64,000 nt of DNA from Pseudomonas entomophila (GTDB lineage Bacteria > Pseudomonadota > Gammaproteobacteria > Pseudomonadales > Pseudomonadaceae): NCBI RefSeq assembly GCF_023277925.1, contig NZ_CP063832.1, positions 5,191,501-5,255,500 of the forward strand. The letters are read 5' to 3'. The position numbers and the translations under genes were made by a program. Positions 1 to 64,000 of this stretch are shown here, piece after piece (the first letter of the stretch is position 1; every line of letters begins with the position of its first letter). The notes below the pieces were generated by a model. That model was given only the letters and a program-made list of their open reading frames with translations. It had not been told where the DNA came from and did no database searches.

Positions 1-181
1 TGCCATCGACGCCAAGGTCGAAGAGCTGTCCAAAGTATCGGCCCCTGTCGCTCAGAAGATGTACGCCGAGCAGCAGGCCGAGCAGCCACAGGGCGGCGCC
101 CAGCAGGCTGAGCCGGAAGCCAAGCACGATGACGTGGTTGACGCCGAGTTCGAAGAAGTCAAAGCCGACGACAAGAAGTAA
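1..181 (+). CDS. dnaK: Chaperone DnaK, C-terminal end (partial)
   Basis: The window opens inside a reading frame (codons begin at position 2) that encodes the last 59 residues of a DnaK/Hsp70 chaperone. Visible are the end of the helical lid and the disordered acidic tail, rich in Q, E, D and A and finishing with [11 protein letters not shown] before TAA at 179-181. That tail ([10 protein letters not shown]) is the typical DnaK C-terminus. dnaJ follows 212 bp downstream on the same strand, as expected for a dnaK-dnaJ unit. The nucleotide-binding and substrate-binding domains lie upstream of the window. Confidence 0.95.
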
Positions 182-200
182 TCGTTGCATGTTGTCGGCC

Positions 201-226
201 AGTTCACCGCCGTTTGGCGGTGAACT
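201..226 (+). terminator. Stem-loop in the dnaK-dnaJ gap
   Basis: AGTTCACCGCC pairs perfectly with GGCGGTGAACT around a GTTT loop (11-bp stem). No T-run follows, so it may be a weak terminator, an attenuator or an mRNA-stabilising end that sets the DnaK:DnaJ ratio. The role is inferred. Confidence 0.55.
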
Positions 227-393
227 GCTAGGATGTCGCCGCGCGGGGGCTTGCTCCCGCGTTGGCGTGTCTGGAACACGAGAATTATTTACAGCATCTG
301 TCTGGGCGCATTCGCGTATGGCGGCAGGTGCTGACGGCATGGCGCACAGATGCGCAGAGGTATGCCGAACGCCCCCAAGAGTGCATATGACCT

Positions 394-2338
<1,945 letters not shown>

Positions 2339-2364
2339 TGGCTCCGTCCTTCGTGCAGGGGTAG

Positions 2365-2451
2365 TTGTAGGAGCGGCTTCAGCCGCGATGCAGGCGACGC
2401 GGTGTCTGGCACCCGCTTCGCGGGTGATCGCGGCTAAAGCCGCTCCTGCAA
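2365..2451. repeat. REP palindrome pair (REPIN)
   Basis: TTGTAGGAGCGGCTTCAGCC at the left is mirrored by GGCTAAAGCCGCTCCTGCAA at the right, enclosing a smaller palindrome CACCCGCTTCGCGGGTG. A near-identical unit lies in the opposite orientation at 24215-24301. Confidence 0.85.
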
Positions 2452-2580
2452 CGGATTGCGCAATTTCCCTCTGTCGCAATCCTGTGTTTTAGAGGCACAT
2501 TCCAGGTAGACCCAAAACGCATTTTTCTGTAAGCTACAGCTTTAGTGTGTCCACTAAAAGCGCGCAGACTAATTCAGCAT

Positions 2581-2620
2581 AAAAGCGGGGTGACGTGTCC
2601 ATACGTCATTCCGCTTTTTT
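2581..2620 (+). terminator. Strong terminator/attenuator hairpin upstream of carA
   Basis: AAAAGCGGGGTGACGT (2581-2596) pairs over 16 bp, including two G.U pairs, with ACGTCATTCCGCTTTT (2603-2618) around a 6-nt loop and ends in six T. It sits 46 bp before the carA start. It could end dapB transcripts, act as a carAB leader attenuator, or both. The remainder of the 327-bp dapB-carA gap holds the REP pair and an AT-richer stretch at 2480-2580 that probably contains the carA promoter. I could not assign clear -35/-10 boxes. Confidence 0.8.
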
Positions 2621-2665
2621 GCAACCTGCGATCGCCCTTTCAGGCTTGATTTACGGGAGGTCTTC

Positions 2666-3802
2666 TTGACTAAGCCAGCCATACTCGCCCTTGCCGATGG
2701 CAGCATTTTTCGCGGTGAAGCCATTGGAGCCGACGGTCAGACCGTTGGTGAGGTCGTGTTCAATACTGCAATGACCGGCTACCAGGAAATCCTCACAGAC
2801 CCTTCCTACGCCCAGCAAATCGTTACCCTGACCTACCCGCACATCGGCAACACCGGCACCACCCCGGAAGACGCCGAATCCAATCGCGTCTGGTCCGCCG
2901 GCCTGGTCATTCGAGACCTGCCGCTGCTGGCAAGCAACTGGCGTAACACCCAGTCCCTGCCCGACTACCTGAAAGAACACAACGTCGTCGCCATCGCTGG
3001 CATCGACACCCGTCGCCTGACCCGCATCCTGCGTGAGAAGGGCGCCCAGAATGGCTGTATCCTGGCCGGTGACAACATCAGCGAAGAGGCTGCCATCGCC
3101 GCTGCCCGCGCCTTCCCCGGCCTGAAAGGCATGGACCTGGCCAAGGTCGTCTCCACCAAGGAGCGCTACGAGTGGCGCTCCAGCGTGTGGGAGCTGAAGA
3201 CCGACAGCCACCCGACTCTCGAAGCCGCCGACCTGCCGTACCACGTCGTGGCCTTCGACTACGGCGTCAAGCTGAACATCCTGCGCATGCTGGTCGCCCG
3301 TGGCTGCCGCGTCACCGTGGTACCTGCACAGACCCCGGCCAACGAAGTCCTGGCGCTCAACCCCGACGGCGTGTTCCTGTCCAACGGCCCAGGCGATCCC
3401 GAGCCGTGCGACTACGCGATCCAGGCGATCAAAGAGATTCTCGAGACCGAGATCCCGGTGTTCGGCATCTGCCTCGGCCACCAGCTGCTGGCCCTGGCCT
3501 CAGGCGCCAAGACCGTGAAAATGGGCCACGGCCACCACGGTGCCAACCACCCGGTCCAGGACCTGGACACCGGCGTGGTCATGATCACCAGCCAGAACCA
3601 CGGTTTCGCCGTCGACGAAGCCACCCTGCCGGGCAATGTCCGCGCCATCCATAAGTCGCTGTTCGATGGCACCCTGCAGGGCATCGAGCGCACCGACAAG
3701 AGCGCGTTCAGCTTCCAGGGCCACCCTGAAGCGAGCCCAGGCCCGACCGACGTCGCGCCACTGTTCGATCGTTTCATCGATGCCATGGCCAAGCGCCGCT
3801 GA
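2666..3802 (+). CDS. carA: Carbamoyl-phosphate synthase small (glutaminase) subunit
   Basis: A 378-aa subunit that hydrolyses glutamine and passes ammonia to CarB for carbamoyl phosphate, feeding arginine and pyrimidine synthesis. The N-terminal half is the CPSase small-chain domain. The C-terminal half is a class I glutamine amidotransferase with the nucleophile in [11 protein letters not shown] (about residue 270) and the His/Glu pair in [11 protein letters not shown]. It starts with TTG at 2666, preceded by GGGAGG at 2655-2660 at good spacing. No ATG fits the conserved N-terminus [14 protein letters not shown]. carB follows after a 106-bp gap. Confidence 0.97.
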
Positions 3803-3908
3803 GCATCCTGCAGCAAGGCCCCGGGCCGGCAATCGCCGCGCCCGGATGCGCCTGACCCAGATTGTTCAAGACGGCTTGCCGACTGACCCGCGGATTTGAG
3901 TGACAACC

Positions 3909-6900
3909 ATGCCAAAACGTACAGACATCAAAAGCATCCTGATTCTCGGCGCTGGCCCGATCGTGATCGGCCAGGCCTGCGAATTCGACTACTCCGGCGC
4001 CCAGGCGTGTAAAGCGCTGCGCGAGGAAGGTTTCCGCGTCATCCTGGTGAACTCCAACCCAGCCACCATCATGACCGACCCGGCCATGGCCGACGCCACC
4101 TACATCGAACCGATCAAGTGGCAGTCGGTGGCCAAGATCATCGAGAAAGAGCGCCCTGACGCAGTACTGCCGACCATGGGTGGCCAGACTGCACTGAACT
4201 GCGCCCTGGACCTGGAGCGCCATGGCGTTCTGGAAAAGTTCGGTGTAGAGATGATCGGTGCCAACGCCGACACCATCGACAAGGCCGAAGACCGTTCGCG
4301 CTTCGACAAGGCGATGAAAGACATCGGCCTGGAGTGCCCGCGCTCCGGCATCGCCCACAGCATGGAAGAGGCCAATGCGGTCCTTGAGAAGCTCGGCTTC
4401 CCGTGCATCATCCGCCCATCGTTCACCATGGGCGGCACTGGCGGTGGTATCGCCTACAACCGTGAAGAATTCGAAGAAATCTGCACCCGTGGCCTGGACC
4501 TGTCGCCGACCAAGGAGCTGCTGATCGACGAATCGCTGATCGGCTGGAAGGAATACGAGATGGAGGTGGTCCGCGACAAGAAGGACAACTGCATCATCGT
4601 CTGCTCGATCGAGAACTTCGACCCGATGGGCGTGCACACCGGTGACTCCATCACCGTGGCTCCGGCACAGACCCTGACCGACAAGGAATACCAGATCATG
4701 CGCAACGCCTCGCTGGCGGTGCTGCGTGAAATCGGTGTCGAGACCGGCGGTTCCAACGTGCAGTTCGGTATCTGCCCGAACACTGGCCGCATGGTCGTGA
4801 TCGAGATGAACCCGCGCGTTTCGCGTTCCTCGGCCCTGGCATCGAAGGCCACTGGCTTCCCGATCGCCAAGATCGCTGCCAAGCTGGCCATCGGTTACAC
4901 CCTCGACGAGCTGCAGAACGACATCACTGGCGGCCGTACCCCGGCGTCCTTCGAGCCGTCGATCGACTACGTCGTCACCAAGCTGCCACGCTTCGCCTTC
5001 GAAAAATTCCCGAAAGCCGACGCTCGCCTGACCACCCAGATGAAATCCGTGGGTGAAGTCATGGCCATCGGCCGTACTTTCCAGGAATCCCTGCAGAAAG
5101 CCCTGCGCGGCCTGGAAGTCGGTGCCTGCGGCCTCGACCCGAAAGTCGACCTGGCCAGCCCGGAAGCCGCCAGCATCCTCAAGCGCGAACTGACCGTGCC
5201 GGGTGCCGAGCGTATCTGGTACGTCGCCGACGCCATGCGTTCGGGCATGACGATCGAGGAAATCTTCCAGCTGACCGGCATCGACCTGTGGTTCCTGGTG
5301 CAGATGGAAGACCTGATCAAGGAAGAAGAGAAGGTCAAGACCCTGGCCCTGTCGGCGATCGACAAGGACTACATGCTGCGCCTCAAGCGCAAGGGCTTCT
5401 CGGACCAGCGCCTGGCCAAGCTGCTGGGTATCACCGACAAGAACCTGCGCCGTCACCGCCACAAGCTGGAAGTGTTCCCGGTGTACAAGCGCGTCGACAC
5501 CTGCGCCGCCGAGTTCGCCACCGACACCGCCTACCTGTACTCCACCTACGAGGAGGAGTGCGAGGCCAACCCGTCGACCCGCGACAAGATCATGATCCTG
5601 GGTGGCGGCCCGAACCGTATCGGCCAAGGTATCGAGTTCGACTACTGCTGCGTGCACGCCGCCCTGGCGCTGCGTGAAGACGGTTACGAGACCATCATGG
5701 TCAACTGCAACCCGGAAACCGTCTCCACCGACTACGACACCTCCGACCGCCTGTACTTCGAGCCGCTGACCCTGGAAGACGTGCTGGAAGTCTGCCGTGT
5801 CGAGAAGCCGAAAGGTGTCATCGTCCACTACGGCGGCCAGACCCCGCTGAAACTGGCCCGTGCCCTGGAAGAAGCCGGTGTGCCAATCATTGGTACCAGT
5901 CCGGACGCCATCGACCGTGCTGAAGACCGTGAGCGCTTCCAGCAGATGGTTCAGCGCCTGAACCTGCTGCAGCCGCCAAACGCCACCGTGCGCAGCGAAG
6001 AAGAAGCCATCAGCGCCGCTGGCGGCATCGGCTACCCGCTGGTGGTGCGCCCGTCCTACGTACTGGGTGGCCGCGCGATGGAAATCGTCTACGAACTGGA
6101 CGAGCTCAAGCGCTACCTGCGTGAGGCCGTACAGGTGTCGAACGACAGCCCGGTACTGCTCGACCACTTCCTCAACTGCGCCATCGAGATGGACGTGGAT
6201 GCGGTCTGCGACGGCACCGACGTGGTGATCGGCGCGATCATGCAGCACATCGAGCAGGCGGGTGTTCACTCCGGTGACTCCGCATGCTCGCTGCCACCTT
6301 ACTCGCTGAGCCAGGAAGTGCAGGACGAAGTCCGCGTTCAGGTCAAGAAAATGGCTCTGGAACTGGGCGTGGTCGGCTTGATGAACGTGCAGTTGGCCCT
6401 GCAGGGCGACAAGATCTACGTGATCGAAGTCAACCCGCGCGCCTCGCGTACCGTGCCGTTCGTCTCCAAGTGCATCGGCACCTCGCTGGCGATGATCGCG
6501 GCCCGTGTCATGGCAGGCAAATCGTTGAAAGAGCTGGGCTTCACCCAGGAAATCATCCCGAACTTCTACAGCGTCAAGGAAGCCGTCTTCCCGTTCGCCA
6601 AGTTCCCAGGGGTTGACCCGATCCTCGGCCCTGAGATGAAATCGACCGGTGAAGTCATGGGTGTCGGTGACAGCTTCGGTGAAGCGTTCGCCAAGGCCCA
6701 GATGGGTGCCAGCGAAGTGCTGCCGACCGGTGGTACCGCGTTCATCAGCGTGCGCGACGACGACAAGCCACAAGTGGCTGGCGTTGCCCGTGACCTGATC
6801 GCCCTGGGCTTCGAAGTGGTTGCTACTGCAGGTACCGCCAAGGTTATCGAAGCGGCCGGCCTGAAAGTGCGCCGCGTGAACAAGGTGACCGAAGGTCGTC

Positions 6901-7130
6901 CGCACGTGGTCGACATGATCAAGAACGACGAAGTGTCGCTGATCATCAACACCACCGAAGGGCGCCAGTCGATTGCCGACTCCTACTCGATTCGTCGCAA
7001 TGCGCTGCAGCACAAGATCTACTGCACGACCACCATTGCGGCCGGTGAAGCCATCTGCGAGGCGTTGAAATTCGGTCCGGAAAAGACCGTTCGTCGCCTG
7101 CAGGATCTGCATGCAGGACTCAAAGCATGA
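3909..7130 (+). CDS. carB: Carbamoyl-phosphate synthase large subunit
   Basis: A 1073-aa enzyme made of two homologous ATP-grasp halves (about 1-400 and 550-935), joined by an oligomerisation segment and ending in an MGS-like allosteric domain (about 940-1073). It makes carbamoyl phosphate from bicarbonate, CarA-derived ammonia and two ATP. Visible hallmarks are [17 protein letters not shown] in half one and [16 protein letters not shown] in half two. I chose the ATG at 3909 ([12 protein letters not shown]). The GTG at 3900 would only add MTT. The gene overlaps greA by 4 bp (ATGA). In P. aeruginosa an extra ORF is reported between carA and carB, but the gap here is too short for one. Confidence 0.97.
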
Positions 7131-7609
7131 GCATTACCAAGTACCCGATGACCGTCCAGGGCGCTCGCGCCCTGGAAGAAGAGCATCTGTTCCTGAGCAA
7201 GACCGAGCGCCCGCGCCTGAGCCAGGCGATCGGTGAGGCCCGAGAGCTGGGTGACCTCAAGGAGAACGCCGAGTACCACGCCGCCCGTGAAGAGCAGGGC
7301 ATGGTCGAGGCGCGTATCCGCGATATCGAAGGCCGTTTGCAGAACTCGGTGGTGATCGATGTCACCACCATCGCCCACACCGGCAAGGTGATTTTCGGCA
7401 CTACCGTGGTGCTGGCCAACACCGAAACCGATGAAGAGGTGACCTACCAGATCGTCGGTGAAGACGAAGCTGACGTGAAGCAGGGCAAGCTCTCGAGCGG
7501 TGCGCCAATTGCCCGTGCCATCATCGGCAAGGAAGAAGGTGATACTGTCGTCGTCAAGACGCCAAGCGGCACGGTCGAGTACGAGATTGTCGAAGTCAAG
7601 CACATCTGA
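7127..7609 (+). CDS. greA: Transcription elongation factor GreA
   Basis: A 160-aa factor that inserts its coiled coil into the RNA polymerase secondary channel and triggers cleavage of backtracked RNA. The N-terminal antiparallel coiled coil carries the acidic tip GDLKENAEY, whose Asp/Glu coordinate the catalytic Mg. The C-terminal half is the FKBP-like RNAP-binding domain. The start overlaps the carB stop by 4 bp, suggesting translational coupling in a carA-carB-greA unit. Confidence 0.97.
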
Positions 7610-8027
7610 CCGGCGCCAGCGGGCGCCATCCCTCGAGGGTATCCTCTGGCAGCTGGCCCAGGTGTTCTGGGTCGGTGGCCTGTGGGTGTTCCATGTGGGG
7701 TTGGTGCCGGCGCTCAAGGTGAGTGGCCTTGCGCCGTTACTGGTGCATGACGTGGCTGCGCAGATCGACCGCTGGTTGATCGGCGTGGCGTTGCTTGGGT
7801 TGCTTACCCAGCTGGCGGTACTGGCGAGGGTGGACGGCCTGGCGGCCTGGTGGCGGCAGTTCCGCGGGCAGATGCTGTTGCTCGGTTTTGCGGCCTGCGT
7901 CAGCTACTACACGCTGCGCTACGGGATTTCCGTGGGCGAGCGTTGGCAGATGTTCTGTTTCCTGGTGCTGGGCTTTTCCGGCATCGTGCTGGTGGCTCAG
8001 CCGGTCCCGGTCAAGGTGCGCCGTTGA
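7587..8027 (+). CDS. DUF4149-like inner-membrane protein
   Basis: A small hydrophobic protein with about four transmembrane stretches: WQLAQVFWVGGLWVFHVGL, LIGVALLGLLTQLAVLA, MLLLGFAACVSYYTL and MFCFLVLGFSGIVLVAQ. It lies directly after greA and converges on yhbY, where pseudomonads usually carry an uncharacterised DUF4149-type protein. The start is uncertain. No ATG or GTG precedes the conserved WQLAQ segment after the greA stop. TTG at 7587, inside greA, is the nearest upstream start, while GTG at 7662 would cut into the first membrane helix. The function is unknown. Confidence 0.65.
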   Translation: MSKSSTSDRRQRAPSLEGILWQLAQVFWVGGLWVFHVGLVPALKVSGLAPLLVHDVAAQIDRWLIGVALLGLLTQLAVLARVDGLAAWWRQFRGQMLLLGFAACVSYYTLRYGISVGERWQMFCFLVLGFSGIVLVAQPVPVKVRR

Positions 8028-8037
8028 CAGCTCGATG

Positions 8038-8087
8038 CCTGTAGGGGCCGGCTTGCTGGTGATCGCCGGCAAGCCGGCCCCTACAGG
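8038..8087. repeat. REP palindrome
   Basis: CCTGTAGGGGCCGGCTTG and CAAGCCGGCCCCTACAGG form an inverted repeat of about 18 bp between the convergent genes ending at 8027 and 8097. It may double as a bidirectional transcript end. Confidence 0.85.
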
Positions 8088-8096
8088 ACGCTACCG

Positions 8097-8405
8097 TCAC
8101 TTGTAACGGTGGATGTTTGACAGCTGCTTGTTCGGCTGCGGGTTCTTGCGGTAGATCAGCGCCTTCTTGCCGATGGTCTGTACCAGCTCGGCGCGGCCGG
8201 CCTTGCACAGTTCGGCGATAGTCTCGGCGCGTTCTTCGCGATCTTCCGAGCGAATTTCGACCTTGATCAGCTCGTGGTCGACCAGTGCGCGTTCCAGTTC
8301 GGCGATCACGCCTTCATTCAAACCGTTGCCAGCAACGATCAGGACCGGCTTCAGGTCATGACCAATGGACTTGTACTGCTTCTTCTGCTCGTTATTGAGC
8401 GGCAT
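8097..8405 (-). CDS. yhbY: Ribosome-associated RNA-binding protein YhbY (CRM domain)
   Basis: A 102-aa single-domain CRM protein associated with pre-50S particles in Proteobacteria. The family core is visible: L-x2-K-x-HxLKPVLIVAGNGLNEGV (here GHDLKPVLIVAGNG) and the later KALIYRKN near the C-terminus. I chose MPLNNEQKKQYKS (ATG at 8403-8405) because this is the usual N-terminus. The longer in-frame extension has no family similarity. It is divergent from rlmE, with which it shares a roughly 100-bp promoter region, and both act on the large ribosomal subunit. Confidence 0.9.
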   Translation of the reverse strand: MPLNNEQKKQYKSIGHDLKPVLIVAGNGLNEGVIAELERALVDHELIKVEIRSEDREERAETIAELCKAGRAELVQTIGKKALIYRKNPQPNKQLSNIHRYK

Positions 8406-8507
8406 AATCTGACCCTTTTCGTCTGATTCTGTAAAATTGACGGGCATTTTACCCGAGGGCCTGTGGCTCCGCCCAGTCAAACACGACGCATATCATCGAG
8501 GTGCCCC

Positions 8508-9134
8508 GTGGTACAACGTTCCAAAAGCAGCGCAAACTGGCTGCGAGAACATTTCAACGATCCTTTCGTCAAGCAGGCGCAGAAGGATGGCTATCGCTCG
8601 CGCGCGAGCTACAAGCTGCTGGAGATCCAGGAAAAGGACAAGCTGATCCGTCCTGGCATGAGTGTGATCGACCTAGGGGCCGCGCCCGGTGGCTGGTCGC
8701 AGGTGACCAGTCGTCTGATCGGTGGTCAGGGGCGGCTGATCGCATCGGACATCCTGGAAATGGACTCGATTCCGGATGTTACCTTCATTCAGGGGGACTT
8801 CACCCAGGACGAAGTGCTCCAGCAGATCCTGCAGGCGGTCGGTGATTCGCATGTAGACCTTGTGATTTCCGACATGGCTCCCAATATGAGTGGTACGCCC
8901 GCGGTGGACATGCCGCGCGCCATGTTCCTCTGTGAGCTGGCCCTGGATTTGGCAACCCGCGTGCTCAAGCCTGGCGGCGATTTCCTGATCAAGATTTTCC
9001 AGGGCGAAGGTTTCGACATGTACCTGAAGGACGTGCGCAGCAAGTTCGACAAGGTGCAGATGCGCAAGCCGTCGTCCTCGCGGGACCGTTCCCGTGAACA
9101 GTACCTGTTGGGCAAAGGGTTCAAGGGCGCGTGA
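8508..9134 (+). CDS. rlmE: 23S rRNA 2'-O-methyltransferase RlmE (FtsJ/RrmJ)
   Basis: A 208-aa SAM-dependent methyltransferase that modifies U2552 of 23S rRNA (E. coli numbering) late in 50S assembly. Visible are motif [14 protein letters not shown], the acidic DxAPNxSG motif ([11 protein letters not shown]), and the K-D-K-E tetrad, including the Lys of [10 protein letters not shown]. It starts with GTG at 8508 preceded by GAGGTG. The encoded [15 protein letters not shown] is the usual N-terminus, and the longer in-frame extension to 8463 lacks similarity. It sits upstream of ftsH, the classical ftsJ-ftsH pairing. Confidence 0.95.
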
Positions 9135-9328
9135 GCGGTGTTTTGCGGGGGCTCCGATAGTTAAAACCAATCGGTCACCCCGTCTGGATCGTCCGAACTT
9201 CGTGTAGTCTAGCTTTCACAAAGGGTTACAGACGGTGCCTGCGGATGCGTGGGTAATGTAGTAAGTTAGGGCGATGAATATCATGCGAGGCACGGCTGCG
9301 TCGTGCGCCGGCCTCAGAGGGTAGCGAA

Positions 9329-11245
9329 TTGAACGACATGGCAAAGAATCTGATCCTCTGGTTGATCATCGCCGCCGTCCTGGTGACGGTGATGAACAAC
9401 TTCTCCAGCCCTAACGAGCCGCAGACCCTCAACTATTCCGACTTTATCCAGCAGGTCAAGGATGGCAAGGTCGAGCGCGTGACCGTCGACGGCTACATCA
9501 TTACCGGCAAGCGCACCGACGGCGACAATTTCAAGACCGTACGTCCGGCCATCACTGACAATGGTCTGATCGGCGACCTGGTCGACAACCACGTCACTGT
9601 CGAGGGCAAGCAGCCTGAGCAGCAGAGCATCTGGACTCAACTGCTGGTGGCTAGCTTCCCGATCCTTGTGATCATCGCCGTGTTCATGTTCTTCATGCGT
9701 CAGATGCAAGGCGGCGCTGGCGGCAAGGGCGGCCCGATGAGCTTCGGCAAGAGCAAGGCGCGCCTGCTGTCCGAGGACCAGGTCAAGACCACCCTGGCTG
9801 ACGTTGCTGGTTGCGACGAAGCCAAGGAAGAGGTCGGCGAGCTGGTCGAGTTCCTGCGTGACCCAGGCAAGTTCCAGCGCCTGGGTGGTCGCATTCCGCG
9901 CGGCGTGCTGATGGTCGGCCCGCCCGGTACCGGTAAAACGCTGCTGGCCAAAGCCATTGCTGGTGAAGCCAAGGTGCCGTTCTTCACCATTTCCGGTTCG
10001 GACTTCGTCGAGATGTTCGTCGGCGTGGGCGCCAGCCGTGTGCGTGACATGTTCGAGCAGGCCAAGAAGCACGCCCCCTGCATCATTTTCATCGACGAGA
10101 TCGATGCCGTGGGTCGCCACCGTGGCGCCGGCATGGGCGGTGGTCACGATGAGCGCGAACAGACGCTGAACCAGTTGCTGGTCGAGATGGATGGTTTCGA
10201 GATGAATGACGGCATCATCGTCATCGCTGCCACCAACCGTCCTGACGTGCTCGATCCTGCGCTGCTGCGTCCTGGTCGCTTCGACCGCCAGGTGGTGGTC
10301 GGTTTGCCAGACATTCGCGGTCGCGAGCAGATTCTCAAGGTGCACATGCGCAAGGTTCCGGTCGGTGAGAACGTTAATGCTGCGGTCATTGCCCGTGGTA
10401 CGCCAGGCTTCTCCGGTGCTGACCTGGCCAACCTGGTAAACGAGGCGTCGCTGTTCGCCGCCCGCGCCAGCAAGCGCTTGGTCGAGATGAAGGAGTTCGA
10501 GCTGGCCAAGGACAAGATCATGATGGGTGCCGAGCGCAAGACCATGGTCATGTCTGAGAAGGAAAAGCAGAACACCGCGTATCACGAAGCCGGCCACGCC
10601 ATCGTTGGTCGTGTGGTGCCCGAGCATGACCCGGTGTACAAGGTCTCGATCATTCCGCGTGGCCGAGCCCTGGGTGTGACCATGTTCCTGCCCGAAGAAG
10701 ATCGCTACAGCCTCTCCAAGCGAGCGCTGATCAGCCAGATCTGCTCGCTGTATGGTGGTCGTATCGCCGAGGAAATGACCTTGGGCTTCGACGGTGTTAC
10801 CACCGGCGCTTCCAACGACATCATGCGTGCCAGCCAGATTGCTCGGAACATGGTCACCAAGTGGGGGCTTTCCGAAAAGCTCGGCCCGCTGATGTACGCT
10901 GAAGAAGAAGGCGAGGTGTTCCTCGGTCGCAGCGCGGGCAGCCAGCACGCCAGCGTTTCGGGTGAGACCGCCAAGCTGATCGATTCGGAAGTGCGCAGTA
11001 TCATTGACCAGTGCTATGCCACGGCCAAGCAGATCCTGACTGAAAACCGCGACAAGCTCGACGCCATGGCCGAGGCCCTGATGAAGTACGAAACCATCGA
11101 TGCCGACCAGATCGACGACATCATGGCGGGCCGCACGCCACGCGAGCCGCGAGACTGGGACAACGATGCCGGCACTTCCGGCAACCAGGCCTCCCAGGGT
11201 GACCGTCCGGAATCGCCGATCGGCGGCCCAGCGGCTCAACACTAA
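9329..11245 (+). CDS. ftsH: ATP-dependent zinc metalloprotease FtsH
   Basis: A 638-aa hexameric inner-membrane AAA+ protease that degrades misassembled membrane proteins and regulators such as sigma-32 and LpxC. TM1 is near residues 5-22, followed by a periplasmic domain and TM2 near 100-124. The Walker A GPPGTGKT is near 196-203, Walker B is IIFIDEIDA, and the zinc site HEAGH is at about 419-423. I use TTG at 9329 ([11 protein letters not shown], preceded by AGAGGGTAG), the usual pseudomonad start. ATG at 9338 is possible. folP follows after 8 bp, so co-transcription is likely. Confidence 0.96.
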
Positions 11246-11253
11246 GGGCTTCT

Positions 11254-12105
11254 ATGACCTCACAGCAGTACCCGACCCGGTTGCCTTGCGGCAACCGGGT
11301 TCTTGATTTGTCCCGTACCCATGTCATGGGTATCCTCAATATCACCCCTGATTCCTTCTCCGACGGTGGGCGCTTCAGTCAGCGCGACGAGGCGTTGCGC
11401 CATGCCGATGCGATGGTGGCGGCCGGTGCAACATTGATCGATGTCGGGGGAGAGTCCACTCGTCCTGGTGCTCGGGCCGTTTCACCCACGGAAGAACTGG
11501 AGCGAGTCGCGCCCATCGTCGAGGCCATAAATGCTCGGCTGGACGTAATCATTTCCGTCGACACCTCGACACCTTCTGTCATGCGCGAATCAGCCCGTCT
11601 CGGCGCTGGCCTGATTAATGACGTGCGTGCCCTGGAACGTGACGGCGCCCTTGACGCTGCGGCTGACACCGGCCTGCCCGTTTGCCTGATGCACATGCGC
11701 GGGGAGCCGGGTAACATGCAGGACAACCCGCATTACGAAAACGTGACCGCCGATGTGGGGCGCTACCTCGAGCAGCGTATGGCCGCCTGCGCGGCGGCGG
11801 GCATCGGCGCTGAACGCATCATCCTCGATCCGGGTTTCGGTTTTGCCAAGACGCTTGAGCACAACCTCAGTCTGTTCAAGCACATGGAGGCGCTATGCCG
11901 CCTCGGGCGCCCGCTATTGGTAGGGGTGTCGCGCAAGAGCATGATCGGCCTCACGTTGGATCGGCCAGTGGACGAGCGGCTTTACGGCAGCCTCGCACTG
12001 GCGGCCTTGGCGATGACCAAGGGCGCGAGGATCCTGCGTGTGCACGATGTGGCCGAAACCGTCGATGTGGTGCGTATGATCGCCGCCGTGCAGGGCGCCG
12101 AATAA
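11254..12105 (+). CDS. folP: Dihydropteroate synthase FolP
   Basis: A 283-aa TIM-barrel enzyme that condenses pABA with dihydropterin pyrophosphate in folate synthesis; the family is the target of sulfonamides. Signatures are [15 protein letters not shown] (pterin/Mg region), [11 protein letters not shown] and DPGFGFAKT. It lies between ftsH and glmM with gaps of 8 and 16 bp, matching the E. coli ftsH-folP-glmM order. Confidence 0.96.
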
Positions 12106-12121
12106 GAACATTGGAGTTCCC

Positions 12122-13462
12122 ATGAGCAGAAAATACTTTGGTACCGATGGTATCCGTGGCCGCGTTGGCCAGTTCCCGATCACCCCGGACTTCATGCTGA
12201 AACTGGGTTGGGCGGCGGGCATGGCCTTCCGCAAGCAGGGGCATTGCCGTGTGTTGGTGGGCAAGGACACTCGGATTTCCGGTTACATGTTCGAGTCCGC
12301 GCTTGAGGCCGGGCTGTCCGCAGCCGGTGCCGACGTCATGCTGCTTGGGCCGATGCCCACGCCGGCCATTGCCTACCTGACCCGTACCTTCCATGCCGAA
12401 GCCGGGATCGTCATCAGTGCCTCGCACAATCCGCATGACGACAACGGCATCAAGTTCTTCTCGGGCAGTGGTACTAAGCTACCCGATGAAGTCGAGCTGA
12501 TGATCGAGGAGCTGCTCGATCAGCCGATGACGGTCGTCGAGTCCGGCAAGCTGGGCAAGGTGTCGCGAATCAACGATGCCGCAGGTCGTTACATCGAGTT
12601 TTGCAAGAGCAGCGTGCCGACCAGTACCAGCTTCGAAGGGCTCAAGATCGTCGTGGATTGCGCCCACGGCGCCACCTACAAGGTTGCGCCGAGCGTGTTT
12701 CGTGAGCTGGGAGCCGAGGTGACGGTGCTGCACGCAGCGCCTGATGGCCTCAACATCAATGAGAATTGCGGCTCGACCCATATCGAGTCGCTGCAAGCCG
12801 CGGTGCTGGTGGGGCATGCCGACCTGGGTATTGCTTTCGATGGCGACGGTGACCGGGTACTGATGGTCGACCATACCGGTGCCATCGTCGACGGTGACGA
12901 GTTGCTGTACATCATCGGTCGTGACCTGCATGACCGCGGCAAGCTGCAAGGGGGGGTGGTCGGCACGCTCATGAGTAACTTGGGCCTGGAGCTGGCCTTC
13001 AAGGAGCTGGACATCCCGTTCGTGCGGGCCAAGGTCGGCGACCGTTATGTCATGGCTGAGTTGCTCGAGCGCGAGTGGCTGCTGGGTGGCGAGAACTCCG
13101 GGCATGTCGTGTGCTGCAGCCACACCACTACCGGCGATGCCATCATTGCTGCGCTGCAGGTGCTGATGGCCCTCAAGCGTAAAGGCGAAACCCTTGCCCA
13201 GGCGCGTCAAGGCGTGCGCAAGTGCCCGCAGGTATTGATCAACGTGCGCTTTGAAGCGGGTAAGAGTGACCCGTTGAAAAACCCGCTGGTGAAAGAGGCC
13301 AGCGACAAGGCAACCGAGGCCATGGCTGGGCGCGGGCGGGTGCTGCTGCGCAAGTCCGGCACCGAACCGCTGGTGCGTGTGATGGTCGAAGGCGACGATG
13401 AAAACCAGGTGCGTGGCCATGCCGAAACCTTGGCGAAACTCGTTGCTGAAGTTTGTGCCTGA
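12122..13462 (+). CDS. glmM: Phosphoglucosamine mutase GlmM
   Basis: A 446-aa alpha-D-phosphohexomutase that converts glucosamine-6-P to glucosamine-1-P for UDP-GlcNAc, and so for peptidoglycan and LPS. The phosphoserine loop is [12 protein letters not shown] (around residue 100). The metal-binding loop [11 protein letters not shown] is near residue 240, the sugar-binding loop GGENSGH is near 325, and the phosphate-binding [12 protein letters not shown] is near the C-terminus. All four conserved loops are intact. Confidence 0.96.
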
Positions 13463-13474
13463 ATAGACTTGCCA

Positions 13475-13503
13475 GCGCAGATCGGGTTGGGTAAGATCTG
13501 CGC
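13475..13503 (+). terminator. Stem-loop between glmM and tpiA
   Basis: GCGCAGATC pairs perfectly with GATCTGCGC around an 11-nt loop. There is no T-run afterwards, so termination is weak or absent. It sits 24 bp upstream of tpiA. Confidence 0.45.
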
Positions 13504-13527
13504 CCACTTTGACCGACGAGGTAAAGC

Positions 13528-14283
13528 ATGCGTCGCCCCATGGTAGCTGGTAACTGGAAGATGCACGGTACCCGCGCCAGCGTCGTAGAGCTGACTCAGG
13601 GCTTGGGCAATTTGTCCTTGCCCAGCGGTGTGGAAGTCGCGGTGTTTCCGCCTTCGCTGTTTATCACTCAAGTGATTGACGGGCTGGAAGGTAAAGGGAT
13701 CAACGTAGGCGCACAGAATTCTGCTGTACAGCCTGAACAAGGCGCGCTGACCGGCGAAGTTGCACCGAGTCAGTTGGCTGAAGTAGGTTGCAGGTATGTC
13801 TTGATCGGCCACTCCGAACGGCGCCAGATTATTGGTGAAACTGACGAAGTGCTGAATCAGAAGTTTGCAGCGGCTCAGCAAAGTGGTTTGACGCCGGTGC
13901 TCTGTATAGGGGAAACTCTCGCAGAGCGCGAGGCAGGCGAGACGCTCGAAGTTGTAGGGCGTCAACTAAGCAGTGTTATCGATGTGTTCGGTATCAAGGC
14001 TTTTGCCAATGCAGTAATTGCCTATGAGCCTGTTTGGGCCATCGGTACTGGTTTGACGGCCTCGCCACAGCAAGCCCAGGATGTGCATGCAGCCATCCGT
14101 AAGCAGTTGGCGGCGATGGACGCCGAAGTCGCAGGAAATATGCGGCTTCTCTACGGCGGCAGCGTGAAGGCGGCCAATGCGGCTGAACTGTTCGGCATGC
14201 CGGATATCGATGGGGGGCTCATTGGTGGAGCGTCCCTGAACGCAGACGAATTCGGTGCAATTTGTCGCGCCGCAGGAAACTGA
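13528..14283 (+). CDS. tpiA: Triosephosphate isomerase TpiA
   Basis: A 251-aa TIM-barrel enzyme interconverting dihydroxyacetone phosphate and glyceraldehyde-3-P. Catalytic elements are visible: the Asn/Lys of [10 protein letters not shown], the electrophilic His of LIGHSERRQ, the catalytic Glu in [11 protein letters not shown] and the flexible phosphate loop. The ATG is preceded by GACGAGGT. Codon use is noticeably richer in A/T third positions than in glmM, and this continues into secG. The secG start lies 4 bp after the stop. Confidence 0.96.
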
Positions 14284-14287
14284 ACAA

Positions 14288-14680
14288 ATGCTGGAAACAG
14301 TCGTAGTTGTTTTTCATCTGTTAGCAGCGTTGGCACTGGTTGTAATGGTGTTGCTGCAACAGGGTAAAGGTGCGGAAGCAGGTGCATCTTTCGGCGCAGG
14401 TGCTTCAAATACTGTGTTCGGAAGCCAAGGTTCCGCTACCTTTTTGAGTAAAGTTACTGCTATACTTGCCGCCACTTTCTTTTTGACTGCACTTGGGTTA
14501 GGATACTTCGCCAAGCAGCAAGCTCACCAGCTGACTCAAGCTGGTCTGCCAGATCCAGCAGTGCTGGAAGTCAAAGAGCAAAAGCCGGCAGTCAATGATG
14601 ATGTACCGGTGCTCCAGCAGCAGAAGAGTGAAACCACCAACTCCGGTGACGTACCTCCTCCAGCGAAAGAGCAGCAGTAA
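14288..14680 (+). CDS. secG: Preprotein translocase subunit SecG
   Basis: A 130-aa inner-membrane component of the SecYEG channel. It has two transmembrane helices ([19 protein letters not shown] and [14 protein letters not shown]) joined by a Gly-rich cytoplasmic loop, [22 protein letters not shown], the family hallmark. A longer Q/P/E-rich C-terminal tail follows, as in other pseudomonads. I chose ATG at 14288 ([10 protein letters not shown]) because an earlier in-frame start would extend into tpiA. It is followed at once by tRNA-Leu. Confidence 0.93.
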
Positions 14681-14698
14681 CGGGTTTCAAGTAGTATT

Positions 14699-14784
14699 GC
14701 CGAGGTGGTGGAATTGGTAGACACGCAACCTTGAGGTGGTTGTGCCCATAGGGTGTAGGGGTTCGAGTCCCCTTCTCGGTACCA
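14699..14784 (+). tRNA. tRNA-Leu (anticodon GAG)
   Basis: An 86-nt type II tRNA with a long variable arm. The acceptor GCCGAGG pairs with TCTCGGT (two G.U), followed by discriminator A and an encoded CCA. The anticodon stem CAACC/GGTTG encloses the loop TTGAGGT, giving GAG at 14733-14735 (reads CUC/CUU). The T loop GTTCGAGTCC is canonical. Confidence 0.95.
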
Positions 14785-14794
14785 ATTGAAGCAT

Positions 14795-14821
14795 GAAAGC
14801 CCGCTTTGAGCGGGCTTTCTT
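14795..14821 (+). terminator. Rho-independent terminator after tRNA-Leu
   Basis: GAAAGCCCGCT and AGCGGGCTTTC form an 11-bp stem around a short TTG loop, followed by TT, 10 bp past the tRNA 3' end. Confidence 0.85.
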
Positions 14822-14883
14822 GCAGGTGGAGGTCGGATTGACCCAGCAAAGGGTTCAGTCTTATACTTTCGCCCCAGCTTTGT

Positions 14884-14960
<77 letters not shown>

Positions 14961-14970
14961 GCTTCAGCAG

Positions 14971-14993
14971 AGCCCCTTTTCAGGGGCTTTTTG
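14971..14993 (+). terminator. Terminator 1 between tRNA-fMet and rimP
   Basis: AGCCCC-TTTTCA-GGGGCT is followed by a T-run. It lies 10 bp after the tRNA and is the first of two tandem hairpins before rimP. Confidence 0.85.
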
Positions 14994-15039
14994 CTAGCCG
15001 AACAGTTTTAGGCGTCGTTGTCCAACGGCGCTTTCAGGG

Positions 15040-15061
15040 ATGGGCGCTTCGCCCATTTTTT
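15040..15061 (+). terminator. Terminator 2 / attenuator before rimP
   Basis: ATGGGCG-CTT-CGCCCAT is followed by TTTTT and lies 30 bp upstream of the rimP start. Together with the preceding hairpin it resembles the leader attenuators of the E. coli metY-nusA operon. Confidence 0.8.
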
Positions 15062-15090
15062 ATTTGCACAGCATGCACGAGGGGGTTCAG

Positions 15091-15549
15091 GTGTCGAGCA
15101 AGCTAGAACAGTTGCAGGCCTTGTTGGCCCCGGTTGTCGAGGGTCTGGGCTACCAATGCTGGGGGATCGAATACGTCTCCCAGGGCAAACATTCGGTACT
15201 GCGTATCTATATCGACAAGGAAGGCGGCATTCTGGTGGACGACTGCGAAGCTGTCAGCCGTCAGGCCAGCGCCATCCTCGATGTGGAAGATCCGATCAGC
15301 TCTGAATATACCCTCGAGGTGTCCTCTCCAGGCATGGATCGCCCGCTGTTCACCCTTGAACAGTTTGCTTCGCATGCCGGCGAGCAGGTGAAGATCAAGC
15401 TGCGTACGCCCTTCGAAGGTCGTCGTAACTTCCAGGGCCTTCTCCGTGGTGTGGAGGAGCAGGATGTGGTGGTCCAGGTGGACAATCACGAGTTCCTGTT
15501 GCCGATCGACTCGATCGACAAGGCCAATATTATTCCCAGTTTTGACTGA
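15091..15549 (+). CDS. rimP: Ribosome maturation factor RimP
   Basis: A 152-aa factor required for 30S maturation. The N-terminal alpha/beta domain includes [19 protein letters not shown] and [10 protein letters not shown] (the conserved S-S-P-G-x-D/E-R-P motif). The C-terminal domain is SH3-like. I chose GTG at 15091 because GAGGGGG at 15079-15085 is correctly spaced and the length then matches E. coli RimP. ATG at 15073 would add six residues with no ribosome site. It is the first protein gene of the nusA operon. Confidence 0.93.
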
Positions 15550-15608
15550 GACGTGCCGGGCCCGGAGGACTTTCCGGGGCCAATGGCTTGCGCAAGGCGA
15601 GGCGTACG

Positions 15609-17090
15609 ATGAGCAAAGAAGTACTGCTGGTTGTTGAATCGGTATCCAACGAAAAGGGTGTACCACCCGGCGTCATTTTCGAAGCGCTGGAAGTGGCCCT
15701 GGCCACTGCAACCAAAAAACGTTTTGAGGACGAAGTCGACCTGCGTGTGGAAATCAACCGCCACACGGGTAGCTACGAGACCTTCCGTCGCTGGACCGTG
15801 GTCGACGAGAACGACCTGGACGATCCGGCCATCGAGACCTGGCTGAGCAAGATCCAGGACACGCACCCGGACGCCAAGATCGGTGACGTGATCGAAGAGA
15901 AGATCGAGTCGATCGAGTTCGGCCGCATCGCCGCTCAGACCGCCAAGCAGGTCATCGTGCAGAAGGTTCGCGAGGCTGAGCGCGCGCAAGTCGTCGACGC
16001 CTACCGTGAACGCGTGGGCGAGATCATCTCCGGTACCGTGAAGAAGGTCACCCGCGACAACGTCATCGTCGACCTTGGCAACAACGCCGAGGCGCTGTTG
16101 GCGCGTGAAGACATCATCCCCCGTGAGACCTTCCGGGTCGGCGTGCGCCTGCGTGCGCTGCTCAAGGAAATCCGCACCGAGAACCGCGGTCCGCAGTTGG
16201 TCCTGTCGCGCACCGCGCCGCAGATGCTGATCGAGCTGTTCCGCATCGAAGTGCCGGAAATCGCCGAAGGCCTCATCGAAGTCATGGCCGCCTCCCGTGA
16301 TCCGGGATCGCGTGCCAAGATCGCCGTCCGCTCCAAGGACAAGCGCATCGACCCGCAAGGCGCCTGCATCGGCATGCGTGGTTCGCGCGTCCAGGCCGTA
16401 TCCGGCGAGCTGGGTGGCGAGCGTGTGGATATCGTCCTTTGGGACGAGAACCCGGCGCAGTTCGTCATCAACGCCATGTCGCCAGCAGAGGTTGCTGCGA
16501 TCATCGTTGATGAGGACGCCCATGCGATGGATATCGCGGTGGCCGAGGATAACCTGGCCCAGGCCATCGGACGTGGCGGCCAGAACGTCCGTCTGGCCAG
16601 CCAGCTGACTGCCTGGACCCTGAACGTGATGACCGAGAAGGACATCCAGGCCAAGCAACAAGCGGAAACCGGCGACATCCTGCGTAATTTCATCGATGAA
16701 CTGGAAGTCGACGAAGAGCTGGCACAGGTGCTGGTCGACGAAGGCTTCACCAGCCTCGAAGAAATTGCCTACGTACCGTTGGAAGAAATGCTCAACATCG
16801 ATGGCTTTGACGAGGACATCGTCAATGAGCTGCGTGCTCGTGCCAAGGACCGTTTGTTGACCAAGGCCATCGCTACCGAAGAAAAACTGGCAGACGCCCA
16901 TCCGGCCGACGACCTGCTCTCCCTCGAGGGCATGGACAAGGACCTGGCGGCCGAACTGGCGGTGCGCGGCGTGGTTAACCGCGAAGACCTGGCCGAGCAG
17001 TCGATTGACGATCTGCTCGACATCGACGGCATCGACGAAGAGCGTGCCGGCAAGTTGATCATGGCCGCCCGAGCCCACTGGTTCGAGTAA
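15609..17090 (+). CDS. nusA: Transcription termination/antitermination factor NusA
   Basis: A 493-aa RNA polymerase-binding factor controlling pausing, intrinsic termination and antitermination. It has the N-terminal RNAP-binding domain (about 1-125) and an S1 domain (about 135-200). KH1 and KH2 follow, containing [14 protein letters not shown] and [12 protein letters not shown]. Two acidic AR2 repeats sit at the C-terminus ([18 protein letters not shown]). Start [17 protein letters not shown] is canonical. It lies between rimP and infB, and in the E. coli equivalent its product autoregulates the operon at leader terminators. Confidence 0.97.
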
Positions 17091-17117
17091 TTAGGCGCGG
17101 CCTGAGGAGAGAAGTGC

Positions 17118-19670
17118 ATGACGCAAGTCACGGTGAAAGAACTGGCCCAAGAGGTCGAGGCACCGGTAGAGCGCCTGCTGCAGCAGATGCGTGAGGCAGG
17201 TCTGCCGCACACCGACGCCGGTCAGGTAGTGACCGACAATGAGAAGCAGACGCTGCTGACTCATTTGAAAAGCAGCCACAAGAGCAAGGCGGAAGAGCCG
17301 CGCAAGATCACCTTGCAGCGCAAGACCACCAGCACTCTGCGTGTCGCCGGTAGCAAGAGCATCAGCGTAGAAGTACGCAAGAAGAAAGTGTTCGTGCAGC
17401 GCAGCCCGGAAGAGATTCAGGCCGAGCAGAAGCGCGAGCAGGAAGAGCGCCGCGCCGCTGAGAACGCTGCGCGCGAGAAGGCTGACGCCGAAGCTCGCCA
17501 GCGCAACGAAGAGCAAGCCCGTCGTCAGACGGCTGAAGCCCCTGCGGCCGCTCCTGTGGCCAAGGCAGATCCAGCTCCGGCTGTCGCCGCGGCTGCAGCG
17601 CCTGCAGTGGCCGAAGCGCCGGTGTCCGAAGACGCCGCCGCCCGTGCCGCCGAGCGCAAGAAGGACGAAGCCCGCCGCAATGAAAGCCGCACCCGTGACG
17701 ATGATCGTCGTGGCGGTGGTGTTGCCGGCGAGCGCCGTGGCGAAGCGCCGCGTGTGTCCATCAAGGTCAAGGTCAAGGAGAAGGAAAAGGCTCCGACTCC
17801 GCGTGCCGCGCCACGCACCACCGACGAAGAGAGCGATGGTTTCCGTCGCGGTCGCGGTGGCAAGGGCAAGCCGAAGAAGCGCAACCAGCACGGCTTCCAG
17901 AACCCGACCGGTCCAGTCATCCGTGACGTGACCATCGGCGAGACCATCACCGTTTCGGACCTGGCGCAGCAGATGTCGGTCAAAGGCGCTGAAGTCGTCA
18001 AGTTCATGTTCAAGCTGGGTACCCCGGTCACCATCAACCAGGTGCTCGACCAGGAAACCGCTCAGCTGGTCGCCGAAGAACTGGGCCACAAGGTCACCCT
18101 GGTCAGCGACACCGCCCTGGAAGATTCCCTGGCCGAATCGCTGAAGTTCGAAGGTGTCAGCGAGTCTCGCGCACCGGTCGTGACCGTCATGGGCCACGTC
18201 GACCACGGCAAGACTTCGCTGCTCGACTATATCCGTCGTGCCAAGGTTGCCGCTGGCGAAGCCGGTGGTATCACCCAGCACATCGGCGCCTACCACGTGG
18301 AAACCGACCGCGGCATGGTCACCTTCCTCGACACCCCGGGCCACGCAGCGTTCACGCAAATGCGCGCCCGTGGTGCCAAGGCGACCGACATCGTCATCCT
18401 GGTGGTGGCGGCGGACGACGGCGTGATGCCGCAGACCCGCGAAGCCGTCCAGCACGCGAAAGCCGCTGGTGTACCGCTGGTTGTCGCCGTGAACAAGATC
18501 GACAAGCCGGGTGCCGACCTCGATCGCATCCGTAACGAGCTGGCCGTCGAAGGCGTGACCTCCGAGGACTGGGGTGGTGACACGCCGTTCGTCAAGGTTT
18601 CGGCGAAGATGGGTACTGGTGTCGACGAGCTGCTCGAAGCCGTCCTGCTGCAGGCCGAGATCCTCGAACTCAAGGCCACCCCGACCGCACCTGGTCGCGG
18701 TGTCGTGGTCGAGTCGCGCCTGGACAAGGGCCGTGGCCCGGTGGCCACCATCCTGGTTCAGGACGGTACCCTGCGTCAGGGCGACATGGTCCTGGTCGGT
18801 TCCAACTATGGCCGCGTGCGTGCCATGCTCGACGAGAACGGCAAGCCTGTGAAGGAAGCCGGCCCGTCGATTCCGGTCGAGATCCTCGGCCTGGACGGCA
18901 CCCCGGACGCGGGTGACGAGATGTCCGTGGTCGCCGACGAGAAAAAGGCCCGTGAAGTTGCCCTGTTCCGTCAAGGCAAGTACCGCGAGGTCAAGCTGGC
19001 CCGTGCTCACGCCGGCAAGCTGGAAAACATCTTCGAGACCATGGGTCAGGAAGAGAAGAAGACGCTCAACATCGTCCTCAAGACCGATGTGCGTGGTTCG
19101 CTCGAAGCGCTGCAGGGTTCGCTCAGCAGCCTGGGCAACGACGAAGTCCAGGTGCGCGTGATTGGTGGCGGCGTCGGTGGTATCACCGAGAGCGACGCCA
19201 ACCTGGCGCTGGCTTCGAACGCGGTGCTGTTCGGCTTCAACGTGCGTGCCGATGCCGGCGCGCGCAAGATCGTCGAGCAGGAAGGTCTGGACATGCGTTA
19301 CTACAACGTGATCTACGACATCATCGAAGACGTCAAGAAAGCGTTGACCGGCATGCTCGGCAGCGATGTTCGCGAGAACATCCTGGGTGTGGCCGAAGTG
19401 CGTGACGTGTTCCGTTCGCCGAAGTTCGGCGCCATCGCTGGCTGTATGGTCATCGAGGGTACCGTGTACCGCAACCGTCCGATCCGCGTACTGCGCGAGG
19501 ACGTGGTGATCTTCGAAGGCGAACTGGAATCGCTGCGTCGCTTCAAGGACGATGCCTCCGAAGTGCGTAACGGCATGGAGTGCGGTATTGGCGTCAAGAG
19601 CTACAACGACGTCAAGGTCGGCGACAAGATCGAAGTCTTCGAGAAAGTCCAGGTGGCTCGTACCCTGTAA
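17118..19670 (+). CDS. infB: Translation initiation factor IF-2
   Basis: An 850-aa GTPase that places fMet-tRNA on the 30S subunit and promotes subunit joining. It has an N-terminal IF2_N domain, a long charged Ala/Glu/Arg-rich linker (about 80-270), a second IF2_N, then the G domain. The G domain carries G1 GHVDHGKTS (about residue 358), G3 DTPGHAAF and G4 NKID. Domains II, III and the fMet-binding C2 domain follow. It is 27 bp after nusA. Confidence 0.97.
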
Positions 19671-19727
19671 GGGGCGAGCGTGGCGCAGGCCCCGTCGCAA
19701 GGCGGTTGGCAGCGCCTCACAAGGTAG

Positions 19728-19760
19728 CGCCCGGTCAGGCTTCAGCCTGACCGGGCGTTT
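19728..19760 (+). terminator. 13-bp perfect stem-loop between infB and rbfA
   Basis: CGCCCGGTCAGGC-TTCA-GCCTGACCGGGCG is followed by only three T. It lies inside an otherwise continuous operon, so it probably attenuates transcription, marks a processing point or protects the infB 3' end. Confidence 0.7.
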
Positions 19761-19786
19761 GCCGCTTTACGTTACAGGTAGCAAGA

Positions 19787-20185
19787 ATGGCAAAAGAATA
19801 TAGCCGTACCCAACGCATCGGCGATCAGATGCAGCGTGAGCTGGCCGAACTGATCCGCCGTGAAGTCAAAGATCCGCGCGTCGGCCTGGTGACCATCACC
19901 GCAGTCGACGTCAGCCGTGACCTTGGCCACGCCAAGGTCTTCATCACGGTCATGGGGCAGGATGGCACCGATGCCGTGCCGCAGACCCTCAAGGCCCTCA
20001 CCAGTGCCGCGAGCTTCCTGCGCCTGCACCTGGGCCGCGTCATGCAACTGCGCAGCGTGCCGCAACTGCACTTCCACTTCGATGAAAGCGTCAGCCGTGG
20101 TGTCCACCTGTCGGCGCTGATCGAGCGTGCAGTGGCCGAAGACCGCCTGCACAAGGATGCCGACGAGCTGGACGCCAAGGAGTAA
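19787..20185 (+). CDS. rbfA: Ribosome-binding factor A
   Basis: A 132-aa KH-fold protein that binds the 30S subunit during 16S 5'-end maturation. The conserved start [18 protein letters not shown], the strand segment [15 protein letters not shown], and the C-terminal [14 protein letters not shown] all fit the family. The ATG is preceded by ACAGGTAGCAAG. truB begins 3 bp after the stop. Confidence 0.95.
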
Positions 20186-20188
20186 GCG

Positions 20189-21106
20189 GTGGCCCAGGTC
20201 AAACGTATCCGCCGCAATGTCAGCGGCATCATCCTGCTCGACAAACCATTGGGGTTCACCTCCAACGCCGCCTTGCAGAAGGTCCGCTGGTTGCTCAACG
20301 CGGAAAAGGCCGGCCATACCGGCAGCCTCGACCCGTTGGCCACCGGCGTGCTGCCGCTGTGCTTCGGTGAAGCGACCAAGTTCTCCCAGTACCTGCTCGA
20401 TTCCGACAAGGGCTACGAGACGGTCATGCAGATGGGGCAGACCACCACCACCGCGGACGCCGAGGGTGAAGTCCTGCAGACTCGCGAAGTGACCGTTGGT
20501 CGCGCCGATATCGAGGCCGTGATCCCGCGTTTTCGGGGTGACATCCTGCAGGTACCGCCGATGTACTCGGCGCTCAAGCGTGATGGCCAGCCGCTTTACA
20601 AGCTGGCGCGTGCAGGAGAGGTAGTGGAGCGCGAGGCGCGTTCTGTTACTATTGGCCGCTTGGAGTTGCTTGAGCACGAAGGTACCCGTGCGCGGCTGTC
20701 GGTTGGATGCAGCAAAGGCACCTATATCCGCACGCTGGTCGAGGATATCGGTGAGGCGCTGGGCTGTGGAGCCTACGTCGCCGAACTGCGTCGCACCCAG
20801 GCCGGGCCTTTCGCGCTGGCACAGACCGTGACGCTCGAGGAACTCGAACAGGCTCATTCTGAAGGTGGCAACGAAGCGCTCGATCGCTTCCTGATGCCTT
20901 CCGACAGCGGGCTGCAGGACTGGCCACTGGTGTTGTTGTCCGAGCACAGCGCGTTCTACTGGCTGCATGGCCAGGCGGTACGTGCACCGGACGCACCGCA
21001 GTTTGGCATGGTCCGCGTACAGGATCACAATGGTCGCTTCATCGGTATCGGTGAAGTGAGCGAAGACGGGCGCATTGCGCCGCGTCGGCTGATTCGGTCT
21101 GAATGA
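20189..21106 (+). CDS. truB: tRNA pseudouridine-55 synthase TruB
   Basis: A 305-aa enzyme that makes pseudouridine 55 in the T loop of tRNAs. The catalytic Asp lies in [20 protein letters not shown]. YKAxxR-type and [13 protein letters not shown] (here [14 protein letters not shown]) motifs follow, and the C-terminal PUA-like region ends the protein. It starts with GTG at 20189, 3 bp after rbfA (GGAGTAA overlaps the rbfA stop), implying translational coupling. Confidence 0.95.
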
Positions 21107-21193
21107 CCGAAACCACAGGGCGAGGCTTCGGCCCCGTCCTGCGGAATCGAGGATGGCTGTCAGTAGGCACGGTCATGCCTCTTTTTATTAATA

Positions 21194-21237
21194 CAGGGAT
21201 CTTGTCCCTGGCCTATTGGACCCCGCTCGCGGGATCC
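21194..21237 (+). promoter_or_regulatory. Two hairpins in the rpsO leader (candidate S15 autoregulatory element)
   Basis: CAGGG-ATCTTGT-CCCTG (21194-21210) is followed by GGACCCCG/CGGGATCC (21218-21237), closing 8 nt before the AGGAG ribosome site of rpsO. S15 represses its own mRNA through leader structures in several bacteria. Whether this one does is an inference from position and folding. Confidence 0.5.
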
Positions 21238-21256
21238 GTTTATCAGGAGAAGCCAA

Positions 21257-21526
21257 ATGGCCCTCAGCGTCGAAGAAAAAGCTCAGATCGTTGCCGATTA
21301 CCAGCAAGCCGCCGGCGATACCGGTAGCCCGGAAGTGCAGGTTGCTCTGCTGACCGCCAACATCAACAAGCTGCAAGGCCACTTCAAGGCCAACGAAAAA
21401 GACCACCACTCCCGTCGTGGTCTGATCCGTATGGTCAACCAGCGTCGTAAGCTGCTGGACTACCTGAAGGGCAAGGACACCACTCGTTACAGCGCCCTGA
21501 TCGGTCGCCTGGGCCTGCGTCGCTAA
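21257..21526 (+). CDS. rpsO: 30S ribosomal protein S15
   Basis: An 89-aa four-helix primary binder of the 16S central domain. The family pattern is intact: [21 protein letters not shown], then [23 protein letters not shown]. The ribosome site AGGAG precedes ATG at 21257. It has its own leader and stands between truB and pnp, as in E. coli. The 248-bp gap to pnp contains imperfect GC-rich complementarity that could form the RNase III-cleaved pnp leader known from E. coli, but I could not define a single stem. Confidence 0.97.
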
Positions 21527-21774
21527 TAGCGGCCTGGCCAGTGGTGTTGCATGGTGTGTCGCATTCTTCGGCATCGCTGCCTGTCAGCGTCGCCGTTGGG
21601 CACGCCGCGCGATCTGCGAGGTTGGCAGCCTGGTTCGCCGTGCGGTTCATCCGCCCGGCGCCAGGCTCCCAGCCTCGTGTTGTATCTGGACGGTCAATGG
21701 GGCCGATTCCCCGTTCTGCCCAAGAATTCGCAAGAACCAGTTCCCCCAAGAGCCACTGAAAAAGGTAGGAAACC

Positions 21775-23880
21775 GTGAACCCGGTAATCAAGACATTCCA
21801 GTTCGGTCAATCGACCGTTACGCTCGAAACGGGCCGTATTGCCCGTCAGGCCACCGGCGCTGTGCTGGTCACCGTCGACAACGACGTCACCGTGCTGGTG
21901 ACCGTGGTCGGCGCCAAGCAAGCTGACCCGGGCAAGGGCTTCTTCCCGCTGTCCGTGCACTACCAGGAAAAGACCTACGCCGCTGGCAAGATCCCGGGTG
22001 GTTTCTTCAAGCGTGAAGGCCGTCCTTCCGAAAAAGAAACCCTGACCTCGCGTCTGATCGACCGTCCGATCCGTCCGCTGTTCCCTGAAGGCTTCATGAA
22101 TGAAGTCCAGGTCGTCTGCACCGTCGTTTCGACCAGCAAGAAGACCGATCCGGACATCGCCGCGATGATTGGTACCTCGGCTGCCCTGGCCATCTCGGGC
22201 ATCCCGTTCGAAGGCCCGATCGGCGCCGCCCGTGTTGCCTTCCACGAAAGCACCGGCTACCTGCTGAACCCAACCTATGAGCAACTGGCTGCCTCGAGCC
22301 TGGACATGGTCGTTGCCGGTACTGAGTCCGCCGTGCTGATGGTTGAGTCGGAAGCCCAAGAGCTGACCGAAGACCAGATGCTGGGCGCCGTACTGTTCGC
22401 CCACGACGAATTCCAGGCCGTGATCAAAGCGGTCAAAGAGCTGGCCGCCGAAGCCGCCAAGCCGACCTGGGACTGGAAACCGGCTGATAAGAACTCCGCG
22501 CTGTTCGACGCCATTCGCGCCGAGTTCGGCGAGGCGGTCTCCCAGGGCTACACCATCACCGTCAAGGCCGACCGTTATGCGCGCCTGGGTGAGCTGCGCG
22601 ACCAGGCGGTTGCCAAGTTTTCCGGTGAGGAAGGCCAGCCATCGGCCAGTGAAGTCAAAGACATCTTCGGTGAAATCGAATACCGCACCGTTCGCGAAAA
22701 CATCGTCAACGGCAAGCCACGTATCGACGGCCGCGACACCAAGACCGTACGTCCGCTGAACATTGAAGTCGGCGTTCTGCCCAAGACCCACGGTTCGGCA
22801 CTGTTCACCCGTGGCGAAACTCAGGCCCTGGTCGTCGCGACTCTGGGTACTGCCCGTGACGCCCAGCTGCTGGACACCCTCGAAGGCGAGAAGAAAGACC
22901 CCTTCATGCTGCACTACAATTTCCCGCCGTTCTCGGTGGGCGAGTGTGGCCGCATGGGCGGTGCCGGCCGTCGCGAAATCGGCCACGGCCGTCTGGCCCG
23001 CCGTTCGGTCCAGGCCATGCTGCCGGCCGCCGACGTGTTCCCGTACACCATCCGCGTGGTGTCGGAAATCACCGAATCCAACGGCTCCAGCTCCATGGCT
23101 TCGGTCTGTGGCGCATCCCTGGCCCTGATGGACGCCGGTGTACCGATGAAGGCGCCGGTTGCCGGTATCGCCATGGGCCTGGTCAAGGAAGGTGACAAGT
23201 TCGCCGTGCTGACCGACATCCTGGGTGACGAAGACCACCTGGGCGACATGGACTTCAAGGTAGCCGGTACCGCCAAGGGCGTCACCGCGCTGCAGATGGA
23301 CATCAAGATCAACGGCATCACCGAAGAGATCATGGAAATCGCCCTGGGCCAGGCCCTGGAAGCGCGCCTGAACATCCTCGGCCAGATGAACCAGATCATC
23401 GGCGAGTCGCGTACCGAACTGTCGGCCAACGCCCCGACCATGATCGCGATGAAGATCGACACCGACAAGATCCGTGACGTCATCGGTAAAGGTGGCGCCA
23501 CCATCCGCGCCATCTGCGAAGAAACCAAGGCCTCGATCGATATCGAGGACGACGGTTCGATCAAGATCTTCGGCGAAACCAAGGAAGCCGCGGACGCTGC
23601 CAAGCAACGCATCCTGGGTATTACCGCTGAGGCCGAGATCGGCAAGATCTATGTCGGTAAGGTCGAGCGCATCGTCGACTTCGGCGCCTTCGTCAACATC
23701 CTGCCGGGCAAGGACGGCCTGGTGCACATCTCCATGCTGAGCGATGCTCGCGTCGAGAAAGTCACCGACGTGCTGAAGGAAGGTCAGGAAGTCGAAGTGC
23801 TGGTACTGGACGTGGACAACCGCGGCCGTATCAAGCTGTCGATCAAGGACGTTGCCGCTGCCAAGGCTTCGGGCGTCTGA
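21775..23880 (+). CDS. pnp: Polyribonucleotide nucleotidyltransferase (PNPase)
   Basis: A 701-aa phosphorolytic 3'-5' exoribonuclease and degradosome component. It has two RNase PH-like domains (about 1-215 and 300-540) joined by a helical domain. The active-site region in the second half includes [19 protein letters not shown] ([14 protein letters not shown], about 562-575) and S1 ([18 protein letters not shown], about 622 onward) complete the RNA-binding end. It starts with GTG at 21775 after AAAGGTAGGAAACC. It is the last gene of the nusA operon, with a clear terminator 77 bp downstream. Confidence 0.97.
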
Positions 23881-23956
23881 GCGACTGACGCGTAACAGGA
23901 AAGGGCCCTTCGCAGACTGTGTGAAAACCTAGCAATCTGCCCGGCCCTTTAAGAGA

Positions 23957-23988
23957 ATGCTCCGTATCGGAAGATACGGAGCATTTTT
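23957..23988 (+). terminator. Rho-independent terminator of pnp
   Basis: ATGCTCCGTATC-GGAA-GATACGGAGCAT is a perfect 12-bp stem followed by a T-run. It closes the nusA-pnp operon. Confidence 0.92.
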
Positions 23989-23992
23989 CGTT

Positions 23993-24206
23993 ATGGGCTA
24001 TGTCCAAGGAGAGTCTCGCAGCCAGACCAGTCTGTTCCCGGTCTCGCTGGAGGAACTGATCCTCGAATGGCCAACAATTCCAGGCATGTGAGGAAGCCTC
24101 CATTACCGCGTACGTGCCGCCAAACCGAACCTCCAACCCAGGCGGCGAGGCATTATTCGAGCGCAAGGACTTTATCTACGACGCCGAACAGGATCGGTAC
24201 CAGTGA
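23993..24206 (+). pseudogene. IS1182-family transposase remnant
   Basis: Two non-contiguous pieces of one transposase are fused. The ATG at 23993 gives MGYVQGESRSQTSLFPVS, the family N-terminus (compare M-x-Y-x-Q-G-x4-Q-x-x-L-F-P-V-S). From about 24063 another frame reads SNGQQFQACEEASITAYVP and LFERKDFIYDAEQDRYQ, which matches a segment far downstream in these proteins, and stops at TGA 24204-24206 where the family continues with a CPAG-like motif. Everything in between and beyond is deleted. CAGACTGTGTGAAAAC at about 23911-23926 may be an old terminal end. Assignment rests on remembered family motifs, not a search. Confidence 0.75.
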
Positions 24207-24214
24207 TACGACCT

Positions 24215-24301
24215 CTGTAGGAGCGGCTTTAGCCGCGATCACCCGCGAAGCGGGTGCCAGACACCGTGGTGTTTGCATCGCGGCTAAAGCCGCTCCTACA
24301 G
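24215..24301. repeat. REP palindrome pair (REPIN)
   Basis: CTGTAGGAGCGGCTTTAGCC and GGCTAAAGCCGCTCCTACAG flank the internal palindrome CACCCGCGAAGCGGGTG. It is the same unit as 2365-2451 in reverse orientation and abuts the transposase remnant. Confidence 0.88.
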
Positions 24302-24330
24302 GCGAACGGGCCGAAAGCTGCTTGCGAACA

Positions 24331-24373
24331 TGCATCTTGCACATCGTTTTTTCAGCCGCATTGCAGATTGCAC
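24331..24373 (+). promoter_or_regulatory. Candidate enhancer (UAS): two TGCA-N3-TGCA dyads
   Basis: TGCATCTTGCAC (24331-24342) and TGCAGATTGCAC (24362-24373) are spaced 31 bp start to start (three helical turns). They lie about 80-120 bp upstream of the sigma-54 -24 box, as expected for a bacterial enhancer-binding protein. The regulator is unknown. Confidence 0.5.
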
Positions 24374-24398
24374 GATCCTATGGGCATGTTTAATTTAA

Positions 24399-24411
24399 TA
24401 AGTTATTGATT
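24399..24411 (-). promoter_or_regulatory. Candidate IHF site
   Basis: On the minus strand AATCAATAACTTA matches the IHF consensus WATCAANNNNTTR exactly. It lies in an AT-rich tract between the dyads and the -24 box, the usual DNA-bending position at sigma-54 promoters. Confidence 0.6.
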
Positions 24412-24439
24412 GTTAAGTGATTTTATAAAAATCCAAAGC

Positions 24440-24455
24440 TGGCACAGCGCGTGCA
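24440..24455 (+). promoter_or_regulatory. Candidate sigma-54 (RpoN) promoter
   Basis: TGGCAC-AGCGC-GTGCA matches TGGCAC-N5-TTGCW with one mismatch, and the invariant GG and GC are exactly 10 nt apart. It would start RNA near 24466, about 54 nt before the BON gene ATG. Confidence 0.72.
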
Positions 24456-24519
24456 ACTCCCTTCATACCTGTCGCCAGGATTCACGGCGCAGACCTTTCG
24501 AAAAACAGGAGTGACTCAC

Positions 24520-24870
24520 ATGAAGAAGTTCGCCATTGCTGCCGCTACTGCTACCGCTCTGACCCTGACCCTGGCTAATGCGGCGTTCGCCCAACAGTCC
24601 ACCCAGGCCCCGATGACGCTGGCGGCCGGTGAGGTGACCAAAGCCAAGGAGGCTACCTCCGATACCTGGATCACTACCAAGGTGAAGGCTGACCTGATGA
24701 CCGAGAAAGGCGTGCCAGGCAGTGACATCAAGGTTGAAACCAACAAAGGCGTCGTGTCCCTGTCCTCGGACGTGGCCATTACCGATGCCCAGAAGGACAT
24801 GGCGGTTGCCATCGCCAAGAAGATCAAAGGCGTGCAGGCCGTCTCGGCTGATGGCCTGAAAGCCGAGTAA
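24520..24870 (+). CDS. Periplasmic BON-domain protein (OsmY-like)
   Basis: A 116-aa secreted protein. The signal peptide MKKFAIAAATATALTLTLANAAFA is followed by a single BON domain, with WITTKVKADLMTEKGVPGSDIKVETNKGVVSL as its characteristic first strands and helix and a closing IKGVQAVSADGLKAE. BON proteins bind membranes or envelope surfaces and are often induced by osmotic or envelope stress, as OsmY is. The ATG at 24520 is preceded by CAGGAG at 10-nt spacing. The candidate sigma-54 promoter upstream is unusual for the family, which is commonly sigma-S or AlgU controlled. A terminator follows. Confidence 0.88.
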   Translation: MKKFAIAAATATALTLTLANAAFAQQSTQAPMTLAAGEVTKAKEATSDTWITTKVKADLMTEKGVPGSDIKVETNKGVVSLSSDVAITDAQKDMAVAIAKKIKGVQAVSADGLKAE

Positions 24871-24912
24871 GGGATGTCCCGTCGGCCAAAGGGACTTGGC
24901 CACCTTTCAAGC

Positions 24913-24940
24913 AAAAGCCCCGGCATGTGCCGGGGCTTTT
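24913..24940. terminator. Bidirectional terminator, BON gene / permease
   Basis: AAAAGCCCCGGC-ATGT-GCCGGGGCTTTT is a perfect stem with A- and T-runs on each side, between convergent genes ending at 24870 and 24955. Confidence 0.92.
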
Positions 24941-24954
24941 CATTGGTCGCCTGC

Positions 24955-26472
24955 TCAGTGCTCGGTGGCCGTTTCCCGTCGCCGGACAGGCTCGCCTTCG
25001 CTGTTCACTTCCATCACCGGGACTTCGTTGCCATCGGCGTCGAACAGCTTGCCATCCTTGAAGTAGTCGCCATCGCGCAGCGCGGAAATGTCCGCGTAGT
25101 TGATGGTGCGCTCATAGGCGGCGGCGAATACCGACTGCTGGTCCGAGTTGCCGGTGGTGAAGTGGTTGAAGATCAGGTTCAGCAGGATGGCCATGATCGC
25201 CGCGGAGCTGATGCCCGAGTGGAAGATGGTTTCGAACCAGTTCGGGAAGTTGTGGTAGAAGGTCGGCGCCGCGATCGGGATCATGCCGAAGCCCAGCGAG
25301 GCGGCAACGATGATCAGGTTGACGTTGTTCTTGTAGCTGACCTTGGACAAGGTGCGGATGCCGCTGGCGGCCACGGTGCCGAACAGCACGATGCCGGCGC
25401 CGCCCAGCACGGGGGTTGGTACCGCGGCGATGACCCGGCCCATTACCGGTAACAGGCCCAGCACTACCAGGATCACGCCACCGGTGGCCACCACGTAGCG
25501 GCTCTTCACGCCGGTCACGGCCACCAGGCCGACGTTCTGGGCGAACGCGCTTTGAGTGAACGAACCGAAGATCGGCGCCAGTATGCTCGACGCCATGTCG
25601 GCGCGCAGGCCATTGCCCAGGCGCTTGGAGTCGACTTTGGTGTCGATGATCTCGCCGACCGCGAGGATGTCCGCGGAGGTTTCCACCAGGGTCACCATGA
25701 TCACGATGCACATCGACAGGATCGCGGCGATGTGGAACGTCGGCATACCGAAATGGAACGGGCTGGGGAAGGCAAACATCGGGCCTTCGCTGACCTTGCT
25801 GAAGTCGGTCATGCCCAATGCCCAGGCGATCAGGGTACCGACCACCATCGCCAGCAGGATCGACAGGCGCGAGATGGTCGCGTTGCCCAGCTTGCTCAGC
25901 AGCAGGACGATGGCGAAGGTCAATGCCGCCAGGCCAATGTTGGCCACGCTGCCGAACTCGGGCGAGGCGCTGTTGCCACCCATCACCCAGCGCGCGGCCA
26001 CGGGCATGAGGGTCAGGCCGATGGTGGTGATGACGATACCGGTCACCAGGGGCGGGAAGAACTTGGTGATGCGCGAGAACACGGGTGTGATCAGAAAACC
26101 GATCAATGACGCCGCCATGACCGCGCCAAGTACGCCTTGCAGCCCGCCGCCGCCCTCACTGCTGATGATGGCGCCCATGGTTGCCACGCCAGCGAACGAC
26201 ACCCCCTGCACCAGCGGTAGCTGGCAGCCGAAGAACGGCAGGCCAAGGGTTTGCAGCAATGTCGCCAGGCCACCCGCGAACAGCGAGGCGGCGATCAGCA
26301 GGCCGATCTCCGCGGGGCCCAGGCCGGCAGCCTGGCCCAGGATCAGCGGGACGGCGACGATCCCTCCGTACATGGTCAGGACATGTTGCAGCCCGTAGGC
26401 CAGGTTGGCGCCGAGGCCGAGATTTTCGTCCTCGGGGCGCGGGGCGGGAGACGTGCTGGGGGACGTGGTCAT
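24955..26472 (-). CDS. NCS2-family nucleobase (xanthine/uric acid type) permease
   Basis: A 505-aa inner-membrane proton symporter with about 14 hydrophobic segments. The NCS2 signature is visible in FTQSAFAQNVGLVAVTGVKSR, where QN-x-G-x4-T is the substrate-site loop typical of the xanthine/uric acid branch. The preceding segment MVTLVETSADILAVGE contains the conserved acidic residue of TM8. The C-terminus is a long hydrophilic tail. The start MTTSPSTSPAPRPEDENLG (ATG at 26470-26472) removes an unlikely cysteine-rich extension. The actual substrate is not determined by sequence. A TTGTATACAA palindrome lies 70 bp upstream. Confidence 0.9.
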   Translation of the reverse strand: MTTSPSTSPAPRPEDENLGLGANLAYGLQHVLTMYGGIVAVPLILGQAAGLGPAEIGLLIAASLFAGGLATLLQTLGLPFFGCQLPLVQGVSFAGVATMGAIISSEGGGGLQGVLGAVMAASLIGFLITPVFSRITKFFPPLVTGIVITTIGLTLMPVAARWVMGGNSASPEFGSVANIGLAALTFAIVLLLSKLGNATISRLSILLAMVVGTLIAWALGMTDFSKVSEGPMFAFPSPFHFGMPTFHIAAILSMCIVIMVTLVETSADILAVGEIIDTKVDSKRLGNGLRADMASSILAPIFGSFTQSAFAQNVGLVAVTGVKSRYVVATGGVILVVLGLLPVMGRVIAAVPTPVLGGAGIVLFGTVAASGIRTLSKVSYKNNVNLIIVAASLGFGMIPIAAPTFYHNFPNWFETIFHSGISSAAIMAILLNLIFNHFTTGNSDQQSVFAAAYERTINYADISALRDGDYFKDGKLFDADGNEVPVMEVNSEGEPVRRRETATEH

Positions 26473-26541
26473 TGGAGCAGGCTCTCTGTTTATTGTTGTG
26501 CCGCTACTGTAGACAAGTCTTACAAAACATTGCCACAAGAA

Positions 26542-26551
26542 TTGTATACAA
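26542..26551. promoter_or_regulatory. Palindrome TTGTATACAA upstream of the permease
   Basis: A perfect 10-bp palindrome within an AT-rich stretch about 70 bp upstream of the permease start. Its form resembles GntR-family operators. Binding is inferred. Confidence 0.4.
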
Positions 26552-26733
26552 AGTTTTGATCGTAGCGTCGGCATAGGTGCTTCCAGGGTGCGAAAAACCT
26601 GGATGCACGTTGCGTTCCAACATGCACGGAGCTGTTCTAGAGGGGTGTGTACAAACGTGTGCGGCGGGGGATGGAAGCTGTCTGGCTGGACAGGAAAGCT
26701 GTCACAGCCAGATTGTTAGCAGGCTAAGAGATA

Positions 26734-27099
26734 TCAATCTTCGATGAGTTCGCGCAGCTCGCGCATCATTTCAGGGCGGTCTGCCAGGTTCAGTTCCACA
26801 AGACGGTGCAGGTGAGTGGCCGAGTTGATATCGATCTTGAGGCAAATGAAGCCAAGCTTGGTCGCTTCTTCGTGACGCAGTTCGATCAGCATTTCCAGCG
26901 CGACATCGGGTGCCAGATGGATGATTGCTTCGAAATCCTGGGATAGGTCGGGCTCCCAAGGATCCGGACGCTCTATGAGCAGCCCCTTGAGCGACAGGTC
27001 GAGAAGCTTCGCAGGCCAGCGGCGTTCTCCCTGGCGCAGCTCGGCGGGGGCATCGAAGGCGATGCGTTGGAAACGGCGGCGTTCGTCGTGATCGCTCAT
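26734..27099 (-). CDS. PilZ-domain protein (probable c-di-GMP receptor)
   Basis: A 121-aa single PilZ domain. The c-di-GMP binding signature is present: an N-terminal RRRFQR (RxxxR) and, about 28 residues on, DLSLKGLL matching D/N-x-S-x-x-G. This favours true ligand binding rather than a degenerate PilZ. No catalytic or membrane segment is attached, so it probably acts as an adaptor. The 261-bp gap upstream of the permease holds the permease leader and a weak hairpin near 26682-26712. The target is unknown. Confidence 0.88.
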   Translation of the reverse strand: MSDHDERRRFQRIAFDAPAELRQGERRWPAKLLDLSLKGLLIERPDPWEPDLSQDFEAIIHLAPDVALEMLIELRHEEATKLGFICLKIDINSATHLHRLVELNLADRPEMMRELRELIED

Positions 27100-27266
27100 G
27101 GGAAAGGCCCTCGGGGGTTCAACCTGACTATAGTTAATTGTGGCGTTTTATCAGGTACCGCAATCTGGCCGCAGAGGCTCTAGACCAAAGCAAGTGTGGC
27201 AATGCGCATTGACTCGCCCTAGACTCGATGGGCGGTCTTTTCCAATCCACCAGCTGGAAGTAAACC

Positions 27267-29333
27267 ATGAACAACAATAATAGCCTGCTACGCCACATTC
27301 CGTGGCTGGCGCTGGCAGTCATAGGGGCCTGCGCGCTGGGTGTGGTCGCCCTGCGTCGCGGTGAGGCAATCAACGCCTTGTGGATCGTGGTCGCGGCAGT
27401 GGCCATCTACCTGGTTGCCTACCGTTACTACAGCCTGTTCATCGCCACCAAGGTGATGCAGCTCGATCCTCGCCGGGCCACGCCCGCGGTACTCAACAAT
27501 GATGGCCTGGACTACGTCCCGACCAACAAGCACATCCTCTTCGGCCATCACTTTGCCGCCATTGCTGGTGCCGGCCCGCTTGTGGGCCCGGTGCTCGCGG
27601 CGCAGATGGGCTACCTGCCCGGCACATTGTGGCTGATCGCCGGCGTGGTGCTGGCTGGCGCGGTGCAGGACTTCATGGTCCTGTTCCTGTCCACCCGCCG
27701 CAACGGCCGGTCGCTGGGCGACATGGTCCGTGAGGAGATGGGCCGTATCCCCGGCACCATCGCCCTGTTCGGCTGCTTCCTGATCATGATCATCATCCTC
27801 GCGGTGCTGGCGCTTATCGTGGTCAAGGCCCTGGCCGAGAGCCCATGGGGGATGTTCACGGTGATGGCGACCATCCCGATCGCGATGTTCATGGGTATCT
27901 ACATGCGCTACATCCGTCCGGGGCGCATCGGCGAGATCTCGGTCGTCGGTGTGGTCCTGCTGCTGCTGTCGATCTGGCTGGGGGGCCAGATCGCCGCGGA
28001 TCCGGTGTGGGGCCCGGCATTCACCTTCACCGGTGTGCAGATCACCTGGATGCTCGTGGGCTACGGCTTCGTCGCCGCCGTGTTGCCGGTGTGGCTGGTG
28101 CTGGCGCCGCGTGACTACCTGTCGACCTTCCTCAAGATTGGCACCATCGTCGGCCTGGCGATCGGCATCCTGGTCATCGCGCCCGAGCTTAAAATGCCGG
28201 CGCTGACACAGTTCACCGATGGCACGGGCCCGGTATGGAAGGGCACCCTGTTCCCGTTCCTGTTCATCACCATCGCCTGTGGTGCGGTGTCCGGCTTCCA
28301 TGCGCTGATCTCTTCGGGCACCACGCCCAAACTGCTGGATAACGAAGCCAACGCCCGCTACATCGGCTACGGCGGCATGCTGATGGAGTCGTTCGTCGCC
28401 ATCATGGCCATGGTCGCCGCCTCGGTGATCGAGCCGGGCGTGTACTTCGCCATGAACAGCCCGGCCGCAGTGGTCGGTGCCGACGTCGCGTCGGTGGCGC
28501 AGACGGTCAGCAGTTGGGGCTTCATGATCACCCCCGAGCAGCTCGAGGCCACCGCCCGTGACATCGGCGAGCACACCATCCTGGCCCGTGCCGGTGGTGC
28601 GCCGACGCTGGCGGTGGGTATCGCGCAGATCCTGCACCAGGTATTGCCGGGTGAGAACACCATGGCGTTCTGGTACCACTTCGCGATTCTGTTCGAGGCG
28701 CTGTTCATCCTCACCGCGGTGGACGCGGGTACCCGTGCCGGTCGCTTCATGTTGCAGGACCTGCTGGGCAGCTTTGTGCCGGCCCTGAAACGCACCGAGT
28801 CGTGGACCGCCAACCTGATCGGCACCGCGGGTTGCGTGGCGCTGTGGGGCTACCTGCTGTACCAGGGCGTGATCGACCCGCTGGGCGGCATCAATACGCT
28901 CTGGCCGCTGTTCGGCATCTCCAACCAGATGCTCGCCGGTATCGCCCTGATGCTCGGCACCGTGGTGCTGATCAAGATGAAGCGCCAGCGCTATGTCTGG
29001 GTCACCCTGTTGCCAGCCGTGTGGCTGCTGATCTGTACCACCACCGCAGGCCTGATCAAGCTGTTCGATCCGAACCCGGCCGTAGGCTTCCTGGCCCTGG
29101 CCAAGAAGTACAGCACCGCGCTGGACGCCGGCCAGGTACTGGCCCCGGCCAAGGATATCGGGCAGATGCAGCACGTGATCTTCAACGCCTACACCAACGC
29201 CGGCTTGACCGTGCTGTTCCTGATGGTGGTGTTCAGCGTGCTGTTCTTCGCCGTCAAGGTCGGCCTGGCCGCTCTGGGCCGCAAGGAGCGCACCGACAAG
29301 GAAACTCCGTTCCAGGCCCTGCCTGACGCTTGA
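27267..29333 (+). CDS. cstA: Carbon starvation protein A family transporter (CstA/BtsT)
   Basis: A 688-aa polytopic membrane protein with about 18 hydrophobic segments, taking up peptides or pyruvate in characterised relatives. Conserved family sequences include [27 protein letters not shown] residues at about 96-118, [14 protein letters not shown] and [18 protein letters not shown]. It is followed 13 bp later by a YjiX-family gene and then yjiA, the same trio as E. coli btsT-yjiX-yjiA, which favours the pyruvate/BtsT function. The ATG at 27267 is preceded by GGAAGTAAACC. Confidence 0.93.
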
Positions 29334-29346
29334 GAGGATCGCAGTG

Positions 29347-29544
29347 ATGTTCAATGACCTGGGTCGACTGGGTAAGTACCTGGGGCAGGCAGCCCGCCTG
29401 ATGGTCGGCATGCCCGACTACGACAACTATGTCGAACACATGCGCACCAAGCATCCGGACAAGCCGGTGATGAGCTACGAGGCGTTCTTCCGCGAACGCC
29501 AGGAAGCGCGTTATGGTGGCAAGTCCGGGCCAAAGTGCTGTTGA
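29347..29544 (+). CDS. YbdD/YjiX family small protein
   Basis: A 65-aa cytoplasmic protein with the family core [30 protein letters not shown] split over residues 24-53 and a C-terminal KCC. The family is almost always coupled to CstA-type transporters. The ribosome site AGAGG (29333-29337) suits ATG at 29347 better than GTG at 29344. It is encoded 13 bp after cstA. The molecular role is unknown. Confidence 0.9.
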
Positions 29545-29563
29545 ACCCGCGACATGCGTGACT

Positions 29564-29595
29564 CAGTGGGAGCCCGGGCAACCGGGCTCCCACTG
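29564..29595 (+). terminator. 14-bp perfect hairpin between the YjiX gene and yjiA
   Basis: CAGTGGGAGCCCGG-GCAA-CCGGGCTCCCACTG with a short T-rich tail (TCATTTT). It probably ends or attenuates the cstA transcript before yjiA. Confidence 0.75.
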
Positions 29596-29623
29596 TCATT
29601 TTCAGCTCCAAGGAGATTTCTGC

Positions 29624-30601
29624 GTGCAAACGCCCATTCCCGTTACCGTGCTGACCGGCTTCCTTGGCGCCGGTAAGACCACATTGCTCAAATACATGCT
29701 CAAGGCCGAGCACGGCCTGAAGATCGCCGTGATCGAGAACGAGTTCAGCGAGGCCGGCATCGACAGCCAGTTGCTCGGTGACGAACCGGTGCAGGTGATG
29801 ACCCTGGCCAACGGCTGCGTGTGCTGCAGTATCCATGGCGACCTGACCCGTGCGCTGTACCTGCTGCTCGAACGGCTTGATGCTGGCGAGATCGCTTTCG
29901 ATCGCCTGGTCATCGAATGCACCGGCCTGGCTGATCCGGCGCCGGTGGCGCAGACCTTCTTCATCGAGGAAGACCTGCGTGATCGTTACCTGCTCGACGG
30001 CATCGTCACCCTGGTCGATGCGGCCCACGCCGAACTACACCTGACCCAGGCCATCGCCCAGGCTCAGGTGGGTTTTGCCGACCGACTGCTGCTGAGCAAG
30101 ACCGACCTGGTCGAGCCGCAGGCGCTCGATGCCCTGCGCGAGCGCCTGGCCCGCATCAATGGCCGCGCGGCGATCCGTGTGGTCGAGCATGGCCGTATCG
30201 ACCTGGCCGAGCTGCTCGATGTACGGGGGTTCAACCTCAACCCGGAGCTGGGTATCAGCCTAAAGCCGGCATTGCGCCCTGTGCTCAAGCCGACCACCCC
30301 GGACCGCATATCGACGTTGGTATTGCGCACCGGGACGCCATTGAACATCGACCGCCTCAGCGACTTCATGAACGAGTTGCTGGAGGCGCATGGCAAGCAG
30401 CTGCTGCGCTACAAGGGCGTGCTGAACATTGCCGGCGAGGACCGCCGCCTGGTGTTCCAAGGGGTGCTCAAGCTCTATGGCTTTGATTGGGACGCCGAGT
30501 GGAAGGACGGCGAAGCGCGGGAAAGCTTGATGGTGTTCATCGCCGATGAGCTTCCGGAGGAGACGATCCGGGCAGGGTTCGAGGCTTTGACCGAGGCGTG
30601 A
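29624..30601 (+). CDS. yjiA: CobW/YjiA-family G3E GTPase
   Basis: A 325-aa metal-related P-loop GTPase. The Walker A GFLGAGKTTLL is at about residues 13-23, the metal-binding CxCC motif (GCVCCS) is at about 65-70, and the ENEFSEAGIDSQLL segment and C-terminal CobW_C domain (LLRYKGVLNIAG) are typical. E. coli YjiA binds zinc and other transition metals. Its role beside the transporter is not established. GTG at 29624 follows AAGGAG with good spacing, so the longer upstream frame through the hairpin is rejected. Confidence 0.9.
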   Translation: MQTPIPVTVLTGFLGAGKTTLLKYMLKAEHGLKIAVIENEFSEAGIDSQLLGDEPVQVMTLANGCVCCSIHGDLTRALYLLLERLDAGEIAFDRLVIECTGLADPAPVAQTFFIEEDLRDRYLLDGIVTLVDAAHAELHLTQAIAQAQVGFADRLLLSKTDLVEPQALDALRERLARINGRAAIRVVEHGRIDLAELLDVRGFNLNPELGISLKPALRPVLKPTTPDRISTLVLRTGTPLNIDRLSDFMNELLEAHGKQLLRYKGVLNIAGEDRRLVFQGVLKLYGFDWDAEWKDGEARESLMVFIADELPEETIRAGFEALTEA

Positions 30602-30620
30602 GTCGAGCTTGAGGCTGGTG

Positions 30621-30643
30621 TGCGCCGGCAAGCCGGCTCCTAG
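30621..30643. repeat. Single REP half-element
   Basis: GCGCCGGCAAGCCGGCTCCTA is one arm of the GTAGGAGCCGGCTTGCCGGCGAA REP class, in the yjiA-glyA convergent gap. Confidence 0.65.
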
Positions 30644-30658
30644 GGGGGTAGCGCAATG

Positions 30659-30688
30659 AAAAAGCCCGGCACATGGCCGGGCTTTTTT
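30659..30688. terminator. Bidirectional terminator between yjiA and glyA
   Basis: AAAAAGCCCGGC-ACATG-GCCGGGCTTTTTT lies in the gap between the convergent genes, 19 bp beyond the glyA stop. Confidence 0.92.
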
Positions 30689-30706
30689 ACATCAGTTGGC
30701 TGCCAA

Positions 30707-31960
30707 TCAGTTGCCGTAAACCGGCAGCTTCTTGCAGATGGCCTTGACCTTCTCACGCACGGCGTCGATCACCGCTTCGTTGTTCAGGTCGGCCAGGATG
30801 TCGCAGATCCAGCCAGCCAGCTCGCGGCACTCGGCCTCTTTGAAGCCACGGGTGGTGACGGCAGGGGTGCCGAAACGCAGGCCCGAGGTGACGAACGGGG
30901 AGCGTGGGTCGTTGGGTACCGAGTTCTTGTTGACGGTGATGAAAGCCTTGCCCAGGGCGGCGTCGGCGTCCTTACCGGAGATTTCCTGCTTGATCAGCGA
31001 CAGCAGGAACAGGTGGTTCTGGGTGCCGCCGGAAACGACGTCGAAACCACGCTCGATGAACACTTCGGCCATGGCCTGGGCGTTCTTCACGACTTGCTGC
31101 TGGTAAGCCTTGAACTCAGGCTGCAGGGCTTCCTTGAAGCAGATCGCCTTGGCGGCGATGACGTGCTCCAGCGGGCCGCCTTGGGCGCCTGGGAAGACGG
31201 CGGAATTCAGCTTCTTCTCGATGTCGGCGTTGGCACGGGCCAGGATCAGGCCACCACGTGGACCGCGCAGGGTCTTGTGGGTGGTGGTGGTGACGACGTC
31301 GGCGAACGGAACCGGGTTCGGGTACACGCCAGCGGCGACCAGGCCAGCCACGTGGGCCATGTCGACGAACAGGTAGGCACCGACTTTGTCGGCGATGGCG
31401 CGGAAGCGTGGGAAGTCCAGGACCTGCGAGTAGGCGGAGAAGCCGGCGACGATCATCTTCGGCTTGTGCTCCAGGGCCAGCGCTTCGACTTCGTCGTAGT
31501 CGATCAGGCCGTTGGCGTCGATGCCGTACTGGATGGCGTTGTACAGCTTGCCCGAGGAGGAAACGCTGGCGCCGTGGGTCAGGTGACCACCGTGGGCCAG
31601 GCTCATGCCCAGGATGGTGTCACCGGCCGACAGAAGCGCGAGGTAGACAGCGGCGTTGGCTTGGGAGCCAGCGTGCGGCTGGACGTTGGCGTAGTCGGCG
31701 CCGAACAGCTCCTTGGCGCGGTCGATGGCCAGTTGCTCGACCACGTCGACGTACTCGCAGCCACCGTAGTAGCGCTTGCCTGGGTAACCTTCGGCGTACT
31801 TGTTGGTCAGAACCGAACCCTGGGCCTCCATGACCGCCGGGCTGGTGTAGTTTTCCGAAGCGATCAGCTCGATATGCTCTTCCTGGCGCAGGGCTTCTTG
31901 CTGCATGGCTTCGAAGAGCTCGGCGTCGTACTTGGCAATGGTCAAATCACGGCTGAACAT
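30707..31960 (-). CDS. glyA: Serine hydroxymethyltransferase GlyA
   Basis: A 417-aa PLP enzyme interconverting serine and glycine with tetrahydrofolate, the main source of one-carbon units. Signatures are the N-terminal [29 protein letters not shown], and the PLP-lysine motif [17 protein letters not shown] chose [15 protein letters not shown] (ATG at 31958-31960, preceded by GAGGACC). The longer MRTA extension lacks a ribosome site. Pseudomonads often carry more than one glyA, and I cannot tell which paralogue this is. Confidence 0.96.
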
Positions 31961-32130
31961 GGCGGTCCTCAAGGATCGGGCTGAATTGGGGGGGCATTCT
32001 AACCGATTGATTCGCCGCTGGCATATGAAGTGGCATCAAGTCGCGGACCAATGGCCTTCATGTTGCAACCCGCGCCGTGTCTGGGCTCGAGTTGACTTTC
32101 GGGTCCGTTTTTTCCGCTTCGGCACCGCAC

Positions 32131-32250
32131 CCTGTAGGAGCGGCCTTGAGCCGCGAAAGGGCCGCAAAGCGGCCCCGGCGATCTTCGCCTCAACACTGAA
32201 CCCTGGGGCTGCTGCGCAGCCCTTTCGCGGCTCAAGGCCGCTCCTACAGG
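32131..32250. repeat. REP palindrome pair (REPIN)
   Basis: CCTGTAGGAGCGGCCTTGAG and CTCAAGGCCGCTCCTACAGG form the ends of a 120-bp element with GC-rich internal palindromes (GGCCGCAAAGCGGCC and GGCTGCTGCGCAGCC). It fills most of the 310-bp gap between glyA and the next gene. The rest is AT-moderate glyA upstream sequence at 31961-32130, with no gene visible. Confidence 0.88.
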
Positions 32251-32270
32251 GATCGTGTGATACCGGGCGG

Positions 32271-35200
32271 TTACTGGAACATGAACAGCGTTTCGTTGCT
32301 GAACTGCGCCTCGAACTGGTTGGCCGGCATCGGCCGGCCGAACAGGTAGCCCTGCACTTCGTCGCAACCGTGCTCGCGCAGGAACTCCAGCTGTTCATGG
32401 GTTTCCACGCCCTCGGCGATCACCGCCAGGTTCAGGCTGTGGGCCATGGCGATGATCGCCCGGGCGATCTGTGCGTCCTGTTCGCCCTCGGGCAGGCCGT
32501 CGACGAAGGTGCGGTCGATCTTCAGCACGTCGATGGGGAACTGCTTGAGGTAGTTGAGCGATGAATAGCCGGTACCAAAGTCGTCGACCGCGATGCTCAG
32601 GCCGAGGTTCTTCAGGCTGTCGAGGATCTGCATGGCTTCATTGACTTCGCGCATCAGGATGCTTTCGGTCAGCTCCAGCTCCAGGCACGCCGGGGGCAGG
32701 CCGGTTTCTTCCAGGATGGTCGCGATCCGTGTGCCCAGCTGGCCGTCGGAGAACTGCCGCGCGGAGATGTTCACCGACACTTTCGGGACCCGCACCTTCT
32801 CCTTGTGCCAGGCCTTGAGCTGGCGGCAGGCCTCGCGCAGCACCCAGTCGCCGACATCCACCACCAGGCCCAGCTCCTCGATCACCGGGATGAAGTCGCC
32901 AGGCGGTACCAGGCCGCGGGTCGGGTGGCGCCAGCGCAGCAGGGCTTCGGCGCCGGTCAGGCGCTTGCCGTCGCCGCTGAACTGCGGCTGGTAGTAGAGG
33001 ATGAACTCGTTCTGCTCCAGGGCGTGGCGCAGGTCGCTCTCCAGCTCCAGGCGCTCGAGGGCGCTGGCGTTCATGTCGGCCTGGTAGAACTGGAAGTTGT
33101 TCTTGCCGCGCTCCTTGGCGTGGTACATGGCGGTGTCGGCGTTCTTCATCAGTTGGCTCAGCTCGCTGCCGTCCTGCGGGCTGAGGGCGATGCCGATACT
33201 GGCGGTGACGAAGAACTCGCGGTTCTCCAGCACGAAGGGGGTCACCAGGCTGTCGAGGATGTGCTCGGCCACGTGGATGGCACGGTTGAGCGCCAGTTCG
33301 CGGGTGGCTTTCGGTTGCAGCAGCAGGGTGAATTCGTCGCCACCCATGCGCGCCACGGTGTCGTCGTTGTCGACACAGGCCAGCAGGCGCTCGGCCATGT
33401 CCTTGAGCATGCGATCGCCCGCAGCGTGGCCAAGGGAGTCGTTGATCGGCTTGAAGCGGTCGAGGTCGAGGAACATCAGCACCACCCAGGCCTTCTGCCG
33501 CTCGGCCTGCTGCAGGGCGGTGTACAGGCGGTCCTGGAACAGCGTGCGGTTGGGCAGGTGGGTCAGGGCGTCGTAGTAGGCCAGGCGGTGGATACGTTGT
33601 TCGCTGGCCTTGCGTTCGCTGATGTCGGTGAAGAAACACACATAGCTGGCCAGGTCGCCTTCGTCGTCGAGCACCGCGGTGATGCCCACCCACGCTGGGT
33701 AGTGCTCGCCGTTACGGCGCTTGAGGAACACTTCGCCCTCCCAACTGCCGCGCTGGTTGAGCTGCTTGAGCACGTAGCCCAGGTGCGCGTCCTGTTGCTG
33801 CTCGACGGTGAGCATGCCGGGCAGTTGGTCGAGCACTTCGGCGACGGCGTAGCCGCTGACCCGGCTGAATGCTTCGTTGGCCTGGACGATGTAGCCGGCC
33901 GGGTCGGTGATCAGGATGGCCGAGGTGGAGTGTTCGAACACCGTGGCCGCCATGCGCAGGTCTTTCTCGGCCCGGCGCTGCTGGCTGATGTCACGGCCCA
34001 CGCCCAGCACGCCCTCGAAACGCTCGTGTTCGTCCCACACCAGCACCAGGCGCAGTTCAATGGGGATCTTGCGGCCATCGGCGCGCAGGCAGTCGAACAG
34101 GAACAGCTGCGTGGGCAGGGTGGTGCGCAACTGCGCCAGTTGTTCGGCGTTACCCTGTGCCTTGCTGACCCGTTCGATCAGGTCATAGGCGCCGCTGAGC
34201 TGGGCGGGGTTGGCGATGATCGACTGCCAGCCATTGGCGAAGATCCATTCGGCCTGGTAGCCCAGCACCGCCAGCACTGAGGGGCTGACATAGTTGAGCC
34301 GCAGCTGGTTGTCGGTGGAGAAGATCACGTCGCTGATGCTCTCGGCGAGCATGCGGTAGCGCTGCTCGCTGTCACGCAGCGACTCACTGGCCTCGATCTG
34401 CACCGTGACGTCCTTGCCCACGCCGATGATGCGGGTGACCAGGTCGTCGCTGTCGCGGGTCAGCACCTGCTCGCGGATGTCGTAGCAGCGCCAGCCGCCA
34501 TCACGGTGACGGAAGCGCAACTGGCAATGCAGCGACTGGCCGTAACTGGTGTTCAGCTGTTGCTGGCGCAGGGCGCGGTAGTGCGCGGCGTCCTCGGGGT
34601 GCAGCAGTAACTCCCAGAAGCGTTCGCCCATCTGTGCCAGCTCGGCGCGGTCGTAGCCCAGGGTCTGGCCGAGGTGGCGGTTGCTGAAGATCATCCGCTG
34701 GCTCTGCACGTCCTGCACGTAAAGCTGGTCGGGCACGGTACGTACCACGTCCGACCAGAAACTCTCGCGCTCGAGCAGGGACAACTCCACCTGCTTGCGG
34801 CTGGTGATGTCGCTGATGCTCAGGATCACCGCTTGGTAGTCGCGACGTTGCCGGGGCATGCGCACCATCAGCCACAGGTGCAGCTCGCCGCCCAGCGGCG
34901 CGGGGAGGCGTACCTCCAGCTCAAGCTGCTCACGTGCCTCGATCAACGCGTCGATCAGTTGCATGCCGACACTGTCGCGACCGTCGCCACTGCCCTCGAT
35001 CAGGCGCTGCCAGGCCCCCTGGTGGCAGTCGACGTTGAGCAACTGGCGGGCTACCTGGTTGATCTCGGTGATCTTCAGCTCAGCCAGCAGCGAACGCCGC
35101 AGGCTGGCGTCCAGGGCCAGGCTGTGGCGCAGGGCCGCGTGATTGCGCAGGTGGTAGCGGTCGAGCTGGCCGGGCAGGCTGGACAGGTCGAGCACGCACA

Positions 35201-36101
35201 GGGCTACGCCTGTGCCTTCGAAGATCTCCTGGTAGCGTCGACGGTCTTCCTGCAGGGCGCGCTGGCGACGGCGCATGTTGATCAGGGCGAGCACCGGCAG
35301 CAGGGCGCAGAACAGCACCAGCACACACTTGCCGATCAGCGCCGGGAGCAGCTTGTCGCGGGCCAGGCCTGCGTCGAACAGGCCGCGCAGTTGCCAGGTA
35401 CTGTTGTCGATGAAGGCCAGCATCACGCTCTGCAACGGCTCGTTGCTGGTCGGTTGCGTGCCGTGGCGTTCGATGACCTTGCCGTTGCGACTGTTTTCCA
35501 GCAGCCACGAAGGGTGGCCCGAGGCGTCCAGATGCTGGGTCAGCTCCTTGTAATAGGCAGGGCTCAGCCGCAGCAGCCAGTAGCCGCGATCCTGCTCGGC
35601 GCTTTGGCGCAACAGCAGGTAGACCAGCTGGTTGTCGGGCGCGTTGCTGTAGAAATAGACGCGACCCTGGTTCAGTTGCAGGATCTCGTCAATCATCTGG
35701 CGGTCGGGGCTGCCGTCGAGGGTGTCGCTGCGCACCTGCCCGGAGCTGTCCAGCCAGGCCATATGACGCAGCGCGGGGAGGTGCGCGCGCAGTGTCGCGA
35801 AGAGGCTGGGCAGGGCGGCGGGCGCCGGAGGTTTGACGTAGGGTTGGACCAGGTTCAGCGCCTGCTGGGCCTTGAGTGCCATGTTCAGGCCCAGATGGTC
35901 GGCCAGCTCGGCGCTGGTCGCCAGGCTTTGCTGGCGCAGGTCGGCCTGGGTGTGACGGAACTGGGTGAACAATTGCCACAGCAGCAACCCCAGCAAAACC
36001 AGGGCCAACAGGGCCAACGCCCCCTTGAGCGAGCCACGCAGGTGTGTGCCGGCCGATGAGTTGGCAGGGCGCAGGGGTGACGAGTGCGTGAGATTGGTCA
36101 A
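32271..36101 (-). CDS. Membrane-bound PAS-GGDEF-EAL cyclic-di-GMP enzyme
   Basis: A protein of about 1276 aa. Residues near 25-50 and 275-295 are transmembrane (ALALLALVLLGLLLWQLF; LVLFCALLPVLALINM) and flank a periplasmic sensor. Several PAS/PAC segments (about 300-850) precede GGDEF (ARMGGDEFTLLL, near 919) and EAL (AEALLRW, near 1052). The EAL catalytic set is intact: ELTES, DDFGTGYSS, KIDRTFV and EGVE. The product-inhibition RxxD site before GGDEF is absent (DNDD instead). It may be bifunctional or chiefly a phosphodiesterase. I favour TTG at 36099-36101 (AGGAC 8 nt upstream) over ATG at 36155, which lacks a ribosome site. Confidence 0.9.
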   Translation of the reverse strand: MTNLTHSSPLRPANSSAGTHLRGSLKGALALLALVLLGLLLWQLFTQFRHTQADLRQQSLATSAELADHLGLNMALKAQQALNLVQPYVKPPAPAALPSLFATLRAHLPALRHMAWLDSSGQVRSDTLDGSPDRQMIDEILQLNQGRVYFYSNAPDNQLVYLLLRQSAEQDRGYWLLRLSPAYYKELTQHLDASGHPSWLLENSRNGKVIERHGTQPTSNEPLQSVMLAFIDNSTWQLRGLFDAGLARDKLLPALIGKCVLVLFCALLPVLALINMRRRQRALQEDRRRYQEIFEGTGVALCVLDLSSLPGQLDRYHLRNHAALRHSLALDASLRRSLLAELKITEINQVARQLLNVDCHQGAWQRLIEGSGDGRDSVGMQLIDALIEAREQLELEVRLPAPLGGELHLWLMVRMPRQRRDYQAVILSISDITSRKQVELSLLERESFWSDVVRTVPDQLYVQDVQSQRMIFSNRHLGQTLGYDRAELAQMGERFWELLLHPEDAAHYRALRQQQLNTSYGQSLHCQLRFRHRDGGWRCYDIREQVLTRDSDDLVTRIIGVGKDVTVQIEASESLRDSEQRYRMLAESISDVIFSTDNQLRLNYVSPSVLAVLGYQAEWIFANGWQSIIANPAQLSGAYDLIERVSKAQGNAEQLAQLRTTLPTQLFLFDCLRADGRKIPIELRLVLVWDEHERFEGVLGVGRDISQQRRAEKDLRMAATVFEHSTSAILITDPAGYIVQANEAFSRVSGYAVAEVLDQLPGMLTVEQQQDAHLGYVLKQLNQRGSWEGEVFLKRRNGEHYPAWVGITAVLDDEGDLASYVCFFTDISERKASEQRIHRLAYYDALTHLPNRTLFQDRLYTALQQAERQKAWVVLMFLDLDRFKPINDSLGHAAGDRMLKDMAERLLACVDNDDTVARMGGDEFTLLLQPKATRELALNRAIHVAEHILDSLVTPFVLENREFFVTASIGIALSPQDGSELSQLMKNADTAMYHAKERGKNNFQFYQADMNASALERLELESDLRHALEQNEFILYYQPQFSGDGKRLTGAEALLRWRHPTRGLVPPGDFIPVIEELGLVVDVGDWVLREACRQLKAWHKEKVRVPKVSVNISARQFSDGQLGTRIATILEETGLPPACLELELTESILMREVNEAMQILDSLKNLGLSIAVDDFGTGYSSLNYLKQFPIDVLKIDRTFVDGLPEGEQDAQIARAIIAMAHSLNLAVIAEGVETHEQLEFLREHGCDEVQGYLFGRPMPANQFEAQFSNETLFMFQ

Positions 36102-36354
36102 GCGTTGGGTCCTGCGATTTGGCTGACGATGGCAGGGGGGTGTTTCACGGTGCATGCATGGCGCGTGCCGCGCGTGTCGGGCGCACTATAAGCCGCACAA
36201 GTGAAGCCGCCTAGAATGCCTTCAAATATGGCAAAGTGCCAGTCCGCGTGTCTCCAGCCGAGGTGCAGCCGGTCATGCCGGTTCGGCAAGACCCTGCGAC
36301 CTGTGCGAGAATGCCGCCCGCTTCAAATAGTCAACGCATCGGAGAAGTACGGTT

Positions 36355-36741
36355 TTGGTTACCCACTATTCCACCAATGGCCTCGATTCCGCCTGTGGGC
36401 GCAGCAGTGAGACGCTGGTCAGCACTGCCGTGGCCGAGGACGTGTCCTGCAAGACCTGCCAGCGCTCGCTGGCCAAGCCGGAGGCGGCCGCCTCGAAGAA
36501 CAAGACGCCATCGCTGGCCGAACTGCGCAAGACCGCCAAGGCGGCTGCGCAGCCGGCTGCAGTCGCAGCCAAGCCGGCGACCAAGGTGACCCGCGCACCT
36601 GCCGCCAAACCAGCCAAGGCCGTCGAGAAGGCCGCCCGCAGCGGCGGCTTCAGCGTCAAGGCTGCCTGGGCCGCGCGCTTGGCCGAGCAATCGGACCGTT
36701 GCCGCCTGCCGCGTGGCAAGGCCAAGCAAGCGCACGTCTGA
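36355..36741 (+). CDS. Small Cys-containing, Lys/Ala-rich protein
   Basis: A 128-aa protein I do not recognise. The N-terminal 40 residues contain DSACGRS and SCKTCQRSL, a possible small metal-binding knuckle (C-x19-C-x2-C). The rest is an Ala/Lys/Pro-rich low-complexity tail (KPATKVTRAPAAKPAKAVEKAA), as in histone-H1-like or nucleic-acid-binding proteins, ending with a basic cluster. TTG at 36355 is preceded by CGGAGAAG at 36339-36346, and no ATG or GTG fits. It is divergent from the GGDEF-EAL gene and upstream of ettA. The 253-bp divergent region contains promoters but no gene. Confidence 0.75.
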   Translation: MVTHYSTNGLDSACGRSSETLVSTAVAEDVSCKTCQRSLAKPEAAASKNKTPSLAELRKTAKAAAQPAAVAAKPATKVTRAPAAKPAKAVEKAARSGGFSVKAAWAARLAEQSDRCRLPRGKAKQAHV

Positions 36742-36753
36742 GCCTGCGCCACC

Positions 36754-36780
36754 GCCATCGCGGGCTTGACCCGCGATGGC
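36754..36780 (+). terminator. Hairpin after the Cys/Lys-rich protein gene
   Basis: GCCATCGCGGG-CTTGA-CCCGCGATGGC is a perfect 11-bp stem without a T-run. It could also be a degenerate REP of the CGCGGG class. Confidence 0.55.
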
Positions 36781-36934
36781 CATCGAACGGCGCCGCCATC
36801 TAGCCATCTGTGCAACGCCACGACTTGGCGTAGAATGGCCCACTTTGTTCAATGACACCCCGTAAACACATCCCCCTGGTCACCTGGCCGGGGCGAACGT
36901 CGATGTCTTTACCTATCTGATAGAGGGCTTGGTT

Positions 36935-38602
36935 TTGGCTCAATACGTCTACACCATGCATCGGCTGAGCAAGGTCGTGCCGCCGAAGCGGGAAATTCTC
37001 AAGAACATTTCCCTGTCGTTCTTCCCGGGCGCCAAGATTGGCGTGCTGGGCCTGAACGGCGCGGGTAAATCGACCCTGCTGCGGATCATGGCGGGCGTCG
37101 ACAAGGAATTCGACGGCGAAGCCCGTCCGATGCCCGACATCAACGTCGGCTACCTGCCCCAGGAGCCGCAGCTGGACCCGAGCAAGACCGTGCGTGAAGT
37201 GGTCGAGGAGGCGGTCAGCGTGATCAAGGACGCCCAGGCCCGCCTGGACGAGGTCTACGCCGCCTACGCCGACCCCGACGCCGACTTCGACAAGCTGGCC
37301 GCTGAGCAGGCCAAGCTCGAGGCCATCCTGCAGGCCGCCGACGGCCACAACCTGGAGCGCCAGCTGGACGTCGCCGCCGACGCCCTGCGCCTGCCGGCCT
37401 GGGATGCCCGCATCGAACACCTGTCCGGTGGCGAGAAACGCCGCGTGGCCCTGTGCCGCCTGCTGCTGTCGGCGCCCGACATGCTGCTGCTGGACGAACC
37501 GACCAACCACCTGGACGCCGACTCGGTGGCCTGGCTGGAGCGCTTCCTGCACGACTTCCCCGGCACCGTGGTGGCGATCACCCACGACCGTTACTTCCTC
37601 GACAACGTCGCTGGCTGGATCCTCGAACTGGACCGCGGCGCGGGCATCCCGTACGAAGGCAACTACTCGGGCTGGCTGGAAGCCAAGTCGGAGCGTCTGG
37701 CGCAGGAATCCAAGCAGCAGAGCGCCCACGAGAAAGCCATGAAAGAGGAACTGGAATGGGTGCGCAAAGGCGCCAAGGCCCGCCAGTCCAAATCCAAGGC
37801 TCGTCTGCAGCGCTTCGAAGAGATGCAGTCGCAGGAGTTCCAGAAGCGCAGCGAGACCAACGAGATCTACATCCCGGCCGGTCCACGCCTGGGTGACAAG
37901 GTCATCGAGTTCAAGAACGTCTCCAAAGGCTATGGCGACCGCGTGCTGATCGACAACCTGTCGTTCGCCATGCCTAAAGGCGCGATCGTCGGCGTGATCG
38001 GTGGTAACGGTGCCGGCAAGTCGACCTTGTTCCGCATGTTGATGGGCAAAGAACAGCCGGATTCGGGCAGCATCGAGATCGGCGAAACCGTGCAACTGGC
38101 CTGCGTCGACCAGAGCCGCGAAGACCTGGACGGCAGCAAGACCGTGTTCCAGCAGATCTCCGACGGTTCCGACCAGATCCGCATCGGCAACTACGAGATC
38201 CCGTCGCGTACCTACGTTGGCCGCTTCAACTTCAAGGGTGGTGACCAGCAGAAGTTCGTCAAGGACCTCTCCGGCGGTGAGCGTGGCCGCCTGCACCTGG
38301 CCCTGACGCTGAAAGAGGGCGGTAACGTCCTGCTGCTCGACGAACCGTCCAACGACCTCGACGTCGAAACCCTGCGTTCGCTGGAGGAAGCCCTGCTGGA
38401 CTTCCCAGGCGCCGCCATCGTGATCTCCCACGACCGTTGGTTCCTGGACCGCGTGGCGACCCACATCCTGGCGTACGAAGACGATTCGAACGTGGTGTTC
38501 TTCGAAGGCAACTACACCGAGTACGAAGCCGATCGCAAGAAGCGCCTGGGCGACGCCGCTGCCCAGCCGCACCGTGTGCGTCACAAGAAGCTGGCCCAGT
38601 AA
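36935..38602 (+). CDS. ettA: Energy-dependent translational throttle protein EttA (ABC-F)
   Basis: A 555-aa soluble ABC-F ATPase that binds the ribosomal E site and gates the first elongation steps according to ATP/ADP. It has two nucleotide-binding domains with Walker [10 protein letters not shown] (about residues 38-46) and GGNGAGKST (about 355). The signature [26 protein letters not shown] and Walker B LLLDEP motifs are present in both halves. The arm and linker ([20 protein letters not shown]) are typical of EttA. TTG at 36935 is chosen: AGAGGG lies 7 nt upstream and [10 protein letters not shown] is the canonical start. Confidence 0.96.
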
Positions 38603-38622
38603 GCCGGTTTTCGTTGCACAAG

Positions 38623-38649
38623 AATGGGGCCCTTCGGGGCCTCATTTTT
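38623..38649 (+). terminator. Rho-independent terminator of ettA
   Basis: AATGGGGCCC-TTCG-GGGCCTCATT (one G.T) followed by TTT, about 20 bp after the stop. Confidence 0.85.
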
Positions 38650-38665
38650 GTGCCTGGCTCTCGGG

Positions 38666-38740
38666 CTGTTCGCCGGCAAGCCGGCTCCTGCACGTGCCGC
38701 ATTGCCAGCCCTTCCTGTAGGAGCGGACTCATCCGCGGAA
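38666..38740. repeat. Two REP half-elements of different classes
   Basis: GTTCGCCGGCAAGCCGGCTC is followed by CTGTAGGAGCGGACTCATCC. The arms belong to two classes and do not pair with each other. Confidence 0.65.
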
Positions 38741-38754
38741 GAAGGCGACGCGAT

Positions 38755-38880
38755 TCTGATCTTGTATACAGTTATAGAAATTGCACCAAATAATTTCATA
38801 AAAACGACATTGCGCCCTGTTCCAGTGCGATTGGTTCTTGGTACATTCCCGAAAAAACCAAAAACAATCCCTCTTGGTGA
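38755..38880 (+). promoter_or_regulatory. AT-rich gdhA promoter/operator region
   Basis: The tract is far richer in A/T than its surroundings. It contains TTGTATACAG (38762), TTATAG (38772), TTGCACCAAA (38781-38790) and TTGCGCC (38810-38816). In P. putida NtrC is known to repress gdhA under nitrogen limitation, and TGCACCA-like half-sites are its usual target. Placing them here is my inference. Confidence 0.45.
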
Positions 38881-38890
38881 GATGTCTACC

Positions 38891-40231
38891 ATGATCGAAT
38901 CCGTCGACCATTTCCTGGCTCGTCTGCAACAGCGCGACCCGGCCCAGCCCGAGTTCCACCAGGCCGTGGAGGAGGTGCTGCGCAGCCTATGGCCCTTCCT
39001 CGAACAAAACCCCCACTACCTCGAAGCCGGCATCCTCGAACGCATGGTCGAGCCTGAGCGCGCGGTGCTGTTCCGCGTTTCCTGGGTCGATGACCAGGGC
39101 AAGGTCCAGGTCAACCGCGGCTACCGCATCCAGATGAGCAGCGCCATCGGCCCGTACAAGGGCGGCCTGCGCTTCCACCCGTCGGTGAACCTGGGCGTGC
39201 TCAAGTTCCTCGCCTTCGAGCAGGTGTTCAAGAACTCGTTGACGTCGCTGCCCATGGGCGGCGGCAAGGGTGGCTCGGACTTCGATCCGAAGGGTAAGAG
39301 CGACGCCGAGGTCATGCGCTTCTGCCAGGCGTTCATGAGCGAGCTGTACCGGCACATCGGTGCGGACCTGGATGTGCCGGCCGGCGACATCGGTGTCGGC
39401 GCCCGCGAGATCGGTTTCCTGTTCGGCCAGTACAAGCGCCTGGCCAACCAGTTCACTTCGGTGTTGACCGGCAAGGGCATGACCTACGGCGGCAGCCTGA
39501 TTCGCCCCGAGGCCACGGGGTACGGCTGCGTGTATTTCGCTGAAGAAATGCTCAAGCGCCAGGACAAGCGGATCGACGGTCGCCGGGTGGCCATCTCAGG
39601 CTCCGGCAACGTCGCCCAGTATGCCGCGCGCAAAGTGATGGACCTGGGCGGCAAGGTGATTTCGCTGTCCGACTCCGAAGGCACCCTGTTCTGCGAAGCC
39701 GGGCTGAACGATGAGCAGTGGGAGGCGCTGATGGCGCTGAAGAACGTCAAGCGAGGCCGCATCAGCGAGCTGGCCGGGCGTTACGGGCTGGAGTTCCGCA
39801 AGGGCCAGACGCCGTGGAGCCTGGCGTGCGACATCGCGCTGCCGTGTGCCACCCAGAACGAGCTGAACGCCGAAGACGCCCGCACCCTGCTGCGCAATGG
39901 CTGCATCTGCGTGGCGGAAGGCGCCAATATGCCGACCACCCTCGACGCTGTGGATATCTTTATCGAGGCTGGCATTCTCTACGCGCCTGGCAAGGCCTCC
40001 AATGCCGGTGGCGTGGCGGTGTCGGGCCTGGAAATGTCGCAGAACGCCATGCGCCTGCTGTGGACCGCTGGTGAAGTGGACAGCAAGTTGCACCACATCA
40101 TGCAGTCGATCCACCATGCCTGCGTGCATTACGGCGAAGAGGCCGATGGCCGCATCAACTATGTGAAAGGCGCCAACATCGCAGGCTTCGTGAAAGTCGC
40201 CGATGCCATGCTGGCGCAGGGCGTGGTCTGA
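38891..40231 (+). CDS. gdhA: NADP-specific glutamate dehydrogenase
   Basis: A 446-aa hexameric enzyme that aminates 2-oxoglutarate to glutamate when ammonium is plentiful. The substrate-site motif KGGLRFHPSVNLGVLKFL includes the conserved Lys. The catalytic region is LPMGGGKGGSDFDPKGKS, and the Rossmann loop is VAISGSGNVAQYAA. I chose ATG at 38891 (MIESVDHFLARL), with GGTGAG about 9 nt upstream. ATG at 38882 would place the ribosome site too close. It is monocistronic with its own AT-rich control region. Confidence 0.95.
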   Translation: MIESVDHFLARLQQRDPAQPEFHQAVEEVLRSLWPFLEQNPHYLEAGILERMVEPERAVLFRVSWVDDQGKVQVNRGYRIQMSSAIGPYKGGLRFHPSVNLGVLKFLAFEQVFKNSLTSLPMGGGKGGSDFDPKGKSDAEVMRFCQAFMSELYRHIGADLDVPAGDIGVGAREIGFLFGQYKRLANQFTSVLTGKGMTYGGSLIRPEATGYGCVYFAEEMLKRQDKRIDGRRVAISGSGNVAQYAARKVMDLGGKVISLSDSEGTLFCEAGLNDEQWEALMALKNVKRGRISELAGRYGLEFRKGQTPWSLACDIALPCATQNELNAEDARTLLRNGCICVAEGANMPTTLDAVDIFIEAGILYAPGKASNAGGVAVSGLEMSQNAMRLLWTAGEVDSKLHHIMQSIHHACVHYGEEADGRINYVKGANIAGFVKVADAMLAQGVV

Positions 40232-40263
40232 TTCGGGGACCATGGGGCTGCTGCGCAGCCCTT

Positions 40264-40330
40264 TCGCCGGCAAGGCTGGCTCCTACAGGATGGACGCTGT
40301 CCCTGTAGGAGCCGGCCTTGCCGGCGAATG
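40264..40330. repeat. REP palindrome pair
   Basis: TTCGCCGGCAAGGCTGGCTC and GAGCCGGCCTTGCCGGCGAA face each other across a short spacer, between the convergent genes gdhA and 40336-40833. Confidence 0.85.
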
Positions 40331-40335
40331 GGCGC

Positions 40336-40833
40336 TCATGCTTCAGGCTCGATCAAGACGATCTCGATCCGTTGATCTCCCGCAGGCCGTCGCCACAATA
40401 CTTCATCTCCTGGCCCGGCCCCCAGCAGCGCCCGTCCCAACGGCGAACCCCAATTGATCAGCCCATGCAGGGCATCGGCCTGATCTTCACCTACCAGTTG
40501 CACCTGGTGCTCCTGGCCACCCTCATCGACAAACCGCACCCGGCTGCCAATCTGCACCTTCTGCGTGGACGTGGCGGCAGGCACCTGTTGTGCGCTCTGC
40601 ACACGGGACGTGAAGTAACGCAGGTCGCGCTCGGTGTCGGCCAGGCGTTGCTGATCGGTGCGATCGCCTTCGGCCAGCAGTTCGCCGTGCAGTGCCTTCA
40701 GCGCGGCCACGCGCTGCTGCAACTGGGCCAGGCCGCTGGCGGTCACATAGTTGGGCTGGTCGCTGACACGCCGCTCCACCGGCTGGCTGGCCTGGGCGGC
40801 GGCCTGGTCCTCGTTGACGAATGCTCGGCTCAT
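40336..40833 (-). CDS. GreA/GreB-family protein (stand-alone Gre-like factor)
   Basis: A 165-aa protein with Gre architecture. An N-terminal extension (MSRAFVNEDQAAAQASQPVERR) leads into NYVTASGLAQLQQRVAAL. A coiled coil follows whose tip reads AEGDRTDQQR, and then a C-terminal FKBP-like domain with INWGSPLGRALLGAGPGDEV, the typical GreA/GreB signature. The tip keeps acidic residues at the two catalytic spacings (D-x-x-D versus D-x-x-E of GreA), so it may stimulate RNA cleavage or compete at the polymerase secondary channel. ATG at 40831-40833 follows GGAGGC. It is distinct from the greA at 7127. Confidence 0.85.
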   Translation of the reverse strand: MSRAFVNEDQAAAQASQPVERRVSDQPNYVTASGLAQLQQRVAALKALHGELLAEGDRTDQQRLADTERDLRYFTSRVQSAQQVPAATSTQKVQIGSRVRFVDEGGQEHQVQLVGEDQADALHGLINWGSPLGRALLGAGPGDEVLWRRPAGDQRIEIVLIEPEA

Positions 40834-40902
40834 GCGGGGCCTCCTTGTGCTGGAGACCATGGTGGCAGGTCACAGGTTGCAGCGGTTGTCCGTTTGCGAC
40901 CT

Positions 40903-41259
40903 CTAGTTGCGACGATAGGCACGGGCGGCGTCGCGGTCCTTTTCCTGCTGCCACTCGCGGTCGCGCTCGTCCCAGTAGCGCTCGCGGTACTCGCGCAGGT
41001 CTTCGTTGGACTGCATGGCGTGACACTGGCGAAAACCGTCGTCCCAGCCGCTTTCGTACTGGCGGTTGTGCAGGTAGCGCGGGACGTCCTTGCGAAAGTC
41101 GCCGGCCATCAGCCCGGCGGCCTGGCGACCGCTGCTGCAGCCGTCCTGGAAACCGTCGGCGTAGGCGGGGGGGTAGCCTTTATTGACCATCTGTTCGTGG
41201 GTGGTTTCACAACCCGCCAGCAGCAACGCGACACACAGCCCCAACCAGTACCGCGACAT
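40903..41259 (-). CDS. Small predicted lipoprotein
   Basis: A 118-aa protein with a lipoprotein signal: MSRYWLGLCVALLLAGCE, lipobox LLAGC, lipidated Cys at residue 17. Residue +2 is Glu, which favours the outer membrane. The mature part is very polar, with repeated GWDDGF/GFQDGC-type Gly-Asp turns and a charged C-terminal helix (REYRERYWDERDREWQQ). ATG at 41259 has AAGGT 9 nt upstream, better than GTG at 41265. I do not recognise the family. Confidence 0.8.
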   Translation of the reverse strand: MSRYWLGLCVALLLAGCETTHEQMVNKGYPPAYADGFQDGCSSGRQAAGLMAGDFRKDVPRYLHNRQYESGWDDGFRQCHAMQSNEDLREYRERYWDERDREWQQEKDRDAARAYRRN

Positions 41260-41349
41260 ATCCACAAGACCTTTGACGTGATGGTGGAAAGTCTAGGGGG
41301 GGAATTGTTGGCGGGATGTCAAAACGCTGTCGAAGGATCGCGGCGGGGC

Positions 41350-41405
41350 TGTTCGCCGGCCAGCCAGCTCCTACGAAGTGCTCTGTAGGAGCCGGCTTGC
41401 CGGTG
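41350..41405. repeat. REP palindrome pair
   Basis: GTTCGCCGGCCAGCCAGCTC and GTAGGAGCCGGCTTGCCGGT form an imperfect inverted pair just past the DUF4105 gene stop. Confidence 0.75.
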
Positions 41406-41410
41406 CACCA

Positions 41411-43264
41411 TCAGTACTGGTACCACTTCAATTCCAGCATCACCTCGTTCTGTGCCGTAGCCAACTGGCTGAACTGCCGCGAAGCGCTCAACCTCAGCCC
41501 GAGATTCTGGCTGATCTCCCACTGCTGGTTCAGGCTCACGCTGCGTCGCACCTCGCCATTGGTGAAATAGTCACCCTTGGCTTCCAGGGTCAGGTTGCCC
41601 AGCCCGTTGCGCCACAGCAGCCCACCATTGAACCCGGCCGCCGGCGAGACGAACTCGGCGAAGTCGTTGTGGTGTTCCACCCGTACCGTCCCCAGGGCGA
41701 AGCCGAGCAGGTCGTCGCTCAGTTGCCAGGTTCCGCCGGCGCCGCCGTTGACGTGGCTGACCAGCACCTCGTCGGCATGCTTGCCCGGCACCCGTTCCAG
41801 CCCACCGGCGACCTGCCACGACCACGGTTTGAGCAGCGCGTTGCGTGGCGTCAGCGAGCGGATGGTGGCCAGGTCCAGGCGCTGCACCTGCCAGTCGTTG
41901 CCCTCGTACTGGCGCAGCTTGAGCTGGAGGATCTCGATCTGGGCGCCGAGCGGGAAACCGTACAGGTTGTCGTTGAGGTCGTGGTAGGCCATGCGCAGGC
42001 CATATTCAGCGAAGGCGCGGTCCTCGCGGGTACCCACGCCCAGTTGCCAGGTGCGCGACTGGTGGCCGTCTTCCGGCAGCCCCGGGCGCTCTATCTGCAG
42101 AGGCGGCGGCGGGTTGCGGTTGATCGCCTTGAGCAGCTCGAAGCTGCGCGCGGCCTGGCCGGCGTCGCGCTCCTGGCCATTGGCCCGGTAACGCTCCAGG
42201 CGGTAGGCGGCGTCCTGCACCAGCGCCTGACGGTCGCGGGGCAGGGCAGTGAAGTCGGGGCTTTGCAGATGGCCGGTGTCGGCGCTGATGGCCAGCACTT
42301 GCTGTTGCTCGGCGTGGTCAAGTGGTTCGGCGCGGGCCAGCAGCTCGCGTTCGCGGGAGGGGCGGTAGCGCACGTCGGTGACCAGCCCGGATTGCTTGAC
42401 CGCCTTGACGGTGTCGGTGGGGATGGCGGTCAGCGGGAACTGCGAAGTCAGGTCCAGGCTCGGGCGCGCCACCTGCAGCAGTTCCAGCAGGCGGTAGGAG
42501 CAGTTCTCGTCGAAGAAGAAGTAGTCGAACTTGATCTGCTTGAGTTCCCACACATGCTCGACCATGCGCCCGGTCTCTTGCGGGGTCAGGTCCAGCTGGT
42601 ACTCCCACAGGTCACGGTTCTCCAGGCTGCGGTACTCGGAGAGTTTCTCCTGGTAGGGCATCATCGCGAACAGGCCCGGGTAGCCGCCCATCAGGCCTTT
42701 CCAGGCGTAGAGGATGCTGTTGTCGCTGCCTTCGATGTAGGCACCGAAGTTGATCGCGTAGCTCAGCAGTGTCGTGTCGTCGCGGCGGGTATTGGACTGG
42801 TCGATGCGCAGCAGCGTGTGGCCGAACATCGACGAAGGGCTGTTGAGGTAGGCGGCCGGGAAGATCAGCGCCGTGCTGTGCGGGTCGATGGACGTGTACC
42901 AGGTGTTGAATTCCTGGCAGTCCGGGCGAGGCAGGTCGTTCAGCGCCAATTGCTCGCGCAGCCAGCGGGTGCGGGCCGGAAATACGCATTGGGGGTGCTT
43001 GTCGCCGAGGCTCGCCGGGGCGTACAGCGCCGCCACCGTGGCCGCGAGCTCCTGGTCGGGATGGTGGGCGCCATCTTCGGCGAGGAAGAAGCGCGGGTCA
43101 TCCACATAGCTGCGCCAACCGCCGAGCTTGGCGGTCTCGTAGTGGCCCAGGGCGATCCAGTAGGGCGTGGCCGCCAGCTGCTGCGCGCGGGCAGGGTCGA
43201 TCTGTGGTGCGGCGTGAAGCGGGGCGCTGACCAGTAGCGCCAGGGATGCGAGGCGTTTGAGCAT
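41411..43264 (-). CDS. DUF4105 (Lnb N-terminal domain) envelope protein
   Basis: A 617-aa exported protein. The signal peptide MLKRLASLALLVSAPLHA is followed by a large DUF4105/Lnb_N domain with PSSMFGHTLLRID (His) and FDYFFFDENCSYRLLELL (Asn-Cys). The last 200 residues have alternating hydrophobic strands and finish LELKWYQY with a terminal aromatic, as in outer-membrane beta-barrels. I infer a periplasmic domain joined to a barrel. The conserved His and Cys could form an NlpC/papain-like active site, but this is unproven. ATG at 43264 follows AGGAAG at 12 nt. TTG at 43273 is an alternative start. Confidence 0.8.
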   Translation of the reverse strand: MLKRLASLALLVSAPLHAAPQIDPARAQQLAATPYWIALGHYETAKLGGWRSYVDDPRFFLAEDGAHHPDQELAATVAALYAPASLGDKHPQCVFPARTRWLREQLALNDLPRPDCQEFNTWYTSIDPHSTALIFPAAYLNSPSSMFGHTLLRIDQSNTRRDDTTLLSYAINFGAYIEGSDNSILYAWKGLMGGYPGLFAMMPYQEKLSEYRSLENRDLWEYQLDLTPQETGRMVEHVWELKQIKFDYFFFDENCSYRLLELLQVARPSLDLTSQFPLTAIPTDTVKAVKQSGLVTDVRYRPSRERELLARAEPLDHAEQQQVLAISADTGHLQSPDFTALPRDRQALVQDAAYRLERYRANGQERDAGQAARSFELLKAINRNPPPPLQIERPGLPEDGHQSRTWQLGVGTREDRAFAEYGLRMAYHDLNDNLYGFPLGAQIEILQLKLRQYEGNDWQVQRLDLATIRSLTPRNALLKPWSWQVAGGLERVPGKHADEVLVSHVNGGAGGTWQLSDDLLGFALGTVRVEHHNDFAEFVSPAAGFNGGLLWRNGLGNLTLEAKGDYFTNGEVRRSVSLNQQWEISQNLGLRLSASRQFSQLATAQNEVMLELKWYQY

Positions 43265-43309
43265 GTCGGGCAACTACTTCCTGATGATGCCGAAAGATGA
43301 ATCGCCAAG

Positions 43310-43331
43310 CCCGCCCCGGTGCCGGGGCGGG
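43310..43331. terminator. GC-rich hairpin between the DUF3015 and DUF4105 genes
   Basis: CCCGCCCCGG-TG-CCGGGGCGGG lies 12 bp after the DUF3015 stop. There is no T-run on the minus strand, so termination is uncertain. Confidence 0.55.
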
Positions 43332-43342
43332 AGGCGTGGGGC

Positions 43343-43831
43343 TCAAGCCTCGGTGGCGTACTTGGCCAGTTGCGGGTCGCGCTTGAGCACGGCCAGGGTG
43401 TTGCTGTGGACCGCTTCAGCCGTCACGTTGGCGCTGCTGAAGATCTGCTGGAAGTGCTCGTGGGTGACGGCGGCGAAGTGCGCGCGGTCTTCAGGTGCCA
43501 CGCCCAGGACCACGGCGTAGGTGGTCAGGGCTTCGCCCTGGCCCTTGGCCATGTCCTCGGACAGTTCGTTCATCATGCCATTCATGGCGAACCAGGACTT
43601 GCCGCCATAGGTGAGGGAGGCCTTGGTCGAGCAGCCGTTGGTGCCCGAGGTCATGCCGAAGGTTGCGTTGCCGGAGGTGCCGTTGGTGGTGGAAGCAAGG
43701 AAGTGGGCCGGTGTACCGCGCTGGCCCTCGAACAGCATGTTGCCCCAGCCGCAATTCGGGCCGCCCGGCGCTTCGGCCATGGCGTTGATCGAGACTGCGG
43801 CGAACAGGGTACCCAGAAGAATCCGTTTCAT
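43343..43831 (-). CDS. DUF3015 family exported protein
   Basis: A 162-aa secreted protein. Signal peptide MKRILLGTLFAAVSINAMA is followed by GPNCGWGNMLFEGQRGTP, TTNGTSGNATFGMTSGTNGC (two Cys likely form a disulfide) and ALTTYAVVLGV, all typical of DUF3015. ATG at 43829-43831 is preceded by an AATGAGAACAACGCT leader. Members are probably periplasmic and have no known activity. It lies in the same orientation 78 bp upstream of the DUF4105 gene. Confidence 0.88.
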   Translation of the reverse strand: MKRILLGTLFAAVSINAMAEAPGGPNCGWGNMLFEGQRGTPAHFLASTTNGTSGNATFGMTSGTNGCSTKASLTYGGKSWFAMNGMMNELSEDMAKGQGEALTTYAVVLGVAPEDRAHFAAVTHEHFQQIFSSANVTAEAVHSNTLAVLKRDPQLAKYATEA

Positions 43832-44085
43832 AGCGTTGTTCTCATTCTCAAGTGGCATACCAATGGTCAGGGTTCTGGCAACGCGGTTGCCAGGTCGGAA
43901 AGGCCCTACGGCCCCCCGCGCAGTTTGGAGTTTAGGCACGATCCAAAGGTTGCGTTGTTTATTGCGAAAAATTGCTTGCGTGACGGGCCTTGATGGACAG
44001 CGACATAAAGTCCCGCGGAGCCTTGCCGCTGCGCGCTGGCAGCGCCAGAATGCGGTCATCCGCCCCGCCGAAGTAAGGAAACCCA

Positions 44086-46524
44086 ATGCCCGATCCTGTC
44101 GCCTCGCGCCTGCGTCTCGCGCCCGAAGCCCTGACCCGGCGTTTCTCCGCTGAACAGTTTGCCTTCTCCAACACCGATGATCTGGAGCCGTTTCGTGGTG
44201 TCCTGGGCCAGGAGCGTGCCGTCGAGGCCCTGCAGTTCGGCGTGGCCATGCCGCGCCCCGGTTACAACGTTTATGTGATGGGCGAGCCGGGCACTGGCCG
44301 GTTCTCGTTCGTGAAGCGTTATCTCAAAGCCGAAGGCAAGCGCCAGCACACGCCCGCCGACTGGCTCTACGTGAACAATTTCGAGGAATCTCGCGAGCCC
44401 CGCGCGCTGGAGTTGCCGGCCGGCAGCGCCAACGAGTTCATCAGCGACATGAACGGGCTGATCGACAACCTGCTGGCGACCTTCCCGGCGGTGTTCGAGC
44501 ACCCCTCCTACCAGCAGAAGAAAAGCGCCATCGACCGCGCCTTCAACCAGCGCTACGACCGTGCCCTGGATGTCATCGAGCGCGCTTCGCTGGAAAGGGA
44601 CGTGGCCCTGTATCGCGACAGCAGCAACGTCGCCTTCACACCGATGGGCGATGGCAAAGCGCTGGACGAAGCCGAGTTCGCCCAATTGCCGGAAGAGGTG
44701 CGTGAGCGCTTCCACGAGGACATCGCCGAGCTCGAGGAGCGTTTGAACGAAGAGCTGTCGAGCCTGCCGCAATGGAAGCGTGAGTCGAACAATCAACTGC
44801 GCCAGCTCAACGAAGAGACCATTACCCTGGCCTTACAGCCCCTGCTGGCGCCGCTGTCGCAGAAGTACGCGGAAAACGCCGCGGTTTGCGCCTACCTGCA
44901 GTCCGTCCAGCTGAACCTGCTGCGCACCGTGGTCGAGCAACTGGTCGACGACAGCAAGACCGACGCCGTGGCGCGCAAGATGCTCGAGGAGCAGTACGCC
45001 CCCAACCTGGTCGTCGGGCACCCCCACAAGGGCGGCGCACCCGTGGTGTTCGAACCGCACCCGACCTACGACAACCTGTTCGGGCGGATCGAATACAGCA
45101 CCGACCAGGGCGCGTTGTACACCTCTTATCGCCAGTTGCGCGCGGGGGCCTTGCACCGTGCCAACGGCGGCTTCCTGATTCTCGAAGCCGAGAAGATGCT
45201 CAGTGAGCCGTTCGTCTGGGACGCCCTCAAGCGCGCCCTGCAGTCGCGCAAGCTGAAGATGGAGTCGCCGTTGGGCGAACTGGGGCGGGTCGCCACGGTC
45301 AGCCTCACGCCGCAGATGATCCCGCTCAACGTCAAGCTGGTGATCATCGGTTCGCGTCAGCTGTACTACGCGCTACAGGATCACGACTCGGACTTCCAGG
45401 AGATGTTCCGGGTGCTGGTCGACTTCGACGAAGACATGCCCATGGTCGACGAGAACCTGGAGCAGTTCGCCCAGCTGTTGCGCACCCGCACCAACGAAGA
45501 GGGCATGGCGCCGCTGACCAGCGACGCGGTGGCGCGCCTGGCCACCTACAGCGCACGCCTGGCGGAGAACCAGTCCCGGCTTTCGGCACGCATCGGCGAC
45601 CTGTTCCAGCTGGTCAGCGAGGCGGACTTCATCCGCCAGCTGGCCAATGAAACCATGACCGATGCCGGGCACATCGAACGGGCGCTCAAGGCCAAGGCCA
45701 CGCGCACCGGGCGCGTGTCGCAGCGGGTGCTCGACGACATGCTCGCCGGCATCATCCTGATCGACACCGAAGGGGCGGCCATTGGCAAGTGCAATGGCTT
45801 GACCGTGCTGGAGGTCGGCGACTCGGCGTTCGGCATGCCGGCGCGGATCTCCGCCACCGTCTACCCGGGCGGCAGCGGCATCGTAGACATCGAGCGCGAG
45901 GTGAACCTGGGGCAGCCGATCCACTCCAAGGGCGTGATGATCCTCACCGGGTACCTGGGCAGCCGCTATGCCCAGGAATTCCCCCTGGCGATCTCGGCGA
46001 GCATCGCCCTGGAGCAATCGTACGGCTACGTCGACGGCGATAGCGCCTCGCTGGGTGAGGCCTGCACCTTGATCTCGGCATTGTCGCGCACGCCGCTCAA
46101 GCAGTGCTTCGCCATCACCGGCTCGATCAACCAGTTCGGTGAAGTGCAGGCAGTGGGTGGGGTGAACGAGAAGATCGAAGGTTTCTTCCGCCTCTGCGAG
46201 GCCCGTGGGCTGACCGGTGAGCAAGGGGTGATCATCCCGCGGGCAAACGTCGCCACACTGATGCTCGACGAGCGCGTGCTGCAGGCGGTCGAGGCCGGGC
46301 AGTTCCATGTCTACGCCGTGAGCCAGGCCGACGAAGCCCTGAGCCTGCTGGTGGGCGAGGAGGCCGGTGCCTTGGACGACAAGGGCGAGTTCGCCGAAGG
46401 CAGTGTCAACGCACGGGTGGTGGAACGCCTGCGGGTGATCGCCGAGATGATCGGCGAGGAAGAGATCAAGGAAGCCGAGAAGGAGCGGCTGGAAGAGGTC
46501 ATCGCCCAGGGCAAGCCCGCCTGA
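44086..46524 (+). CDS. Lon-like ATP-dependent Ser-Lys protease (LonB/YcbZ type)
   Basis: An 812-aa protein. The N-terminal P-loop region reads MGEPGTGRFSF, where the Walker A Lys is Arg, as in the divergent YcbZ-like group. A long helical insertion and a second AAA-like region follow. The C-terminal Lon proteolytic domain has the catalytic Ser at 653 (DGDSAS) and Lys at 696 (GGVNEK), 43 residues apart exactly as Ser679-Lys722 in E. coli Lon. ATG follows AGTAAGGAAACCC. It is likely a cytoplasmic protease with unknown substrates. Nucleotide use must rely on the altered P-loop or the second module. Confidence 0.9.
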   Translation: MPDPVASRLRLAPEALTRRFSAEQFAFSNTDDLEPFRGVLGQERAVEALQFGVAMPRPGYNVYVMGEPGTGRFSFVKRYLKAEGKRQHTPADWLYVNNFEESREPRALELPAGSANEFISDMNGLIDNLLATFPAVFEHPSYQQKKSAIDRAFNQRYDRALDVIERASLERDVALYRDSSNVAFTPMGDGKALDEAEFAQLPEEVRERFHEDIAELEERLNEELSSLPQWKRESNNQLRQLNEETITLALQPLLAPLSQKYAENAAVCAYLQSVQLNLLRTVVEQLVDDSKTDAVARKMLEEQYAPNLVVGHPHKGGAPVVFEPHPTYDNLFGRIEYSTDQGALYTSYRQLRAGALHRANGGFLILEAEKMLSEPFVWDALKRALQSRKLKMESPLGELGRVATVSLTPQMIPLNVKLVIIGSRQLYYALQDHDSDFQEMFRVLVDFDEDMPMVDENLEQFAQLLRTRTNEEGMAPLTSDAVARLATYSARLAENQSRLSARIGDLFQLVSEADFIRQLANETMTDAGHIERALKAKATRTGRVSQRVLDDMLAGIILIDTEGAAIGKCNGLTVLEVGDSAFGMPARISATVYPGGSGIVDIEREVNLGQPIHSKGVMILTGYLGSRYAQEFPLAISASIALEQSYGYVDGDSASLGEACTLISALSRTPLKQCFAITGSINQFGEVQAVGGVNEKIEGFFRLCEARGLTGEQGVIIPRANVATLMLDERVLQAVEAGQFHVYAVSQADEALSLLVGEEAGALDDKGEFAEGSVNARVVERLRVIAEMIGEEEIKEAEKERLEEVIAQGKPA

Positions 46525-46530
46525 GTCAAT

Positions 46531-46576
46531 AAAACGGCGCTGGCGGCCAAGTGCTACCGTTCAGCGCCGGTTTTCT
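46531..46576 (+). terminator. Terminator of the Lon-like protease gene
   Basis: AAAACGGCGCTG and CAGCGCCGGTTTT pair with one bulged base around a 20-nt loop, starting 6 bp after the stop. Confidence 0.75.
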
Positions 46577-46686
46577 AACTTTTTCACAGGTCGGCTAAAG
46601 TGGAACTTAGGGACGGTATCAGGGTTCAGGATGGAAACAGCCCGACGCTTGCGGGCTGAACAGGGCTTCACAGAGGGGACGCCGCC

Positions 46687-47025
46687 ATGCGCAACCTCAG
46701 CCTCACCCGCCAGTGCCTGGGCCTGGTGACCCGCATCGAATGCTGCATTCGTCCATTGGCCGGCGACAACGGCATGTGGACCTTGCTCTTCGCCGCCGGC
46801 ATGGCCGGCGAACAACCCTCGGCGATCAAGGCCCAGGGGCCGTTCCATGGCCCGCTGGTGGCCGAGTCGGTGATGAACGCCATCGTCGACAGCCTCACCC
46901 TCCATGGTTATCAGGTCGCGCAAGACCCGCAGATCTGGTGCCTGCACCTGCAGGCGCAACTGCGCAAGATCAACGGCGAGCGCTGCCGGAATCTGGGGGA
47001 CTACCAGTTCCACCCGGAAACCTGA
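46687..47025 (+). CDS. Conserved hypothetical protein (112 aa)
   Basis: A soluble 112-aa protein that I do not recognise. It has RIECCIRPLAGDNGMWTLLFAAGMAGEQ, a central acidic/helical part (LVAESVMNAIVDSLTLHGY), and a Trp/Cys-containing C-terminus (IWCLHLQAQLRKINGER). ATG is preceded by AGAGGGGAC. It lies between the Lon-like protease and yqhA, each separated by a hairpin or REP, so it is probably its own transcription unit. Confidence 0.75.
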   Translation: MRNLSLTRQCLGLVTRIECCIRPLAGDNGMWTLLFAAGMAGEQPSAIKAQGPFHGPLVAESVMNAIVDSLTLHGYQVAQDPQIWCLHLQAQLRKINGERCRNLGDYQFHPET

Positions 47026-47039
47026 ATATCACGCATTTC

Positions 47040-47101
47040 GTAGGCGCCAGCCTTGCTGGCGAACCTCAGCAGCCCGGTTCGCCAGCAAGGCTGGCGCCTA
47101 C
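47040..47101. repeat. Palindromic repeat
   Basis: GTAGGCGCCAGCCTTGCTGG and CCAGCAAGGCTGGCGCCTAC are perfect inverted copies around a short spacer. It is a variant of the REP arms elsewhere and may end the 112-aa gene transcript. Confidence 0.85.
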
Positions 47102-47198
47102 AGGCATATCGCGAAACGACCGCAGGCTTTTGCTGTCACAGGTGGCTGGCTATACTCGCGCCCGCTTTTCCAGTCACCTCAAGAGTCCCTAACTGTCC

Positions 47199-47687
47199 AT
47201 GGAACGTATCCTCGAAAATGCGATGTACGCCTCGCGCTGGCTGCTCGCCCCCATCTACTTCGGCCTCTCGCTGGGCCTGCTGGCACTGGCGCTGAAGTTC
47301 TTCCAGGAGATCATCCATGTCCTGCCCAATGTCTTCACCCTGGCCGAGGCGGACCTGGTCCTGGTGATCCTGTCACTGATCGACATGTCGCTGGTCGGTG
47401 GCCTGTTGGTGATGGTGATGATCTCGGGCTACGAGAACTTCGTTTCGCAATTGGACATCGACGACAGCAAGGAGAAACTGAGCTGGCTCGGCAAGATGGA
47501 CTCCTCGTCGCTGAAGATGAAAGTCGCAGCGTCGATCGTCGCCATCTCCTCGATCCACCTGCTGCGGGTGTTCATGGATGCGCAGAACATCTCCACCGAT
47601 TACCTGATGTGGTACGTGATCATCCACATGACCTTCGTTGTCTCGGCGTTCGTCATGGGTTATCTGGACCGGATCACCAAGCACTGA
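47199..47687 (+). CDS. yqhA: YqhA/UPF0114 family membrane protein
   Basis: A 162-aa inner-membrane protein with four hydrophobic segments: [60 protein letters not shown] and [20 protein letters not shown]. The invariant family text [21 protein letters not shown] is cut here to its core, [10 protein letters not shown], at about residues 77-86. The function of the family is unknown. It is monocistronic between two REP elements. Confidence 0.92.
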
Positions 47688-47691
47688 TCCG

Positions 47692-47753
47692 TTGTAGGAG
47701 CCAGTTTGCTGGCGAACCGGTCAGCAGGGTTCGCCAGCAAGCTGGCTGCTACG
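47692..47753. repeat. Palindromic REP-like repeat
   Basis: TTGTAGGAGCCAGTTTGCTG and CAGCAAGCTGGCTGCTACGG form an imperfect inverted pair downstream of yqhA. Confidence 0.75.
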
Positions 47754-47842
47754 GAAGTTTGCGATGGGCGGTGGCTTGCACTTTTGTCGATGCTGTATAA
47801 AAAATGAGCACTCATGCGTGGTTCCCGCAGCGAGGTACGCCC

Positions 47843-48148
47843 ATGAACCTGCATCAGCTCAATACCGAGGCCAGGGCCGGCCATGTCGACGAACTCAACC
47901 TGATCGCCATCGAAGGTGGTGATTACCTGCTCGAAGCCCGGGTCAAGGGCCGTGCCCACCCTCTGGATGATGCCCGTGGCAAGCGCCTGCGCGTGCACTC
48001 GGTCGAGGATGCACGGCAACTCCTGCAATCGCTTCCCCTGCTGTCGATGAACCTGGTGCACTGGTCCGTGCAGGACGAGATGTGTGGCTTGGGCACGCAC
48101 CCGGAAGAAGACCTCAAGGTCCCGATTTCCCAGCGTTCGGCCTGGTAG
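47843..48148 (+). CDS. DUF6482-like small protein
   Basis: A 101-aa soluble protein. The core NLIAIEGGDYLLEARVKG and the helix VEDARQLLQSLPLLSMNLVHWSVQDEMCG resemble the DUF6482 group common in pseudomonads, recalled without a search. ATG at 47843 is preceded by GAGGT. It lies 87 bp before the FKBP gene on the same strand. The function is unknown. Confidence 0.75.
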   Translation: MNLHQLNTEARAGHVDELNLIAIEGGDYLLEARVKGRAHPLDDARGKRLRVHSVEDARQLLQSLPLLSMNLVHWSVQDEMCGLGTHPEEDLKVPISQRSAW

Positions 48149-48234
48149 CTGCTTCGCGCCGCGCCAGTGTGCTAGGCTGCTCGCCCTTTTCATCAAGGGC
48201 GCGGATGCAGTGCGCCCTTCAGTGGAGCAAGCCC

Positions 48235-48852
48235 ATGTCCGAACTCAACCTGTCCACCGACGAAACCCGCGTCAGCTACGGCATCGGCCGCCAGCTGGGC
48301 GGCCAACTGCGTGACAACCCGCCACCAGGCGTCAACCTGGAGGCCATCGTGGCCGGCCTGACCGACGCCTTCAACGGCGCCGACAGCCGTGTCAGCGAAG
48401 CCGACCTGTCGGCGGCTTTCAAAGTCATCCGCGAAGTGATGCAAGCCGAAGCCGCAGCCAAGGCTGAAGCCGCTGCTGCCGTTGGCAAGGAATTCCTGGC
48501 TGACAACGCCAAGCGCGAAGGCATCGTCACCCTGGCCTCGGGCCTGCAATACGAAGTGCTGACCGCAGGCGAGGGCGCCAAGCCTTCGCGCGAAGACAAC
48601 GTGCGCACCCACTACCACGGCACCCTGATCGACGGCACTGTGTTCGACAGCTCCTACGAGCGTGGCCAGCCGGCTGAATTCCCGGTGGGTGGCGTGATCG
48701 CTGGCTGGACCGAAGCCCTGCAACTGATGAACGCCGGTAGCAAATGGCGCCTGTACGTGCCAAGCGAGCTGGCTTACGGCGCCCAAGGCGTTGGCAGCAT
48801 CCCGCCGCACAGCGTGCTGGTGTTCGACGTCGAGCTGCTCGACGTTCTGTAA
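48235..48852 (+). CDS. fklB: FKBP-type peptidyl-prolyl isomerase (FklB/FKBP22 type)
   Basis: A 205-aa isomerase assisting proline-limited folding. The N-terminal helical dimerisation domain (STDETRVSYGIGRQLGGQL) is followed by a long Ala/Glu helix and a C-terminal FKBP domain. The active-site text includes HYHGTLIDGTVFDSSYERG, VIAGWTEALQLM and LAYGAQGVGSIPPHSVLVFDVEL. No signal peptide precedes ATG at 48235, so it is cytoplasmic or of FklB type. A REP pair ends the unit. Confidence 0.92.
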   Translation: MSELNLSTDETRVSYGIGRQLGGQLRDNPPPGVNLEAIVAGLTDAFNGADSRVSEADLSAAFKVIREVMQAEAAAKAEAAAAVGKEFLADNAKREGIVTLASGLQYEVLTAGEGAKPSREDNVRTHYHGTLIDGTVFDSSYERGQPAEFPVGGVIAGWTEALQLMNAGSKWRLYVPSELAYGAQGVGSIPPHSVLVFDVELLDVL

Positions 48853-48858
48853 TGCCCC

Positions 48859-48923
48859 GTTCGCCGGCAAGCCGGCTCCTACCGATGGCGAATACCTAGC
48901 GTAGGAGCCGGCTTGCCGGCGAA
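48859..48923. repeat. REP palindrome pair
   Basis: GTTCGCCGGCAAGCCGGCTC and GAGCCGGCTTGCCGGCGAA are near-perfect mirror copies between convergent genes ending at 48852 and 48929. Confidence 0.9.
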
Positions 48924-48928
48924 GCTCT

Positions 48929-49174
48929 TCAGTTCCAATCCGTTCCTCCCGGGCGCAATGCCCGCGCATAGCAGAACAGGAACAGGTTGCGCACCACCTC
49001 CTTGAGCACTCCAGGTTCACTCGAGTTCAACCCGGTAAGATCCAGGTCACCCTGGTCGCGCAGTTCGTCGAGCGCGTCTTCTTCCAGCACGGCGCAGACT
49101 TCGCCAGTCTCGCGATGCAGGATGCGCAGGTAGGGGTGGGGGCGGTCGAGCCAGGCGTCGATCAGATAGGTCAT
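48929..49174 (-). CDS. Iron-regulated 81-aa conserved protein (Fur-box controlled)
   Basis: A small soluble protein (MTYLIDAWLDRPHPYLRILH...), rich in Asp, Glu and Leu, with a C-terminal helix VVRNLFLFCYARALRP. I know no domain for it. ATG at 49172-49174 follows AAGGAGAAT. A Fur box lies 30-48 bp upstream, so it should be derepressed by iron starvation. In P. aeruginosa the gene beside ispB (PA4570, as I recall) is a strongly iron-responsive hypothetical, and this position and size match it. Confidence 0.82.
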   Translation of the reverse strand: MTYLIDAWLDRPHPYLRILHRETGEVCAVLEEDALDELRDQGDLDLTGLNSSEPGVLKEVVRNLFLFCYARALRPGGTDWN

Positions 49175-49203
49175 GGCTATTCTCCTTGGATAACGGTTCC
49201 AAT

Positions 49204-49222
49204 GAGAATAATTCTTATTATC
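49204..49222. promoter_or_regulatory. Fur box
   Basis: GAGAATAATTCTTATTATC matches the 19-bp consensus GATAATGATAATCATTATC at 14 positions, in an AT-rich island 30 bp before the 81-aa gene. Confidence 0.8.
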
Positions 49223-49322
49223 AAAATAGCAAGAGACTATTGGAAGTTTTCTTCCCAATGGTGCGGGCGATCCCGTTGCAGGATCTGTCAGGGCCGCCCG
49301 GCGGGCAGCCCCGAGGTAAGAC

Positions 49323-49664
49323 TCAGACCTTGCGCACGAACTCGGACTTCAGCTTCATCGCGCCGATGCCGTCGATCTTGCAGTCGATGTCGTGGTCGCC
49401 ATCGCACAGGCGGATGTTCTTGACCTTGGTGCCGACTTTGACCACGAGCGATGAACCCTTGACCTTGAGGTCCTTGATCACGGTGACAGTGTCGCCGTCC
49501 TGCAGGATGTTGCCGACCGAATCCTTCTTCACCACGTCATCGCTGGCGGCATCGGCTTCGCCACTGGCCGACCACTCGTGGGCGCATTCGGGGCAGATCA
49601 GCTGGGTGCCATCCTCGTAGGTGTATTCGGAGTTGCATTGGGGGCAGGGTGGCAGAGTGCTCAC
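49323..49664 (-). CDS. yjdM: Zinc-ribbon protein YjdM (PhnA family)
   Basis: A 113-aa protein. An N-terminal zinc ribbon has two CxxC pairs (CPQC and CPEC) and is followed by the PhnA/YjdM SH3-like domain: [20 protein letters not shown] and [12 protein letters not shown]. The start is GTG at 49662-49664 with AAGGAAAA upstream, so a longer in-frame extension is rejected. Despite the older phosphonate name, the true role is unknown. It is the same orientation as the 81-aa gene, with the Fur box between them. Confidence 0.9.
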
Positions 49665-49735
49665 GGCTTTTCCTTTCAAGTACAGACGAACAAAGGCGCA
49701 CATTGTATAAGGTTTTGTGTTTGTGTGCACAAATG

Positions 49736-49803
49736 CATCGCGGGGCAGGCCCGCTCGCACGCCGATACACCTCCAGGCGTGGGAGCGGGCTTGCCCCGCG
49801 ATG
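49736..49803. repeat. Palindromic repeat of the CGCGGGGCAGGCCCGCTC class
   Basis: CATCGCGGGGCAGGCCCGCT and AGCGGGCTTGCCCCGCGATG are inverted arms just beyond the ispB stop. It belongs to a different REP class from most others in the window. Confidence 0.85.
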
Positions 49804-49814
49804 TGGAATTTCGA

Positions 49815-50783
49815 TCAGTGCGTGCGTGCTACCGCGAATTCACTCAGTTCGACCAGCGCATCCCGGTACTCGCTGGCTGGCAGCACTTCCAGGCAGGCGA
49901 TGGCGCGGGCAACGTAGTCGCGGGCCATCTGCGCGGTATAGGCCAGGGCGCCGGAGGCTTCGACGGCGATGCGGATCTGCTCCAGGTCCTCGAGGCCACC
50001 CTTCTGGATCGCTTGGCGCACCAGCGCCGCTTGTTCCGGGGTGCCTTCGCGCATGGCGTAGATCAGTGGCAGGGTGGGCTTGCCTTCGGCCAGGTCGTCG
50101 CCGACGTTCTTGCCGAGGGTTTCCGAGTCGCCTTTGTAGTCCAGCAGGTCGTCGACCAGCTGGAAGGCCACGCCCAGGTGGTCACCGAAGGTGCGCAGGG
50201 CCTCGCGCTGCTCGTCGCTGGCGCCGGCCAGCGCGGCGGCGCTGTGAGTCGAGGCCTCGAACAGCATCGCGGTCTTGCCGCGGATGACGTCCATGTAGAT
50301 TTCCTCGGTGGTGCTGGCGTCGCGCACACGCGACAGCTGCAGCACTTCACCCTCGGCGATCACGCGGGTGGCCTTGGAGAGGATCTGCATGACCGGCATC
50401 GAGCCCAGTTCGACCATCATCTCGAACGAACGCGAATAGAGGAAGTCGCCCACCAGCACGCTCGGGGCGTTGCCCCACAAGGCGTTGGCGGTGGAGCGGC
50501 CACGGCGCATGCCGGACATGTCGACCACGTCGTCATGCAGCAGCGTGGCGGTATGCAGGAACTCGATGGTCGCCGCCAGCAGGCGCAGGTCATCGCCTTC
50601 GCGGCCCAAGGCCTTGCCGCACAGCAGCACCAGCAGCGGGCGCAGGCGCTTGCCGCCAGCGGACGTGATATAGTCGCCGATCTTCGATACCAGCGGCACG
50701 CGCGAGGTCAGCTGCTTCTTGATGATCTCGTCGACGGCGCTGAAATCATCAGCTACCGCGCGGTAGAAGGTTTGGGGTTGCAT
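49815..50783 (-). CDS. ispB: Polyprenyl diphosphate synthase (octaprenyl/nonaprenyl)
   Basis: A 322-aa all-helical trans-prenyltransferase that makes the ubiquinone side chain. The two Asp-rich motifs are LLHDDVVD (about residue 85) and VDDLLDYKGD (about 210), and [12 protein letters not shown] provides the IPP-binding residues. Pseudomonads use ubiquinone-9, so nonaprenyl may be the product despite the ispB name. I prefer ATG at 50783 (MQPQTFYRAV, with GGAGC upstream) over ATG at 50795. It is divergent from rplU-rpmA-obg, the E. coli arrangement. Confidence 0.94.
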   Translation of the reverse strand: MQPQTFYRAVADDFSAVDEIIKKQLTSRVPLVSKIGDYITSAGGKRLRPLLVLLCGKALGREGDDLRLLAATIEFLHTATLLHDDVVDMSGMRRGRSTANALWGNAPSVLVGDFLYSRSFEMMVELGSMPVMQILSKATRVIAEGEVLQLSRVRDASTTEEIYMDVIRGKTAMLFEASTHSAAALAGASDEQREALRTFGDHLGVAFQLVDDLLDYKGDSETLGKNVGDDLAEGKPTLPLIYAMREGTPEQAALVRQAIQKGGLEDLEQIRIAVEASGALAYTAQMARDYVARAIACLEVLPASEYRDALVELSEFAVARTH

Positions 50784-50868
50784 CGGCTGCTCCATTGAGG
50801 TTGCGCGGCATGCTAGGTCGCGGGTACCGGTGTGTCAAGGCGCGGTGGCCGTGGCCCCGGGCCGGTAC

Positions 50869-50897
50869 TTGCAAGCATTTATAGGGTTGCGTACAAT
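50869..50897 (+). promoter_or_regulatory. Sigma-70 promoter of rplU-rpmA
   Basis: TTGCAA, a 17-bp spacer and TACAAT lie 132 bp upstream of rplU. The boxes match the consensus well, and the spacing is ideal. The 245-bp divergent region also carries the ispB leader. Confidence 0.75.
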
Positions 50898-51028
50898 CGC
50901 GCACCCTAACTTTCCTGGGCAGCACCTGCCTTACGCAATTGCGCCGGGCCTTTCCAGCCTTGTGCAGCCATGCCAGCCAATACTCATCATATAAAGCGCT
51001 GGGTGAGCAGGATTATCGGAGAAATACC

Positions 51029-51343
51029 ATGTCTTACGCAGTAATCGTTACCGGCGGCAAGCAGTACAAAGTCGCTGAAGGTGAATTCCTCAAGATCGAG
51101 AAGCTGGAAGTCGCCACCGGCGAATCCGTGACTTTCGATCGCGTCCTGCTGGTCGCCAACGGTGACGACGTCACCATCGGTGCTCCAGTTGTTGCTGGCG
51201 CTAAAGTAGTGGCCGAAGTCGTTTCCCAAGGCCGCCACGACAAGGTTCGCATCATCAAGTTCCGTCGTCGTAAGCACCACATGAAGCGCATGGGCCACCG
51301 CCAGTGGTTCACCGAGATCAAAATCACCGGTATCCAGGCTTAA
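51029..51343 (+). CDS. rplU: 50S ribosomal protein L21
   Basis: A 104-aa 23S rRNA-binding protein. Start [26 protein letters not shown] is canonical and the family C-terminal basic segment [21 protein letters not shown] is intact. ATG at 51029 is preceded by CGGAGAAA. rpmA follows 37 bp later, the universal rplU-rpmA pair. Confidence 0.97.
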
Positions 51344-51380
51344 TCGCCCCGATCCCCTGAATTTATTGGAGAATTGAACC

Positions 51381-51638
51381 ATGGCTCACAAGAAGGCTGG
51401 TGGTAGTACTCGTAACGGTCGCGACTCAGAATCTAAACGCCTTGGCGTGAAGATGTATGGCGGCCAGGTTATCAAGCCGGGCAACATCATCGTCCGTCAG
51501 CGCGGCACCGAATTCCACGCTGGCTACGGCGTTGGCATGGGCAAGGACCACACCTTGTTCGCCAAGATCGAAGGCGTGATCAAGTTCGAGAAGAAAGGCG
51601 AGTTCATGCGCCGTTACGTGAGCATCGTCGCCGCTTAA
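51381..51638 (+). CDS. rpmA: 50S ribosomal protein L27
   Basis: An 85-aa protein near the peptidyl-transferase centre. N-terminus [24 protein letters not shown] and the [23 protein letters not shown] segment are diagnostic. It lacks the cleavable N-terminal extension of Firmicutes L27. A strong terminator follows, so obg probably has its own promoter or depends on read-through. Confidence 0.97.
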
Positions 51639-51655
51639 TCGCGACGTCGCTCCAG

Positions 51656-51683
51656 AAGCCCCGTCATGCGACGGGGCTTTTTC
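51656..51683 (+). terminator. Rho-independent terminator of rplU-rpmA
   Basis: AAGCCCCGTC-ATGC-GACGGGGCTT followed by TTTT. Confidence 0.93.
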
Positions 51684-51826
51684 GTTTGTGGTGAGCCTCT
51701 TGCAAAGCTGTTTGAATGGGCTGCCGGCGTTGGTTTCTGGTTCGTACGGGGCCGCCGCGCTCATCTTTGCAAGAGCCTCAGGTTTTTCTGGTTTTCGACT
51801 CGTCGTCCGACGAGAGGCGGTTTTGA

Positions 51827-53050
<1,224 letters not shown>

Positions 53051-53066
53051 TCGGTTGCAGTACACT

Positions 53067-53094
53067 AAACGCCGCTCTCTGGAGCGGCGTTTTT
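53067..53094 (+). terminator. Rho-independent terminator of obg
   Basis: AACGCCGCT-CTCTGG-AGCGGCGTT followed by TTT, 16 bp past the stop. Confidence 0.92.
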
Positions 53095-53137
53095 GTATCC
53101 ACGGTATCTACAGATTCGACATAGGTTGGAAGAGAAG

Positions 53138-54256
53138 ATGCGAAGCAAGGTGACTGGCGCCCAGCGCTGGGTCGTGAAGATCGGCAGCGCGCTGCTGACC
53201 GCCGATGGCAAGGGGCTGGACCGCGGCGCCATGGCGGTGTGGGTCGAGCAGATGGTGGCCCTGCGCGAAGCGGGCGTGGAACTGGTGCTGGTCTCCTCCG
53301 GGGCCGTGGCCGCTGGCATGAGCCAGTTGGGCTGGACTTCGCGACCGAGCGCGATGAACGAGCTGCAGGCTGCCGCTTCGATTGGCCAGATGCGCCTGGT
53401 GCAGGCCTGGGAGTCGAGCTTCGGCGAGCACGGCAAGCACACCGCGCAGATCTTGCTGACCCACGACGACCTTTCCGACCGCAAGCGCTACCTCAATGCG
53501 CGCAGCACCCTGCGCACGCTGGTCGACCTGGGCGTGGTGCCGGTGATCAACGAGAACGACACTGTGGTCACCGACGAAATTCGCTTCGGCGACAACGACA
53601 CCCTGGCCGCGCTGGTAGCCAACCTGGTGGAAGCCGACCTGCTGGTGATCCTCACCGACCGCGATGGCATGTTCGATGCCGACCCGCGCAACAACCCCGA
53701 AGCCCAACTGATCTACGAAGCCCGTGCCGATGACCCGGCGCTGGATGCCGTGGCCGGTGGCACTGGTGGCGCCCTGGGCCGTGGCGGTATGCAGACCAAG
53801 CTGCGCGCTGCGCGCCTGGCCGCCCGTTCGGGTGCTCATACCATCATCATCGGTGGCCGCATCGAGCGTGTGCTGGACCGCTTGAAGGCCGGCGAGCGCC
53901 TGGGCACTCTGCTGTCGCCCGAGCGCGGCATGCTCGCAGCCCGCAAGCAGTGGCTGGCCGGGCACCTGCAGACCCGTGGCACCCTGGTGCTCGACGCAGG
54001 TGCCGTGAAGGCCCTGCGCGAATCGAACAAGAGCCTGTTGCCGGTGGGGGTGAAGACCGTGCAGGGCAGCTTCCGCCGTGGCGAGATGGTGGTCTGCGTC
54101 GGCCCGGATGGCCAGGAGATCGCCCGTGGCTTGGCCAACTACAGCGCCCTGGAGGCGCAGAAGATCATCGGCCAGCCATCCGATGCCATCGAGAGCCTGT
54201 TGGGCTACAGCGCCGAGCCCGAACTGGTGCACCGCGACAATCTGGTTTTGGTCTGA
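53138..54256 (+). CDS. proB: Glutamate 5-kinase
   Basis: A 372-aa enzyme catalysing the first, feedback-inhibited step of proline synthesis. The amino-acid kinase domain ([31 protein letters not shown]) is followed by a C-terminal PUA domain (about 280-372). I chose ATG at 53138 ([16 protein letters not shown]) with GGAAGAGAAG upstream. An in-frame extension from 53093 would lie across the obg terminator. creA follows 11 bp later. Confidence 0.95.
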
Positions 54257-54267
54257 AGGAGATCACT

Positions 54268-54726
54268 GTGCTGAAAAGGATGTTTGCCGTGGCGGCGCTG
54301 CTGCTGCCGATGCTGGCTGGGGCCGAGGAGATCGGCCAGGTGTCCACCGTGTTCAAGTTCGTCGGGCCGAACGACCGGATTGTGGTCGAGGCGTTCGATG
54401 ACCCGAAGGTCGACGGCGTGACCTGCTACCTGTCGCGGGCCAAGACCGGTGGTATCAAGGGTGGGTTGGGGTTGGCCGAGGACCGAGCCGAAGCATCGAT
54501 TGCCTGCCGTCAGGTGGGGCCGATCCACTTCAAGGGTGACTTGAAAGACGGCGAGGAGGTGTTCAAGGAGCGCACCTCGCTGGTGTTCAAGACCATGCAG
54601 GTGGTGCGTTTTCTCGACAAGAAGCGCAATACGCTGGTGTACCTGGTGTACAGCGACCGGGTGATCGAGGGTAGCCCGCAGAATGCGGTGACGGCGATTC
54701 CGATCGTGCCGTGGGCGCAGCAATAA
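54268..54726 (+). CDS. creA: CreA family periplasmic protein
   Basis: A 152-aa exported protein with a short signal peptide ([19 protein letters not shown]) and the CreA core: [25 protein letters not shown] is represented by [17 protein letters not shown], then [15 protein letters not shown]. It starts with GTG at 54268 preceded by AAGGAG. Two conserved Cys could form a disulfide. The biochemical role is unknown. It is separated from proB by 11 bp, so co-transcription is likely. Confidence 0.92.
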
Positions 54727-54740
54727 CCGATTGATCGCCG

Positions 54741-54757
54741 GGAGGCCTTTGGCCTCC
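54741..54757 (+). terminator. Short hairpin after creA
   Basis: GGAGGCC-TTT-GGCCTCC is followed by only two T. It may end proB-creA transcription. Confidence 0.55.
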
Positions 54758-54758
54758 A

Positions 54759-54812
54759 TTCGCGGATAAATCCGCTCCCACAGGGGCTGTAGGAGCGGAT
54801 TCATCCGCGATG
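54759..54812. repeat. REP palindrome pair
   Basis: TTCGCGGATAAATCCGCTCC and GGAGCGGATTCATCCGCGAT face each other between convergent creA and mksB. The class is GTAGGAGCGGATTCATCCGCG. Confidence 0.82.
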
Positions 54813-54836
54813 GGCCGCAAAGCGGCCCCAATTACC

Positions 54837-57668
54837 TCAGGCCAGTTCTTCGGCCTCATCCTCGCGCACGATCGCCTTCACCTCGTCGCGACGGCTGATG
54901 TACTTCCAGTCCGCTTCGTCGATGTAGATGCCATTCGGCCCGCTACCACCCTCAAGATCAATCGCCACCCGCGCCGACACCTGCGGCTTCACGCTCGCCA
55001 GGATCGGCACGAAGCCCAGTTGCTGGCTGGTCTCCAGCAACGCGGCCTGGTTGCGTTCGTCGATGTCCGCCGCCTCGTCGAGGTAGTACGGCAGGCGAAT
55101 GCGCCCGGCCAGGTCGCGGTCCATCAGGTGCAGCAACAGATACATGTTGGTCAGCGCCTTGATGGTCATGGTGGTGCCGTTCGAGGCGGCGCCGTCGATG
55201 TCGGCGTGAATTACCGGCTGGCTGTTGATCTTGGTGATCTCGAAGGCCAGTTCGAACAGGTCCTTCAGGCCCAGCTGGTTGTGGTTGGCCGCCACCAGCC
55301 GTGCCAGGTACTCCTTGGCCTCTTCGTTCTTGTGGTCCTGATCGGCGTTTTGCGTCAGGTCGAACACCGACAGTGTCTCACCTTCCTCGTACTGGCCGGC
55401 GCTGTGGATGATCTGGTCGATGTGCTTGAGCGCTTCTTTGTTCGGTGCCAGTACCACGCGGAAGCTCTCCAGGTTCGACACCTGGCGTTTGTTGATCTCA
55501 CGGTTGAACAGCGCCAGCTGGTGCTCGAGGCTGTCGTAGTCGCTGCGGATGTTGCGCAGGGTCCGGGCGATGTCGGTGACTGCGGCGCGACGGGCCTTGG
55601 CCAGTGTCAGCGCTTCCTCGGTGCGGTGCGAGTAGGCGTTGATCAGCAGTTGCAGGCGGCGCTCCATGTCGTCTTCGCTGTCGAACTTGGCCACGCCTTT
55701 GAGGCGTACCTGGGCGTACAGCGCTTCGATCTGGTTGTCCACGCGCTGCAGGGCTTGCCAGCTGTCCTGGTAGTCGTTGAGCAGCGGCAGCAGGTTGTCC
55801 ATGGAGTCGTCGATCGCCTCCATGAACGGCGTGCCGAACGGCAGGTCGGCCGGCAGCAGCTGGCGACGGCGCAGGGCGTCTTCCAGGGTGCGCTGCTTGG
55901 CTTCCAGGTCGGCGATCTGTCGGCCCACCAGTTGCAGCTTGGCCGACAGCTGCTGGACGCGCTCGGTGAAGGCGTCGCTGGAGCGCTTGAGCTCGTCCTG
56001 GGCCGCTTCCAGCTGGCCCAGCTGCTCCATTTTTTCCGGCTCTTCGGCGGCCAGGGTTTCGGTGCGGCGGAAGTCCTCCAGGGCCTTCTGCGCGTCCAGC
56101 ACCTGTTGGTACAGCGCCTCGGTCTGCGCTTTGCTGGCGGCGCGGTCGAGGGCCACGGCTTGCTGGGTCTTGAGCTGCTTGAGCTCTTTCTCCAGGCGTT
56201 CCTTCTGGTCGCGCAGGGCCGCGCGGTCGGCCAGCGCCTGCAGCGCGGGTGGGTCGATGTGCGAGATGTCGATGGACAGGCCTGGCACTTCGAAGCGCTC
56301 GCCCTTGAAGCGGTCGAGCACGCCTTCCAGGGTTTTCACCCACACGTCGCTGTCGTCCAGCTCGATGCCGCGGTCACCCATTGGCAGGCTGAACAGCGCG
56401 CCGTTGAACAGGCGCATCAGGCGGTCCACGTCCTGCTGCGAGAACTCTTCGCGCAGGCGGGCGTAGCTGTTGTTGTCGGCGTGGTCGAGCTGCTGCTTGA
56501 CCGCCTTGACGCGTTTTTCCAGGTCGCGCACGCGCTCGTCGAGGTCCTCGGCGGAGAACTGCCGCGACTGGGCCAGGGCGCCGGCCAGTTCGTCGTGGGC
56601 ATCCTTGGCGGCCAGCAGTTGCTGTTCCAGCACCTTGACGTCGGTGACCAGGGCGAAGCGGTGCTTGAGTACCGACAGCTCGCCCAGCCAGCGCTGGATG
56701 CCGGTGATCTCGCGCTCCAGGCGCATCAGCTCCTGGGTGCCGCCGCGCTGGTCGTTCTGCAGGCGGTCTTGCTCGCCGCGGTAGTGCTCGGACTGGATGA
56801 CCAGCTCTTCCTTGCGCGCCATGGCGTAGTCCTGCCAGGTGCCCAGCAGGTTGTCGAGCAGTGGCGAAATACGGTGCAGCTTGCCGCGCAGGATGTCGCG
56901 CTGAGCCACGCCGCCGGCCAGGGCTTCGACCAGGGGGCCTGCGGCCACCAGGGCGTTGTAGTCGCCCTCCATGCGGCGCACGTCGCGGAAAGCCTCTTCG
57001 CAGGCAGCGATGTAGTCGACGCTGCCCGAGCGCAGGCTGTGCTCGAAGGCGTCGAGGAACAGCTGCTTGAGCTTGGCGGCGGTGATTTCGCGCATGTGCA
57101 GCAGGTTGATGAACAGGGCGCGGAAGGTCTTCAGGCTCTGCTCGCTGGTCGAGCGCAGCGGGATCAGGGTGAGGTCCAGCGGCACCGAGGTATGGCCACC
57201 GACCAGCAGCCGGCGCAGTTCGTCCGGCTTGAGCTCGTAGGCCTTCAGGCCATTGCGCTCGAGGTTGGTGAACAGCTCTTTCTGGCGCAGGCAGGTGTCG
57301 TCTTTCTGGTAGTGGGCCAGGTCCAGCTCGCCCTGGTAGGCGAAGAACTGGTGGCCGAAGCCACCACCCGGGCCGCGGCCGACCACACCGATCACATGGG
57401 GGCCATGGGGCAGGTTCAGTTCGCAGAGGATGTAGCTGGTGTCGGTGGCGAAGTAAAAGCGGCGCGACTGCTCCAGGCTGTACTTGCCGAAGCTCATGTC
57501 GGACATGCGCGCCAGGATCGGGAACTGCAGCGCGTTGATCGACGCCGATTTACCCAGGTTGTTGGCGCCATAGACCGACAGCGGGTGTTCCAGGGGGAAC
57601 AGGCCGAGGCTGTAGCCGGCGGTGTTGAGCAGTGCGAAGCGGCGGATGCCGTAGCGTTCCTGGCTCAT
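54837..57668 (-). CDS. mksB: Condensin subunit MksB (SMC-like ATPase)
   Basis: A 943-aa SMC/MukB-like ATPase that, with MksF and MksE, compacts and segregates the chromosome. The N-terminal Walker A is GANNLGKSAS (residues 34-43). Long coiled coils flank a central hinge-like region, with heptads around 290-400 and 470-700. The C-terminal half-ATPase carries DGAASNGTTMTIKALTNM (signature) and the Walker B PYYLDEAADID. ATG at 57668 overlaps the mksE stop by 4 bp. It is the last gene of the mksF-mksE-mksB operon and converges on creA. Confidence 0.9.
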   Translation of the reverse strand: MSQERYGIRRFALLNTAGYSLGLFPLEHPLSVYGANNLGKSASINALQFPILARMSDMSFGKYSLEQSRRFYFATDTSYILCELNLPHGPHVIGVVGRGPGGGFGHQFFAYQGELDLAHYQKDDTCLRQKELFTNLERNGLKAYELKPDELRRLLVGGHTSVPLDLTLIPLRSTSEQSLKTFRALFINLLHMREITAAKLKQLFLDAFEHSLRSGSVDYIAACEEAFRDVRRMEGDYNALVAAGPLVEALAGGVAQRDILRGKLHRISPLLDNLLGTWQDYAMARKEELVIQSEHYRGEQDRLQNDQRGGTQELMRLEREITGIQRWLGELSVLKHRFALVTDVKVLEQQLLAAKDAHDELAGALAQSRQFSAEDLDERVRDLEKRVKAVKQQLDHADNNSYARLREEFSQQDVDRLMRLFNGALFSLPMGDRGIELDDSDVWVKTLEGVLDRFKGERFEVPGLSIDISHIDPPALQALADRAALRDQKERLEKELKQLKTQQAVALDRAASKAQTEALYQQVLDAQKALEDFRRTETLAAEEPEKMEQLGQLEAAQDELKRSSDAFTERVQQLSAKLQLVGRQIADLEAKQRTLEDALRRRQLLPADLPFGTPFMEAIDDSMDNLLPLLNDYQDSWQALQRVDNQIEALYAQVRLKGVAKFDSEDDMERRLQLLINAYSHRTEEALTLAKARRAAVTDIARTLRNIRSDYDSLEHQLALFNREINKRQVSNLESFRVVLAPNKEALKHIDQIIHSAGQYEEGETLSVFDLTQNADQDHKNEEAKEYLARLVAANHNQLGLKDLFELAFEITKINSQPVIHADIDGAASNGTTMTIKALTNMYLLLHLMDRDLAGRIRLPYYLDEAADIDERNQAALLETSQQLGFVPILASVKPQVSARVAIDLEGGSGPNGIYIDEADWKYISRRDEVKAIVREDEAEELA

Positions 57669-58372
57669 GCGTCAATCTCCTGTTGCTCTTCGCGGATCGC
57701 CCGGGCCAGGGCATCCTCCTCGCTCTCCTCGCCATCGAACGGGGTGAGGTCGAGCGGGTCGTCGGTGCGGTTGAGTTCTTCGGGCGTCTCTTCCACCACC
57801 AGCACGGGTACCGGCAGCGGCAGGTCGCTGTGCAGGGTGGCGGCCAGGTCGCGGTCCTGCTGGACCGACAGGCACACGTCAAGGAAGCGGTGCATCGGCG
57901 GCATGAAGCGGTAGATGCCGCCTTCTTCGAAGGCGAAGCCCAGCTGGGTCATGCGGCGCATGATCTTTTCTTCGAGCTCGTCGACCGTCTGCACTTCGGC
58001 CTGCAGGAACAGGTCGCGGTACTTGTCCAGCAGCGACGGCAGTTCGTCGCGGCCGATGCTGCCACCGTCGAGCACGGCCATCGGGTCGCGGCCCTGGTCG
58101 GCCAAGTGCTCGACCAGGATGAAGGTGAACAGCGACAGGCGCTGGGCGGTCTTGTTGACCTGCGCGGCGGCTTGTTCGGGGACGAAGTAGTAGAAGCCAC
58201 GGGTGTCGCAGACCAACTCGAAACCGAGGGCCTTGAACAGGGTGCGGTATTGGTCCTGGAAGTTCGACAGCTGGGCGTACAGCTCCGGGTCGCGGCGGCT
58301 GATATGGAAGCCCTTGAACAGCTCGCGGAAGATCGGCGCGAGCTGGGACAGTTCGGAGAGATCAAGATGCAT
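57665..58372 (-). CDS. mksE: Condensin subunit MksE
   Basis: A 235-aa winged-helix kite-type subunit that links MksF to MksB. It has an N-terminal helical region (LSELSQLAPIFRELFKGFHISRRD) and a double winged-helix region ending FAFEEGGIYRFMPPMHRFLD. A very acidic C-terminal tail (DGEESEEDALARAIREEQQ) is typical of MukE/MksE proteins. It overlaps mksF by 11 bp upstream and mksB by 4 bp downstream, indicating tight translational coupling and fixed stoichiometry. Confidence 0.88.
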   Translation of the reverse strand: MHLDLSELSQLAPIFRELFKGFHISRRDPELYAQLSNFQDQYRTLFKALGFELVCDTRGFYYFVPEQAAAQVNKTAQRLSLFTFILVEHLADQGRDPMAVLDGGSIGRDELPSLLDKYRDLFLQAEVQTVDELEEKIMRRMTQLGFAFEEGGIYRFMPPMHRFLDVCLSVQQDRDLAATLHSDLPLPVPVLVVEETPEELNRTDDPLDLTPFDGEESEEDALARAIREEQQEIDA

Positions 58373-59651
58373 GGGTGGGGCTCGCGGTGGATTCGGTCGT
58401 GGTCGCCGGCTTGTTGTCGCGGCTGGAAATCAGGGCGAAGGAGCGCAGGCTGACCAGGTGTTCGCGGGTGAGGTATTCCTGGCGGTCGAGGCGTTCGCGG
58501 CTAAAGCGCTTCTCGCGCGACAGGCGCGAGAACCAGTACAGCAGCTCGTCGGTGGCGCCTTCGGGTTCCTGCTCCAGCAGCCAGACCATCAAGTCCGGCA
58601 GCGGCAGGGCGTCTTCGCAGCGTTCGAGCATCTCTTTGACCGTGCGCGGGGCGCGGGGCAACGGGCCCTTTTGCGTCTTGTGCGCCTTGGGGAAGCGCGC
58701 CGGCTTGGGTTCGAAGCGGGCCAGGGCATAGACGTAGGCTTCGACCTGGCTGGCGCTGCCAAGGAAGGTGCTCTGCGGTCGGGTGAACAGTGGCATGGCG
58801 GCCTGCGGCACGGCGTCGATGCCCTTCTTGCGGATGACCGACAAGGCCAGCGCCGCGCCACGGGTCACGGCATTGTGCCGGCGTGCTTCTTCACGCAACG
58901 GCAGCAGCAGTTCGCGGGCGTGGCGCAGGGTGAGCTGGGCGCTGGTCTGCATCTCGAGGATGCGCGCGTGGGTGCGCAGCAGCATGTCGTCGTCGACCAA
59001 GTGGCCCAGGCGCGCCTGCTCGCCCAGCAGGCGCAGCAGCACGGTCTCGACCTTGCGCACGCCCTGCTCGAAGGCGCCGTCGGCGTTGACCAGCTGGATC
59101 ATCGGCTCGACGTACTCGTCCCAGGTCGCCAGCACTTCGGCATAGCGCTGGCGCAGGGGGATCTGGCGGTTGCTGGTCTTGGCCCGTTCGGCCACGGCCA
59201 CCAGCGCCTGCTCGTCGTTGTCGAGCTTCTTCAGTACATCGCGCACGCGCATGTCGAGCAGGCGCAGCTGGCGCGCCAGGTCGTCGCTGTCGCGGTTGTC
59301 GAAGGCGTCCTGGATATGCCCGGCCAGGCGCTCGAGGTGGCGTAGATACGCCTCGATCTCCAGGCACAGGCCCAACCGGTGCTCGCGGCGCAGGTAGGCG
59401 AGGAAGTCGTGGATCTGCGCGTTGAGCTCGAAACGGTTCGGGCTCTTGGCCACCGGGACCAGGATGTCCAGGCGGATCCACACGTCGAGCAGCTGGGTGA
59501 TGTCCTGCGGGGTGCTTTCCACCTGCTGGCGGGCCAACTGCTGGCGCAGCTCGACCAGGCTCAGGGTGCCCTGGTCGAAGCGCTCGCACAGCGGCTCGAT
59601 CAGGGCCCAGTGTTCGGCTAGGGCGCGCAGGACGCGCTTGGGTTCGATCAT
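58362..59651 (-). CDS. mksF: Condensin subunit MksF (kleisin)
   Basis: A 429-aa kleisin. An N-terminal winged-helix segment (KRVLRALAEHWALIEPLCERF) is followed by a helical dimerisation core (HLERLAGHIQDAFDNRDSD) and a C-terminal region that would contact the MksB head. ATG at 59649-59651 (MIEPKRVLRALAEH) is chosen; the longer in-frame extension (to 59783) lacks similarity. The operon contains no MksG/JetD toprim gene on either side, so it looks like the chromosomal MksBEF condensin and not a Wadjet plasmid-defence locus. Confidence 0.87.
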   Translation of the reverse strand: MIEPKRVLRALAEHWALIEPLCERFDQGTLSLVELRQQLARQQVESTPQDITQLLDVWIRLDILVPVAKSPNRFELNAQIHDFLAYLRREHRLGLCLEIEAYLRHLERLAGHIQDAFDNRDSDDLARQLRLLDMRVRDVLKKLDNDEQALVAVAERAKTSNRQIPLRQRYAEVLATWDEYVEPMIQLVNADGAFEQGVRKVETVLLRLLGEQARLGHLVDDDMLLRTHARILEMQTSAQLTLRHARELLLPLREEARRHNAVTRGAALALSVIRKKGIDAVPQAAMPLFTRPQSTFLGSASQVEAYVYALARFEPKPARFPKAHKTQKGPLPRAPRTVKEMLERCEDALPLPDLMVWLLEQEPEGATDELLYWFSRLSREKRFSRERLDRQEYLTREHLVSLRSFALISSRDNKPATTTESTASPTHAS

Positions 59652-59770
59652 TGGCGGGTCGACTCGTTGCCAAATAAAAGGGGCGATTGTACTGCATCCG
59701 GGGGGGAGGAATTCACCCCTTGGTCTGCAATAGGGGATCACCCCAGCTTCCCTAGGGTTTTCACCGGCCC

Positions 59771-59843
59771 TGTTGGCTGGCAAGCCAGCTCCTGCAAGGG
59801 CCGCGCGGGGCCTGTAGGCGCTGGCTTACCAGCCACCAGGGCC
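59771..59843. repeat. Palindromic REP-like repeat
   Basis: TTGGCTGGCAAGCCAGCTCC is paired with GGCGCTGGCTTACCAGCCAC. This is an unusual position, between the divergent genes mksF and 59935-60726. Confidence 0.7.
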
Positions 59844-59934
59844 GGTAAAGCCGATAGATTCCGTCGGTCTGATGCGGCACGATGCTGTCAACGGCGTTAG
59901 AATGGCCGACTGATTTTTCCCGGATACCCGCGCC

Positions 59935-60726
59935 TTGCTCATCGAGTCCCGCCGCCGCGCCTACCTGTCCGCCATGCAAGTGGTGCACTGGCTGCCGCGC
60001 GCCGAACTGCCGTTCGCCGCGCCGTCGCGGCCTGAGCTGCTGCTGCCGGTGGCACCGGCCGAGGACATCGAGTTCGACACGCGTCCGGCGCCCGCGCCGG
60101 TTTCGAGCGAGGCGCCTGCCGCGCCTCAGGCCCGTGCGGAGCGGCCGAAGATCGAGATCCCGCGCCCAGGCAGCGCACCGAAACCGGCCGCCAAGCCGGT
60201 CGAAACCACCGAACAAGCGGCCCCGGCGCCGCGTCCAGCCCCCGTTGCGCCGCCACGCTTCGCCCTGCAATTGCTGCGTGCCGGCAGTTGCATGCTGTTG
60301 GTGGAACTGGCCACTGGCCAGCCCTTCCAGAGCCGCGACCCCTCCTACCTGCTGCTCAAGGACATGCTGCGCGCAGCCGGCCTGCCGGACGCCCCGCAGA
60401 TCATCGGCGAGCCCGTGCGCTGGCCGTTCCTGGTGCGTGGCAACATGGACCAGGGCCCCGATGCCGCTCGGGACTTCGTCCAGGGCTTCATTGCCGCGCG
60501 CCTGGAAGAGGCGCCGTGCAGTTGCCTGTGGCTGGTCGGCCTGCCGGCCGTGCGCTTTGCCGGGCAAGCGGATGCCGAGGCCTACTACCAAGAACTCAAG
60601 GTCGACCTGCTCGGCGACGCCTGGGCCTTGCCCGGCCTTGAACTGTTGATGGACGAGCCGCAGCGCAAGGCGGACGTCTGGAAAGCCATGCGCCAGCTGA
60701 TGGCGCGCTGGAAGAGCGTTGAATGA
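59935..60726 (+). CDS. Candidate DNA polymerase III psi subunit (HolD-like)
   Basis: A 263-aa protein. The N-terminus ESRRRAYLSAMQVVHWLPR resembles HolD, where an N-terminal peptide binds chi. A Pro/Ala-rich linker (about 60-110) and a globular C-terminal domain follow (FALQLLRAGSCMLLVELATG ... LELLMDEPQRKADVWKAMRQLM). It overlaps rimI by 4 bp, and holD precedes rimI in E. coli. Together these suggest the polymerase III psi subunit, which in P. aeruginosa is an enlarged protein at this location, as I recall. The start is TTG at 59935. ATG at 59974 would remove the RRRAYL segment. Annotations as TonB reflect only the Pro-rich linker. Confidence 0.65.
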   Translation: MLIESRRRAYLSAMQVVHWLPRAELPFAAPSRPELLLPVAPAEDIEFDTRPAPAPVSSEAPAAPQARAERPKIEIPRPGSAPKPAAKPVETTEQAAPAPRPAPVAPPRFALQLLRAGSCMLLVELATGQPFQSRDPSYLLLKDMLRAAGLPDAPQIIGEPVRWPFLVRGNMDQGPDAARDFVQGFIAARLEEAPCSCLWLVGLPAVRFAGQADAEAYYQELKVDLLGDAWALPGLELLMDEPQRKADVWKAMRQLMARWKSVE

Positions 60727-61178
60727 GTGAATCGATCAGTTTCCGCCCGGCGACCGAGGCGGATCTGGATGCCCTGCTCAAGATCGAGTATGCCGCGTTC
60801 AGTCACCCCTGGACCCGCGGCATCTTCCAGGATGCGCTGAAGTCGTACGAAGTGTGGCTGATGTTCGACGGTCAGCAGCAGGTGGGGCATGGGGTGATCA
60901 ACGTGATCATCGACGAGGCGCACTTGCTCAATATCACCGTCAAGCCGGAGAACCAGGGCTGCGGGCTGGGCCTGCGGCTGCTCGAGCACCTGATGGCGCG
61001 GGCCTACCAGCTCAATGGGCGTGAGTGTTTCCTCGAAGTGCGTGCCAGCAACCAGTCGGCCTATCGCTTGTACGAGCGGTATGGGTTCAACGAGGTTGGG
61101 CGGCGCCGGGACTACTACCCGGTGGCGGGCGGGCGCGAGGATGCGCTGGTGATGGCCTGCACGCTGCTGGAAGACTGA
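60723..61178 (+). CDS. rimI: Ribosomal protein S18-alanine N-acetyltransferase
   Basis: A 151-aa GNAT enzyme that acetylates the N-terminal Ala of S18. The acetyl-CoA motif A reads LLNITVKPENQGCGLGLRLLEHL (QxxGxG-type loop), followed by ECFLEVRASNQSAYRLYERYGFNEVGRRRDYYP, the RimI motif B. ATG overlaps the upstream stop (TGAATGA), so translation is coupled. Confidence 0.93.
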   Translation: MSESISFRPATEADLDALLKIEYAAFSHPWTRGIFQDALKSYEVWLMFDGQQQVGHGVINVIIDEAHLLNITVKPENQGCGLGLRLLEHLMARAYQLNGRECFLEVRASNQSAYRLYERYGFNEVGRRRDYYPVAGGREDALVMACTLLED

Positions 61179-61194
61179 TTTTGCGGTGAGGCCT

Positions 61195-61249
61195 GTTCGC
61201 CGGCAAGCCGGCTCCTACAGGTAAGGTAGGAGCCGGCTTGCCGGCGAAT
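61195..61249. repeat. REP palindrome pair
   Basis: GTTCGCCGGCAAGCCGGCTC and GAGCCGGCTTGCCGGCGAAT mirror one another between convergent rimI and 61281-62444. Confidence 0.9.
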
Positions 61250-61280
61250 GGGCCGCAGGGCGGCCCCTCGCACTGGTGCC

Positions 61281-62444
61281 TCAGATCTCCGAGTGTTCCA
61301 CTTCGATCGGTTTGCGCAAATCGCGCAGGCTGCGCGTCACCGGCCCGGTATTGCACTTGGCCGCCGCCTGCTCCGGCGTCATCTCGCGAATGGTGCGGTA
61401 GAACAGCTCGCAGGTCTGTTTCTTCTGGGTCACCTGCCACTTGGTGGTGCAAGCGTTCAGCGTCAGCTTGGCGTCAGCCTGTGGATTGCGACCCATGCCA
61501 GCCTGCCAGCACGCGACGGAGAGGTCCTGGCCCATCATCTTCAGGCCGGCCGCGTCGGCTTTGTCCTGGTCGCCGTCGTAGCCTTTCGGGTCGGCGGCGT
61601 ACCAGATGGCGCTCGGGTGGTTGGCGCCGAGCACCGGCACCTTGGCGCTGCCGGGCTCAGGGCTGATGCTGACCAGCCCCAGCACGTTCACTTTCGGCCC
61701 ATATTGCTGCTGGATCCAGCTGCGCACGGGGGAACCGAAGGCGACCATCGGCAAGGCGGCCTTGCCCTCGTGGGTGAGGGCGACTTCCTTGACCATGCGC
61801 ACCTGATAGTCGTTGAAGTAGCTGTAGACCCCTTCCAGGTCCTTGCCGGCGCTGGCCGGCGCGGCGATCGGGGCGATGTCGACGATGGTCTGGTAGGCCG
61901 GGGTCTGGGTGGCGTCGACGCCGTTGAAGGTCAGCAGCTCGGCCCAGCGGTCGGTGGTGTTGGACTTCAGGTAGTCCTGGTAGTGGGTCAGCGAGTAATC
62001 CGGCGGGAAGTGCAGCAGCTCGACACTGCGGCGGTTCTCCAGCGCCATCCCCAGGGGCAGGAACAGGTACCAGCTGAAGTCCCAGCCGCCTTTCTGGTTG
62101 AGCTGGGTGGCGCCCTGGTAGGCCAGCTCGCCGCTGTCGAGCAGCTTGCGCAGTGGCTCGGTATAGCCAGCGGGAACATCCGTGATCTGGGCATGCAGCT
62201 TGTCATTGTCGCGGTTCACGGTGACCTTGGCATTGGCGTAGCCATCGCGGCGCACGCTCTGGGTGAGGTAGTGCTCGACCGTCTGCTCCAGCGTCCAGTC
62301 GCGGTAGCAGATCACATTGCAGTTGTTGGGGTAGGCGAACAGGCGGGTGACGCGCTTGGCGTCGCCCAGGTCGATCTGCGCGTCGGCCACGGCCAGGCCG
62401 CTGAAGGCGAGGGCGGCCAGGCCCGATAGGGCAATCTTGTGCAT
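61281..62444 (-). CDS. Exported hypothetical protein (387 aa)
   Basis: Signal peptide MHKIALSGLAALAFSGLAVA is followed by a 367-aa mature protein with an early Cys pair (NNCNVICYRDW), later Cys residues and Asp/Tyr-rich stretches. I do not recognise a domain. No transmembrane helix beyond the signal is apparent, so it is probably periplasmic. ATG at 62442-62444 follows AAGGAGTTAAG. It is divergent from the M15-like peptidase gene, sharing a 67-bp control region. Confidence 0.8.
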   Translation of the reverse strand: MHKIALSGLAALAFSGLAVADAQIDLGDAKRVTRLFAYPNNCNVICYRDWTLEQTVEHYLTQSVRRDGYANAKVTVNRDNDKLHAQITDVPAGYTEPLRKLLDSGELAYQGATQLNQKGGWDFSWYLFLPLGMALENRRSVELLHFPPDYSLTHYQDYLKSNTTDRWAELLTFNGVDATQTPAYQTIVDIAPIAAPASAGKDLEGVYSYFNDYQVRMVKEVALTHEGKAALPMVAFGSPVRSWIQQQYGPKVNVLGLVSISPEPGSAKVPVLGANHPSAIWYAADPKGYDGDQDKADAAGLKMMGQDLSVACWQAGMGRNPQADAKLTLNACTTKWQVTQKKQTCELFYRTIREMTPEQAAAKCNTGPVTRSLRDLRKPIEVEHSEI

Positions 62445-62511
62445 GCTTAACTCCTTGTCAGTGGCCGCCAAGGTCGGCGGGCGCGCCCATGGTGGAGGAA
62501 GAGGAGGGGGA

Positions 62512-63096
62512 ATGAAAAGCAGTAGATTATGGCTAGTGGCCATTGGCGTGCTGGGCGTGGGTATGGCGCAGGCCGACGAACGGGACCTGTGGATGTTCGC
62601 CCAATGGGCGGGGGACCATGAAAACCGTGCCTTTCGCAACATGCTGGTGGATGCGCGGTTATATGGCGTGGTGCCGATCCACCAGTTGCTGCGCTCGGCG
62701 TCGGACTGGCGCCAGTGCCGAGCCTCGCCCTTCGCGGTGCCCCCGGCCAGCCACTGGCCGGCGGTGCGCTCAACGCTTTCTCTCATCAAGGCGCTGGATG
62801 AGCAGGGCGCTCTACGTCAGTTCGAGGTGGTTTCGGCCTACCGCGATCCGCAACTCAATGCCTGTGCGGGCGGTGCGCCGAGCAGTGCGCACATGCGGGC
62901 TTTCGCCGTCGATTTGCTGCTGCCGCCCTGGGCCGACCCCAACCCGTTGTGCCGTTTCTGGCAGCAGTATGGCGAGGCCTGGCGCATGGGGCTGGGCCGC
63001 TACCCGTCGGGGCGCATCCACATCGATACGTTCGGTTATCGTACCTGGGGCGGGGATGGCCGCTCTGCTTCGTCGTTCTGCAGCAAGCCCAGGTGA
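62512..63096 (+). CDS. Exported M15-like peptidase (D-Ala-D-Ala carboxypeptidase fold)
   Basis: A 194-aa exported protein. Signal peptide MKSSRLWLVAIGVLGVGMAQA is followed by a domain with SAYRDPQLNACAGGAPSSAHMRAFAVDLLL and HIDTFGYRTWG. This is the M15 zinc layout S-x-x-H-x-x-[AG]-x-A-x-D ... H-x-D/H, where the usual Gly is Ala and the last H-x-H is H-x-D. It may be a peptidoglycan peptidase or a divergent, possibly inactive, relative. ATG at 62512 follows GAGGAGGGGG. Its last 61 bp overlap the LysR gene tail on the opposite strand. Confidence 0.82.
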   Translation: MKSSRLWLVAIGVLGVGMAQADERDLWMFAQWAGDHENRAFRNMLVDARLYGVVPIHQLLRSASDWRQCRASPFAVPPASHWPAVRSTLSLIKALDEQGALRQFEVVSAYRDPQLNACAGGAPSSAHMRAFAVDLLLPPWADPNPLCRFWQQYGEAWRMGLGRYPSGRIHIDTFGYRTWGGDGRSASSFCSKPR

Positions 63097-63941
63097 GCCA
63101 GGCAGGCCTGGCATTCGGCGCTCACCCACTGGGCGAAACGCTGGCGCTTGCCGCCGTCATCCAGGGGGCGTGGGCTGAGCAGGTGATAGCTGGAGCCGTC
63201 GCGCAGGAAACCGAACGGCGCCTCCAGCTGGCCGTTGTCCAGTTCGTCACGCACCATCAGCGCCGAGGCGATGGCCAGCCCCAGGCCAGCGCTGGCGGCC
63301 TGGAGCGACAGGTAGAAGTGCTCGAAGACGCTGCGCTGCCCTTGCTGGAGGCCCTGCCCGCTCAGGCGTAGCCAGGTCGACCAAGCGTCGGGGCGGGTGG
63401 CGCTGTGGAGCAGGCGCTGGCCCTTGAAGCTGGGCGTGGCGACCGGGCCGATCCATTCATCGCAGATCTTCATGCTGTGCAGCTGGCGGTCCCAGTGGAA
63501 ATCATCGCGGCGCAGGGCTAGGTCCACGCCGGCCCGGGCGAAGTCCACCGGCCCGCCGGCGGCTACCAGGTGGAGTTGCAGGTCCGGGTGCTCGGCTTGG
63601 AAGCGCGGCAGGCGGGGGATCAGCCAGCGCATGGCGATGGTGGGTTCGCATGAGAGCACCAGCACGTTGTCATGGGCAGGTGGGTGCAGGCGCTGCACGG
63701 CTTGTTCGAGCTGTTCGAAAATGGCCCGGGTGGTGGCCTGCAGTTCGCGACCTGCTCGGGTCAGGAAAATGGCCCGGTTACGCCGATCAAACAGTTCCAC
63801 GCCGAGGCTTTCTTCAAGCAGGCGTACCTGGCGGCTGACGGCGCCGTGGGTGACGTGCAGGTGTTCGGCGGCGCGCACGAAGCTTTCGGTTTCGGCGGCG
63901 ATGTCGAAGTAGCGCAGGGCGTTGAGTGGGGGCAGTTTCAT
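63036..63941 (-). CDS. LysR-family transcriptional regulator
   Basis: A 301-aa regulator. The N-terminal winged HTH reads LNALRYFDIAAETESFVRAAEHLHVTHGAVSRQVRLLEE (split motif AAEHLHVTHGAVSRQV). A GcvA/AmpR-like periplasmic-binding effector domain follows (LVLSCEPTIAMRWLIPRLP). The stop lies inside the M15-like gene on the other strand. No divergent target is visible because the window ends 59 bp upstream of its start. Confidence 0.9.
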   Translation of the reverse strand: MKLPPLNALRYFDIAAETESFVRAAEHLHVTHGAVSRQVRLLEESLGVELFDRRNRAIFLTRAGRELQATTRAIFEQLEQAVQRLHPPAHDNVLVLSCEPTIAMRWLIPRLPRFQAEHPDLQLHLVAAGGPVDFARAGVDLALRRDDFHWDRQLHSMKICDEWIGPVATPSFKGQRLLHSATRPDAWSTWLRLSGQGLQQGQRSVFEHFYLSLQAASAGLGLAIASALMVRDELDNGQLEAPFGFLRDGSSYHLLSPRPLDDGGKRQRFAQWVSAECQACLAHLGLLQNDEAERPSPPQVR

Positions 63942-63963
63942 GGGCGGGTGTTGTCCGTTCTGG

Positions 63964-63994
63964 CCTGTTCGCCGGCAAGGCCGGCTCCTACAGG
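63964..63994. repeat. REP half-element at the window end
   Basis: CTGTTCGCCGGCAAGGCCGG and GGCTCCTACAGG form one arm of a REP. Its partner would be beyond the window. Confidence 0.7.
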
Positions 63995-64000
63995 TTGGCG

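Follow-up and report, generated by a model that had tools for sequence, protein, structure and literature searches.

Comparative sequence analysis identifies the control region of a BON-domain gene in Pseudomonas entomophila, with a probability that we put at roughly 0.88, as an RpoN promoter served by a two-site AlgB enhancer, with a site for bending by IHF in between. The same estimate covers, jointly with this reading, a probable regulon in the Pseudomonadaceae whose products are BON, DUF3509, DUF2383, hemerythrin and small membrane proteins and which takes in the operon divergent from algB. From these comparisons we infer AlgB binding, the need for RpoN and for IHF, the activating direction and the signal. 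The window referred to below is the whole stretch of 64,000 nt that was analysed, which spans positions 5191501-5255500 of a genome of 5.76 Mb in one contig, and coordinates are those of the window except where genome positions are given.

Organization of the BON control region

The gene order in this part of the window is pnp, a 25-nt inverted repeat, the control region, the BON gene and a convergent Xan_ur permease gene. According to the window ORF list the pnp ORF ends at 23880, before the control region. The inverted repeat that follows pnp is perfect (24215-24239 and 24277-24301) and has the look of a REP-type element.

The original prediction described here a TGGCAC-N5-GTGCA box with its GG and GC 10 nt apart, an exact IHF consensus and two TGCA-N3-TGCA dyads spaced by 31 bp, in the order of an RpoN promoter ahead of a BON-domain gene. 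All of these elements are present in that order and at agreeing coordinates, and the observation is correct and stronger than it had been stated. The distal candidate activator dyad, TGCATCTTGCA, occupies 24331-24341 (+ strand), with its T at -109 from the T of the box and its centre about -130 from the predicted transcript start. The proximal candidate dyad, TGCAGATTGCA, lies 31 bp from it at 24362-24372 (+), with its T at -78 and its centre at about -99. Between these operators and the promoter is an IHF-type site, TAAGTTATTGATT (24399-24411, + coordinates, reading on the minus strand), that matches WATCAANNNNTTR, which we take to be the IHF consensus. The sigma-54 -24/-12 box, TGGCACAGCGCGTGCA (24440-24455, +), has its GG and GC in a TGGCAY-N7-GC context and would place the transcript start near 24466. 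Measured from this predicted start, dyad centres at about -99 and -130 with an IHF site between and a -24/-12 box are the geometry of an NtrC-type promoter.

A chance origin of the elements was considered from their counts in the window. TGCA-N3-TGCA occurs exactly twice (24331 and 24362) against 1.86 expected in 64 kb, an unremarkable number, and the box pattern TGGCAY-N7-GCA twice against 2.33; YAANNNNTTGATW, the IHF consensus in reverse orientation, is found three times, one of them at 24399-24411, against 0.30 expected. Since the dyad and box counts are each ordinary in 64 kb, neither was ever used singly as evidence, and the excess over chance lies in the combination of elements and in their conservation.

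The BON gene itself (24520-24870, +) is an ORF for a 116-aa protein with a single BON domain (Pfam BON, E 2.8e-13) and, by eye, a signal peptide. The NCBIfam OsmY model matches this one-BON protein at E 2.2e-13 with 50.3 bits, below the cut-off of 174 for OsmY equivalogs. It is preceded by CAGGAG (24506-24511, +), a probable ribosome-binding site that is invariant in 43/43 aligned leaders chosen from the 81 loci described below. A predicted leader hairpin (24469-24492, +) begins about 3 nt past the predicted transcript start. Hairpin folding reaches z < -1 in 77 of the 81 leaders, with a mean z of -2.0 against mononucleotide shuffles, and the stem letters vary on both sides among relatives, as judged by eye in an alignment of 43 leaders (A1). 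The stem variants, CTGCTG..CAGCAG, CTGCCG..CGGCAG and longer forms, look compensating between species. The 5' hairpin of the BON mRNA is perhaps an mRNA stabiliser. The sole Rfam match over 21000-27500 is the S15 leader (RF00114) at 21216-21313, in front of rpsO.

Conservation at BON loci and the question of AlgU control

Comparison across relatives, one of the checks suggested with the original prediction, was run on 81 loci, namely the window and the best 80 of 427 BON relatives (78 titled Pseudomonas and 2 Pantoea sp.), a set in which close relatives are over-represented and some entries are near-duplicates. The box, as TGGCA[CT]-N7-GC, is kept some 80 nt before the start codon in 81/81 loci, and so are both dyads in the form NGCA-N3-TGCA, with the first base free. 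Relative to the box the distal dyad is at -107 to -109 and the proximal one at -76 to -78 in all 81 loci, and the two are 31 bp apart in 79 loci and 32 bp apart in the other 2. In the strict form TGCA-N3-TGCA the proximal dyad is found in 77/81 loci and the distal one in 48/81, where CGCA is frequent. An IHF-like site is present in 60/81 loci under a strict definition and in 78/81 under a relaxed one, and the sequence between the elements is variable among relatives. The reading of this region as an RpoN promoter with an IHF site and an activator operator is thereby supported.

BON orthologues were also sought in 29 chosen genomes from 16 genera of the family, and 22 had one at E <= 1e-14. Among the 19 AlgB-bearing genomes with an orthologue, 15 combine a box of the TGG[CT] type with a pair of dyads that match GCA-N3-TGC or better, again at -107 to -109 and -76 to -78. 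In genus g6 one of the two AlgB-bearing genomes has the dyads and a box of the CGG type, and in the other no box was found; the two AlgB-bearing genomes examined in genus g17 (G134 and G159) lack a sigma-54 box at BON and show an AlgU-like pattern there. The sigma-54/dyad promoter is absent at BON in 3/3 AlgB-less genomes with an orthologue, and all three match a loose AlgU-like pattern; in G148 the match stands behind pnp, at the same pnp-BON locus as in the window. The AlgU-like pattern without the sigma-54 promoter is found, then, at five orthologues: L225 (G148), L226 (G149) and L289 (G135), which are AlgB-less, and L285 (G159) and L288 (G134), which are AlgB-bearing. The pattern used, GAAC[TA]-N15-18-TC, was taken from what we assume to be the AlgU consensus. 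It was scanned without a statistic and is loose enough to match the AlgB-bearing L272 as well, where it overlaps a dyad of an intact sigma-54 promoter, so that its matches are weak evidence.

These five loci speak for another reading, in which the BON gene belongs to the usual envelope-stress genes controlled by AlgU or RpoS and the sigma-54-like box is incidental or a minor second promoter. The expression of PA4739, the assumed orthologue, points the same way, since a passage of one report describes it as up with beta-lactams in PAO1 but down in LESB58 and LESlike1 (PMC10654054). Against it stand the retention of box, dyads and spacing in 81/81 loci and the looseness of the AlgU pattern, which in L272 falls over a dyad; we regard control by AlgU or RpoS, with an incidental or minor sigma-54 box, as very improbable. 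A switch between sigma-54 and AlgU-type promoters at BON, from one lineage to another, is possible.

Dyad and box combinations across genomes

A genome-wide scan for dyads upstream of -24/-12 boxes, likewise suggested at the outset, yielded a putative regulon and a candidate regulator. The combination dyad-N{40,70}-box occurs at two places in the 5.76-Mb genome itself and at none in a reversed control; the second place precedes a DUF3509 gene and has, by eye, three dyads and an IHF-like site. Over the genus the combination is found in 116/119 genomes, at 1 to 7 places each, against 13 matches in 12/119 genomes in the reversed control. Among 51 promoter records drawn from several target classes, a few of them covering the same place twice, a relaxed IHF site is present in 35, at -40/-41 in 34 of the 35, compared with 2% in mononucleotide shuffles.

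Conservation alone cannot separate activation from repression, and AlgB is described in part of one study as repressing group behaviours in P. aeruginosa (PMC6932827), which would fit conserved dyads that serve as a repressor operator or as an architectural feature unrelated to promoter activation. The offset between the elements speaks against this: in 130 printed genus sites, a subset of the existing ones in which two share one box, the dyad lies 75-78 nt from the sigma-54 box in 115, though 51-81 nt was allowed, and an IHF-type site stands between. An offset of 75-78 nt is a usual upstream position for enhancer-binding proteins. We consider a repressor or architectural role the least probable of all the explanations weighed here and favour dyads that act as an enhancer.

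The genes behind 29 of the loci (L088-L116), as assigned by eye, encode DUF3509-like proteins (7), BON proteins (5), a membrane protein of about 300 aa (5), a small ORF of about 75 aa (4), triple BON proteins (2), a hemerythrin (1) and a DUF2383 protein (1), with 4 unclear. Pfam domains were run for one or two examples of each class, and no Pfam family was found for the membrane protein of L092 or for the small ORFs of L093 and of L160, which comes from another algB locus, or for the 96-aa ORF of the window's own genome. The membrane protein, which contains SGVSWGAIFAGAAAAAALS, is a recurrent target (L092, L098, L103, L105 and L116). Small uncharacterised proteins that look single-span lie behind the same type of promoter in L295 (5109-5396, +), L093, L095, L106 and L111, and several of these end in RWVF, HWVF, RLVF or RLIF.

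AlgB as the candidate activator

The genome that holds the window has 20 strong sigma-54 activator genes. The candidate AlgB among them, L137 (genome positions 4480267-4481610), has REC (PF00072), sigma-54 AAA+ (PF00158) and HTH_8 (PF02954) domains and matches a GAFTGA-type pattern, as an NtrC-type response regulator does; many sources give the name AlgB to its relatives, and the gene after it encodes a kinase with a Pfam KinB_sensor domain (2.9e-35). Upstream of algB in L137 there is, by eye, a repeat that resembles the inverted repeat at 24215-24301 of the window.

Physical linkage connects this gene with the sites. The algB-kinB locus of the same genome has a divergent promoter of the same type, with dyads at -109 and -85 and the box TGGCACGCCGGCTGC, behind which lie the 96-aa ORF and a DUF1328 ORF. 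In 6 of 8 fetched stretches, which had been chosen for closely spaced sites or unusual targets, a GAFTGA response regulator gene (algB) adjoins the site. Of 40 further algB loci chosen over the genus, 37 have within 2.9 kb a box preceded at 55-130 nt by a relaxed GCA-N3-TGC dyad, as against 2/40 on the opposite strand and 0.5/40 in shuffles of two-base blocks. The uracil/xanthine permease gene beside BON in the window (24958-26472, minus strand) has a look-alike beside kinB in two other genomes (L119 and L122), which hints at an old algB-kinB-BON-permease neighbourhood.

As a further target algD was considered and set aside. In this genome an algD-like gene was assigned by eye within PF03721, and the 2.2 kb searched there, which end just inside the gene and lie upstream of it for about 2.08 kb, contain no TGCA-N3-TGCA and only one relaxed dyad, near the far end.

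The distribution of AlgB follows that of the sites. With thresholds for AlgB absence of 1e-120 in the genus and 1e-100 in the family, and with a few genomes being drafts less than 90% complete, AlgB is present in 116/119 genus genomes, and the three without it (G079, G093 and G118) are exactly the three without sites. Sites thus occur in 116/116 AlgB-bearing and 0/3 AlgB-less genus genomes, for which the chance is 1/C(119,3) = 3.7e-6. Across 148 family genomes of 19 genera, both AlgB and site are found in 106, AlgB only in 3 (G152, G234 and G255, which lack strict sites), a site only in 3 (G140, G150 and G226, one site each) and neither in 36, with a Fisher p of ~2e-27 that overstates independence because the genomes are related. 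The 39 AlgB-less family genomes comprise 20 named directly and 19 obtained by subtraction. In the six genera with both AlgB-plus and AlgB-minus members, 9/9 AlgB-minus genomes have no site. A close BON orthologue is likewise absent in the four AlgB-minus genomes of the window's own genus that were checked (best identity 31-42%), so the pattern is one of co-loss of regulator and target. This co-loss, the exceptions in both directions among the family genomes, the departures of g6 and g17 at the BON promoter, the retention of the strict distal dyad in only 48/81 loci and the algD result weigh against the AlgB reading.

A genuine sigma-54/IHF promoter whose dyads are bound by another enhancer-binding protein of AlgB-like distribution is an alternative, and in its favour three activators other than AlgB (L138, L140 and L144) also have no reciprocal-best orthologue in the site-less G079, where the best match to AlgB has 40% identity and is not reciprocal. 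The remaining 16/20 activators have reciprocal-best orthologues there (54-93% identity) and are disfavoured because these are present in a site-less genome. Beyond this elimination, the site is physically linked to algB in its own genome and in 37/40 others, and co-occurrence over 148 genomes and 19 genera singles out AlgB, which alone among the activators was entered in the 119- and 148-genome tests. We judge another activator to be unlikely, though less so than the explanations by AlgU or RpoS and by repression, and retain AlgB as the probable activator.

Discussion

In the circuit that we propose, KinB would set the state of AlgB, the NtrC-type response regulator paired with it, and AlgB dimers would occupy both TGCA-N3-TGCA dyads, which lie some 99 and 130 bp ahead of the predicted start and, being separated by three helical turns, on the same face of the DNA. 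IHF would bend the AT-rich spacer, the AAA+ ring of AlgB would meet the sigma-54 holoenzyme at TGGCAC-N5-GTGCA and open the promoter, and the resulting transcript, from near 24466 and with a 5' hairpin, would encode the BON protein.

OsmY-type BON proteins are normally under the control of sigma-S or AlgU. In contrast to them, the BON promoter is of the sigma-54 type in most AlgB-bearing relatives examined, which supports that part of the original prediction. The implied replacement of AlgU does not necessarily follow, since part of a recent review reports that AlgU activates algB (PMC13001231), and the BON gene may sit downstream of AlgU through a relay AlgU-AlgB-RpoN. The prediction of a new control circuit held in part as well: the sigma-54/dyad reading has comparative support, but the activator need not be a new one and the evidence favours AlgB. 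Our preferred reading is an AlgB-RpoN-IHF regulon, which combines a switch of a familiar kind and a known regulator with an operator and a target set that were not found described in the searchable literature.

In the literature searched we found neither an AlgB operator nor control of the BON gene by AlgB described, and an AlgB motif may exist in SELEX or ChIP-seq tables outside that search. We take PP_4707 of P. putida to be the orthologue of the window BON gene. One report lists this gene as overexpressed in solid medium and annotates it 'water subsaturation, unpublished' (PMC6922523). SELEX-based predictions for AlgB are implied by another source, whose main-text passages contain no AlgB motif letters (PMC8041468), and ChIP-seq of AlgB/KinB in P. 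syringae (Xie 2022) is cited in a passage of a further paper (PMC11957545).

Work on AlgB has centred on its part in regulating alginate and virulence, and a 2026 review still calls the KinB signal unknown (PMC13001231). A clean operator, few direct RpoN-type targets and a promoter of reporter size would give KinB-AlgB a defined output, with which one could test directly what KinB senses, which state of AlgB is active and how AlgB action divides into RpoN-dependent and RpoN-independent parts. We lean slightly towards a broader view, in which the family-wide and perhaps ancestral job of KinB-AlgB would be the direct RpoN/IHF activation of an envelope and osmotic stress regulon through paired TGCA-N3-TGCA dyads three turns apart, not alginate, as a module gained and lost with AlgB and with the BON promoter being AlgU-type in some lineages. 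The results also hint that, for one envelope gene, evolution has chosen between control by sigma-54 and AlgU-like control.

Compared with known systems, the window protein shares the BON domain with OsmY-type proteins, and its similarity to OsmY is weak. The candidate activator matches the KinB-AlgB system of P. aeruginosa (PA5484/PA5483) in its domains, in the names given by sources and in the KinB-sensor gene next to it. A 2012 study by Damron reportedly dealt with the KinB/RpoN regulon. AlgB is stated, in part of one study, to carry the GAFTGA motif for RpoN (PMC6932827). In passages of two other papers AlgB binds the algD promoter of P. aeruginosa (PMC9431422, PMC10418997), whereas the algD-like gene of the present genome has no such dyad upstream. 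While AlgB is best known for algD, the targets predicted here are envelope and osmotic-type proteins reached through a defined pair of dyads. NtrC-type sigma-54 promoters with IHF include glnHp2 and the nif promoters. Like these, the BON promoter combines a -24/-12 box with paired operators, some 100 and 130 bp before the start, and an IHF site between operators and box; unlike NtrC systems, its operator is TGCA-N3-TGCA, which differs from the NtrC site, and its target class appears to be envelope stress.
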